Program-made: the position numbers and the translations under genes
The notes under the pieces: model-generated
Database searches by the model: none
Told to the model about the DNA's origin: nothing
The model's input: only the letters and a program-made list of their open reading frames with translations
Source: a virus
Length of the DNA stretch: 35,926 bases
Direction: 5' to 3' (one strand)
Virus record (IMG/VR): IMGVR_UViG_3300031801_000005
Span: 1-35,926 of that record
In this document: piece by piece, positions 1 through 35,926 of the stretch
Layout of the letters: each line of letters starts with the position of its first letter
Position numbering within the stretch: the first letter of the stretch is position 1

Positions 1-361
1 TAGCTGAAGTACTACGGCCAGTAAAGGCTGTATAATCATCTCCGCCACTTGCAACACTTGCTCTATTTAATAATAACCAAGTTATTCCGTCTTGACTAAA
101 ATAAATATTAGTACCAGATGTTGCTAGTACTCCATCTGCGTAGACATGTAATCCAGTTATATCATTATCTACATTAGGTCTTGCTGCACTTCCTCCTCCG
201 AAAGCTGAAAAACCGTTAATTCTTCTATAACCACCAGCTATATCAACTTCAAAGTTTTGTAGAATGGTAGCAGAACCTGGAGTTTTAAATAGTTCAAAAG
301 GACTCGAACTTCTGTCCAGTCCTCCTTGACAAGCCAGAGCAAATGGTTGCGAGTCGGTCAT
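1..361 (-). CDS. Tail protein, N-terminal part (runs off left edge)
   Basis: The start codon is ATG at 361-359, overlapping the TGA of the upstream adaptor gene (ATGA), and 120 codons are readable before the window ends. The N-terminus reads like the opening of podovirus tail-tube or packaged-DNA-stabilisation proteins: a Gln-Gly-Gly-Leu-Asp stretch near residues 11-15, then Pro-Gly-Ser-Ala followed by a Gly-Gly-Tyr-Arg-Arg-Ile segment near residues 48-53. This pattern, a PG-x-A start then a GGYRRI-like turn, is what I recall from many marine podovirus tail proteins placed right after the adaptor gene. It is probably the tail hub or tubular protein B equivalent. The exact family is inferred from context, and most of the gene lies outside the window. 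Confidence 0.6.
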   Translation of the reverse strand, partial: MTDSQPFALACQGGLDRSSSPFELFKTPGSATILQNFEVDIAGGYRRINGFSAFGGGSAARPNVDNDITGLHVYADGVLATSGTNIYFSQDGITWLLLNRASVASGGDDYTAFTGRSTSA

Positions 362-1128
362 ACTACCCTTACTCTATCGTCTGCTATATATTTTGGAGCT
401 GGATTAAGAAGATTAGATCTCATTTGCCTTAAACCTTCTTTATAATCTTGTAAAGCAAAAGCAGCAGTCTGAGGATTATCCTTAAACTGATGCATATAAT
501 ATCTAGCTCTTGCTAGTAAAACTGTTGTATACATATCTGGAAATACAATCGTATCTCCATGTGCGCTCAATGCTGTGGGTAAATCCCAAGCAAAGTACCA
601 AGCTCTATAAACCTTCTTAGGTATTGGACTTAGACCAAATTTTCTTCCGTCTGTACTTCTAAAAACAACACTAGGTTCTCCCCAATTTTGAGAATCAGCA
701 TCGTCTACGTTCTCTGCCTCTCTGCGGAAATCTTTCCAGTCTTCGAGAGTTACAAAACGAAGATTTTTACTTATGTAGGGAGCAGATTCTCCACTAACAC
801 TAATAGTTGTTAAATAAAAGTCATCCCAATTAATAGCACTATAGTCTGTAGTTATTGCGCTAGAAGCTGGTTTTAGTTCGTACCAACGAGTTCCTGCTAC
901 TGTTTCGATATATACGTTTCCATATAAAGGATCAGTAGCTCCACTTTCTCCTGTAGCTAGAAAGGACCAACGAGGTTCAGCACTAACTATATCTTTATAT
1001 GCTTTGTTCACACAATCTTTAACATGTTGTTGTATTCCTACAGCACTTGCAAATTTTGTAGAAGTTAATACTACCTCGTTTGATTCTCTTAATAACTCGT
1101 TTGATAATTGTAAAAAAGTTGTTGCCAT
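358..1128 (-). CDS. Head-tail adaptor / tail tubular protein A-like
   Basis: This 256-residue protein lies between the capsid block and the next tail gene, where podoviruses keep the gp11/gp4-type adaptor that joins portal and tail tube. It opens with a helical segment (residues 1-50) containing several Asn/Lys/Ser-rich turns, followed by a Trp- and Tyr-rich beta region. The C-terminal third is again helical (LLARARYYMHQFKD region, about 203-216), which fits the helix bundle of adaptor proteins. Length and order match the family. No enzymatic motif is visible. The start is ATG at 1128; the stop overlaps the next start by four bases, so the two are translationally coupled. Family placement is by position and general sequence character, not by a diagnostic motif. 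Confidence 0.65.
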   Translation of the reverse strand: MATTFLQLSNELLRESNEVVLTSTKFASAVGIQQHVKDCVNKAYKDIVSAEPRWSFLATGESGATDPLYGNVYIETVAGTRWYELKPASSAITTDYSAINWDDFYLTTISVSGESAPYISKNLRFVTLEDWKDFRREAENVDDADSQNWGEPSVVFRSTDGRKFGLSPIPKKVYRAWYFAWDLPTALSAHGDTIVFPDMYTTVLLARARYYMHQFKDNPQTAAFALQDYKEGLRQMRSNLLNPAPKYIADDRVRVV

Positions 1129-1140
1129 TTGTTTTCTCTA

Positions 1141-1278
1141 TTAATTAGGTCGTGCTTTGGGCATAGCTTTCTTAGTACAGAGCGCGCCACCATGTTTCAT
1201 GCCATATCTTTTTGCTTTTTTATAAGAAGCTTTCCCTTCTTTTGTATAGGGATAATGTTTTTTCCCTAGTTTTGGCAT
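1141..1278 (-). CDS. Small basic protein with MPKLGKK module
   Basis: A 45-codon gene with start ATG at 1278-1276 sharing one base with the stop of the upstream gene (TAATG). It begins Met-Pro-Lys-Leu-Gly-Lys-Lys-His-Tyr-Pro-Tyr-Thr and continues with Gly-Lys-Ala-x-Tyr-Lys. Almost the same N-terminus opens the 295-residue protein at 3595-4482. The rest is Lys/Arg rich with one Cys and ends in Arg-Pro-Asn. The shared module suggests a common binding or virion-targeting function (inference). It lies in the capsid-to-adaptor interval, so a minor virion or DNA-binding role is plausible, but no function is known to me. Confidence 0.7.
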   Translation of the reverse strand: MPKLGKKHYPYTKEGKASYKKAKRYGMKHGGALCTKKAMPKARPN

Positions 1279-1451
1279 TATGTTTTTTTCCTGTTAAAAT
1301 CTTTCTTATTACCCCAAATTCTATCGTAGCCTTCGGAGTATAGTTCTTTGTTTTTTTTGCTATAAAACTTAGCTGATATGCCAAGTTTTCTATTGCCTTT
1401 CTTTTTATTCTTTAAAATTATAGGTTGTTGTTCTGTACCTATCTCTGACAT
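1278..1451 (-). CDS. Small Lys-rich protein, unknown
   Basis: A 57-codon gene whose ATG (1451-1449) follows an AGGATGA ribosome-binding stretch, and whose stop overlaps the next start by one base. The product is strongly basic: about a third of its residues are Lys or Arg, with aromatic residues in the second half (Phe-Tyr, Leu-Tyr, Gly-Tyr-Asp-Arg-Ile-Trp-Gly). Coupling to the following gene and its position just after the capsid gene argue for a minor structural or DNA-associated role. I do not recognise the family. Confidence 0.65.
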   Translation of the reverse strand: MSEIGTEQQPIILKNKKKGNRKLGISAKFYSKKNKELYSEGYDRIWGNKKDFNRKKT

Positions 1452-1476
1452 ATATTTTCATCCTGAATTAAGTACG

Positions 1477-1504
1477 GGGAAGGTGAATATAGAATTCCCT
1501 TCCC
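1477..1504 (-). terminator. Hairpin after the capsid gene
   Basis: GGGAAGG at 1477-1483 pairs with CCTTCCC at 1498-1504, and the interior can extend pairing through GAAT/ATTC. It is the most GC-rich hairpin in this gap and sits directly downstream of the capsid stop in the leftward direction. There is no clean U-tract after it, so it may be an attenuator or a 3' end stabiliser that raises capsid mRNA over the downstream genes, instead of a full terminator. Confidence 0.5.
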
Positions 1505-1535
1505 ACATACCATTTTGCTTGCGCAACTATTGATA

Positions 1536-2525
1536 TTAGTCAATTAAATAGAAAGCAGCACACAATGCTTCGCTACGAAGAACATCTGCACCATAAACGT
1601 GCAGTCCTCTAACGATGTCACCAAAACTGGAAGGATCACGAAGAACCTCAGTTTGTGTGATAGCTTGGGCTGTTGCTGCAGCACTAATATGTCCAGCAAT
1701 AACTTTGCCTGTACAGTTAGAAACTGCAGCAATGTTATTGGATTTGTACATACTAAAACCACGTAGCTTTCCACTCGATACTAATCCGTTACGAAGTGAA
1801 CCTTGTCCTGCGTTATAGTCTACTGACATAAGCTTAGAACCAGACCTCGACAACTCTTCATAAAAAGTTGGCGGTGCTACAAACCATCTTCCTTCTTCAG
1901 GAATATTTTGGTCATCTAGCAGTCTAGCCATTCTAGCCATTAAGTTCAAAGGATCAACACCAGTTCCATCAGATCCAAGCAAATCAACAGAGTTGGTTGC
2001 GTGAGTCATGGTAGAATCAGTAGTTGAACTATCAGAACCAATCACATGATCGGGTGATGATGTGGATGCTCCTGAGAACAGTTCAGCAATAACGCCTGCA
2101 TCAAATGCATCTTTCAATGCATAAGCAGCAGAAGAGGATGCGACCTCTTTCCAGTTCACATGAGACATAGATTTCTCAATGTCATCAACTTTGAATTTGA
2201 AAGCGTTAGCTATATCAACAGTTAAGGTTTCTTCAACGTCTGTCAACTTCGTCTGCGTTACGTCAGCACCACGTTCATACTGATAAACAGTAATCGTTGG
2301 TTCTTTGACGATACGTACAGTATCTCCGAAAGCGGATATCTCACCAGAATAATCGGTGTTCGTAATTGCTTCTGCAACCGAGGCTTTTCTAAAAAAGTTA
2401 AGTACCTTCTTGGAATAAACCTTCGGCATGAAGAATGCATTAGTCTGTCCACTTACGGAGTTCGCAAAGTTGGCATCAGTATCAGTTGACGGCTCAAATA
2501 GAGCGTCTGATTGATTATAAGCCAT
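1536..2525 (-). CDS. Major capsid protein
   Basis: A 329-residue protein that follows the scaffold gene and precedes the adaptor, the standard position of the major capsid protein. The sequence has the usual look of an HK97-fold coat: an N-terminal arm (1-30), a Lys-Val-Leu-Asn-Phe-Phe-Arg-Lys-Ala helix (about 41-49), a beta-rich E-loop-like segment with Gly-Asp-Thr-Val-Arg-Ile (67-72), a long Ala-rich helix (about 125-150), then a Pro-Pro-Thr-Phe-Tyr core and an Ala/Thr-rich C-terminal beta region. Length is typical of podovirus coats. A strong hairpin follows the stop. Start ATG at 2525. Assignment rests on context plus composition; I see no single diagnostic motif. Confidence 0.85.
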   Translation of the reverse strand: MAYNQSDALFEPSTDTDANFANSVSGQTNAFFMPKVYSKKVLNFFRKASVAEAITNTDYSGEISAFGDTVRIVKEPTITVYQYERGADVTQTKLTDVEETLTVDIANAFKFKVDDIEKSMSHVNWKEVASSSAAYALKDAFDAGVIAELFSGASTSSPDHVIGSDSSTTDSTMTHATNSVDLLGSDGTGVDPLNLMARMARLLDDQNIPEEGRWFVAPPTFYEELSRSGSKLMSVDYNAGQGSLRNGLVSSGKLRGFSMYKSNNIAAVSNCTGKVIAGHISAAATAQAITQTEVLRDPSSFGDIVRGLHVYGADVLRSEALCAAFYLID

Positions 2526-2557
2526 TATAATTTACCTTTAATTGTTAAAGATTAATA

Positions 2558-3436
2558 TTACAATCGTACTCTACCTTCTTCCATAGCTCGATCAATCTCG
2601 GATTCGAGACGATCAAACTCATCCATAGGTAAAGATGCGATCTCCTCTTGAGTCCATATTTTAGGCTGTCCTGTTGATTCTACTGTTGTAGTCTTTGTAG
2701 AAACCATATCAGCAGCCTTTGAGCTGGAACTCTTTGACTTACGAGTCTGTTTTTTCTGAGGAATCCCTAAATCTGTTTTAAACAAGTCAATTGCTCGACT
2801 TGCTAAACCAACATTATGAGGATTATTATAAACCCATGCTTGAATATCGTCTGGTTGTGTTTTAGCCCATTCGTGAAATTCATCACTATCTCGTATGTCT
2901 GCAAAATCAGGATGTTTATTCAACAATTCAGACTCTGCTTCTCTATGTAGGACTTCTGATTCTCTTGATTCTAAAGCTGAAATTTTAGAAGTTAATTCTT
3001 CAACTTGAGCTTCACCTTGCAAGTGTGAAACAGTTTCAACAACATCGTACACATCTGGATATCGAGCTTTAAATTGTTCAAGTTCTTCAATCGTTTTGGG
3101 AGCTACATACTCAGGTCTTGAAGCAGTTGCTTCAGTTATGAGTTCTTGCTCACGATTTCTCCACTTGCCAAGTTCGTTATCACGAAGTGTTTTCAAGTCA
3201 TCGTACCTTTTCTTCCAGTTATGTTCTACTTTTTTATAAGGTGTAGCTTTTTTTGCTACTGGTTCACCTTCTTGTTGGTCGTCTACTTTTTCAGTAGGTG
3301 CAACAAATAAGCTATCAGCAGATTCAACTCCACCTGTAGGCATAACATCTGCCGTATGCCACGATTTTCTCGCATTATACGGATTAGGTTTGGATTCATT
3401 TTGTGCTTCTTCAGAAGCAACTTTCTTGTCAGTCAT
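2558..3436 (-). CDS. Capsid scaffolding protein
   Basis: A 292-residue, highly charged, mostly helical protein directly upstream of the capsid gene. The N-terminal 60 residues are polar and probably disordered; residues 70-180 are rich in Glu, Lys and Arg with coiled-coil character (Trp-Lys-Lys-Arg-Tyr-Asp-Asp-Leu near 74-81, then Glu-Leu-Glu repeats). A short basic Ser/Lys-rich linker follows near 228-240, then an acidic C-terminal helix ending Arg-Val-Arg-Leu that could be the coat-binding element. Scaffolds work inside the procapsid and leave or are degraded. The ATG at 3436 has a good GGAGA ribosome binding site. This assignment rests on position and composition. Confidence 0.8.
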   Translation of the reverse strand: MTDKKVASEEAQNESKPNPYNARKSWHTADVMPTGGVESADSLFVAPTEKVDDQQEGEPVAKKATPYKKVEHNWKKRYDDLKTLRDNELGKWRNREQELITEATASRPEYVAPKTIEELEQFKARYPDVYDVVETVSHLQGEAQVEELTSKISALESRESEVLHREAESELLNKHPDFADIRDSDEFHEWAKTQPDDIQAWVYNNPHNVGLASRAIDLFKTDLGIPQKKQTRKSKSSSSKAADMVSTKTTTVESTGQPKIWTQEEIASLPMDEFDRLESEIDRAMEEGRVRL

Positions 3437-3554
3437 TTTACTCTCCTTCTTTTGGGCTTGCTCTTCTCCAAGGTCGCTTATTCCGAGAACGTCTTCATAA
3501 TAAGTGCTTGCTTGATCAAGGTAGCATCAAAAGGTATTTACTTTTTAGATTTTA

Positions 3555-3587
3555 TAGAGTGCTGCTTGACTATAGCAGGTCGCTCTA
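3555..3587. other. Two-tier inverted repeat in gap before scaffold gene
   Basis: TAGAG at 3555-3559 pairs with CTCTA at 3583-3587, and an inner CTGCT/AGCAG pair encloses a seven-base loop. It lies in the 158-base gap between two leftward genes, 3437-3594, close to the 3' end of the virion-associated gene. The gap also holds a perfect palindrome, CTTGATCAAG, at 3511-3520. The structure is a plausible RNA processing or termination element before the scaffold-capsid pair. I see no convincing promoter in the gap. Confidence 0.4.
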
Positions 3588-3594
3588 CGATTAA

Positions 3595-4482
3595 TTAGCG
3601 ATTGAATAAGTTGAATCGAGGACTTTGAGATAACATAGCCTTTTTAAGTTCCTTATCTACCATAGAATCAGGAACTACTTCCTGTTCTTTTGGTTTGATA
3701 GCAACTCTCAAGTCTTCGTCTTTCTCTTCCTCTTCTTCAACATATCCTCCCGCTTGCATAACTCGTCTCTCTTCTTCTGCAATATCAGCAGTCAATTCGG
3801 CTTCATCCATCATACCTTGTAGGTTGTCTGGACCGATTTGGCCTGCTGCTTTAGAAGTCATAACGAATTCTCCATCCGATAACCTTGCGGGTATCGAATC
3901 GGAAACGGCTGATCCTGGACCTTCAACAAGTCCTGAACCTGCAAATTCAGATGCCGTTTGGATAACCTTATCAAAGATGAGACTTAATTGACCATCTTCG
4001 CCAAGTTTATCCAAAAGGTACTGTTCCTCTTCTGGCATTAATGCTTCGTTTATTACGAAGTCTATATAGTTATCTTCCATTTCTCCGTCTGGAATAGGTG
4101 CTTCTGAACGAAGTTCTTCGTTTTCTAGCATGATTGATTGTTCTTCTGGCATGATTTCACCCATTTGTTCGTTTATTGCAGGACCGCCTTCTTGATATTG
4201 TTGAAGAGGTTCTTGCACATTAGTTTTTCCACTACCATAGGCAGTAGGTTGAGGTTCGACAGAGCCTTCAACATTAGGAGTAACAAGTCCTGAAGTTTGT
4301 GATCTCATATCTGTAAGATGAGCGAAAGCATTACCTCCGCCTCCTGTTGGAGGATCTAAAACATCGGCTACCGCACCTAATACACCGCCTCCGCTAGGAT
4401 AGCCTTGCCGTTTCTTGTCTGCTTTATATTGTGCTTTTCCAGCAGGTGTATATGGGTATTCTTTTTTACCTAATTTAGGCAT
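3595..4482 (-). CDS. Virion-associated protein with MPKLGKK N-terminus
   Basis: A 295-residue protein with a distinctive N-terminus (Met-Pro-Lys-Leu-Gly-Lys-Lys-Glu-Tyr-Pro-Tyr-Thr) that also begins the small protein at 1141-1278. Residues 30-55 are Gly/Pro rich. A middle segment, Gly-Pro-Gly-Ser-Ala then Ser-Asp-Ser-Ile-Pro-Ala-Arg-Leu-Ser-Asp-Gly-Glu-Phe-Val (roughly residues 190-210), is a motif I recall from phage virion proteins. The rest is acidic with a Glu cluster near 250-256. Start ATG at 4482 has an AGGAG site; the upstream small gene overlaps it by eight bases. It sits between portal and scaffold, so it is likely a minor head protein. The function is unknown. Confidence 0.65.
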   Translation of the reverse strand: MPKLGKKEYPYTPAGKAQYKADKKRQGYPSGGGVLGAVADVLDPPTGGGGNAFAHLTDMRSQTSGLVTPNVEGSVEPQPTAYGSGKTNVQEPLQQYQEGGPAINEQMGEIMPEEQSIMLENEELRSEAPIPDGEMEDNYIDFVINEALMPEEEQYLLDKLGEDGQLSLIFDKVIQTASEFAGSGLVEGPGSAVSDSIPARLSDGEFVMTSKAAGQIGPDNLQGMMDEAELTADIAEEERRVMQAGGYVEEEEEKDEDLRVAIKPKEQEVVPDSMVDKELKKAMLSQSPRFNLFNR

Positions 4483-4711
4483 TATCTTCTCCTCTGTTAA
4501 GTGCTTCAGCCACCAGTTCCTTGAGCTGCCCTAGGTGTACCAGAGAACTGATCCTCCCCTGGAAGCGGAACATTTCCTGTTCCGATGTTGCCACCACCAT
4601 TCCCTGTAACTCCAGGTCCTTGCGGTTGTTCAGGTGTTCCTTGAGAGCCTCCCACAGTAGTCGGTTCTCCACCAACGGCTTGAGACTCATCGCCAGTTTC
4701 TTGTTGAGCAT
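4475..4711 (-). CDS. Small conserved phage protein overlapping portal 3' end
   Basis: A 78-codon frame inside the last 206 bases of the portal gene, in a different reading frame of the same strand. Its ATG at 4711 is preceded by an AGGAA ribosome-binding stretch; a second ATG lies at 4690. The product has the pattern Lys-Pro-Leu-Val-Glu-Asn-Arg-Leu-Leu-Trp-Glu-Ala-Leu near its start, then Phe-Arg-Phe-Gln-Gly-Arg-Ile, which resembles the small helical proteins I know from podovirus portal regions. The opposing portal frame there is low-complexity Gly/Gln/Pro/Thr, as expected for an overprinted tail. The stop overlaps the next ATG, giving coupling. I think it is a real gene. Confidence 0.7.
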   Translation of the reverse strand: MLNKKLAMSLKPLVENRLLWEALKEHLNNRKDLELQGMVVATSEQEMFRFQGRISSLVHLGQLKELVAEALNRGEDNA

Positions 4712-6719
4712 TTTGCATTCCTATAATTTGTGCCATAATAGCTGCTTCCTCTGGATCATTAAGTATCTCATCAGGATCAAGATCCAAGCTATAGGCAAGT
4801 TCACTTATTAATTTAGACATTTTAATAAAAGGAGCAACAGCAGGATTTTGTGCAGTTTGTAAGAACATAGTCAAACGTTGACTTCTTACTTCTTTCTGCA
4901 TTAAACTGCTAGTACCCATTGCATTAATTTCTAAATCTCCTACTATTCCTAACTTAGCTTCCATGAATTGCATGTTCCATTGGAAGTATGCTTCTCCTAA
5001 AGGTCTAAGTAAGAAATCATCTAAATTCTTTACAACAGTTTTTATATTCAGGCTTGCTGCACCAAGCAACATTGACATACCTGATGCTGTTCTAGTCATA
5101 CTTTGTACACCTGTTTGTCCATGTGAGTATGAAGGAATACCTGTTTGTTCATCTGCTAATTGTCTGAACCTGTCAAACATCATCATGTTTTCAGGAGCAG
5201 TATTCGGAAACTTTAAGCCATGAACAGCTTGACCTGGCATTCCTGCTTGTCTGCGGAATATTTTTCCAGGATATATTTCCATTGATTGACCACCAACAAG
5301 TGCAGATTCGTCTACATCAAAGACAAGAGATCCTGCTAAAGCTAGATTATCAATTGCCATTCTTGCATGACCATTCATAACTTTTTGAGAATCATCCATA
5401 TTCTCAGCAACTCCTATACCAAAGAAGCTATATGGGTTTCGTTCATAAGGGAAAGAATGATAAGGTATTCTGTGTGGAGTAAAAGGATTTATAACAATAC
5501 GAAGAAGTCTTCCGTTACATACCCAAGCATTAACTTGAACTTCGTCTAGTTCGTCAACTTCATCAGGAAGATCTACTTGTGCTTCTCTTAAATACTCAGC
5601 ATCCATAATTCCCCAATATTCTAAAACTTCAAACTTATCAGGAGATTCAATATCGTTGCTGTCTTCTTTTAACTGAGAATCGTAATATTTACTTTCGTAG
5701 TTTGCACCCATCATTAAGCATTCACGAATTGCATCGCTATCGAAGTAAGGCATCTTACGTAATGCTCTAAGTTGGCTTTTATTTAGCTTATGCCTATGAA
5801 AAATATATTCACATTCTGCTATGTCTGTTGCTGAAGGATCTGGAAAGAAATCCCAAAGACTTACAAATTCTATTCTAGGAACTCTAACATCTATAGGAGC
5901 ATAGGTTCTTTCACCATCTTCTCCTTCATCCCAACGATTTAAAGTTTTATTAAAATTAAAAGGTCCTTTGACTATCCCTGTGCCTAATAAAGCAGATTCA
6001 AAAAGAGCATTTCTTATTTCAGATGAACCATTTGACTCTTCTATTTGATCATGAATCAAGGCTTCCATACGTCTTGCTGATTCTTGTGCTGGCTTTACTT
6101 CTGGAATTTCAGGTATTGCTGAAGGGCCTATTGCTAGTCTATCTTTAGCTAGTTCTTCTATAAATTTTTCAGAAGTAAAAGTTGCTCCTGGTTTTAAAAC
6201 TTTCCCATCTCCTGCATAACCAACATCAAAAGGATTAGCTTCGGGATTAAGTTCTTCTTCTTCTGCTACTAACTCAGGAGGAGTTGTTTCAATTCCTGGT
6301 GTAGGGTTCTGCAAATCTAAATGTAAAAATTCAGAAACTCCTTCGGGTACTTTTGTTTCTCTGACACCAATAGGAAAGACACCTGTACCAAAGATAACAT
6401 CAACAAGTTGACCAAAAGCAGCTATGACTTTTGTTTTAGTAATCTTTACAAAGATCTTAGATTTTTCAGATTCTCTAAATTTAAGGCCTTTGTCATAAAG
6501 ACCTCTATAATTTCTATACGCAGTTAACCAACGATACTCATTAGGTATCCTAGCATCTTCTGCATTTTTAAAACGAGATTGTATTATACCAACTAGATTT
6601 AATTTTTGGTCTTCTTCTAATACTAGTCTTTTTCCTTGCTCTCCTTCAATATCTTCAAAGATATTATCTGCGTTGTCTAGGATTGTATTAGTATTAGTTT
6701 TATTTTCTTCTTCTGCCAT
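4506..6719 (-). CDS. Portal protein
   Basis: A 737-residue protein directly after the large terminase. Portals form the dodecameric ring through which DNA enters and leaves the head. The mid region carries the expected mix of acidic and aromatic segments, for example Trp-Asp-Phe-Phe-Pro-Asp-Pro and Tyr-Ile-Phe-His-Arg-His-Lys (about 290-315), then Arg-Asn-Pro-Tyr-Ser-Phe-Phe-Gly-Ile-Gly-Val-Ala-Glu (about 430-445), and a Met-Thr-Arg-Thr-Ala-Ser-Gly-Met segment (about 540-550). Such features are seen in large podovirus portals. The last 65 residues are low-complexity and share DNA with another gene. Start ATG at 6719. Position next to terminase plus length make the call firm. Confidence 0.9.
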   Translation of the reverse strand: MAEEENKTNTNTILDNADNIFEDIEGEQGKRLVLEEDQKLNLVGIIQSRFKNAEDARIPNEYRWLTAYRNYRGLYDKGLKFRESEKSKIFVKITKTKVIAAFGQLVDVIFGTGVFPIGVRETKVPEGVSEFLHLDLQNPTPGIETTPPELVAEEEELNPEANPFDVGYAGDGKVLKPGATFTSEKFIEELAKDRLAIGPSAIPEIPEVKPAQESARRMEALIHDQIEESNGSSEIRNALFESALLGTGIVKGPFNFNKTLNRWDEGEDGERTYAPIDVRVPRIEFVSLWDFFPDPSATDIAECEYIFHRHKLNKSQLRALRKMPYFDSDAIRECLMMGANYESKYYDSQLKEDSNDIESPDKFEVLEYWGIMDAEYLREAQVDLPDEVDELDEVQVNAWVCNGRLLRIVINPFTPHRIPYHSFPYERNPYSFFGIGVAENMDDSQKVMNGHARMAIDNLALAGSLVFDVDESALVGGQSMEIYPGKIFRRQAGMPGQAVHGLKFPNTAPENMMMFDRFRQLADEQTGIPSYSHGQTGVQSMTRTASGMSMLLGAASLNIKTVVKNLDDFLLRPLGEAYFQWNMQFMEAKLGIVGDLEINAMGTSSLMQKEVRSQRLTMFLQTAQNPAVAPFIKMSKLISELAYSLDLDPDEILNDPEEAAIMAQIIGMQNAQQETGDESQAVGGEPTTVGGSQGTPEQPQGPGVTGNGGGNIGTGNVPLPGEDQFSGTPRAAQGTGG

Positions 6720-6724
6720 ATTTA

Positions 6725-8368
6725 TTAATATCCAAAATCAGGATCGACTGGTTTGTAAATTGATTCTTTTTTAAGTTCTCTAATTCGTTCAAGTGGGTTT
6801 GATGCGCGTGGTCTACTCATAATGAGATAGCGTAAAGCATCGTATGCATGGTCAGATGCATTCGTGTCTACGTCTTCGGGTTTTGTCTTACTTAGTGGAA
6901 TACTCTGAAGTTCTCGAATCAAGTTAGGACATGTGTTTAATATTTGTAATTGAGGTCTCCCATTATTCCGAACTCTAAGGTATTCGTGTATTTGGATTTT
7001 ACCCTGTATTCTATTTTTGTCTGCTCGTCTGAGCTTGTGGCCAAGTTGTTGAAGTGTCTCACCAACTGTAGGACCAGTTGTTCCTGTTCTTGCCCAAGCA
7101 GCCGTATCTAAGACTCCTTGTACAGAGAAAGGATCTTCTATCTCCATTTCTGTTATTATACGACCTAAATCGAGTCCTGTCAAGTTTTTTCTGTATAGTT
7201 CTCTATAAATTACTAATGTTCCATCACTTCTATCAACTGCTCCCCACAAACAACAACTCTCTGAGGCATACCCATAATCTATCCCTTTGACTCGTTCCCA
7301 TACAGAAGGAATATAAAAAGGTTCAATAATATGAAGATCTGGATCAAACTCAACAAAAGCAGCACCTTCCGCTACATCCCAATTACCATCAAGAAGCTGT
7401 TTTCTCTGAACTGGCGGAAGTGCTTTAAGCATTTCTTCGTATCTACCGTCTAGAGCAAGATAAGGATTATCGTCTAATCTGGCTGGTATAAACTTCCTAG
7501 AAAGTCCGTCTTTACCAATAAAAGAAGTATTAGGATCTACAGGATTTACATACCTTTTTTTAACCCATTGCGCACCTACTCCACCTGGGTTTGCAGTACA
7601 ACGAAGATAAGTTTCTATGCTTGAGTCTGTTGTTCGAAGCCTAGAAGCTAGATAATTCCAGCCGAACTCTGTAGGTAAATGAGTAATTTCATCAAATCCT
7701 ATCCAAGAATATGCTTGTCCTTGATAACGATAAACATCTGCATCCCTCTCAAGGAAGCCAAACTCTATCTTAGCTCCACTAGGAAAGTTCCATAGCTTTT
7801 CGACTTCTCTGAATTTACATCCTGGAAAAGCTTGAGGATAAAGTTCACGAGATTTATCAATTAGTTCTCGTAACTCAGGCATAGATCTTCTTAAAATTAA
7901 TGCTCTATGCGCTTTTTTATGCGCATAACGTAACGGATCAACTAACATCGCGTAAGATTTTCCGCCTCCTGCAGCTCCGCCATAAAGAACATCTCGTTCT
8001 GGTGCGGCTAAGAATTCTGTCTGTGGACCTTCATTAGGATGGAAGACTATGTTGTCTTGGTCTATCTGGTCTTGTACTGTAGGAGGAAGAGATTCTAGTT
8101 CTGAATCGATAACAACTTGATTATCTGTTTTCTTGTCAAGCTTTTTTAATACTTTTTTCTGTGTTTTTAAAGTTGTCTTTTGTGACTTTATTTCATTTCT
8201 TAATTTGGCAATTCTTTTTTCTTTTGTTTTAACAGATCGCCTAGCACTCATCTTTGCTTTAGTTTTTGAGTGATAACTATAATTACTTTTAGATCCTTTA
8301 GGCCTTCCTTTTTTCTTTTTAGGAGCTGAAGTTGCTGAGTTGTTCTTGTCTGTCTTGTCTTGTTCCAT
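6725..8368 (-). CDS. terL: Terminase large subunit
   Basis: A 547-residue DNA-packaging motor. The first 80 residues are Lys-rich and likely flexible. An ATPase follows: Walker A GGAAGGGKS at about 130-138 and Walker B WIGFDE at 222-227 with the catalytic Glu next to Asp. The C-terminal RNase H-like nuclease has Asp364 in Lys-Gly-Ile-Asp-Tyr-Gly, Asp421 in Val-Leu-Asp-Thr, and Asp506/Asp510 in the DHAYDALRY stretch. These are the acidic residues expected of headful or cos cleaving enzymes. Start ATG at 8368 overlaps the upstream gene by 50 bases. The portal follows after five bases. Complete and apparently functional. Confidence 0.97.
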   Translation of the reverse strand: MEQDKTDKNNSATSAPKKKKGRPKGSKSNYSYHSKTKAKMSARRSVKTKEKRIAKLRNEIKSQKTTLKTQKKVLKKLDKKTDNQVVIDSELESLPPTVQDQIDQDNIVFHPNEGPQTEFLAAPERDVLYGGAAGGGKSYAMLVDPLRYAHKKAHRALILRRSMPELRELIDKSRELYPQAFPGCKFREVEKLWNFPSGAKIEFGFLERDADVYRYQGQAYSWIGFDEITHLPTEFGWNYLASRLRTTDSSIETYLRCTANPGGVGAQWVKKRYVNPVDPNTSFIGKDGLSRKFIPARLDDNPYLALDGRYEEMLKALPPVQRKQLLDGNWDVAEGAAFVEFDPDLHIIEPFYIPSVWERVKGIDYGYASESCCLWGAVDRSDGTLVIYRELYRKNLTGLDLGRIITEMEIEDPFSVQGVLDTAAWARTGTTGPTVGETLQQLGHKLRRADKNRIQGKIQIHEYLRVRNNGRPQLQILNTCPNLIRELQSIPLSKTKPEDVDTNASDHAYDALRYLIMSRPRASNPLERIRELKKESIYKPVDPDFGY

Positions 8369-8612
8369 ATTTATTATCTATAATTTTTTTTAATCCCGCA
8401 GGACTGAGACTTCTTCCTGTGTAATCTTCTAACCAGTAACAACCGTCACGTAGCGATATTTCTTCATTTAAAACCATGTCTTCTACAGTTTCGAGGGCTA
8501 CTAGTTGCTCTTCTATAGGTTCTAAATACTGAGCATCTTTTTCAGATAGTTCATAACCAAAAGGAATAGTAGAACTTTTACGTTTTATTGCATGTTCTAA
8601 TAGACTTTTCAT
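8319..8612 (-). CDS. Small acidic protein before terminase, unknown
   Basis: The 97-residue product starts best at ATG 8612, just after the IscA stop; an upstream in-frame start at 8654 would overlap IscA by 41 bases and add an unlikely hydrophobic extension. It contains a helical Glu-rich middle (Glu-Gln-Leu-Val-Ala-Leu-Glu-Thr-Val-Glu) and a segment Gly-Cys-Tyr-Trp-Leu-Glu-Asp-Tyr-Thr-Gly-Arg-Ser-Leu-Ser-Pro-Ala-Gly-Leu-Lys, reminiscent of a helix-turn-helix-like tail. It overlaps terL by 50 bases. I do not recognise the family; a packaging helper role is possible by position only. Confidence 0.65.
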   Translation of the reverse strand: MKSLLEHAIKRKSSTIPFGYELSEKDAQYLEPIEEQLVALETVEDMVLNEEISLRDGCYWLEDYTGRSLSPAGLKKIIDNKYGTRQDRQEQLSNFSS

Positions 8613-8613
8613 A

Positions 8614-8931
8614 TTAAGAAAAACTACTTCCACAACCACAAGTTGCTTTAACATCTGGATTATTAAGTTTAAAAGCTGAACTAAACGCTGATTCTATATA
8701 ATCTATTTCTACATTTTCTAGATAGGCATAACTAACAAAATCTACACATAAGCTGAGTCCATCTGATGCTTTAGTAATATGATCATCTTCTTCAACTTCA
8801 TCAGCAGGTTGAACTCCAAATCTATATTGAAAGCCATTACAACCGCCACCTTCGACAGCCAACCTGACTATCTCAGAAGGTTTAACAACCTCTTTGAGTT
8901 TTTTTATTGCATTATCTGTTATACTTATCAT
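8614..8931 (-). CDS. A-type iron-sulfur carrier (IscA/HesB family)
   Basis: A full-length 105-residue A-type carrier that would bind and hand over Fe-S clusters in the cytoplasm. The three signature cysteines are present: Cys31 in Gly-Gly-Gly-Cys-Asn-Gly-Phe-Gln-Tyr, and Cys98 and Cys100 in the terminal Cys-Gly-Cys-Gly motif. The sequence runs from an N-terminal Ile-Thr-Asp-Asn-Ala-Ile-Lys-Lys-Leu helix through the typical beta sandwich. HesB/IscA-like genes are known in marine phages. Possible clients here are the radical SAM protein and, less surely, the Cys-bearing exonuclease. Start ATG at 8931 overlaps the upstream lipoprotein stop by four bases. Confidence 0.95.
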   Translation of the reverse strand: MISITDNAIKKLKEVVKPSEIVRLAVEGGGCNGFQYRFGVQPADEVEEDDHITKASDGLSLCVDFVSYAYLENVEIDYIESAFSSAFKLNNPDVKATCGCGSSFS

Positions 8932-9167
8932 ATATCTAACGGTACGTTATATCCTTGCATTCTTAATGTTGACCATGCGTGACAATAGTCATCCTTTTTA
9001 TATCCTTTAGGATAAACCTCACACAGGCATTCTCTTTCGTAATCCCATACTTCATTCATGCATGTAAGAAATAAATTAGTTCTTACACTAAAATCCTGAC
9101 TGCTGCTACAGCCATACAAACCAAGCAGCAAGAAGATTAAGTAACATGAATAACGGAGTAAATACAT
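8928..9167 (-). CDS. Small lipoprotein with signal peptide
   Basis: A 79-residue protein that begins with a short basic segment, a hydrophobic stretch (Tyr-Leu-Ile-Phe-Leu-Leu-Leu-Gly-Leu) and a lipobox Leu-Tyr-Gly-Cys, with Cys20 as the acylation site followed by three Ser. The mature part has five Cys after the lipobox residue and is acidic, including Cys-Leu-Cys, suggesting disulfides in the periplasm. Phage lipoproteins of this size can act in superinfection exclusion or lysis (o-spanin-like), but neither is shown. It sits next to IscA upstream of the terminase. Its stop overlaps the IscA start. Confidence 0.7.
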   Translation of the reverse strand: MYLLRYSCYLIFLLLGLYGCSSSQDFSVRTNLFLTCMNEVWDYERECLCEVYPKGYKKDDYCHAWSTLRMQGYNVPLDI

Positions 9168-9177
9168 CGATCTCCAT

Positions 9178-9414
9178 TTAGTGTTTTTTACTTTTCTTCT
9201 TTTTAGATGAAGGCTCGGAGTCGGAAAATTCTACTACGTTATTTCCCTCTTTGACAATTACTTCACCAGTAGATTGAAACAAATAAGTCATGAAATCAGA
9301 ATGAGCTTCTCCCTTTATCCATAAGACAGGACAGGATTGCATCCATTGATAGAACTCACCAGGCATTCTATTCTCATCTTCAAACTTTTCTTTAAACGTT
9401 GGGCTTAGTGCCAT
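9178..9414 (-). CDS. Small protein with Lys-rich tail, unknown
   Basis: A 78-residue protein with start ATG at 9414 and an AGGAG stretch upstream. The first 55 residues are mixed charged and hydrophobic with Trp-Met-Gln-Ser-Cys-Pro-Val-Leu-Trp-Ile-Lys-Gly; the last 12 are mostly Lys and Ser (Ser-Ser-Lys-Lys-Lys-Lys-Ser-Lys-Lys-His), a possible nucleic-acid or membrane contact. Its neighbours are the surface gene upstream and the lipoprotein downstream. No family is recognised. Confidence 0.6.
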   Translation of the reverse strand: MALSPTFKEKFEDENRMPGEFYQWMQSCPVLWIKGEAHSDFMTYLFQSTGEVIVKEGNNVVEFSDSEPSSKKKKSKKH

Positions 9415-9426
9415 TATAGTCTCCTT

Positions 9427-10155
9427 TTAATTAATAAACTTAACATTGTGTAGTCTGCGCCTCAATCTCGAAATTCTTTTTTTTGTTTTATTTCCTAAAC
9501 ATTCTACTATTTCTTTTTCTTCTTTCGGTAATCCTTCAGTAAAAGGAAGGAGTTTATCAAAACAATATGCATATGTTTCTATTACCGAAATATCTTTACT
9601 GTCTAATACACCAAGATAATTATAAATACAAGCTTGTTCACCCAATACTCCGTATGTTAAAGCATCACAAGCATTGATTGTTTGTTCTTCAAATATAATA
9701 TCATTTCTATGGTTCATATATCTAGGCATATATAATAACTTACTATTATTTAATAGGCCTGTATCACTCTCAGGAATCTCATCCCACATTGCAGGATTTA
9801 TAATAAAGAGTGAAAGATCAATCATTCCTCTGTGCATCTTTCTGGATGTAAGCTCATAGTGTTTAAAAATACTAGGATGATCTGCATAAACTGCTTCTCT
9901 ACTTACACCTAAATGATACTTTTTTAATTTCTCTCTAGAAGGTAAGTCTCCTTCTTTTATATTTAATACTAATCCACTTTTAACAACAAGAGTTATATCA
10001 TCTATATTCTTTAAAGCTGTTCCTATTTTACTTTCACTTGGCTCAACTACCTTATACTCGTAGCCAGTCATGTTAGCTTCTATTGAATTAGTTGTTAGCC
10101 TTGTTAGATTATTCGTTTCCAGTATTAAGAGTTTTAGGTTTTTTTGGTTTGACAT
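9427..10155 (-). CDS. Surface-modification-type protein, unknown fold
   Basis: A 242-residue protein overlapping the upstream 314-residue gene by 47 bases. It opens like a Rossmann-type sugar-nucleotide enzyme (Leu-Lys-Leu-Leu-Ile-Leu-Glu-Thr-Asn-Asn, residues 7-16), with a Leu-Val-Val-Lys-Ser-Gly-Leu-Val-Leu-Asn segment near 55-64 that could be the beta strand before a nucleotide-sugar site. There is no clean DxD. The C-terminal 30 residues are basic (Lys-Lys-Arg-Ile-Ser-Arg-Leu-Arg-Arg-Arg). I read it as a divergent glycosyltransferase-like protein on the strength of this and its neighbour, with low certainty. Confidence 0.4.
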   Translation of the reverse strand: MSNQKNLKLLILETNNLTRLTTNSIEANMTGYEYKVVEPSESKIGTALKNIDDITLVVKSGLVLNIKEGDLPSREKLKKYHLGVSREAVYADHPSIFKHYELTSRKMHRGMIDLSLFIINPAMWDEIPESDTGLLNNSKLLYMPRYMNHRNDIIFEEQTINACDALTYGVLGEQACIYNYLGVLDSKDISVIETYAYCFDKLLPFTEGLPKEEKEIVECLGNKTKKRISRLRRRLHNVKFIN

Positions 10156-11053
10156 GTTCTACATCTTTAAAAAAATTAAAAAAGTTATCTATTCTTTCTT
10201 TTGGATTGTCTACTAAGTAAGAAATCAAACCAGAAAACTCAGAAGATAAAATTCTTTTAAGTCTATCTACTTCTGGAACATTATGAACATCTCCTTTCCA
10301 TATAGCAGTATAAATAGGAGTATAGGTACGAGGTGATGCTCCTTTCTTATCAAACAACCTAACTTCACTTCCTTGTCCTAGTCCGATTAATCCCATTTCA
10401 GAATTACTAAAAGTTCCTACAATCTCTGCTTTTTTTAACATTGTATGTCCAGACAGTTTCTTATCTATAACTCTTCTACCAAATCTTTTTCGTAAGTCTG
10501 CCATAGAGTATGCGGAAGTTAGTGGATGAGTTTTTAAGTAAGCACCTTCGTATTTAACTTCTCTTGCTACTCTATCCCAATCTACAATATCATTAATAAG
10601 ATTAGTTCCTGGCAAAAAGATAATATAAGGATAATCTACGTTTGTTTTTCTTAACCTATACTTGTCTGTACCCTTATTAATTATACTGTCGAACAGCATT
10701 TTACCAGAAGATGTAATCTTTCCTTTTGCTGCCTCAACCATTATACGAGTAGCATGCATAAAAGAGGCTGGCTTCATAAAAATAAACTTAGTGAAGACAT
10801 CAGTATAAACATATCCGTGTATTCTAGGATCATCAGGGAAGTCATACCATATGTCGTATTCTAAATTCGTTCCGTTATTGCCTTTAGGAGGTAGTAACTT
10901 ATGTATCTCACTTAATCTCTCATTCTCTTCTTTCCTTAGTAGACTTCCAGACTTAAAGAAATGCGCAACCTTATTATTTAATACATCATGTTGTGCTAAG
11001 ACTTCTATTGCCATTTGATTCTCGTCTTTAGTAACATAAAAGTAATTTACCAT
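10109..11053 (-). CDS. Capsule-synthesis-like (GT-B type) protein
   Basis: A 314-residue protein whose C-terminal half resembles capsule polysaccharide synthesis or CDP-glycerophosphotransferase enzymes. It has Tyr-Leu-Lys-Thr-His-Pro-Leu (a KxHP-type element, near 172-178) and later Thr-Met-Leu-Lys-Lys-Ala-Glu-Ile-Val-Gly-Thr-Phe-Ser-Asn-Ser-Glu-Met-Gly-Leu-Ile-Gly, where capsule enzymes carry a Ser/Asn-rich active-site loop after a buried strand. Such enzymes transfer sugars or polyol phosphates to surface polymers. The gene sits between small packaging genes and the next unknown. Fold-level call only; an unrelated protein remains possible. Start ATG 11053. Confidence 0.4.
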   Translation of the reverse strand: MVNYFYVTKDENQMAIEVLAQHDVLNNKVAHFFKSGSLLRKEENERLSEIHKLLPPKGNNGTNLEYDIWYDFPDDPRIHGYVYTDVFTKFIFMKPASFMHATRIMVEAAKGKITSSGKMLFDSIINKGTDKYRLRKTNVDYPYIIFLPGTNLINDIVDWDRVAREVKYEGAYLKTHPLTSAYSMADLRKRFGRRVIDKKLSGHTMLKKAEIVGTFSNSEMGLIGLGQGSEVRLFDKKGASPRTYTPIYTAIWKGDVHNVPEVDRLKRILSSEFSGLISYLVDNPKERIDNFFNFFKDVEHVKPKKPKTLNTGNE

Positions 11054-11055
11054 AG

Positions 11056-11244
11056 TTAATTGCCATTGAACATTACCTGTTTGATTAAGAGATTTTTAAG
11101 ATGCTCATTAGTATCTGTTATCTCTTGTATCTTATCTTCTAATTCTTCTATACGTTCATCTGTATCTTTGAAATGATCTACGATAATGGCTAAAGTTTCT
11201 TCTGTGCGCCTAGATATTAACTTAATTTCTTTCTCTACTTCCAT
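11056..11244 (-). CDS. Small coiled-coil protein
   Basis: A 62-residue protein, almost all alpha-helical, with heptad-like repetition of Ile, Leu, Glu and Lys (for example Ile-Glu-Glu-Leu-Glu-Asp-Lys-Ile-Gln-Glu-Ile near 32-42). A short coiled coil of this kind usually serves as a dimeriser. It overlaps the upstream gene by 23 bases and is two bases from the next gene, indicating one translational unit. No family is recognised. Confidence 0.6.
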   Translation of the reverse strand: MEVEKEIKLISRRTEETLAIIVDHFKDTDERIEELEDKIQEITDTNEHLKNLLIKQVMFNGN

Positions 11245-11425
11245 CTAATCCATTGCCTTCCTTAAATTTATCTTGTAACCATTCTTCATTTTTTGTAAAA
11301 TATATTTCGAAGTTTGCGTAAGGTGTTTGTCCATGATGAAAGCGTTCATAACAGTTTTCTTCATATAAATACCTACAAAACCGTACAAAATCTCTATCAG
11401 CTGCCACCTTCGTTCTCCCAGCCAT
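11222..11425 (-). CDS. Small aromatic-rich protein, unknown
   Basis: A 67-residue protein with Arg-Asp-Phe-Val-Arg-Phe-Cys-Arg-Tyr-Leu-Tyr-Glu-Glu-Asn-Cys-Tyr-Glu-Arg near its start, then Tyr-Ala-Asn-Phe-Glu-Ile-Tyr. It overlaps the terminase small subunit stop by 29 bases, suggesting coupling. I have a general impression of similar genes in marine phages but no function. Start ATG at 11425. Confidence 0.55.
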   Translation of the reverse strand: MAGRTKVAADRDFVRFCRYLYEENCYERFHHGQTPYANFEIYFTKNEEWLQDKFKEGNGLDGSRERN

Positions 11426-11846
11426 CTAGTTCTTCATGATCTATGACTGTTACCTCCTTTTCTATTTTAGCAGGTAGTATAAAGACTCCACCAGAATAAT
11501 TGTGATTAACATCCAATCTTTCTTTCTTTGTTACACCTACTCTATCCAGAATGGCCGTTGCCGCTTGTAGTTTGTTAACTATTTGAGGTATAGGTTTGTT
11601 TGTTTTCATTATTTCAACTAGTTTGAACGCTGCTTCAGGTGCGCTATTAGCTAAAACATTGGTAGCCAGGTCTATTATCTCTTCCTTGAGAGAAGATATT
11701 ACTTGATAATGGTTGCCACTATAACCCGCAAGTGTTGCCGCTTGTTTCGGATCTCCATTTGTAGCTATAAGACAATCCAAAAACTTCTGTTGCTTCTCAG
11801 TTAGAGTTCTTGATTTGTTTTTCGTTGTTAAATAAGTATTTACCAT
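11397..11846 (-). CDS. terS: Terminase small subunit
   Basis: A 149-residue DNA-recognition subunit. The N-terminal half carries Leu-Thr-Glu-Lys-Gln-Gln-Lys-Phe-Leu-Asp-Cys-Leu, then Gly-Asp-Pro-Lys-Gln-Ala-Ala-Thr-Leu-Ala-Gly-Tyr, a helix-turn-helix signature of the Terminase_2 family. An earlier in-frame start at 11885 is unlikely because it lies inside the -35 box of the promoter that drives this gene; ATG at 11846 has GG one base upstream and is the likely start. This is the first gene of the leftward late block and is followed by five small or surface genes before terL, an unusual separation. Confidence 0.85.
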   Translation of the reverse strand: MVNTYLTTKNKSRTLTEKQQKFLDCLIATNGDPKQAATLAGYSGNHYQVISSLKEEIIDLATNVLANSAPEAAFKLVEIMKTNKPIPQIVNKLQAATAILDRVGVTKKERLDVNHNYSGGVFILPAKIEKEVTVIDHEELDGWENEGGS

Positions 11847-11857
11847 CCTATATATAC

Positions 11858-11885
11858 AGTATAGACTGGTTAACAGGTTTGTCAA
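11858..11885 (-). promoter_or_regulatory. Sigma70-type promoter for leftward late block
   Basis: On the minus strand TTGACA (11885-11880), a 16-base spacer and TATACT (11863-11858) form a near-consensus host promoter. Its expected start is about 11851, only five or so bases before the terminase small subunit ATG at 11846. The DNA just upstream, 11886-11918, is an A/T tract that could act as UP element for both this and the rightward promoter. Confidence 0.85.
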
Positions 11886-11918
11886 GTCTTTTTTTTAAAA
11901 AAAAAAGGTAAATAATGC

Positions 11919-11947
11919 TTGACAAATGCTACCATCACCTATATACT
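11919..11947 (+). promoter_or_regulatory. Sigma70-type promoter, rightward
   Basis: TTGACA at 11919-11924, a 17-base spacer and TATACT at 11942-11947 give a near-consensus host promoter reading rightward, start about 11954. It is back to back with the leftward promoter; the T8A10 tract between them (part of 11886-11918) may boost both. It reads into the origin region and a 35-codon ORF. The first larger gene starts about 590 bases later. Confidence 0.85.
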
Positions 11948-12006
11948 GGAGTAACACACCCCGTAACACTAGCTGCCTATTTCTGGTAGCTCTTTGCTCC
12001 TATGTA

Positions 12007-12024
12007 TTTTACAAATTTTACAAA
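12007..12024. repeat. Tandem 9-mer TTTTACAAA x2
   Basis: Two exact tandem copies of TTTTACAAA (12007-12015, 12016-12024), and one inverted copy (TTTGTAAAA) at 12289-12297. They flank the DnaA-box cluster at both sides, like short iterons or protein-binding sites at an origin. Confidence 0.6.
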
Positions 12025-12043
12025 TTTACCCAAGGAGATCATA

Positions 12044-12151
12044 ATGAGGGCAGATTTCAGATCTGGTAAACCTTTGAAAATTAGTAAAAATGTGCGATCA
12101 CTACATATTATATACCTAGGCCCCCTAGTCCACCTGCCTCCCCGCCTCTGA
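12044..12151 (+). CDS. Tiny basic protein, 35 codons, strong ribosome binding site
   Basis: ATG at 12044 sits six bases after a near-ideal AAGGAG (12032-12037). The product would be 35 residues, basic in the N-terminal half (Arg-Ser-Gly-Lys-Pro-Leu-Lys-Ile-Ser-Lys) and Pro/Leu-rich at its end. The strong promoter at 11919-11947 reads into it after about 90 bases. Early phage proteins of this size often act on host processes, but nothing in the sequence says which. It could also be a chance frame in an otherwise non-coding origin region. Confidence 0.4.
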   Translation: MRADFRSGKPLKISKNVRSLHIIYLGPLVHLPPRL

Positions 12152-12166
12152 CAGTACACCAGGAAC

Positions 12167-12241
12167 TTATCCACAAGTAATTCACAGGATATCCACAGCT
12201 TGTACACAGGCCAGACATCATTTATCCACAAGTAATTCACA
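12167..12241. repeat. 20-base direct repeat containing a DnaA box
   Basis: TTATCCACAAGTAATTCACA occurs exactly at 12167-12186 and 12222-12241, 55 bases apart start to start, about five helical turns. The copies thus face the same side of the helix, which favours cooperative binding. The second half, TAATTCACA, is itself a loose version of the DnaA box. Confidence 0.85.
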
Positions 12242-12273
12242 ATATTTGACAAGTTGTTAACAGTTTGTCCACA
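12167..12273. other. Putative replication origin: DnaA-box cluster
   Basis: Two exact consensus DnaA boxes TTATCCACA lie at 12167-12175 and 12222-12230. Near-matches are ATATCCACA at 12189-12197, TTGTACACA at 12200-12208 and TTGTCCACA at 12265-12273. All five are in the same orientation within 107 bases. The cluster borders the AT-rich region at 12280-12539 and lies at the point where the leftward and rightward gene blocks diverge. Together these features are typical of DnaA-dependent origins, although no initiator gene is seen in the window. Function as origin is inferred. Confidence 0.65.
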
Positions 12274-12279
12274 TTCTTT

Positions 12280-12539
12280 TTGTACAAATTTGTAAAATTT
12301 TAAAATATTTTTAAATTTGACAAGTATTAACATTTATGCTAGGCATTTATAAATTTTTAAAAACTGGTAAATTCAAAATGATAGTTTTTCATGCATTAAG
12401 CTATCGTAATAAGATTTTAAAAGATTTAAACAATTTCAACTATTTATATAATATTTGTATAAATGTCTTGACTTCCTTTTGAAATATCTATAGTCTTCAA
12501 TATATGGATTTAATTTTAATAAATAAACAAGGATATATT
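12280..12539. other. AT-rich unwinding-type region and early leader
   Basis: The stretch is almost entirely A and T, with homopolymer runs and a 12-base palindrome TACAAATTTGTA at 12283-12294. It is where one would expect strand opening next to the DnaA boxes. It contains no ORF worth calling. A TTGACA at 12316-12321 lacks a good -10. A weaker promoter lies at 12468-12494. Confidence 0.5.
12468..12494 (+). promoter_or_regulatory. Possible early promoter before first rightward gene
   Basis: TTGACT at 12468-12473 and TATAGT at 12489-12494 are separated by 15 bases, a little short. The expected start near 12501 is about 40 bases before the first gene, with AAGGA about ten bases ahead of its ATG. 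Confidence 0.4.
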
Positions 12540-12641
12540 ATGGAATATGATAACGATTTAGACGATGTAATTGAATTACCTACTGAGTCATTAGAGGACT
12601 ATTTAAAACGTACTGAGAATGATGAGGAGGATATAACATGA
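12540..12641 (+). CDS. Tiny acidic protein, 33 codons
   Basis: ATG at 12540 is preceded by AAGGA and follows a possible promoter. The 33-residue product is strongly acidic (twelve or more Asp/Glu, few basic residues). The stop overlaps the next start (ATGA at 12638-12641), so the two form one unit. Acidic tiny proteins in this first-gene position are common as DNA mimics or host-takeover factors in phages, but that is only a thought. No family is recognised. Confidence 0.65.
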   Translation: MEYDNDLDDVIELPTESLEDYLKRTENDEEDIT

Positions 12642-13030
12642 ACCAACAAATAGAGATTGCTACAACTACATTAGATGAGAGACTTGTATTTGTACATGTT
12701 AAAAAAGAACCTGAAGCAAAACCAATATTAGCCAAACAGGTAAAAGTTGGTAGCTATCAAAATAAACCTAGAATTGTATTACAAAATAAAATACTATTTA
12801 AATGTGGTTTTGATTTTGGAGTGAGTATTAGATTCTATAAACTACGTAACCGATATATTATTAGAGCAATAAAAAGTGATAGTGTTAATGTTGTGAGTAG
12901 ATGTAGAAATCATGGTGTAGATTTACCAACTATAGATATGAAGAGAGGATTAGAGGGTGTTTTTGTATCAGGTAGCAAAGTTAATGTATCTTATTACCCT
13001 AATAAGATTGTAATTAAGGAGGTTTCGTAA
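12638..13030 (+). CDS. Early protein, unknown, 130 residues
   Basis: The start ATG overlaps the previous stop and the stop overlaps the next start (TAATG). The product is basic and beta-rich: alternating Val/Ile/Lys in the middle (Lys-Val-Gly-Ser-Tyr-Gln-Asn-Lys-Pro-Arg-Ile-Val-Leu) and Arg-Phe-Tyr-Lys-Leu-Arg-Asn-Arg-Tyr-Ile-Ile-Arg. Such a pattern fits a small beta-barrel or nucleic-acid contact. No known family is apparent to me. Lies in the first rightward cluster. Confidence 0.65.
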   Translation: MNQQIEIATTTLDERLVFVHVKKEPEAKPILAKQVKVGSYQNKPRIVLQNKILFKCGFDFGVSIRFYKLRNRYIIRAIKSDSVNVVSRCRNHGVDLPTIDMKRGLEGVFVSGSKVNVSYYPNKIVIKEVS

Positions 13031-13290
13031 TGGATGGATTAATATTCGGATTTACTGATAACATTGTAGTCTTAATAGGTTCTTATATCGGTTTTGATAT
13101 CGATAAGAAATTAGGTGGAAAGGGGAGAGTTGGTGGCATTTTGGGAGCTACTCTATCAAATACTATATCTGATGGCATTGGCACTCTATTAGATCCTACA
13201 ATGGAGGGTTTTTTCTTAGGTATAGTTCTGGGTTGTTTAATACCAATAGCATTAATTCCTATAATTGAAATTGCAAAAGGAAACAAATAA
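13030..13290 (+). CDS. Small membrane protein, Gly-rich
   Basis: An 86-residue protein with two likely membrane segments: Leu-Ile-Phe-Gly-Phe through Ile-Gly-Phe (about 3-22) and Phe-Phe-Leu-Gly-Ile-Val-Leu-Gly-Cys-Leu-Ile-Pro-Ile-Ala-Leu-Ile-Pro-Ile-Ile (about 61-79). Between them is a Gly-rich zipper-like stretch (Gly-Gly-Lys-Gly-Arg-Val-Gly-Gly-Ile-Leu-Gly-Ala). Ends in a short basic tail. I recall related membrane proteins in marine myoviruses and podoviruses, without known function. Confidence 0.7.
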   Translation: MDGLIFGFTDNIVVLIGSYIGFDIDKKLGGKGRVGGILGATLSNTISDGIGTLLDPTMEGFFLGIVLGCLIPIALIPIIEIAKGNK

Positions 13291-13291
13291 C

Positions 13292-14149
13292 ATGTATAAA
13301 ACTTATTTAAAAAATTCAGATTTAAACAAAGAGATATTATTTAATGGTGAAAAAACCACGTTGGGTTCTATCTTGACAACTCATAAAGATTACTTTAATA
13401 AGAAACCTAATTTTCTATTAGGTATCAATTCATCCAGCAAAATTGTTAAAGGTAAAAAGTTGAATACATTTACAGGAGTTTTGTATTTAGCAAGCCATAC
13501 AATGGTATCATCTAAAACATTGTGTCCTAATGCTATCAGAAATGGATGCCATGTTGATTGTTTGGTATCAAGTGGCATGTTAGGCATGAGAACCCAGCAA
13601 TTAGCAATGATTAGCAGGACTTTATACTATATCCATTTTAGAAAAGAATTCTTAGCTCAATTGAGATTAGAAATAACTAAGGGTTATAAAAGATATAATG
13701 ATAGTTTTGCAATCAGGCTAAATGGAACTTCAGATATAAATTGGAAAGCTATTGTTAATGAGTTCCCTCATGTTCAATTCTATGATTACACTAAAAACAA
13801 AAACATGATGATTAAGAATAAAAATAAAAATCATCATTATACATTTAGTGGATCAATGTATAGTGCTTATTCTAGAAAAGAGTTATCTGAAGCTATCCAA
13901 TCTGGTTTAAATGTTGCAATAGCATTTAATACCAAAGAGTCTAAAAAGGATACTTTAAAGATACCTAAGAAAATATTCAATAGGCAATTAGTAAGTTTTG
14001 ATGATACCGATGTACGGTTTAAGGATAAAGCTGGATCAATTGGATATCTCAAAAGAAAAGGAAGTAATATTAACCAACGGCTGGAAGCTAACAAAGAGAT
14101 TAATAACTTCTTTGTTACTGAAGCTAACATAAAGGAGCTAACAACGTGA
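13292..14149 (+). CDS. GP88-family-like protein
   Basis: The best start is ATG at 13292 with AAAGGAA just upstream; an earlier in-frame TTG at 13265 has no ribosome binding site and overlaps the previous gene. The 285-residue protein carries Leu-Cys-Pro-Asn-Ala then Asn-Gly-Cys-His-Val-Asp-Cys (Cys78, Cys86, Cys90), the clustered Cys arrangement I recall from the GP88 phage family, and a segment Ile-Arg-Leu-Asn-Gly-Thr-Ser-Asp-Ile-Asn-Trp. The role is unknown; metal or Fe-S binding by the Cys trio is plausible. Its stop overlaps the next GTG start. Confidence 0.6.
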   Translation: MYKTYLKNSDLNKEILFNGEKTTLGSILTTHKDYFNKKPNFLLGINSSSKIVKGKKLNTFTGVLYLASHTMVSSKTLCPNAIRNGCHVDCLVSSGMLGMRTQQLAMISRTLYYIHFRKEFLAQLRLEITKGYKRYNDSFAIRLNGTSDINWKAIVNEFPHVQFYDYTKNKNMMIKNKNKNHHYTFSGSMYSAYSRKELSEAIQSGLNVAIAFNTKESKKDTLKIPKKIFNRQLVSFDDTDVRFKDKAGSIGYLKRKGSNINQRLEANKEINNFFVTEANIKELTT

Positions 14150-14277
14150 AAAAAGATAAACGTTTTAAGCATTCAGATTTTACACCTAACATCTATGTTG
14201 TTATGTGTTGGGCTATGTTGCCTATTGCACTAATAATATTGTGGGTTGTAATAACTCTTTGTTTTTCAATGACTTAA
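14146..14277 (+). CDS. Tiny membrane protein, 43 codons
   Basis: GTG at 14146 overlaps the preceding TGA and has AAAGGAG at 14131-14137. The product has a charged N-terminus (Lys-Lys-Asp-Lys-Arg-Phe-Lys) and one long hydrophobic stretch (Val-Val-Met-Cys-Trp-Ala-Met-Leu-Pro-Ile-Ala-Leu-Ile-Ile-Leu-Trp) to near the end, a single-span membrane protein. No function known. Confidence 0.65.
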   Translation: MKKDKRFKHSDFTPNIYVVMCWAMLPIALIILWVVITLCFSMT

Positions 14278-14571
14278 TCCAGGATTAAGAAATTTAGGAT
14301 ATAGGTTTTTACTTTTTCTGGCCAATGAGGGCCAGGAAATTTTATACATTTTTAAGGATAACTTCCTGGTCAGCTGCAATATATGAATTACTATCATCAT
14401 AGAAAAGCCAACCGCAGGGCTACAAGGGTTTTTCAAATTCCCCTGGCAGGCCTGGCCAAGCTGCATAATAAAGTTTTTCCTGGCTAACTCTTGCTATCCT
14501 TATAGTTTTATGGTAAAATCACATAACATGGTAGAACGGCAACACAGGCAACAACTAAAAGGAGCAACATT
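14278..14571. promoter_or_regulatory. Regulatory gap with repeated CCTGGCC motifs
   Basis: No gene fits here. There is a perfect six-base hairpin CTGGCC-AATGAG-GGCCAG at 14318-14335. CCTGG(C/T)CA followed by (A)GCTGCA recurs at 14365-14378 and 14451-14465, with another CCTGGC at 14442-14447. The promoter at 14479-14519 has its own CCTGGC. The motif returns at the promoters near 15.7 and 17.6 kb. It looks like a protein-binding site, repeated before an early module. Confidence 0.6.
14479..14519 (+). promoter_or_regulatory. Extended -10 promoter with CCTGGC element (A)
   Basis: CCTGGC (14479-14484), six bases, TTGCTA (14491-14496), a 17-base spacer, then TATGG-TAAAAT with the extended -10 TGG and TAAAAT (14514-14519). 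Start is expected near 14526, about 45 bases before the GTG of the next gene. Same architecture as promoter B. Confidence 0.75.
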
Positions 14572-14949
14572 GTGGCATATATAACAGCAGAAGAAACAAG
14601 ACAGATAAGAAACAAATTGAAAGAAGAATTACCCAATCTAAAATTTAGTGTCAGTAAAGGAAGTGGAAATTATTCAGTTAATGTTTCTATCCTTAAAGGT
14701 GACATTGATTTTAGAAATTTAAAACTTTCATCATCACATGGGATTAATATCAATCAATATCATTTAGATCAATATGGAGAGCATGAAGAAGTTCTTGAAA
14801 AGATTATGAACATTATCAAAACTGCTCCAGATAGAAAATGGTTTGATCATAGCAATTCACAAATTGATTATTTTTGTACTGCTTATTATATTGATTTGTC
14901 TGTAGGCAACTGGAAAAAACCTTACATCTACTCAGGAGAATCCACATGA
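14572..14949 (+). CDS. LPD29-like polyvalent-associated protein
   Basis: GTG start with AAAGGAG at 14557-14563, behind promoter A. The 125-residue protein reads Ala-Tyr-Ile-Thr-Ala-Glu-Glu-Thr-Arg-Gln-Ile-Arg at its start, then Lys-Phe-Ser-Val-Ser-Lys and Val-Asn-Val-Ser-Ile-Leu-Lys-Gly-Asp-Ile-Asp-Phe. Its end, Asp-Tyr-Phe-Cys-Thr-Ala-Tyr-Tyr-Ile-Asp-Leu-Ser-Val-Gly, also matches what I recall for LPD29-domain proteins found on mobile elements and phages. A stand-alone copy among small early genes fits; molecular role unknown. Confidence 0.6.
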   Translation: MAYITAEETRQIRNKLKEELPNLKFSVSKGSGNYSVNVSILKGDIDFRNLKLSSSHGININQYHLDQYGEHEEVLEKIMNIIKTAPDRKWFDHSNSQIDYFCTAYYIDLSVGNWKKPYIYSGEST

Positions 14950-15179
14950 GATATAATCTTAAATTCAAAGCAGACGACATAGGTAAATTGGTTCTTAATT
15001 CTATTAGAAGCAATCCTGAAATCAAAAGAGATTTTAAAATAAGAGTCAGAGCTAACGGCAAGAGAAAAATACATGCCATTGCTGATGGTTTACACGCTAG
15101 AGGATATGATCAAGACTTACCGATCCGCTACGCTACAGAATATAGAGTTTATTTAATAAAAAAAGGGGAGCAATCATGA
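14946..15179 (+). CDS. Small basic early protein, unknown
   Basis: Its ATG overlaps the previous stop (ATGA). The 77-residue product is basic (Arg-Val-Arg-Ala-Asn-Gly-Lys-Arg-Lys-Ile-His-Ala) with an Ala-Thr-Glu-Tyr-Arg-Val-Tyr-Leu-Ile-Lys-Lys-Gly end. It runs in the tight early cluster: stop overlaps the next ATG. Not recognised. Confidence 0.6.
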   Translation: MRYNLKFKADDIGKLVLNSIRSNPEIKRDFKIRVRANGKRKIHAIADGLHARGYDQDLPIRYATEYRVYLIKKGEQS

Positions 15180-15448
15180 GTCATTACATGACAGGAGAAC
15201 AAGAGCAACGAATAGTAGATGGAGTAACTGATGTTTGGAAGCTACCAGATCGAGATGATCTATTAGATGATTGTATCAGTTTTGTAGCAGATAACTATTC
15301 CCACAGTTACGAAATTAAAGACTTAGTGATCGAGTTCTTGTCTTTGAGGTGTTATGATAGTATATCTAGTTCAGACTTGGAAGCTATGGCAATGGATGAG
15401 CAGGACAGAGAAGTAATTACAAAATACGAAGACATTCGGGGAGTGTGA
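15176..15448 (+). CDS. Small acidic early protein, unknown
   Basis: Start ATG overlaps the previous TGA, with GGGGAG in the preceding bases. The 90-residue product is acidic, helical, with two Cys (Asp-Cys-Ile-Ser-Phe and Arg-Cys-Tyr-Asp). One base separates it from the next gene. Not recognised. Confidence 0.6.
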   Translation: MSHYMTGEQEQRIVDGVTDVWKLPDRDDLLDDCISFVADNYSHSYEIKDLVIEFLSLRCYDSISSSDLEAMAMDEQDREVITKYEDIRGV

Positions 15449-15449
15449 G

Positions 15450-15674
15450 ATGAGTGAACCAACTAAAAAACTAAAACCATACATTGTTAGAATAAGAACT
15501 CAGGGAATATGGTGGGATGAATACGAAGTACAAGCAGTAAGTGAAGATGAGGCTTGGGATAATTGGAGTGAAGGAGATAAGATAAATGATGATCCAATAG
15601 CTCCTAAAGAATATGAGTGGGAAGTCTACGATGTTACACCTGATTTTTATGATGATGATTACGATGATGAATAA
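15450..15674 (+). CDS. Small acidic protein, DpnD/PcfM-like pattern
   Basis: A 74-residue acidic protein with Tyr-Glu-Val-Gln-Ala-Val-Ser-Glu-Asp-Glu-Ala-Trp near 25-36 and a terminal run of Asp (Tyr-Asp-Asp-Asp-Tyr-Asp-Asp-Glu). The arrangement of a strand, then 'ValxAla' and an acidic DEA-type helix, resembles the small DpnD/PcfM-type fold, as does the protein at 16233-16421. That similarity is weak. Two such proteins in one early block may be paralogues. Confidence 0.55.
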   Translation: MSEPTKKLKPYIVRIRTQGIWWDEYEVQAVSEDEAWDNWSEGDKINDDPIAPKEYEWEVYDVTPDFYDDDYDDE

Positions 15675-15681
15675 TGTCTCA

Positions 15682-15722
15682 CCTGGCCATTCCTTGACTC
15701 CAAAGGTGTCATATGGTAAAAT
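15682..15722 (+). promoter_or_regulatory. Extended -10 promoter with CCTGGCC element (B)
   Basis: CCTGGCC (15682-15688), TTGACT (15694-15699), a 17-base spacer ending TATGG and TAAAAT (15717-15722). The distance CCTGGC to TATGG is 24 bases, identical to promoter A. Start near 15729; next ATG at 15755 with GAGGA between. Confidence 0.8.
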
Positions 15723-15754
15723 GCCCATACCATTAACATAACGAGGACAAACAA

Positions 15755-15958
15755 ATGGACTATAACACCGACAACCTAGTAGATAATGCCTACCGAGATC
15801 GAGAACCTCTCGAACACTCAGGCAACGTAGAAATACAAACAAGGATTAATAAAATTCAAGATGAGGTCGAAGTAGAATTAAGACTTAATCGAAAAGAGAC
15901 AGAAAAGAAACTCTTTAAACTCATTGATGAACTTACTAAAAAGAGGACAAGCAAATGA
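15755..15958 (+). CDS. Small helical protein, unknown
   Basis: The 67-residue product has an acidic, Asn/Asp-rich first third and a long helix with alternating charges (Glu-Val-Glu-Leu-Arg-Leu-Asn-Arg-Lys-Glu-Thr-Glu-Lys-Lys-Leu) at the end. First gene behind promoter B; its stop overlaps the next start by four bases. Not recognised. Confidence 0.6.
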   Translation: MDYNTDNLVDNAYRDREPLEHSGNVEIQTRINKIQDEVEVELRLNRKETEKKLFKLIDELTKKRTSK

Positions 15959-16236
15959 AGACAAATATCCCAATTGAAATAGATGATGATCAAAGATTAA
16001 ATCTTGGACAGAAGTATCACGACACAAAAGCAAAGAAGATGATCTCTAGAAAAGAACTTACTGAAGTTGTGCAATACTTTGTTCTTCAGTTACTAAAGAA
16101 TCCAACTACCACAAAAAGAACCATAGAAAATATATCTTCTAATACAAAAGGAATGAAATACTTTTTCAACGGTACACAGGTTAACGAAGAAACATACAAT
16201 GATGGTATTGAGCAATGGCTCATGGACAGATCATGA
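15955..16236 (+). CDS. Small early protein, unknown
   Basis: The 93-residue product is mixed charged, with a helix around Val-Val-Gln-Tyr-Phe-Val-Leu-Gln-Leu-Leu and the end Gly-Ile-Glu-Gln-Trp-Leu-Met-Asp-Arg-Ser. Coupled to both neighbours by overlap. Not recognised. Confidence 0.6.
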   Translation: MKTNIPIEIDDDQRLNLGQKYHDTKAKKMISRKELTEVVQYFVLQLLKNPTTTKRTIENISSNTKGMKYFFNGTQVNEETYNDGIEQWLMDRS

Positions 16237-16421
16237 GTATGAAAGAGTTTAGAGTTGTAAGATCAACCAACCTATCAGAAGAATGTTATGTCATGGCTGA
16301 AACTGCTGACGAAGCTGAAGAACTTGCAATAGAGGTGGAGCAGGATTGGGAACATCTATGGGATCGTGGAGATATCGTAGCTGAAGAGTGTGACTACTTA
16401 GCTAAAGAGGTGATAGTATGA
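16233..16421 (+). CDS. Small acidic protein, DpnD/PcfM-like pattern
   Basis: The start is taken as ATG at 16233, overlapping the previous stop as ATGA; an earlier ATG at 16215 would lie deep in the previous gene. The 62-residue product has Phe-Arg-Val-Val-Arg, then Cys-Tyr-Val-Met-Ala-Glu-Thr-Ala-Asp-Glu-Ala-Glu-Glu-Leu-Ala, an arrangement like that of the protein at 15450-15674. Immediately followed by the methyltransferase. Confidence 0.55.
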   Translation: MSMKEFRVVRSTNLSEECYVMAETADEAEELAIEVEQDWEHLWDRGDIVAEECDYLAKEVIV

Positions 16422-17659
16422 ATGTCTTGAGCTTATTTGATGGCATGAGTTGTGGGCAACAAGCACTAGATCGTTTAGGTGTGAAGGTAGACAACTACTA
16501 CGCATCTGAGATAGACAAGTATGCTATAAAGATCACACAAAAGAACTACCCTGATACGATTCAGTTAGGTGATGTTCGGGATGTTAAAGGTTCTGATCTT
16601 CCAGCCATAGATTTAATACTCTGTGGTTCACCTTGTCAAGGGTTTTCTTTTGCGGGAAACCAGTTGGCTTTTGATGATCCTAGATCAGCTTTATTTTTTG
16701 AGTTCATACGAATACTAAAAGAATGCAAACCTAAATATTTTCTGTTAGAGAATGTTCGGATGAAGCAAGAGTATATTGATGTCATTACAGATGAAGTATC
16801 TTTTTTATATCCAACAGAAGGTTCTTATGTACAAGCTACCTTCTTTGATTTTGCGCATAGAGGGATGAAACAAAAAAGAAAGAAGATTGTTCCTGTGCTG
16901 ATAAATTCTAGTTTAGTAAGCGCACAGAATCGTCAACGTTTGTATTGGACTAACATTCCAAACGTGACACAACCAGAAGATAGAGGAATAGCTTTGAGGG
17001 ATGTGTTGGAAGATACTGTTGCGGAACATTACCAAGCAGGAGAGGAGTTACAACAGAACTATGCAGGTGGTAACTTCTTAAACCCTAGCTACAAGAGTCA
17101 AGCCAACACCATCCACAACGTAGAGGGTAAGTCTGGAACAATTTGTGCAGGCACACATGGTTACGCTAACGGATATGTAAAGACACCTAAACAAGTTGGA
17201 ACAGCGATAGACATCAACGGACACGATATCCTCAAGAGAGTTTACTCACCAGATGGTAAGTCACCTACTCTCAACACTATGGGTGGCGGTAATAGACAAC
17301 CCAAAGTTGTAACAGGTGCGTGGCGCGGAAGATACAGAGTCGATGGAGTCAGACAGGATCACAAAGGTTCTGTTGCAGGTAGAACTAAGCAGATGTTAGA
17401 GCTTCGTAAAGATGATAAGACTAATGCGCTAACTACAGTCCAGAAGGACAATGTGGTAGTAGAACCAGAGAAGATGAATTGGCGCAAGCTATCGGTTGTA
17501 GAATGTGAGCGTTTGCAAACAGTCGATGACGACTACACCGATGGAGTATCTAACACACAACGCTACAAAATGTTAGGGAATGGTATGACGGTGGAAGTGA
17601 TCGCACATATATTAAGCAATGTTTCACCTGGCCAGCTACAGAAAAAGGTGGATTTCTAA
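16418..17659 (+). CDS. DNA cytosine-5 methyltransferase
   Basis: A 413-residue enzyme that would transfer a methyl group from SAM to C5 of cytosine. Motif I is FDGMSCG at about 7-13; motif IV is Pro-Cys-Gln at 72-74 with catalytic Cys73; motif VI Glu-Asn-Val at 111-113; motif VIII Gln-Asn-Arg-Gln-Arg at 170-174. A target-recognition region spans roughly 190-350, and motifs IX-X include Gly-Asn-Gly-Met-Thr-Val near the end. All are intact, so an active enzyme is expected. No cognate restriction enzyme is nearby, so it may protect phage DNA or alter promoter sites. The target sequence cannot be read from the protein. Downstream promoter C lies within its 3' end. Confidence 0.95.
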   Translation: MNVLSLFDGMSCGQQALDRLGVKVDNYYASEIDKYAIKITQKNYPDTIQLGDVRDVKGSDLPAIDLILCGSPCQGFSFAGNQLAFDDPRSALFFEFIRILKECKPKYFLLENVRMKQEYIDVITDEVSFLYPTEGSYVQATFFDFAHRGMKQKRKKIVPVLINSSLVSAQNRQRLYWTNIPNVTQPEDRGIALRDVLEDTVAEHYQAGEELQQNYAGGNFLNPSYKSQANTIHNVEGKSGTICAGTHGYANGYVKTPKQVGTAIDINGHDILKRVYSPDGKSPTLNTMGGGNRQPKVVTGAWRGRYRVDGVRQDHKGSVAGRTKQMLELRKDDKTNALTTVQKDNVVVEPEKMNWRKLSVVECERLQTVDDDYTDGVSNTQRYKMLGNGMTVEVIAHILSNVSPGQLQKKVDF

Positions 17660-17677
17660 CATGTTTTATGGTACAAT
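17627..17677 (+). promoter_or_regulatory. Extended -10 promoter with CCTGGCC element (C)
   Basis: CCTGGCCAGCTACA begins at 17627 inside the methyltransferase gene; TATGG and TACAAT (17672-17677) follow. The spacing CCTGGC to TATGG is 34 bases, ten more than in A and B, one helical turn. The -35 (TGGATT) is weak. Start about 17684, before the ssDNA-binding protein gene at 17733. Confidence 0.6.
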
Positions 17678-17732
17678 ATACCCTATCTATGATGATAATA
17701 ATAATAACTAAAGCGTAAGCGAGGTACAATAA

Positions 17733-18125
17733 ATGGCTACAGTAAGTGGAAAAGCTATGTGGGCAAGTGTAACAACTCCACAAACAAGATTTGAGCCTCA
17801 CAACTATACAATTACTTTGTTGGTTGATGAGGAAATAGCATCAGAGTTCGCATCAGAAGGTTTCGCAGTCAGGGAAACAGATGATGGTAAAGTTCTTGTA
17901 ATGAAGAGACGTTACCAAAGGAACGATGGAGCAATTAACCCTGTTCCTATATGTGTTGATAAAGATAAAGAACCTTTTACTGATCGAATTGGAAACGGTT
18001 CTGAAGTTGTTGTTCAATACAGAGGATACGAAAATCAGTTCGGTAAGTTTATAGAACTTCAAGGAGTTCAAGTTTTGGAACTTGTAGAGTATGAACCTTT
18101 GCCTGATGATGGCGAGGAATTTTAA
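17733..18125 (+). CDS. ssDNA-binding protein (T7 gp2.5-like)
   Basis: A 130-residue protein before the primase-helicase. The first 100 residues are beta-rich, with hydrophobic and aromatic residues (Ala-Met-Trp-Ala-Ser-Val, Val-Val-Val-Gln-Tyr-Arg-Gly-Tyr) suitable for an OB-type fold. The C-terminus is acidic (Glu-Pro-Leu-Pro-Asp-Asp-Gly-Glu-Glu-Phe), typical of ssDNA-binding proteins that recruit polymerase or helicase by an acidic tail ending in Phe. The acidic end plus position make this the likely protein, although no invariant motif exists. Start ATG 17733 behind promoter C. Confidence 0.75.
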   Translation: MATVSGKAMWASVTTPQTRFEPHNYTITLLVDEEIASEFASEGFAVRETDDGKVLVMKRRYQRNDGAINPVPICVDKDKEPFTDRIGNGSEVVVQYRGYENQFGKFIELQGVQVLELVEYEPLPDDGEEF

Positions 18126-18361
18126 TGGCTGAGAAATTTGATAAACCTTTCATACCTATCAACGGTGTGAATTTAACTGTTGACGATCTTCCAGAAGGCA
18201 AGGGAAGAGATATCTTTGGAAGATTGCAACGGTTAGCTCAAAAGAAAGCTCTGTTAGTTCTAGACTTAGAAGAACTTCAAGCAGGAATGAATTGGTTTAC
18301 TAATAGGCTCGTAGATCTAGTCAATAATGAAGGTGAAGAACCTGATGATAGTAATGTTTGA
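18125..18361 (+). CDS. Small replication-module protein, unknown
   Basis: Starts within the previous stop (TTTTAATGG). A 78-residue protein with Pro-Ile-Asn-Gly-Val-Asn-Leu-Thr-Val-Asp-Asp-Leu-Pro near its start, then a long amphipathic helix and an acidic end. Such a strand-plus-helix layout appears in some small marine-phage proteins. No function can be assigned. It lies between SSB and primase-helicase. Confidence 0.6.
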   Translation: MAEKFDKPFIPINGVNLTVDDLPEGKGRDIFGRLQRLAQKKALLVLDLEELQAGMNWFTNRLVDLVNNEGEEPDDSNV

Positions 18362-18492
18362 CGAGTAATTTAAAATTTTCCTGATTGGTTTATCTGTTCC
18401 AAGATAAGCCTCTGGTAAGAAGTACCAATGGTCAGGGTGGATGGTAAACTTCGGTTGGAGGGTAGGTCAAAGGTAGATCATTGGAGCAAACG
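18362..18492 (+). promoter_or_regulatory. Leader with two hairpins before primase-helicase
   Basis: The gap holds an inverted repeat TTATCT-GTTCCA-AGATAA at 18390-18407 and TGGTA-AGAAG-TACCA at 18413-18427. GGATGGTAAACT at 18439-18450 resembles the extended -10 of promoters A-C but has no good -35. GGAG at 18483-18486 is the ribosome binding site for the ATG at 18493. Confidence 0.4.
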
Positions 18493-20163
18493 ATGCAAGT
18501 AAAAAGAAAGAAAGGTTTTGTACAAAAACATTTGGAATGTCCTTCATGTGGACATAAGAAATGTTACGCAATAAACGCAGATGGTTCTGGCTGGTGTTTC
18601 AGTTGCAATTATCGTGGACAACATGAAAAGGGAGTAGCTCTCGTGCCTGATAAACAGACAACTCAATTTACTTCAAACACTTCTGTTGATGCATCAACTT
18701 ATTCAGCATTAACAGATAGGAAAATATCTGAGGCAACTGCTCGTAAGTATGGAGTGAAGGTTGTTACTTCTACTGATGGAACAATATTTCAGCACAAGTA
18801 TCCTTACTACGATGATAATGGCGAGAGAGTTTCTACAAAAACAAGACAAGTAAAGAGCAAGAAGTTTTCTTGGGAAGGAACACAAAAAGATATAGGTTTG
18901 TTCGGTGAACAGTTATTCAAGAAAGGAAAATATTTAACTATTACTGAGGGTGAGTGTGATGCAATGTCTGCTTACGAATTAATGGGAAGTAGATGGTCGG
19001 TAGTTTCCATAAGACACGGTGCAGGCAACGCAGAACAAGACATCAAGGACAGTCTTGAGTTCGTAGAAGGATTTGACAATGTTGTTATTTGTTTTGATAA
19101 CGACAAGCAAGGGAGAAAAGCATCACAGAAAGTAGCTAGGTTATTAAGACCAGGAAAAGCAAAAATAATGCGACTTCCTGATGGGTTTAAAGATTCAAAC
19201 GATATGCTCAAGGCAAATGAACACAAAAAATTTGTGACATGTTTTTGGGGAGCAAAGACTTATACACCGACAGGAGTGTTGAATATTTCTGAGAAACGAA
19301 AGCAGTTTCATAACAGGGAAAAGAGAGATACTATTCCATTTCCGTGGGAAGGTTTGAACAAAAAGTTATATGGACTACAGACAGGAAGCTTACTAACTTT
19401 TACAGGTGGCACAGGTTTAGGTAAGTCTAGTGTTACTCGTGAGATAGAACATTGGCTTATTAAACAAACAAAAGACAACGTAGGTGTTATATCTCTAGAA
19501 GAAGATTGGAGAAGAACGGTAGATGGTATTCTATCTATCGAGGCTAATGCAAGGTTGTATATAGATCAAGTAAGAGATGAGTATTCTGAAGAAGAGCTAG
19601 ATGGTTTTTTTGATATACTGACTGATGATAGTGATGAAAATAAATTATGGATTCATGCGCATTTCGGAACAAGCGACATAGAGGAAATATTTTCTAAGCT
19701 TAGATTTATGATTATAGGATGTAATTGCAGATGGATTATCATAGATCACTTACATATGTTGGTTAGCTCAATAACAGAAGGTGATGAACGTAGAGCTATT
19801 GATGCGATCATGACTAGATTAAGAAGTATTGTTGAAGAAACTGGAGCAGGTTTGATTCTAGTATCTCATCTAAGAAGAGTTATGGGTAATAAAGGACACG
19901 AAGACGGCATTCAAGTTAATCTAAGCCATTTAAGAGGTAGTCAAGGCATAGCACAACTAAGCGATTGTGTTATAGCTTTAGAACGTAATCAACAATCAGA
20001 TGATCCAGAAGAAGCGAACACTACAGTATTACGAGTTTTGAAATCTAGGTACACAGGTGACGTAGGATATGCAACAAGTTTATTCTATGATAAGCATACT
20101 GGCCGCCTGTCTGAGCTTGAATTAGATTCTTTTGAAAAAGATGTGGAGTCAGCATGGACTTAG
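18493..20163 (+). CDS. DNA primase-helicase (T7 gp4-like)
   Basis: ATG 18493 with GGAG just ahead is preferred over the in-frame TTG at 18481. The 556-residue protein has an N-terminal zinc ribbon with Cys16, Cys19, Cys35 and Cys38, a TOPRIM primase with Thr-Glu-Gly-Glu-Cys-Asp at about 151-156 and Asp-Asn-Asp at 202-204, and a RecA-type helicase with Walker A GGTGLGKS at 305-312 and Walker B ending in Asp418 (Ile-Ile-Ile-Asp-His). It is complete and matches the bifunctional T7 enzyme. The stop overlaps the polymerase start by ten bases, so the two are coupled. Confidence 0.97.
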   Translation: MQVKRKKGFVQKHLECPSCGHKKCYAINADGSGWCFSCNYRGQHEKGVALVPDKQTTQFTSNTSVDASTYSALTDRKISEATARKYGVKVVTSTDGTIFQHKYPYYDDNGERVSTKTRQVKSKKFSWEGTQKDIGLFGEQLFKKGKYLTITEGECDAMSAYELMGSRWSVVSIRHGAGNAEQDIKDSLEFVEGFDNVVICFDNDKQGRKASQKVARLLRPGKAKIMRLPDGFKDSNDMLKANEHKKFVTCFWGAKTYTPTGVLNISEKRKQFHNREKRDTIPFPWEGLNKKLYGLQTGSLLTFTGGTGLGKSSVTREIEHWLIKQTKDNVGVISLEEDWRRTVDGILSIEANARLYIDQVRDEYSEEELDGFFDILTDDSDENKLWIHAHFGTSDIEEIFSKLRFMIIGCNCRWIIIDHLHMLVSSITEGDERRAIDAIMTRLRSIVEETGAGLILVSHLRRVMGNKGHEDGIQVNLSHLRGSQGIAQLSDCVIALERNQQSDDPEEANTTVLRVLKSRYTGDVGYATSLFYDKHTGRLSELELDSFEKDVESAWT

Positions 20164-21905
20164 TATTTGATATAGAAACTGACGATTTAAAAGCCACGAA
20201 AGTGCATTGTATGGTAGCTCAAGATTATGACTCTGGCAAAATTTATATGTTTGCTCCTCACCAGTTAGAGTCTGGTCTTGAGTTACTTCAAAAAGCAGAC
20301 AGATTAATAGGACACAACATAATAGGCTTTGATGTTCCTGTTATCAAAAAATTGTACGGTGTAGATCTGTCTGATAAAGAACTTGTAGATACACTTATCA
20401 TGTCAAGATTATTTAATCCTGTTCGTGAAGGTGGACATAGTTTAGAAATGTGGGGATATCGTTTGAAATATCCTAAGAAAGATTTTGATGAGTATGAAAA
20501 GTATTCAAGTAAAATGTTGGACTACTGTAGAAGGGATGTCCAATTAAATTCTCTGGTATTAAGAGAACTAAAGAAAGAAGGACTTGGTTTTTCTAAAGAA
20601 AGTGTACAGCTTGAACAAGAAGTGTCTTTGATATTGAAAGAACAAGAAGATACTGGTTTCCTGTTTGATGCATACAAATCCGAAATATTGTTAGCAGAAC
20701 TAAGAGAGAAAATGCAAGCAACGGAAGACGAAGTTCACCAAGTTTTTAAACCTAGAAAAGTATTTGAAAAAATTATGCCGTCTTATAGGAAAGATGGTAC
20801 GCTTTCTAAACTAGGAGTTAGTGAAACAACAAACAAAAAAGTACATCTGCTTGGTTCAGAGTATATGTTATTAAAAAACGGAACACCTCATTTTGTTAGA
20901 ACACATGAAGAAGAATTTAATCTTGGTTCAAGGAAACAAATAGGAGAATACCTACAAGACTTCGGATGGAAACCTGCACGATTTACACCAACAGGTCAGC
21001 CTATTATAGACGAAGGAACTTTAAATAAAGTTAAGCATATACCAGAGGCAAAATTGATAGCTGAGTTTTTGCTGCTTCAGAAAAGGGTAGCACAGATAAG
21101 TTCTTGGACAGAAGCTGTAGAAGAAGATGGTAGAATTCACGGTTTCGTAATATCAACAGGAACTATAACAGGAAGAATGTCAGCAAGGAGTCCAAACTTA
21201 CAACAAGTTCCTTCTGTTAAGAGTCCATACGGTGCAGAATGCAGATCTTGTTGGATTGTACCAAAGGATTATAAGTTAGTTGGAATAGATGCAAGCGGTT
21301 TAGAATTAAGAATGCTTGCACATTATATGAAAGACAAGGAGTTTATAAATGAAATCGTTAATGGAGACATACATGCCCGCAATCAAAAAATTGCAGGGCT
21401 TAAATCTAGAAGTCAAAGCAAAAGCATTATCTATGCAATCATCTACGGAGCAGGAAACAAAAAGCTTGGTCAAATGGTCGGAGGAAGTACAGCTCGTGGT
21501 AAAAAACTTCGAGAACGCTTGTTTGCTGATCAACCAGCATTTAAATCGCTTGGAGATAGAGTTACACAAGTTGCAAAAAGAGGCTACGTTAAAGGACTCG
21601 ATGGAAGACGGATTAATATAAGAAGAAACTATGCATCTTTGAATAGTTTGTTACAGGGAGCAGGAGCTACAATCATGAAAAAAGCATTGCTCTTGTTATA
21701 TAAAAACGGAAAGAAAAGAAATTTAGATTTTAAATTTGTTGCCAACATTCATGATGAGTGGCAAGTAGAAGTGCATACTGCACATGCCGAATACTTTGGT
21801 AAGCTTGGTGTAGAAGCAATCAAAGAAGCAGGCACTTTTTATAACCTTCGGTGTCCTTTAGATGCTGAATACAAAATAGGAGATAGTTGGAATGATACCC
21901 ACTAA
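20154..21905 (+). CDS. DNA polymerase I family (T7-like)
   Basis: A 583-residue family A polymerase with proofreading. Exo motifs: Asp6 and Glu8 (DIETDD), Asn55 to Asp60, Tyr124 and Asp128. Polymerase motif A is Asp379 in Asp-Ala-Ser-Gly-Leu-Glu-Leu-Arg; the O-helix has Arg419, Lys423, Tyr427 and Tyr431-Gly432; motif C is His533-Asp534-Glu535. The O-helix position equivalent to E. coli 762 is Tyr427, as in T7, usually linked to lytic phages. It is shorter than T7 (704). No thioredoxin loop is obvious. The start codon lies within the primase gene. Confidence 0.97.
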   Translation: MDLVFDIETDDLKATKVHCMVAQDYDSGKIYMFAPHQLESGLELLQKADRLIGHNIIGFDVPVIKKLYGVDLSDKELVDTLIMSRLFNPVREGGHSLEMWGYRLKYPKKDFDEYEKYSSKMLDYCRRDVQLNSLVLRELKKEGLGFSKESVQLEQEVSLILKEQEDTGFLFDAYKSEILLAELREKMQATEDEVHQVFKPRKVFEKIMPSYRKDGTLSKLGVSETTNKKVHLLGSEYMLLKNGTPHFVRTHEEEFNLGSRKQIGEYLQDFGWKPARFTPTGQPIIDEGTLNKVKHIPEAKLIAEFLLLQKRVAQISSWTEAVEEDGRIHGFVISTGTITGRMSARSPNLQQVPSVKSPYGAECRSCWIVPKDYKLVGIDASGLELRMLAHYMKDKEFINEIVNGDIHARNQKIAGLKSRSQSKSIIYAIIYGAGNKKLGQMVGGSTARGKKLRERLFADQPAFKSLGDRVTQVAKRGYVKGLDGRRINIRRNYASLNSLLQGAGATIMKKALLLLYKNGKKRNLDFKFVANIHDEWQVEVHTAHAEYFGKLGVEAIKEAGTFYNLRCPLDAEYKIGDSWNDTH

Positions 21906-22437
21906 GAATGAAAATCATAAAATGTATGGAAAAACTTATAACTTTAAAAAAGATCCTAAATGCACCAAGTGTTCTGTAGATCTAATTTCAGAGCAGGAAG
22001 ATAGCGGTTTCAACTGGAGACCTGCTCTTGTTGTCAGACATTGGTATATTTGTAGCTCTTGTCACAACGATATGAAAAGTTATCACTATTATTTGAGGAA
22101 AGCTAAAAAGTACACAGAGCAGATAGCCACTATCAATTTAGAATATATTCAACGTTTTAATCAAATCAAAGAAGGCTTTGTATACATGTTAACTAATCCT
22201 GCTTGGAAAGGTTGGATCAAAGTTGGAATGGCTGTTGATGCAGATGACAGATGTAATGCTTATCAAACAAGCAGTCCTCACAGAGATTACACAGTACAGT
22301 ACAAAAGATTTTTCAAAAACCGAAGAGTAGCAGAAGAGAAGGCACATCTTCTTCTTTCTGACATTGCTTCCGATGTAAATGGAGAATGGTTTAATGTAAC
22401 AGAACACAACGCTCAAGAAGTAATAGATTCTATATGA
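21892..22437 (+). CDS. GIY-YIG nuclease with zinc ribbon (homing type)
   Basis: The 181-residue protein has a Cys-x2-Cys pair at 24/27 and another at 54/57, a zinc ribbon, then a GIY-YIG-like domain: Val-Tyr-Met-Leu at 97-100, Ile-Lys-Val-Gly at 109-112, Arg120, and Glu148 as candidate metal ligand. The order strand-loop-strand, Arg, Glu is that of the MUG113/T5orf172 group. It overlaps the polymerase stop by 14 bases. Free-standing homing nucleases often sit next to the gene of the DNA polymerase, so mobility is likely but its target is unknown. Confidence 0.75.
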   Translation: MIPTKNENHKMYGKTYNFKKDPKCTKCSVDLISEQEDSGFNWRPALVVRHWYICSSCHNDMKSYHYYLRKAKKYTEQIATINLEYIQRFNQIKEGFVYMLTNPAWKGWIKVGMAVDADDRCNAYQTSSPHRDYTVQYKRFFKNRRVAEEKAHLLLSDIASDVNGEWFNVTEHNAQEVIDSI

Positions 22438-23297
22438 AAAATCTCAATACATTAGTAGCTGATATCTATGATAGTATATCTGTTTTAAATGACGGAACAG
22501 CACTAAATGTATCTGAAGAAGATATAGATAATTTCGGAAATGCTATGAAAGAAGTGTTGCGGAACTGGTCACATCCTAAAGAAAGATCAAGTAAAAATAA
22601 TTTACGTATGAGCAACGTTGGTAGACCAATGCGACAACTTTGGTATGATTTAAAATCAGAAGACAAAGCGCAACTTCCGTTAGATTCTTCCGTGTTTATC
22701 AAGTTTTTATATGGACATATCTTAGAAGAAGTTGTTCTTTTGTTGGTAAAACTAGCAGGACATGATATTAGTGCCGAGCAGGAAGAAGTAGTTGTTGACG
22801 GTGTAAAAGGACATATGGATTGTAAAATAGATGGGGAAGTTATTGATATTAAAACAGCTTCTGGTTTTGCATTCAAAAAGTTCAGAGACGGAACACTAAG
22901 AGACGATGATCCTTTCGGATACATGGCTCAACTAGCAGGGTATGAAGAGTCAGCAGAAACAAACGAAGGTGGTTTCCTGGTCTTAAATAAAGAAACTGGT
23001 GAACTTGCGTTGCATATACCAGAATATTTGGACAAACCAAACATACGAAGTAAAATTACAAAGATCAGAAATTATTTAAAATTTGACGAACCGCCAGATC
23101 GATGTTATAATGATATACCAGACGGTAAAAAAGGAAACATGAAACTTGCTCGTGGTTGTGTCTATTGTAGGCATAAAAATACGTGTCATGAAGATGCTAA
23201 TGATGGTGAAGGTCTGAGAGTTTTTAAATATTCTAACAAGCTTGTTTATTTCACCAACGTTACAATAGAACCTAGAGTTCCTGAGATAACAAGGTGA
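22434..23297 (+). CDS. PD-(D/E)XK exonuclease with Cys cluster
   Basis: A 287-residue nuclease, probably the T7 gp6-type exonuclease of the replication set by position. The catalytic core is seen in Gly-His-Met-Asp129 and Asp138-Ile-Lys140 with candidate Glu98 upstream. Near the C-terminus Cys242, Cys245 and Cys251 form a cluster like that of Cas4 and AddB-type nucleases, which hold a [4Fe-4S]. A fourth Cys is not obvious in that cluster. IscA could help mature it. Start overlaps the previous stop (TATGA). Confidence 0.8.
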   Translation: MKNLNTLVADIYDSISVLNDGTALNVSEEDIDNFGNAMKEVLRNWSHPKERSSKNNLRMSNVGRPMRQLWYDLKSEDKAQLPLDSSVFIKFLYGHILEEVVLLLVKLAGHDISAEQEEVVVDGVKGHMDCKIDGEVIDIKTASGFAFKKFRDGTLRDDDPFGYMAQLAGYEESAETNEGGFLVLNKETGELALHIPEYLDKPNIRSKITKIRNYLKFDEPPDRCYNDIPDGKKGNMKLARGCVYCRHKNTCHEDANDGEGLRVFKYSNKLVYFTNVTIEPRVPEITR

Positions 23298-23587
23298 ATG
23301 GAAGAAATTCAAAACAATACAGAAAGACAGGAAAACAAATCTTAGTTGATTGGTTGCGGTCTGTTATACCCGATGAAGAAGACGGTGCTAAGATAACTGT
23401 AAAAAACATAGAAGAATTTCTAGCTGAACAAACGCATGTTTACATGAATAGAAAGTTTCTTCTTAGTGCTTATTCTTTGAAATGGATTTATAAACGTGTC
23501 AAAAGAAACCCTAAGTTAACTTTTGAACAACTACAAAAAGATCTAAAGCAGGAACAAAAACCAACAACAGGATCATTCACTTTATGA
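23294..23587 (+). CDS. Small basic protein, unknown
   Basis: GTG start overlaps the previous TGA. A 97-residue basic, helical protein with Trp-Leu-Arg-Ser-Val-Ile-Pro and Trp-Ile-Tyr-Lys-Arg-Val-Lys-Arg-Asn. It is in the nuclease cluster and could be a DNA-binding helper. Not recognised. Confidence 0.6.
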   Translation: MNGRNSKQYRKTGKQILVDWLRSVIPDEEDGAKITVKNIEEFLAEQTHVYMNRKFLLSAYSLKWIYKRVKRNPKLTFEQLQKDLKQEQKPTTGSFTL

Positions 23588-23823
23588 AGAAGAAGACAAA
23601 AAAGATAAAACAGTTAGAAGAGTCAGGTGAAATAGAAATTGATATTAATTCAATTGATTTAGAAGAACTATTGATAGCATTAGGCGGAGTCCTGTTCGCA
23701 GGCGCAGATGTAATGGAGTTAGATACTCCCTTGCTTGAACGTCTAGCAGATTTAATAACAGCAGAGATTGTTATTCGTGAAAACAATTTATCTCCTGCTC
23801 CTAGAGGAGAAACAATGCACTAA
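23584..23823 (+). CDS. Small helical protein, unknown
   Basis: ATG overlaps the previous stop. The 79-residue product has a Lys-rich start, an acidic stretch (Glu-Ile-Asp-Ile-Asn-Ser-Ile-Asp-Leu-Glu-Glu), then an Ala/Gly/Leu-rich helix (Ala-Leu-Gly-Gly-Val-Leu-Phe-Ala-Gly-Ala). The endonuclease start overlaps its stop (TAATG). Not recognised. Confidence 0.6.
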   Translation: MKKKTKKIKQLEESGEIEIDINSIDLEELLIALGGVLFAGADVMELDTPLLERLADLITAEIVIRENNLSPAPRGETMH

Positions 23824-24242
23824 TGAGAAAACCTAGAAAGAAAAGACCTACTGAAAAAGGACTACCAAAAGGATACGATTCTAAATGGGAGTATGATCTA
23901 CATAAAGAGCTATTAGACAAATGGGAACACCACAAAGGTTTGATAGAATATTCTATTCCGCATAAGTATCATCCAGACTTTCTAAGAATTATTGATGATA
24001 GTATTATATACCTCGAAGCAAAGGGTAGGTTTTGGGATTATGCAGAATACAACAAATACAAATGGGTTAAAGAGATACTTCCTGATGATTGTGAATTAGT
24101 ATTCATCTTCTCTAATCCATCTGCTCCAATGCCTGCAGCAAAACGAAGAAGAGACGGCACTAAACGAAGTCATGCAGAATGGGCAGAGAAGAATGGATTT
24201 AGATGGTATAGCGAAGATAGCTTTCCTAAAGAATGGAGATAA
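23823..24242 (+). CDS. Endonuclease I (T7 gp3-like Holliday-junction resolvase)
   Basis: A 139-residue nuclease. Residues equal to the T7 active site are visible: Glu23, Asp52, Glu65 and Lys67 (His-Pro-Asp52-Phe, Leu-Glu65-Ala-Lys67-Gly). T7 endonuclease I resolves branched DNA and cuts host DNA, feeding nucleotides to replication. Complete, in the normal place of the nuclease cluster. Its start overlaps the previous stop. Confidence 0.92.
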   Translation: MRKPRKKRPTEKGLPKGYDSKWEYDLHKELLDKWEHHKGLIEYSIPHKYHPDFLRIIDDSIIYLEAKGRFWDYAEYNKYKWVKEILPDDCELVFIFSNPSAPMPAAKRRRDGTKRSHAEWAEKNGFRWYSEDSFPKEWR

Positions 24243-24245
24243 AAC

Positions 24246-24545
24246 ATGGGATTGAAAGAATTTAACGATAAACTAAATGCAGATTATATCAAAGAAGAGA
24301 AGGTATTTATAATGGCTGGAGACTTAGTTAATCATCCGCCACACTATAATAAAGGTGATATAGAATGCATAGATGCTATCGAAGCTATGCTTACATACGA
24401 AGAATACGTAGGTTATTTAAGAGGGAACTCTTTAAAATATCGTTGGAGATTTAGATATAAGAATGGAATACAAGACTTAGAAAAAGCAGAATGGTATGAA
24501 AACCGATTATTGGAAGAGTTAAAGAAACATGCCGACAAAGTTTAA
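24246..24545 (+). CDS. DUF3310 protein (T7 gp1.7-like)
   Basis: A 99-residue protein with Val-Asn-His-Pro-Pro-His-Tyr-Asn-Lys-Gly, Ile-Glu-Cys-Ile-Asp-Ala-Ile-Glu-Ala-Met-Leu and Lys-Tyr-Arg-Trp-Arg-Phe-Arg-Tyr-Lys-Asn-Gly, the DUF3310 signature. T7 gp1.7 is reported to phosphorylate dGMP and dTMP, so a nucleotide kinase role beside RNR fits. A second start at 24312 (Met-Ala-Gly-Asp) also has a ribosome binding site. The stop overlaps the next gene by 17 bases. Confidence 0.85.
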   Translation: MGLKEFNDKLNADYIKEEKVFIMAGDLVNHPPHYNKGDIECIDAIEAMLTYEEYVGYLRGNSLKYRWRFRYKNGIQDLEKAEWYENRLLEELKKHADKV

Positions 24546-24738
24546 ACAATCGTATACATCAAAGAACAGACAGACTGGTGTAAAGACTACAACATATTAC
24601 TGGATGAAAGGAATTACAAAGAGTACGTTATTCGATGGATTAAATAACGATAATACTACACCAAAAATGAAACATAAGATTAGAAAAGAATTGAACCGAA
24701 GAGGTATTAAAATAAGGAATAAAAATGAAACAGGTTGA
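24529..24738 (+). CDS. Small basic protein, unknown
   Basis: A 69-residue, very basic protein (Lys-Lys/Arg-rich, Gln-Thr-Gly-Val-Lys-Thr-Thr-Thr-Tyr-Tyr-Trp-Met-Lys-Gly) that overlaps both neighbours, 17 bases upstream and 14 downstream. Its placement between DUF3310 and RNR and its basicity suggest nucleic acid contact. Not recognised. Confidence 0.6.
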   Translation: MPTKFKQSYTSKNRQTGVKTTTYYWMKGITKSTLFDGLNNDNTTPKMKHKIRKELNRRGIKIRNKNETG

Positions 24739-26650
24739 ATTACCCACACAGTACCAACAGTTTATACATCTCAGTAGATACGCTAGATGGAATGAAGATT
24801 TACAAAGACGCGAGAATTGGCAAGAGACAGTCTCAAGGTATTTTGATTTCTTTGAAGAACATTTAAAAGAGAACAATAACTACAAACTAACTAAGAGACT
24901 TCGTAAAGAGTTAGAAGAGGCTGTATTAAATCTAGAAGTCATGCCGAGCATGAGAGCATTGATGTCAGCAGGTAAGGCACTAGAACGAGATAATGTTGCA
25001 GGTTTTAACTGTGCTTATGTTGCAGTTGATAATCCTCGTGTCTTTGATGAGACACTTTACATACTTATGTGTGGCACAGGTGTCGGATTCAGCGTAGAAA
25101 GACAGTATATTAATAAGCTTCCTGATCTTCCAGAAGAACTACATGATACAGATACCATCATTAAGGTAGCAGATTCAAAGATTGGTTGGTCAAAAGCCTA
25201 CAAAGAGTTTTTATCGTTACTTTATTCAGGGCAGATTCCTAAGTGGGATCTTTCCAATGTTAGAGCGCATGGCGCAAGACTAAAAACCTTTGGTGGTCGT
25301 GCTTCTGGCCCAGATCCTCTTGAAGATTTGTTTCGTTTTACTATTAATATCTTCAAAGATGCTAATGCAAAAGGACAAAAGAAACTTGTATCTATTGATT
25401 GTCACGACTTAATGTGCAAGATTGCAGAAGTTGTGGTTGTTGGTGGTGTCAGAAGATCGGCACTCATCTCTTTATCTAATTTATCTGATGAAAGAATGAG
25501 GAATGCTAAAAGCGGAGCATGGTGGGAAGAGAGCCAACACAGGGCATTGTCTAATAACTCCGTAGCCTATACAGATTCAGCAGAAATGGGAGCATTTATG
25601 CGAGAGTGGCTTTCCTTGTATGAAAGTCGTAGCGGTGAACGAGGTATTTTTAATCGTCAGGCTGCTGAGAAACAAGCATCTAAAAACGGCAGGCGCGAAG
25701 AGTACAAGGATTATGGTTGCAATCCTTGTAGTGAAATCATATTACGCAACAAACAGTTTTGTAACTTAACTGAAGTAGTAATCAGAACAAAAGATAATTA
25801 CGCGAGTTTAGAAAGAAAGGTGAAGTTAGCAACAATTCTTGGAACTTTCCAAGCAACTTTAACGAACTTTAGATATTTAACAAAAGCTTGGGAAAACAAC
25901 ACAGTTGATGAAGCTCTGCTTGGTGTATCGTTCACAGGTATTATGGATAATAAAGCATTAAGCGGTCAGGGAAGTGCTGGTTTGTTAGAAAATTATTTAA
26001 AAGATTTGAAAGATTTTGCAATAGTAACTAATAAAAAATGGTCTAAGAAACTTGGCATTAATCATTCTGTTGCTATTACTTGTGTAAAACCTAGCGGAAC
26101 TGTTAGTCAATTAGTAGATAGTGCATCAGGAATTCATACTAGGCATAGTCCATACTATATCAGGACTGTTCGTGCTGATAAGAAAGATCCAGTAGCACAG
26201 TTGATGGTTGATCAAGGAGTTTACCACGAAGACGATATAACTAAACCAGACCACACTTATGTGTTCTATTTCCCTATTAAATCTCCTAAAACTTCTATTA
26301 CAAGAGATAACCTAAGTGCTTTGTCTCATTTAAAGCTTTGGAAATTCTATCAGGATGAATGGTGTGAACATAAACCATCGTGTACTATATCTGTTCGTGA
26401 ACATGAATGGTTAGATGTAGGATCGTGGGTATGGAAAAACTTTGATTCTATTTCTGGTATATCCTTTTTACCTTATACTGATCATTCATACAAACAAGCA
26501 CCGTATCAGGAAATAACAGAAGATGAATACAACTCATGGTTAAGTAAAACAGTTGACATTGATTGGACAAGGATAACTGAATATGAAAAGGAAGACATGA
26601 CTGAGAATACTAAGGAACTTGCGTGTGTTGCAGGTGCGTGCGACATATGA
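24725..26650 (+). CDS. nrdJ: Class II (B12-dependent) ribonucleotide reductase
   Basis: A 641-residue monomeric ribonucleoside-triphosphate reductase. Catalytic residues: Cys96 (Phe-Asn-Cys-Ala), Cys335 and Glu337 in Asn-Pro-Cys-Ser-Glu-Ile, Cys346 in Phe-Cys-Asn-Leu-Thr, and the C-terminal redox pair Cys634/Cys639 (Cys-Val-Ala-Gly-Ala-Cys-Asp-Ile). The protein is shorter than the Lactobacillus enzyme (739). No intein is present. It makes dNTPs without oxygen and needs adenosylcobalamin from the host. Start overlaps the upstream gene; the TGA overlaps the next ATG. Confidence 0.95.
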   Translation: MKQVELPTQYQQFIHLSRYARWNEDLQRRENWQETVSRYFDFFEEHLKENNNYKLTKRLRKELEEAVLNLEVMPSMRALMSAGKALERDNVAGFNCAYVAVDNPRVFDETLYILMCGTGVGFSVERQYINKLPDLPEELHDTDTIIKVADSKIGWSKAYKEFLSLLYSGQIPKWDLSNVRAHGARLKTFGGRASGPDPLEDLFRFTINIFKDANAKGQKKLVSIDCHDLMCKIAEVVVVGGVRRSALISLSNLSDERMRNAKSGAWWEESQHRALSNNSVAYTDSAEMGAFMREWLSLYESRSGERGIFNRQAAEKQASKNGRREEYKDYGCNPCSEIILRNKQFCNLTEVVIRTKDNYASLERKVKLATILGTFQATLTNFRYLTKAWENNTVDEALLGVSFTGIMDNKALSGQGSAGLLENYLKDLKDFAIVTNKKWSKKLGINHSVAITCVKPSGTVSQLVDSASGIHTRHSPYYIRTVRADKKDPVAQLMVDQGVYHEDDITKPDHTYVFYFPIKSPKTSITRDNLSALSHLKLWKFYQDEWCEHKPSCTISVREHEWLDVGSWVWKNFDSISGISFLPYTDHSYKQAPYQEITEDEYNSWLSKTVDIDWTRITEYEKEDMTENTKELACVAGACDI

Positions 26651-26865
26651 AGGAAGCAAATGTAATTAGCTACAAGGTACTCGTAGATGCTACAGGTAAA
26701 TTGGTTACAGAACAGTCAGTAGCTGAGATAGATCAGATAAAAGACAGTTTAAATCCTTATACTTATGCTCTTTTGAAAACTATAATTAGAACAGCAAGTG
26801 TTGAATTTACACAAATACATGCTAAAATAATAACAGAATTAGAAGCTAGGGTTTACAAAGATTAA
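26647..26865 (+). CDS. Small protein behind RNR, unknown
   Basis: Start chosen at ATG 26647, overlapping the RNR stop (ATGA); an earlier frame start would lie inside the RNR gene. The 72-residue product has Val-Leu-Val-Asp-Ala-Thr-Gly-Lys-Leu-Val-Thr-Glu-Gln and a helical second half. The stop overlaps the next ATG. Not recognised. Confidence 0.6.
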   Translation: MKEANVISYKVLVDATGKLVTEQSVAEIDQIKDSLNPYTYALLKTIIRTASVEFTQIHAKIITELEARVYKD

Positions 26866-26984
26866 TGAAAGAAAAAACAGTTGAGTCTAAAATAGTAGAT
26901 ATTCTAGGTTTCTTTATGTCTTTAGATATAGAAGATAAGGAATTAGTATTTAAAATTTTAAAAGATTTCATGGAGAAAGAATGA
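26865..26984 (+). CDS. Tiny helical protein, 39 codons
   Basis: ATG 26865 overlaps the previous TAA (TAATG) and its TGA overlaps the next ATG (ATGA at 26981-26984). The product alternates charged and hydrophobic residues (Lys-Ile-Val-Asp-Ile-Leu-Gly-Phe-Phe-Met, Lys-Ile-Leu-Lys-Asp-Phe), an amphipathic helix. Not recognised. Confidence 0.55.
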   Translation: MKEKTVESKIVDILGFFMSLDIEDKELVFKILKDFMEKE

Positions 26985-27664
26985 AAATATTTATTGGTTA
27001 CGAAGAAGAATATCCTGAAGCATATGAAGTATGTAAGGCTTCTATCGAAAGATTTAATAAAACACATCAGATTGTGCCTTTAATAAAAAAGAATCTAATT
27101 AAAGAGGGATTATACGATAGACCAGTTGCAGGCGAGAACACAGACTTTGCTTTTACTAGATTCCTGGTTCCTTATCTTTGTGATTACAAAGGCTATGCTT
27201 TATTTTGTGATGGAGATTTTTTGTGGAGAAGTGATCCAGAAGAACTTAGATCTTTTGAAGATGATGAGTACGCTATCCATGTTGTTAAACATCCGCAACT
27301 AATAACATCTAAACATATGAAAATGAATACACATGTGAATAGACCTTATGAAAAAAAATATTGGTCTAGTTTAATGTATATGGATTGCACCGAGTCAGAA
27401 GTATTGACTGTTGACTATGTTAATACTGCAAAAGCTTCTGATTTACATAGTTTTAAATGGTTGCCTGAAGATATAGTAATAGGAGAACTACCTGTTACTT
27501 ATAATATGCTAGTGGGATATTATCATCTACCTGATCCAAAAGCAGTACATTTTACAGACGGAGGCCCATGGTTAGAAGGGTATGAGAATGTTGAGTATGC
27601 TGGCGAGTGGAATCAAGTTAACAGGCAAAAACCAATAAAAAATTTTGGAGGCGGAGTATTCTAA
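26981..27664 (+). CDS. GT8-like glycosyltransferase
   Basis: A 227-residue GT-A type transferase. The divalent-metal motif is Cys-Asp77-Gly-Asp79-Phe after hydrophobic Tyr-Ala-Leu-Phe, and His190 (Val-His-Phe-Thr-Asp-Gly-Gly-Pro-Trp) is where GT8 enzymes carry their second metal ligand. It would use a nucleotide sugar to modify a glycan, protein or DNA-linked group; the acceptor cannot be read. First gene of a five-gene cassette. Starts inside the previous stop. Confidence 0.75.
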   Translation: MKIFIGYEEEYPEAYEVCKASIERFNKTHQIVPLIKKNLIKEGLYDRPVAGENTDFAFTRFLVPYLCDYKGYALFCDGDFLWRSDPEELRSFEDDEYAIHVVKHPQLITSKHMKMNTHVNRPYEKKYWSSLMYMDCTESEVLTVDYVNTAKASDLHSFKWLPEDIVIGELPVTYNMLVGYYHLPDPKAVHFTDGGPWLEGYENVEYAGEWNQVNRQKPIKNFGGGVF

Positions 27665-27665
27665 C

Positions 27666-28082
27666 ATGAAAGTTAAGTGGGATAGGTTTTATTATAAACC
27701 CTTACCTGATTGTCTTACTATAAAAGAAAGTACAATAAAGGGAGCAGGACTAGGTATGTTTGCTACTAAAGATATAGAAAGAAAGTATGACTTTGGTACT
27801 TCACATATAAAAGTACCGCCTATTGTAGGCTACATAAGAACTCCTATAGGTGGGTTTGTAAATCATTCAAAAAAATCAAATACTATTATCATACAACTTT
27901 CCGATTGGGATGATTATAAAATTTTTAATTTAATCGCAACAGGTAACATACATAAAGGGCAAGAACTATTTCTTAATTATGATGATGGTGATAGCAGAGA
28001 GATGTCTAAGCTATATGTAAATGGTGATAAGGAAAAAGAATCTAGGGAATATGATGTTCAAGTGGCAATAGATGCAGACTAA
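27666..28082 (+). CDS. SET-domain lysine methyltransferase-like protein
   Basis: The start is ATG at 27666 with GGCGGAG just before; an earlier in-frame start lies inside the GT8 gene. The 138-residue protein keeps SET features: Lys-Gly-Ala-Gly-Leu-Gly-Met-Phe-Ala (about 25-33, SAM binding), Asn-His-Ser at 66-68 and Glu-Leu-Phe-Leu-Asn-Tyr-Asp-Asp (100-107) with the catalytic Tyr. SET enzymes methylate Lys in proteins, so a target in the virion or host is expected. Compact phage version; substrate unknown. Confidence 0.8.
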   Translation: MKVKWDRFYYKPLPDCLTIKESTIKGAGLGMFATKDIERKYDFGTSHIKVPPIVGYIRTPIGGFVNHSKKSNTIIIQLSDWDDYKIFNLIATGNIHKGQELFLNYDDGDSREMSKLYVNGDKEKESREYDVQVAIDAD

Positions 28083-28950
28083 TAATAAAGACAGCTTTCT
28101 TGAGCATAGAAAAAACCAAGAGTCTAAACATTTTAGTGGTAAAGAAACTTTATCGCCATTAGATTCAATACTTACTGTAGAAATAAACACTACAGAACTT
28201 TGTAATCGAACCTGTTTCTTCTGTCCTAGACACGATCCAAAAGTATTTCCTAATCGTAATCTACATATGTCACCTAAAGGTGCAAGAACTATAGCCAAAG
28301 AATTAAATCGTAATGGATATAAAGGAAAGATTTCTTTTAGTGGTTTTGGTGAGAACTTTCTTAATCCATTATTTCATAGGATTATCTTTCATTTTAATCT
28401 ATACCTTCCTGATGCTACACTTGAATGTAATACTAATGGTGATAGACTTACATCAGAATATGCTAGATTATTATTTGATAGTGGACTAGACTTACTGTAC
28501 ATTAATTTATATGATGGCATGGAACAGATAGAACATTTTGATTCTATTATGAGTTATTTTCCAAAAGAAAAATATAAATACAGAGCGCACTACAACGAAG
28601 AAGACTACGGACTATTCTTAAATAATCGTAGTGGCACTATAGACTGGCTGGGTATTGATGATAGTAATGTAGAAGAGTTGAAGGGAAAGCCTTGTTTCTA
28701 TCCTTTCTATAAAATGTTTGTAGATTGGAATGGTGATGTGTTGTTTTGTTCAAACGATTGGGGAAGAGAACATGTCATAGGTAACTTAATGCAACAGACA
28801 TTACATGAGGTATGGTTCAGTAAGCCTATGAAAAAGATACGCGCTAGACTAGCAAAAGGAGATAGAAGTAAATCACCTTGCAACAAGTGTAGTGTTAATG
28901 GACAATTATTCGGAGAGCAGTCATTCAATCTGATACAAAATATAAAGTAA
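28072..28950 (+). CDS. Radical SAM/SPASM protein
   Basis: A 292-residue enzyme. Cys44, Cys48 and Cys51 form the CxxxCxxC motif (Glu-Leu-Cys-Asn-Arg-Thr-Cys-Phe-Phe-Cys) that binds the SAM-cleaving 4Fe-4S cluster. The C-terminal half has Cys208, Cys226, Cys270 and Cys273, a SPASM-type set for auxiliary Fe-S. Such proteins often modify peptides or sugar-linked groups. Here it lies between a SET protein and an SDR-like protein. It overlaps the SET gene by 11 bases. The encoded IscA may feed it. Confidence 0.92.
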   Translation: MQTNNKDSFLEHRKNQESKHFSGKETLSPLDSILTVEINTTELCNRTCFFCPRHDPKVFPNRNLHMSPKGARTIAKELNRNGYKGKISFSGFGENFLNPLFHRIIFHFNLYLPDATLECNTNGDRLTSEYARLLFDSGLDLLYINLYDGMEQIEHFDSIMSYFPKEKYKYRAHYNEEDYGLFLNNRSGTIDWLGIDDSNVEELKGKPCFYPFYKMFVDWNGDVLFCSNDWGREHVIGNLMQQTLHEVWFSKPMKKIRARLAKGDRSKSPCNKCSVNGQLFGEQSFNLIQNIK

Positions 28951-29423
28951 TAATAACAGGCACGTATGGATTAGCCAAGTATATTGGTGATTATTATGGT
29001 GCAACGAATTTAGAATCTGCTGATAATGCAGACATATTTATAAACTGTGAGCATATCGGCTTTCAACAAGTAAGATTATTTGACAGGTTCTTTAACTTAT
29101 GGAAAGACGATAAAGATAAATATATAATAAATATATCTTCAAGAGCTGCACAACCTAATATATCTAAAGGCTTTTTGTATGCATCAGAAAAGGCCGCATT
29201 GAATCATTACACAAACAATACAGTATATAATTCAGATAAGCTTTGTCGTGTTACTACATTAAATCTAGGTTTGATGGCACATAAAACATTGCCTAGTGTG
29301 TCTTATCAGGATGTTTTAGATACTATTAACTGGCTAATAGAATCTTCTTTGGAAATACCTGACATTACTGTTCAACACAGAGCCAACTATCGAAAGGTGC
29401 AGGATGATAAATCCAATTTATAA
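28923..29423 (+). CDS. Short SDR-like oxidoreductase, non-ATG start
   Basis: The frame reads Val-Ile-Ile-Thr-Gly-Thr-Tyr-Gly-Leu-Ala (a TGxxxGxA nucleotide site), an Asn-Cys-Glu-His segment, then Ile-Ser-Ser-Arg and Tyr-Ala-Ser-Glu-Lys, the Tyr-x3-Lys of SDR catalysis. It is only 166 residues, short of the usual 230-250. No ATG, GTG or TTG exists before the nucleotide motif; ATT at 28923 has GGAG at 28912-28915 and is the best start. A later TTG at 29175 would remove the cofactor site. A -1 shift from the radical SAM frame is an alternative. The product probably pairs with the neighbouring sugar genes. Confidence 0.7.
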   Translation: MQSDTKYKVIITGTYGLAKYIGDYYGATNLESADNADIFINCEHIGFQQVRLFDRFFNLWKDDKDKYIINISSRAAQPNISKGFLYASEKAALNHYTNNTVYNSDKLCRVTTLNLGLMAHKTLPSVSYQDVLDTINWLIESSLEIPDITVQHRANYRKVQDDKSNL

Positions 29424-30081
29424 AGAAATAAGCGGAAAGAATATTATATTGGTGGGTAACTCCGTTGAAATTCTAGAATATGATTACGGAGATATTATTG
29501 AAACTTACGATGTTGTTGTAAGGTTTGGAAGAGGAGTACCTACACCAGAGCTGGTGAAGTCGATTGGAAAACGAACAGACATTTGGATAACAGGCTTGTT
29601 ACGTCAGAAATATGCAAGGTTTTTTCCTAAAGCTTTTAAATTATTCAATCGTAATAGAATATATATAGATAAAGAGCTACCAAAAGATAGACTACCTGAT
29701 TTTGAATATATGGAAATGTTTTCAGACAAGGAACTGCTTGAAATGTACAAGGAATTTGGCTATGTTGATGGTGACAAGTATGAAAAACGACCATCAGCAG
29801 GCTTTCTAGCTCTTCTTTATTTTACTAAGGTAGCTAATGATTGGAAAAGTTTAACTCTTATAGGCTTTGATTTCTTTGCTAAGACGTATGACTATAAGAT
29901 AGGCGGTGCAAAACCTACGAGTTGGCATAAGCCAAAGGCTTTAATTAATCAACATCCTCACAATCCCTCTATAGAAAGAGATCATGCTTTAAAGTTAGAA
30001 AGTGATAGTATTATTAAGTGGATAAAGCTTTCAGATTTCACAACGGAAGATATATATTCATTTCAACATTCTTCTCGTTAA
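29404..30081 (+). CDS. GT29-like (sialyltransferase-type) glycosyltransferase
   Basis: A 225-residue protein with GT29 sialylmotif features. An L-type segment lies at about 12-42 (Ile-Leu-Val-Gly-Asn-Ser, then Tyr-Asp-Val-Val-Val-Arg-Phe-Gly), an S-type at about 129-155 (Arg-Pro-Ser-Ala-Gly-Phe-Leu-Ala-Leu, then Leu-Ile-Gly-Phe-Asp), a His184-Pro-His186 and a VS-like His194-x4-Glu199. GT29 transfers CMP-sialic acid-type sugars, but marine viral versions may use other donors. ATG 29404 overlaps the SDR stop. It ends exactly where the leftward block starts. Confidence 0.8.
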   Translation: MINPIYKEISGKNIILVGNSVEILEYDYGDIIETYDVVVRFGRGVPTPELVKSIGKRTDIWITGLLRQKYARFFPKAFKLFNRNRIYIDKELPKDRLPDFEYMEMFSDKELLEMYKEFGYVDGDKYEKRPSAGFLALLYFTKVANDWKSLTLIGFDFFAKTYDYKIGGAKPTSWHKPKALINQHPHNPSIERDHALKLESDSIIKWIKLSDFTTEDIYSFQHSSR

Positions 30082-30212
30082 GATAGTAAATCAAAATGGA
30101 TTAAAACATCGAATATTAAATAGCCAAATAGAATACGGAACATCAGTCTGTAGCGTTTACAGTCACTTACTAATGTTCCAAGTTCTTCTTCATCTATATA
30201 TATTCGTGCCAC
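30078..30212 (-). CDS. Tiny membrane protein, 44 codons
   Basis: GTG at 30212-30210 shares a base with the Hsp20 stop, and the TAA (30078-30080) overlaps the stop of the convergent GT29 gene (30079-30081). The product has an acidic N-terminal part (Asp-Glu-Glu-Glu-Leu-Gly-Thr-Leu) and a hydrophobic aromatic C-terminus (Leu-Met-Phe-Arg-Ile-Leu-Phe-Gly-Tyr-Leu-Ile-Phe). Position as last gene of the block and coupling to Hsp20 support it. Not recognised; may be membrane-bound. Confidence 0.5.
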   Translation of the reverse strand: MARIYIDEEELGTLVSDCKRYRLMFRILFGYLIFDVLIHFDLLS

Positions 30213-30664
30213 TATCCAATTTTAATTTGTCTTGGTTTCTTTTCGTCAGGTGTAATTCTTTCTAAAGATATATTTAATAAACCATTATCTAAAACTGCAT
30301 TTATTACTTCAATATCTTCAGCTAAACTAAACTCCCTTCTAAAGGTTCGTTGTGCTATCCCTTTATGTAAACCAACTCCTGGTGTTTCTTCTTTAGAAGA
30401 TTCATAAGAAATTCTTAAAGTATTTTCTTGTACTTCTACCTCAAGATCTTTCTTATCTATACCAGCTAATGCAACTTCGATAGTATATTTATCACCGTCT
30501 CGTATCACATTATATGGGGGATAGTTTGGCAGCTGGTTTGAGCCTGCGGCCAGATTTGCTATTCTTTCAAAATGGTCGTCAAACCCTAAGAACAGCGAGG
30601 AAAATATAGGATCTCCAAAATCCACTAGCCCATGACGAGCTAGATTTGCGTTTCTTCTTATCAT
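30212..30664 (-). CDS. Small heat shock protein (Hsp20/IbpA type)
   Basis: ATG at 30664 with an AAGGAGA site is preferred; a longer frame begins at 30688. The 150-residue protein has the alpha-crystallin domain at about 48-140 (Pro-Tyr-Asn-Val-Ile-Arg, Val-Ala-Leu-Ala-Gly, Leu-Glu-Val, Phe-Arg-Arg-Glu-Phe-Ser-Leu, Ala-Val-Leu-Asp-Asn-Gly-Leu-Leu). Its chaperone action would hold unfolded proteins during late infection. Hsp20 genes are common in marine phages. The upstream gap has palindromes at 30708-30720 and 30738-30761. Confidence 0.92.
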   Translation of the reverse strand: MIRRNANLARHGLVDFGDPIFSSLFLGFDDHFERIANLAAGSNQLPNYPPYNVIRDGDKYTIEVALAGIDKKDLEVEVQENTLRISYESSKEETPGVGLHKGIAQRTFRREFSLAEDIEVINAVLDNGLLNISLERITPDEKKPRQIKIG

Positions 30665-30696
30665 TTTTTTTCTCCTTATTATAAGCAAGAATTTTA

Positions 30697-30761
30697 ATTA
30701 TAAACCTATCCCTAGGGGATGGTTCACTAGATGCCTGTTAGAAGCTTAAAAAGCCTTCTAA
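30697..30761. promoter_or_regulatory. Palindromes and TATAAT upstream of hsp20
   Basis: ATCCC-TAG-GGGAT at 30708-30720 and TTAGAAG with CTTCTAA at 30738-30761 are inverted repeats between the 43-residue gene and hsp20. TATAAT is at 30702-30697 on the minus strand but lacks a fitting -35. The second repeat sits seven bases after a stop and could end or pause transcription. Control of hsp20 by the palindrome is possible. Confidence 0.45.
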
Positions 30762-30768
30762 AAGGACT

Positions 30769-30900
30769 TTATTTTTTAAAGTAAGAGATTGTATTATTTA
30801 CTGCTGCTTTGCACCATACGGCTGCATCTTGTAATAGCGTTGGAAATGTATACCAACCTACCAGCAGACAACAAACTACAATCCATGAGAATATAGTCAT
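30769..30900 (-). CDS. Tiny membrane protein, 43 codons
   Basis: ATG (30900-30898) overlaps the stop of the upstream gene (ATGA). The product has an N-terminal membrane segment (Ile-Phe-Ser-Trp-Ile-Val-Val-Cys-Cys-Leu-Leu-Val-Gly-Trp) and a short polar tail ending Lys-Lys. Together with the next two genes it forms a set of small membrane proteins after the holin-like gene; lysis helper is one option. Confidence 0.6.
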   Translation of the reverse strand: MTIFSWIVVCCLLVGWYTFPTLLQDAAVWCKAAVNNTISYFKK

Positions 30901-31040
30901 TTCTTACCTCCACCTCCACCACCAGTTTTAGGCTTGTCTGAAGGTCCTGGTCTCTCATCATTCTTTTTTCTTATATTGTAGATAACTATTATAGCTATCG
31001 CTAAAGCAATATAAGGTGCGTAAATACTTATGTCTTCCAT
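30897..31040 (-). CDS. Small membrane protein with Gly-rich tail, 47 codons
   Basis: ATG at 31040. A single membrane helix (Tyr-Ala-Pro-Tyr-Ile-Ala-Leu-Ala-Ile-Ala-Ile-Ile-Val-Ile-Tyr) is followed by a charged linker and a Gly6 run ending Lys-Lys. The tail would face the cytoplasm if the N-terminus is outside. It is coupled to the next gene by overlap. Not recognised; spanin or holin-type role is a guess. Confidence 0.6.
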   Translation of the reverse strand: MEDISIYAPYIALAIAIIVIYNIRKKNDERPGPSDKPKTGGGGGGKK

Positions 31041-31049
31041 AATCTTTTC

Positions 31050-31568
31050 CTATTTTTTTAAAGTTATTAATATATCATCTTGCTCGTCACTATCCTGTGC
31101 AAATTCAAGATGTTCTACAAAACAAAATCTTTGTAGTAGCTCTATCCACCAAAATGCAGGTTTAACAATTAGGTGTGCATTTCTTCCATCCGATAAAAGC
31201 TTTTTAGATTTCTTTAATGGAATACTAAGGAAAGCTTTCTTATTAAATTTAGAAACTAAATGTTCTATTACATTTTCTATATATGCAGGTTCTACATGTT
31301 CTAATACATCTGTACATAAAAGATAATCTTCTGCTTTAGGACACCTAGACCATTCTGGTATTGCAGGATCATAGTTAGTAACTACTATAGGTAGAAACCA
31401 ACCTAAGTTTTCTCCTTTACCACAGCCGTAGTCTAAAAGTCTTTTAACATTATTAGCATATAAAAAATTACATATGCGAATAATATTACCTCGCGGACCT
31501 GTTCCCCAATCCTCATCTTTCTTATGTATCTTTTTTAGTTCGTGGATATAATCTTTCGTGATCAACAC
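31050..31568 (-). CDS. SAM-dependent methyltransferase
   Basis: GTG start (31568) two bases after the previous stop. The 172-residue class I fold has Leu-Leu-Asp-Tyr-Gly-Cys-Gly-Lys-Gly (motif I), Tyr-Asp-Pro-Ala-Ile-Pro-Glu-Trp (after strand 2), and Leu-Cys-Thr-Asp-Val-Leu-Glu-His-Val (motif IV). It resembles small-molecule or sugar methyltransferases rather than DNA enzymes, as no NPPY or PCQ is seen. The gene lies within the lysis-region cluster, an odd place, suggesting an acquired function. Confidence 0.75.
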   Translation of the reverse strand: MLITKDYIHELKKIHKKDEDWGTGPRGNIIRICNFLYANNVKRLLDYGCGKGENLGWFLPIVVTNYDPAIPEWSRCPKAEDYLLCTDVLEHVEPAYIENVIEHLVSKFNKKAFLSIPLKKSKKLLSDGRNAHLIVKPAFWWIELLQRFCFVEHLEFAQDSDEQDDILITLKK

Positions 31569-31570
31569 GA

Positions 31571-31903
31571 CTACTTTTTAGCTTTATTCATTAAACCTAT
31601 TGCGCCACGTACACCGAAAGAAGCTGCCACAATAACAGAAAAAGTATATTGATACCACGTTGGCATCGTATCTAAAACTGCAAAACCTTCTCGTACATAA
31701 GGTACAAGACCAGGAATGAAACACATTATCAAAGGAATCGATATCAAAAGTGTAAGATATTCGTCTTTCCAAGAGGTAGAACTATTGGATTGCGCAATCT
31801 CATCCCAGCTTGCCGCGCTTGCAGCTTTCGCTTCAGACTTCTTTATCTTACCACTAAGATAGGTCGAAGCAAGCTTACTGATAGCTTTTAATATACTCAT
31901 CAT
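31571..31903 (-). CDS. Holin-like membrane protein
   Basis: A 110-residue protein with a charged N-terminal 40 residues, and two hydrophobic segments: Leu-Leu-Ile-Ser-Ile-Pro-Leu-Ile-Met-Cys-Phe-Ile-Pro-Gly (about 52-65) and Phe-Ser-Val-Ile-Val-Ala-Ala-Ser-Phe-Gly-Val (about 88-98), ending in a Lys-rich tail. Small two- or three-span proteins of this kind are called holins in marine phages. The 5' end overlaps the 56-residue gene; a second Met at 31900 is an alternative start. No endolysin is seen in the window. Confidence 0.6.
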   Translation of the reverse strand: MMSILKAISKLASTYLSGKIKKSEAKAASAASWDEIAQSNSSTSWKDEYLTLLISIPLIMCFIPGLVPYVREGFAVLDTMPTWYQYTFSVIVAASFGVRGAIGLMNKAKK

Positions 31904-32045
31904 CTTTATACATAACCTCTTCAGCTAGTTGTTCAAACAGGCTTCTAAAACTTTCTAAAGTCATAAAGCCTAAATCTAATTTAATTTGTTTAAGCCTGTA
32001 AATATTATAGGCTTCAGTAAGTTGTTCTTCTGTATACAATAACAT
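31875..32045 (-). CDS. Small helical protein, 56 codons, leaderless candidate
   Basis: ATG 32045 lies just after the -10 of a consensus promoter at 32051-32079 and has no ribosome binding site. The product is Leu/Glu/Lys/Tyr rich and helical (Glu-Gln-Leu-Thr-Glu-Ala-Tyr-Asn-Ile-Tyr-Arg-Leu-Lys). It overlaps the holin-like gene by 29 bases. Translated from a leaderless message if it is real. Not recognised. Confidence 0.5.
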   Translation of the reverse strand: MLLYTEEQLTEAYNIYRLKQIKLDLGFMTLESFRSLFEQLAEEVMYKDDEYIKSYQ

Positions 32046-32050
32046 GGTTT

Positions 32051-32079
32051 ATTATAGGAACGAATATAGAATTTGTCAA
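32051..32079 (-). promoter_or_regulatory. Perfect-type sigma70 promoter for lysis/Hsp20 block
   Basis: On the minus strand TTGACA (32079-32074), 17 bases, TATAAT (32056-32051): full consensus boxes with optimal spacing. It lies two bases after the stop of the giant virion gene. Start expected about 32044-32045, on the ATG of the 56-codon gene. Confidence 0.9.
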
Positions 32080-32080
32080 G

Positions 32081-35000
32081 TTATTTATGATAATATTCAT
32101 CTGCTGCATAATCAAAAAACATAGCATCTTCTGCCATTTCTAATGGTTGTCCTGCGTGTTGTTTCATTATAGAATCTTTAACCGTATCCATTCTTCTTCT
32201 TGCTTGTTCCTCTACACCTTCATCTATTTTTGCAAGCCTGTATGCTAATTTATTATTCCACGAATCTGTCGATGAATCTCTTACACCAACAAAAAGTTTT
32301 CCTTCTAACGGTTTTGAATATCTGAGAGATGAACCCATCTCTTTAGCTTCTAAACCAAATGAGGTCAATCCTTCTCGATCAGGATATGCTCTGTGAATAA
32401 TTCCTGTATGAATTAAATGATTTAGAGCGTTTCTTCCGCCTGCTGATGAAGGTAGATCTTCTTTCTTCATTCCTCCAGCTATTAATTCCTCTGTAATTTT
32501 AAGCCATTCCTTGTCTGATTGATCCCAAACAGCCTGCTTATCAAATATTTCTTCAGGCACTCCTAATCTTCGTGTTAGAATATTTTTTATAATATCACCG
32601 CCTTTTCCATAGCCTTTTCTACTAAAAGATCTGTTGTTGCTCTTTGACTTAACTAACAAATTATTAGGACTGTTGTTTTGTGGATTGCCGTCTTTATGGT
32701 CTACATCTTTTCCGTCTCCTTTATGAACCCTACCAGATTGTAATAACGATCTTCGCGCTGCGTTTCTTTTTGCTCTGTTTTTCTTTTGTTCAGGTCTAGA
32801 TTGATAATTTGCGTATTCTTTTTTATAGTTACGTATCTGACCACCTTTTCTTTTGGCTATTCTTCCTTGTAGAGTTTTCACTAATCCACCTTCTGCGTAT
32901 CCAAAATGTGATATACCACCTTGTGCTGTTAGTTTTTCTTTCATTGCTGGAGTTATAGGAATTGCAAATACTTCTTCAACCAGATCTGCATCTTGTCTTT
33001 CTATTCTGGATGCGGGAGTACTCTCGCCAGGATAATCAAATTTCTCATAGCTAGTCCTAGCATTCTTGTCTAATTTTTTAATTACTTTCTTTGCTACACG
33101 AGGAATGCTGTGCTTATATAGTACATAGTGCATTTTACCTCTACCAGTTACATGAGGTTCTCCTTTAATATCAAACGTGAAGTAGGTGTATCCTCCCCAA
33201 TCTTTATTGTCTAGTGGCTCTGAGAGGTATTTCTTAGCATCTGTTGTCGGCTCGATATAACCTTCACGATAATATGTCTCAGTAAATGGTTTATCTTCTG
33301 CACTAATAACTATCTTATATTGCTCGTCTGTTAATTTAGGAAAATCTGTCTTTATGTTTGCTTTTAGCTCCTCTTTAGTTTTATACATTTTTAGACCTGT
33401 CCAGTTGGTATGAGTTCTACCTTCAACAGGAGGAAATTCTCTAGATCCAGTATAATAAACTTGATATCCAGAGCCGTCTTCAGACATTGCTGCTCTTTCT
33501 CGCGGACCTAAAGGACCCATCTGCTCGTCAGCTCCTCCACCATGATATCTTTTAATAGCTATACCATCTGCAACCTGAACCTGTTTATTCCATCTCTCTG
33601 TTCCCATAATTGTTGCTGGATCAGAAAGTGTTACATAATCTTTACCTTCTCTAATAGCTTGTAGTATATTTTTCTTTATTAACATTGCAATATATCTATC
33701 TTTTTTAAACGGTAGATCTTTTACACCCATAAGGTCGTCTCTAAAGTCTGCTAGTGCTAGGTCTGCTCTGGTTTCAGCTCCTTGTAATCGGTGAATCACA
33801 GATTCTCTTGCTCCTTCTTCTATTGCAATAGCAAGCTTTTCAGAAGATGCCTCAAATGCTTCCTCAAGTTCATCATACATTTTTGCTTGTGCTTGATCAA
33901 AATATCCTTTGGTTGTATCTGCACCTGCCTGATGTACTTGAGACTGAACTTCTTCCATATGAAGAGCAGACTGTTTTCCTTCTTTGACATTTTTGGATAG
34001 ATTTAGTATTCTGTCTGTTGTGGTAACAGTAACAATATTAGGAGTTTCACGATGCTCCCAATGGCCAGATGGTGTGTCTCCTCGCATAACATGCTCTGGT
34101 AATATTTCTGGATTCTCAAGATCAATAGGTGTTTCTCTATAATTTTTACCACCTGGTAGACTTATCTGTCCATGTAATACTGCTTGACCAAGTTCCATTT
34201 CTCCAGTCTCGTGCCAGCCTAACTCGTAACTACTACCTTCTCGCATATATTGTTTAAGTTGGACTTCAGCTTCGCCTCTACTTCCATCAAAGGAATGCAC
34301 TATAGCTGGACTCCTGTTGTCTATTTGATGTTGCCCAAATGATCTATCCCTGAATATTTCGTTCTCATCAATAAGTTGCCAGCCAACATTTTCATTTCCA
34401 AATGCATATATATTTAACTCAGCAAGATCTATTGTTTCTTTAGTTTCAAGCTGAAGTTCCCTGTATCGCGCAGGGAAATTATCTTTTATGAATTCTACAT
34501 TTATCGTTGATAGTGGAATTTCGCCAGCTATACTTATTTTTACGTATGGATCATCAATGTATCTCTGTTCTGATAGCTTTTCTGCGATACTTGTAAGTTC
34601 ACTTGGAGTAGCATTCGTTACTTTTTCATCAAATATTTGTTCATATAACTTTGTCCACAAAACATCTGTATTTTCTGCTTCATTTCCTAACCCTACGAGT
34701 CTAGACCTAAGTTCTGGAGAAAATACAGCACCTTCACCAAGAACTTCTTCAATCAGAAAAATATCTTCACCAATTCTCCCTTTTTCAAAAAGAAAGGACT
34801 CCATATCGTAATCTATTCTACCTTCAAATTCTGGCGGTCCATCTGGATTGGCTATTGACTCTTGCTCAAACTCAATTAGACCTTTTAATTCATCTTCTAT
34901 ATCATCGGCATACATACGACTATAATTATAAGAGGAATCTAAAGGATCTTCCATGTGAATACTTTCATTAAAGGTCAGATCCAAGTCGCTTCGTGCGCGA

Positions 35001-35926
35001 AGCACTCTATGTCTTAATCTAAGTTTTCTATCTTGGATAAGACTTAGTAATTCTTCTGGTGTGGTCTTTTTATTAATTTTCTTTTCTAAATCTAGTATTC
35101 GTTTTTCTTCTCCTGTAACAGCAGATATCCCAATTCCATCGTTCTTCGGGTTTCTGTTACGACCAAAAACCCAAGCTAATAACTGTTGTCCTTGTAAGTG
35201 TGCTTGATCTTCAGGAAGATTTATTAAGTTTTTCTCAGCTTGTGAATAAAAACCAAGTTGATCTGTTGATGGAGCTTTGGTTGATTTGAAAGCTGTAGAA
35301 GTTTGAAGTCCTTTAGTAAGGCCTATAAGCATCGGAGCAGCTTTCGACAAGGTAACGGCAGCCATAGGTCCTGCAATAGTAGGATCTACAAGAAATGCAT
35401 AAAACAGTTCTCCTAATGTATGTTGTGGTTTATCTATAGTAGGCATTAAAGGTTCTGAAGTAAACAGTCCTTTTCCTACTCTAGATTGAAAGACTCTGTT
35501 TTCCTTTTCTGGATCTGATGCCCAATCAAAAAATCTTTCATACCCATAAGGACTACTTAATCTCTGTTCTGCACCGATGTTTGGCAAAGGCATTTTTGTT
35601 GAAGCATAATCATAAGGTAGGGCAGCCAAACGACCTAAATCTTCAGGAGCAGCCGCTAGTAAATAAGGCCATTGTTGTATAGTACGACCTAATGCTTCTT
35701 TTCCAAAATTTTCTTGCATATATTTTTTAACATCGTTCCACTCCGTAGGTTTATTTTCTTGTTCTGGAGGAGGAGTATAGTTTAGAAGCTTTCTTAAATC
35801 TTCAAGATCGTTAGGGTTGTCATTAAAATAAGTAGCAGTTATCTTTTCATTATCAATAAGTTTAGTTTCGCCACCTTCAGCAAAGCCAAGTCTCTCCAGC
35901 TCTGCTACGTAGGGTAGTCCTGTATT
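32081..35926 (-). CDS. Giant virion/polyvalent protein with HNH domain, 5' part missing
   Basis: The frame is open to the right edge without a start, so at least 1281 residues belong to one protein; a Met at 35719 is internal. It has two AEGG repeats (near 35870 and 32900). The middle, roughly 33500-34200, has Gly-Gly-Lys-Asn-Tyr-Arg-Glu, then Met-Glu-Glu-Val-Gln-Ser-Gln-Val-His-Gln-Ala-Gly, like the LPD/polyvalent proteins injected with phage DNA. At about 32600-32830 an HNH domain occurs: Asp-Val-Asp-His-Lys-Asp-Gly-Asn-Pro, then Asn-Asn-Ser-Pro-Asn-Asn-Leu and Asn-Arg-Ser-Phe. It is likely an internal virion protein ejected into the host. Confidence 0.75.
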   Translation of the reverse strand, partial: NTGLPYVAELERLGFAEGGETKLIDNEKITATYFNDNPNDLEDLRKLLNYTPPPEQENKPTEWNDVKKYMQENFGKEALGRTIQQWPYLLAAAPEDLGRLAALPYDYASTKMPLPNIGAEQRLSSPYGYERFFDWASDPEKENRVFQSRVGKGLFTSEPLMPTIDKPQHTLGELFYAFLVDPTIAGPMAAVTLSKAAPMLIGLTKGLQTSTAFKSTKAPSTDQLGFYSQAEKNLINLPEDQAHLQGQQLLAWVFGRNRNPKNDGIGISAVTGEEKRILDLEKKINKKTTPEELLSLIQDRKLRLRHRVLRARSDLDLTFNESIHMEDPLDSSYNYSRMYADDIEDELKGLIEFEQESIANPDGPPEFEGRIDYDMESFLFEKGRIGEDIFLIEEVLGEGAVFSPELRSRLVGLGNEAENTDVLWTKLYEQIFDEKVTNATPSELTSIAEKLSEQRYIDDPYVKISIAGEIPLSTINVEFIKDNFPARYRELQLETKETIDLAELNIYAFGNENVGWQLIDENEIFRDRSFGQHQIDNRSPAIVHSFDGSRGEAEVQLKQYMREGSSYELGWHETGEMELGQAVLHGQISLPGGKNYRETPIDLENPEILPEHVMRGDTPSGHWEHRETPNIVTVTTTDRILNLSKNVKEGKQSALHMEEVQSQVHQAGADTTKGYFDQAQAKMYDELEEAFEASSEKLAIAIEEGARESVIHRLQGAETRADLALADFRDDLMGVKDLPFKKDRYIAMLIKKNILQAIREGKDYVTLSDPATIMGTERWNKQVQVADGIAIKRYHGGGADEQMGPLGPRERAAMSEDGSGYQVYYTGSREFPPVEGRTHTNWTGLKMYKTKEELKANIKTDFPKLTDEQYKIVISAEDKPFTETYYREGYIEPTTDAKKYLSEPLDNKDWGGYTYFTFDIKGEPHVTGRGKMHYVLYKHSIPRVAKKVIKKLDKNARTSYEKFDYPGESTPASRIERQDADLVEEVFAIPITPAMKEKLTAQGGISHFGYAEGGLVKTLQGRIAKRKGGQIRNYKKEYANYQSRPEQKKNRAKRNAARRSLLQSGRVHKGDGKDVDHKDGNPQNNSPNNLLVKSKSNNRSFSRKGYGKGGDIIKNILTRRLGVPEEIFDKQAVWDQSDKEWLKITEELIAGGMKKEDLPSSAGGRNALNHLIHTGIIHRAYPDREGLTSFGLEAKEMGSSLRYSKPLEGKLFVGVRDSSTDSWNNKLAYRLAKIDEGVEEQARRRMDTVKDSIMKQHAGQPLEMAEDAMFFDYAADEYYHK

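Follow-up and report, generated by a model that had tools for sequence, protein, structure and literature searches.

A phased array of DnaA-like boxes, present in some phages and missing from close relatives, at the start of the early arm of a marine virus with a T7-like replisome

The window analysed here, a linear IMG/VR virus record of 35,926 bp from a marine bacterial virus, is divided into a leftward arm of terminase, portal and capsid genes and a rightward arm of early and replication genes. The two arms diverge from an intergenic region at 11886-12637, within which lies an array of DnaA-like boxes. The terminase small subunit (11397..11885, minus strand; phrog_51, E=5.5e-8) is the left neighbor of this region, and the first rightward early gene starts at 12638 on the plus strand. 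Farther along the plus strand are genes for a gp2.5-like single-strand DNA-binding protein (17733..18125; phrog_112), a T7 gp4-like DNA primase/helicase (18481..20163; phrog_239, E=5e-175) and a family A DNA polymerase (20154..21905; phrog_17, E=6e-148); the T7-like replisome proposed in the initial annotation was thereby recovered as a gp4/polymerase set from phrog matches. Two host-type promoters were recognized in the sequence, a sigma-70 promoter of the form TTGACA-16-TATACT (11858..11885, minus strand) for the leftward terminase and structural operon and a TTGACA-17-TATACT promoter (11919..11947, plus strand) for the rightward early operon, and such a divergent pair is present in relatives too. 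Judging from these positions, the array would fall within the long leader of the early-operon promoter.

A T7-type RNA polymerase (PF00940) was absent from 27 records and two isolates under a search that detected its positive controls; that is, it was found neither in the window, which is a fragment, nor in long relatives or the isolates. Initiation primed by a phage RNA polymerase is therefore unlikely in this family, and to that extent the contrast with T7 drawn in the initial annotation was supported. In addition, no DnaB/DnaC loading system was identified in the window, a phage-encoded DnaA was not found in these phages when sought as Bac_DnaA_C, and no Rfam family matched the window at the gathering threshold. 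Cumulative GC skew, which had been proposed as a check on the origin, does reach its minimum at the array region, but because genes also change strand there this minimum is not independent evidence of an origin and was set aside. Elsewhere in the window, clustered genes at 27645-28082, 28072-28950 and 29404-30081 carry a SET domain, a radical SAM/SPASM domain and a weak GT29 (sialyltransferase-like) match, and an A-type Fe-S cluster biosynthesis protein (PF01521) is encoded at 8614-8931, within the packaging arm.

The array proper spans 12167-12273 and comprises seven plus-strand boxes that match TTATNCACA with at most one mismatch, starting at 12167, 12178, 12189, 12200, 12222, 12233 and 12265. 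The first six (12167..12241) keep an 11-bp register, with offsets of 0, 11, 22, 33, 55 and 66 bp relative to box 1, and read TTATCCACA (12167), TAATTCACA (12178), ATATCCACA (12189), TTGTACACA (12200), TTATCCACA (12222) and TAATTCACA (12233), followed by an outlying seventh box, TTGTCCACA, at 12265..12273. The initial annotation had listed five such 9-mers in one orientation across 12007-12297; the cluster is thus richer than described and its bounds narrower. Its observation that two exact boxes lie within an exact 20-base direct repeat proved accurate: the TTATCCACA boxes at 12167 and 12222, the only exact boxes in the window, each open a copy of TTATCCACAAGTAATTCACA, and the copies are 55 bp apart. 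This 20-mer has two exact matches in IMG/VR, on unrelated contigs and in one copy each. Chance clustering of the boxes was ruled out by shuffling, as neither 300 dinucleotide shuffles of the window nor 3000 shuffles of the intergenic region gave more than four same-strand boxes per 110 bp, compared with the seven found in 107 bp of real sequence. The adjoining AT-rich DNA was also confirmed, extending 3′ of the array from ~12260 to ~12560 at mostly 74-88% AT, and is a possible unwinding element. The TTTTACAAA-type 9-mers said to bracket the array are present, at 12007-12027 and 12286-12298, but only the left copy is conserved. It lies within TTTTACAAATTTTACAAATTT (12007..12027, plus strand), which is identical in two relatives, G002 and L009, while the imperfect inverted partner on the right (13-nt exact inverted match, 12286-12298) is not conserved in G002.

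Comparison with these two relatives revealed which parts of the array are kept. G002 carries the same array, and its gp4 is 97% identical to that of the window while the intergenic DNA has diverged by 16%. Of the 54 bases in boxes 1-6, 3 differ between the two records, compared with 9 of the 21 bases in the intervening spacers (Fisher p=3e-4), and none of the 24 CACA bases of the boxes has changed. Box 4 accounts for two changes, both of them toward TTATCCACA; the outlying box 7 is not conserved in G002. In L009, whose gp4 is 83-85% identical, four boxes within one mismatch of TTATCCACA occur at the same place in a different arrangement, which argues that the 9-mers are kept and not the exact DNA. 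In the gp4 tree the window groups with G002 and L009 (gp4 identity 83-97%), and all three members of this clade have an array. The array is real, and the far smaller change in its boxes than in the spacers, with the CACA bases intact, indicates that its 9-mers are under purifying selection. A separate segment at 12351-12425 (plus strand) shows the lowest divergence from G002 of any 75 bp in the intergenic region (2.7%, against the mean of 16%); short inverted arms, GATAG/CTATC, lie within it, and it may act as a leader RNA or as a binding element for protein.

Outside this clade the picture is different, for the array is not conserved along with the replication module. Among 63 homologous regions, a set with several near copies and some short regions, at least three boxes occur in six and zero to two in 57, and box presence requires at least four gains or losses on the TerL tree. 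For example, the sister phages G009 (L030) and G020 (L267) have eight boxes and none, respectively. Their DNA is 96.9% identical through the terminase and promoters, homology ends exactly at the G/C tract of the conserved core described below and resumes some kilobases rightward, and the SSB-gp4-polymerase DNA is 92.7% identical (gp4, 94.7%); both contigs are fragments, so that the absence in G020 applies to its fragment. Similarly, scans of whole records revealed no phased box pair in 13 IMG/VR relatives (20.8-55.7 kb, most ~50 kb) or in the pelagiphage isolates HTVC103P and HTVC115P. AT-rich DNA occurs at the locus in relatives with or without boxes. The initial annotation had held that loss of the boxes from close relatives with intact gene order would speak against an origin, and that is largely what was found, in most relatives of the same gene order and in the sister with the 94.7% identical gp4. 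The array is missing from sister viruses whose replication genes are almost the same, and so resembles an optional accessory, one that recruits or sequesters DnaA, and not the sole replication origin of the virus.

The element that is shared across the family is instead a core that occurs with or without boxes and on whose early side the array sits. In most relatives it consists of CTRGTWWAC, ~41 bp, TATATATA, a G- or C-tract and CCTGCC. The TATATA-G/C tract-CCTGC portion lies at 12109..12137 in the window and was delimited from the homologous regions and the L030/L267 junction. CTRGTWWAC was observed 66 times in 67 homologous regions, where 5.1 copies are expected. Its only two copies in the whole window are both in this region, on the plus strand: CTGGTTAAC at 11866..11874 and CTGGTAAAC at 12063..12071, the latter ~41-46 bp 5′ of the core. 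The tract flips strand (G versus C) between related phages (regions including L017, L219, L216, L234, L239 and L261), and a version of the core is recognizable by eye in HTVC103P and HTVC115P. Since the core adjoins the terminase small subunit and coincides with the exact recombination junction of L030/L267, it is a candidate genome end, packaging site (cos/pac) or origin; contig ends, scanned as a test for a cos site, showed no clear clustering at the core. To the right of it, other repeated motifs are seen in the box-less relatives L017, L219, L248, L263, L267 and L270, such as CTTGACAAG four times in L263 and CTCTCTGTA seven times in L248, as if the early arm bore interchangeable repeat modules. 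A TAG-rich triplet repeat of ~70 bp between the terminase small subunit and the core of L009 (2100-2175) resembles DnaA-trio repeats and is probably a microsatellite.

Scans of IMG/VR for phased or clustered boxes revealed at least 77 clusters with four or more boxes, two of them exact. Among the matches listed, box spacings in these 77 clusters have maxima at 11-12, 21-22 and 33 bp, with ~90% of boxes in a common orientation, and the spacing peaks persist in the 43 listed clusters that were not selected for 11-bp spacing. A T7-like gp4 accompanies 7 of the 77 listed clusters as compared to 0 of 120 control contigs, one of which has an array, and listed arrays in other phages reach ten exact boxes. 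No general AT-rich or common C-rich context was seen beside the 77 listed clusters, whose composition is notable only for slightly more C upstream. Exact TTATCCACA boxes turn up in phages that are unrelated and infect different hosts, and are missing from nearer relatives. Box variants in Streptomyces and Arthrobacter phages were considered as a test of DnaA specificity and proved uninformative, as the matches came from the TTATCCACA query itself. Cultured phages provide further examples. In the Klebsiella autographivirus FBKp16 eight same-strand boxes are clustered, six of them exact, and the Berlinviruses P483, nasanit and Shigella phage A7 have arrays of six to nine same-strand boxes over ~130 bp, which in A7 are found at both record ends, in both terminal copies. 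The FBKp16 and Berlinvirus arrays are located in noncoding DNA, either terminal or intergenic, with differing promoter arrangements, and no exact box is present in the Berlinvirus relatives P151 and PhiV-1.

How does this array compare with known systems? Phage T7 has a primase-helicase and a polymerase of the same class as the window. Its primary origin, which is primed by T7 RNA polymerase transcription, differs from the window array, and T7 has a single, isolated exact box (at 8255) and no cluster. The Berlinviruses (Studiervirinae) resemble the window in having both a T7-like replisome and an optional array, with other DNA at that place in close relatives; unlike the window family, where none was seen, they encode a T7-type RNA polymerase. 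Phage T5 shares with the window DnaA-like boxes in noncoding DNA of the first-entering region of a lytic phage, there the terminal repeat with its injection stop signal. Four same-strand boxes, one exact, lie at 9437-9518 within the annotated iss, and DnaA boxes are among the listed features of this signal, for which a role in staged entry is proposed (PMC13250531). T5 nevertheless has fewer exact boxes, belongs to another phage family with another replisome, and the role proposed for its signal is injection control. The array also resembles E. coli oriC in its high-affinity and then weaker boxes, its single orientation and its adjoining AT-rich DNA, and at oriC low-affinity arrays beside the high-affinity nucleation boxes R1 and R4 guide DnaA oligomers (PMC4285127). 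It differs from oriC in belonging to a phage with a T7-like replisome, in being optional between sisters and in having no DnaB/DnaC loading system identified alongside it. DnaA boxes in lytic phages are therefore already known, from T5 (PMC13250531) and from software prediction, with Ori-Finder, in a Pseudomonas phage (PMC11512268), so that such clusters have precedents; T7-like Berlinviruses, moreover, carry arrays alongside a phage RNA polymerase. Within the open literature searched, no account turned up of DnaA arrays in podoviruses or pelagiphages, or of phased, recurrent, swappable arrays with T7-type replisomes, which would be a new variant.

Taken at the level of sequence, the selection on the boxes and their phasing suggest that DnaA binds them as an ordered oligomer, in the way described for oriC (PMC4285127). 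We therefore favor, at a probability of roughly 0.4, a reading in which the array serves host DnaA as a platform, is an optional module placed where the early arm begins, and assists initiation. Host DnaA would bind the entering phage DNA, nucleate on the two exact boxes, spread along the weaker phased boxes as at a bacterial oriC, and help to open the AT-rich DNA to the right, where the gp4 helicase, the gp2.5-like protein and the polymerase might assemble. A family in which no T7-type RNA polymerase was seen would need some other opening step, which could come from host promoters or from DnaA. The box density beyond that of any shuffle, the conservation of boxes over spacers relative to G002, the array kept in the window, G002 and L009, the spacing, orientation and gp4 association (7/77 versus 0/120) in unrelated listed contigs, the oriC precedent for low-affinity arrays (PMC4285127) and the negative search for a T7-type RNA polymerase in long relatives and isolates all favor this reading. 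Against it stand G020, the repeated gains or losses on the TerL tree, the 13 long relatives and two isolates without a phased pair, the occurrence of AT-rich DNA with or without boxes in the family, the lack of a general AT-rich flank to the arrays listed in other phages, and the Berlinviruses that have arrays despite a phage RNA polymerase. Since sister phages do without it, the array would assist initiation, or serve as one of several start sites, and its optional presence argues against an indispensable origin. What survives of the initially proposed DnaA-used origin is a non-random, phased, one-stranded array under purifying selection; that the array is the origin of this phage type is not supported.

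The main competitor is a DnaA decoy, in which an array in the first-entering DNA, amplified as the phage replicates, would sequester host DnaA, halting initiation on the host chromosome and leaving nucleotides and replication resources to the phage. We regard this as unlikely, though it is the strongest of the rivals. It would explain an optional module gained repeatedly at the same place, the lack of a general AT-rich linkage among the arrays listed and the terminal position in a Berlinvirus, Shigella phage A7, which has the array in both terminal copies, and there is support from E. coli for titration of DnaA by boxes on the chromosome (PMC12371093). Yet a sponge would need neither strict same-strand 11-bp phasing nor weak boxes, and because each window genome has only two exact boxes few sites would be added early in infection. 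Considerably less probable is control of the early leader, by which DnaA bound ~220-330 bp downstream of the rightward promoter would obstruct or regulate early transcription; the position of the array between that promoter (11919-11947) and the gene at 12638 suits such a role, and the Berlinvirus and FBKp16 arrays, with their other promoter arrangements, speak against it.

Rather improbable too, and slightly more so, is a function at the DNA end, with boxes and core acting together in packaging or staged DNA entry as proposed for T5. The core beside the terminase small subunit, the exact junction of shared and unshared arms in L030/L267, the array at both ends of the A7 record and the boxes listed in the T5 signal (PMC13250531) are consistent with it, but most relatives keep the core without boxes. 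We give least credence to iterons for a phage-encoded initiator whose site merely resembles a DnaA box. Different repeats do occur at the same place in other relatives, but TTATCCACA itself is found in unrelated phages of different hosts and not in nearer relatives, and Bac_DnaA_C was not found in these phages. The sequence data would thus rank DnaA-assisted opening above decoy, early-leader control, DNA-end or entry function and look-alike iterons, in that order.

A broader proposal, that lytic phages with T7-type replisomes widely carry an exchangeable DnaA-filament cassette at their leading end, through which DNA is opened by the host initiator for a phage helicase that loads itself, is doubtful, with odds only a little better than those of the decoy. 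If true, such a cassette would constitute a hybrid mode of initiation that can be gained or swapped without a change of replisome. Either way, helically phased arrays are found repeatedly in lytic phages with a replisome that supposedly needs no host initiator, and their behavior is that of swappable modules. Whether the host initiator is recruited or disarmed is directly testable in sister phages with and without an array, including Berlinviruses of E. coli. Among the Berlinvirus records L509, L510, L511 and L514, for example, the otherwise similar P151 keeps both flanks but has unrelated DNA in place of the ~120-bp DnaA-box cassette, so that array-bearing Berlinviruses and P151 can be compared, as nature provides them, on E. 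coli hosts.

Follow-up and report, generated by a model that had tools for sequence, protein, structure and literature searches.

Three plus-strand promoters of an uncultured marine podovirus, here called P1, P2 and P3, share the word CCTGGC at a fixed helical phase relative to an extended -10 element, and both the word and its phase recur in two related genomes. Judged from sequence comparison, this box, CCTGGC(CA), is a putative operator of one sequence-specific regulator acting at P1-P3, most likely a delayed-early activator, a reading to which we assign a probability of roughly 45%. The regulator, encoded by the phage or derived from the host, would serve promoters that are read by the host RNA polymerase and would place all three operons under common control. 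It would bind on one face of the DNA, either directly upstream of the -35 element (predicted positions -47 to -42) or one turn further away (-57 to -52), where it would most likely touch RNA polymerase as an activator and bring about coordinated delayed-early expression of the genes behind P1-P3.

The window, by which we mean the whole stretch of DNA analysed, is a virus contig of 35.9 kb that encodes a terminase, a T7-type portal, a primase/helicase, a family A polymerase, a gp2.5-like ssDNA-binding protein, a ribonucleotide reductase and endonuclease I, its minus strand carrying the genes for virion and packaging and its plus strand those for replication. At 27645-30081, an almost uninterrupted series of genes matches SET-domain and radical SAM/SPASM proteins and, weakly, sialyltransferases, a combination that is unusual in a podovirus of small size. 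Among cultured phages, the window is closest to HTVC103P, HTVC104P and HTVC115P, which infect Pelagibacter (identity to HTVC103P-type pelagiphages 64–65% for the terminase, 44–45% for the primase and 48–49% for the polymerase). A survey that covers genomes of the HTVC103P type together with more distant ones from metagenomes, whose hosts are unknown, makes no mention of promoters (PMC8528129); the window's contig would fit among the metagenome genomes. In the literature, we found no account of gene timing in HTVC103P-like marine phages. No T7-type RNA polymerase gene was recognised in the window, though the search control also gave no signal, and an Rfam search of the window and its relatives yielded no match. 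The two box-carrying relatives are G001 (L089), with a methyltransferase 93% and a polymerase 96% identical to those of the window, and G002 (L090/L085), with a polymerase 74% identical.

Table 1. Promoters, additional box copies and terminator in the window
Feature	Position	Strand	Description
Divergent consensus promoters	11858..11947	.	TTGACA-16-TATACT (minus), TTGACA-17-TATACT (plus); no CCTGGC box
Intrinsic terminator hairpin	14314..14339	+	between first operon and P1; also in L089
Extra copy CCTGGTCAGCTGCA	14365..14378	+	upstream of P1; CCTGGTCA at the equivalent place in L089
Extra copies	14442..14465	+	bare CCTGGC at 14442 and CCTGGCCA-A-GCTGCA at 14451; upstream of P1
P1	14479..14519	+	CCTGGC-N6-TTGCTA-N17-TAAAAT; extended -10 TATGGTAAAAT; CCTGGC-to-TATGG gap 24 bases
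P2	15682..15722	+	CCTGGC-N6-TTGACT-N17-TAAAAT; box CCTGGCCA, TATGGTAAAAT; gap to TATGG 24 bases
P3	17627..17677	+	box CCTGGCCA, 34 bases, then TATGGTACAAT; weak -35 TGGATT

The three composites were re-read in the window at the same positions, with the sequence and the gaps of 24, 24 and 34 bases that the original prediction had given (Table 1). P1 stands just 3' of the terminator that closes the first operon and precedes an operon of small genes starting at 14572, P2 precedes small genes and a C5 DNA methyltransferase gene, and P3, whose box is embedded in the 3'-terminal part of the methyltransferase gene, precedes the genes for the ssDNA-binding protein, primase and polymerase. The box of P1 reads CCTGGCTA, as opposed to CCTGGCCA at P2 and P3. 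The -35 element is good at P2, moderate at P1 and weak at P3, where the hexamer at 17-base spacing matches only three of six positions, and also weak in the promoters of G002. Sorted by distance between box and TATGG, the 24-base class has TTGCTA and TTGACT and the 34/35-base class TGGATT, TATATA and TGTTAT, a loose trend in few cases that looks as if the latter class were helped from upstream. P2 would be strong without help (TTGACT, 17 bases, extended TAAAAT), which counts against activation.

Chance is a poor explanation for this arrangement. The whole window contains three TATGGTANAAT sites; all are on the plus strand, and each has CCTGGC upstream. The combination CCTGGC-N14..44-TATGGTA was found three times, compared to a shuffle mean of 0.01, and none of 100 shuffled sequences reached three. 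CCTGGC alone is mildly enriched (10 found, 5.5 expected), with five of the seven plus-strand copies falling within the three promoter regions; all three copies of CCTGGCCA (0.36 expected) are on the plus strand in these regions. Spacing was analysed with five observations, namely P1-P3 of the window and P1 and P3 of G002, which share ancestry and are not fully independent. Their distances to TATGG of 24, 24, 34, 34 and 35 bases give a phase coherence of 0.975 at 10.5 bp, a value that random placements between 20 and 45 attain in 0.03% of cases (simulated p ~3e-4), whereas about 1% of random placements do as well as the window promoters alone. The box thus has the fixed helical phase of activator-dependent (class I/II) sigma-70 promoters. 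The original prediction of exactly one helical turn more at P3 needs to be relaxed, since the difference between 34 and 24 bases corresponds to about 0.95 turn and P3 of G002 has 35 bases.

The cluster of further CCTGGYCA-GCTGCA copies proposed for 14365-14465 does exist, with the qualification that the copy at 14451 carries an inserted A and the one at 14442 is a bare CCTGGC. These two copies, partly kept in L089, lie 52 and 61 bases from TATGG, out of phase with the 24-base box of P1, and this counts against an activator that works from one face of the DNA. The terminator hairpin includes an inverted CCTGGCC at 14330-14336, and its stem holds inverted CTGGCC/GGCCAG. In the same leader, TACTATCATCAT (14389-14400) is kept upstream of P1 in three genomes; it is found near 1035 in L089, at 7826-7837 and near 10788 in L090 and at 1591-1602 in L003, and in both L090 and L003 it recurs immediately ahead of the ssDNA-binding gene.

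The original prediction would have failed if CCTGGC were placed at random relative to the -10 sites of relatives, and in both box-carrying relatives the placement is not random. G001 has the same gaps of 24, 24 and 34 bases; its P1 box is the consensus CCTGGCCA, and its P2 keeps the gap of 24 with TCTGGTAAAAT, with TCTGG in place of TATGG. G002 has CCTGGG at 34 bases in P1 and CCTGGCCA at 35 bases in P3, and P2 was not seen there. At P3, the box falls into the last methyltransferase codons, which read ...SNVSPGQ... in the window and ...HILNILAK... in L090, so that the same word encodes SPGQ in one and ILAK in the other. Because the word is read in different frames at nearly the same distance from the -10 element, conservation of the protein does not explain it, and the DNA word at P3 itself seems to be under selection. 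The picture does not extend to all relatives. L003 retains the P3 promoter and the methyltransferase gene and has only TCTGGCC about 48 bases upstream, and L205 retains the P3 promoter but differs in the segment upstream of it and lacks the box; both count against the proposed activator. CCTGACC at 34 bases in L100 and L208 was left uncounted because it encodes NPDR in the frame of the window. P3 transcripts of relatives would start at or beside ATGTATTTAAAATTGAAAA (L090 10640-10680, L003 1458-1490, L100 1765-1800), a conserved possible leaderless micro-ORF (MYLKLK...) that is missing in the window.

More distant phages are without the box altogether. Across the wider family, the ssDNA-binding gene is mostly preceded by a promoter that lacks the box and shows a good TTGACA or TTGCAA, and the early regions of HTVC103P-type phages, although these are the closest cultured relatives, contain essentially no CCTGG (none in 12 kb of HTVC115P, two in 14.5 kb of HTVC103P). 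A scan of viral contigs for CCTGGCCA-N12..42-TATGGTANAAT yielded 29 stretches. Among them, L191, L198 and L200 from an unrelated phage have a gene end coding for YPGQ, and their 24-base spacing was taken as coincidence; an unrelated phage group has a conserved hairpin that terminates in CCTGGCCA, with spacings of 21, 29, 38 and 39; the remaining matches outside the window's clade are singletons. In unrelated phages (L175, L176, L177, L178, L180 and L183), a TATGGTATAAT promoter is preceded by a conserved 14-bp hairpin, GGYYRGGNCTC...CGCGGAGNCCTGGCC, whose loop (ACTCCTTATCAC) is invariant, and Rfam returned no match for the hairpin in L178, L183 and L195. On these comparisons, the motif is confined to the small clade of the window. 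Effectively, only three distinct genomes carry the box, which also counts against the proposed regulator.

Class I/II activation by CRP and the sites of P2 Ogr, Mu C and lambda CII are well-established systems with which the box can be compared. As in CRP-type activation of sigma-70 promoters, the site lies upstream of or abuts the -35 element at distances differing by whole turns. However, the CRP site is a 22-bp palindrome and not a single one-directional word of eight bases, the box is nearer to the -35 element than CRP at -61.5, and CRP is a known activator whereas the regulator here is only putative. Similar to the sites of Ogr (at about -55), Mu C and CII, the box is a phage-specific word fixed beside the -35 element of several promoters for host RNA polymerase, but none of these motifs equals CCTGGCCA, and the promoters of the window, in contrast to theirs, precede replication genes. 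No gene resembling those for Ogr, C or CII was recognised in the window.

The suggestion that small early proteins bind the box found no support, as no recognised DNA-binding family was found among the early gene products of the window, and this too counts against the best explanation. The product of orf15955-16236 has a ribbon-helix-helix look by eye but gained no support as the binding protein: sequence searches of Pfam, NCBIfam and PDB yielded nothing that fitted, AlphaFold produced a poor model (pLDDT 52), and Foldseek gave no match. A link of orf14946 to the box was discarded as well, since its homologues also occur in L205-L211, where the CCTGG copies are coding and do not stand before promoters.

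A regulator beside the -35 element agrees with the fixed phase and its retention in relatives through frame change and re-positioning, and would more likely activate than repress. As a repressor operator, the box would bind a protein that shuts off P1-P3 later or autoregulates one operon, and the phase would be incidental or come from polymerase contact. We consider this somewhat unlikely. The quality of P2 favours repression, P1 and P2 look strong enough unaided, and several copies without common phase at P1 resemble multi-operator repression. Activation is favoured by the phase and position of the box: purely steric repression does not need a one-turn phase, which is nevertheless kept in G002, and at -57 to -52 the box lies beyond the usual core of the polymerase footprint.

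Less probable still, the shared word could have arisen as a by-product when promoter segments were copied within or between phages. TCACCTGGCCA, common to P2 and P3, is longer than the box, as expected after copying, and in L205 and L209 a promoter segment, ACTATCATTCTTAGCTGATTTATGCTA, is present as copies in two locations. Yet the sequence between box and -10 element differs in all three promoters while both ends match, the box is kept in another frame in G002 and the spacing classes are one turn apart; a box without regulatory role is therefore improbable. CCTGG and GGCC are classical targets of C5-methyltransferases, and the phage enzyme encoded between P2 and P3, with a HhaI/HaeIII-like catalytic part, might mark or bind the boxes as methylation-sensitive control sites. 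The P3 box follows its gene in the window, G001 and G002, and L205 lacks both. We regard this as very unlikely, given that GGCC is not constant (P1 has CCTGGCTA, P1 of G002 CCTGGG), that CCWGG is common elsewhere (30 sites in the window) and that in L003 the gene is not accompanied by a phased box. Sigma-54 promoters are hardly credible: the likeness of TGGC-N-TTGC to a -24/-12 element is limited to P1, where the spacing (N6) is one base short of the strict TGGC-N7-TTGC, whereas P2 has TTGA and P3 has no such element, and all three promoters have an extended sigma-70 -10 element. An RNA hairpin, CACCT...AGGTG, at P2 and P3 was rejected because it is not kept in P2 of L089 or P3 of G002.

The timing is less secure than originally claimed. 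That P1-P3 are the early promoters is unsupported, because the consensus divergent pair at 11.86/11.94 kb, which has no box and sits between the minus-strand virion/packaging genes and the plus-strand replication genes, likely provides better candidates for immediate-early transcription. This pair flanks a T-run/A-run palindrome and is kept in L090 (3702-3808). Nearby, an AT-rich intergenic stretch (12167-12273) contains, always in plus-strand orientation, two exact copies of the DnaA-box consensus TTATCCACA together with ATATCCACA and TTGTCCACA, and is a possible replication origin; a DnaA-box origin is unexpected in a T7-like phage.

On the whole, the original interpretation of the box is plausible within a small clade, and the promoter architecture is otherwise ordinary, a further example of a type of promoter control well known from phages. 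The more specific proposal, an uncharacterised phage-encoded activator from no recognisable DNA-binding family that times replication genes via a one-directional CCTGGCCA tolerated at one-turn steps, appears unlikely. If it were true, replication-gene expression in this marine phage clade would be timed through CCTGGCCA. A phased operator common to three operons would offer a concrete handle for finding the regulator of HTVC103P-like phages.
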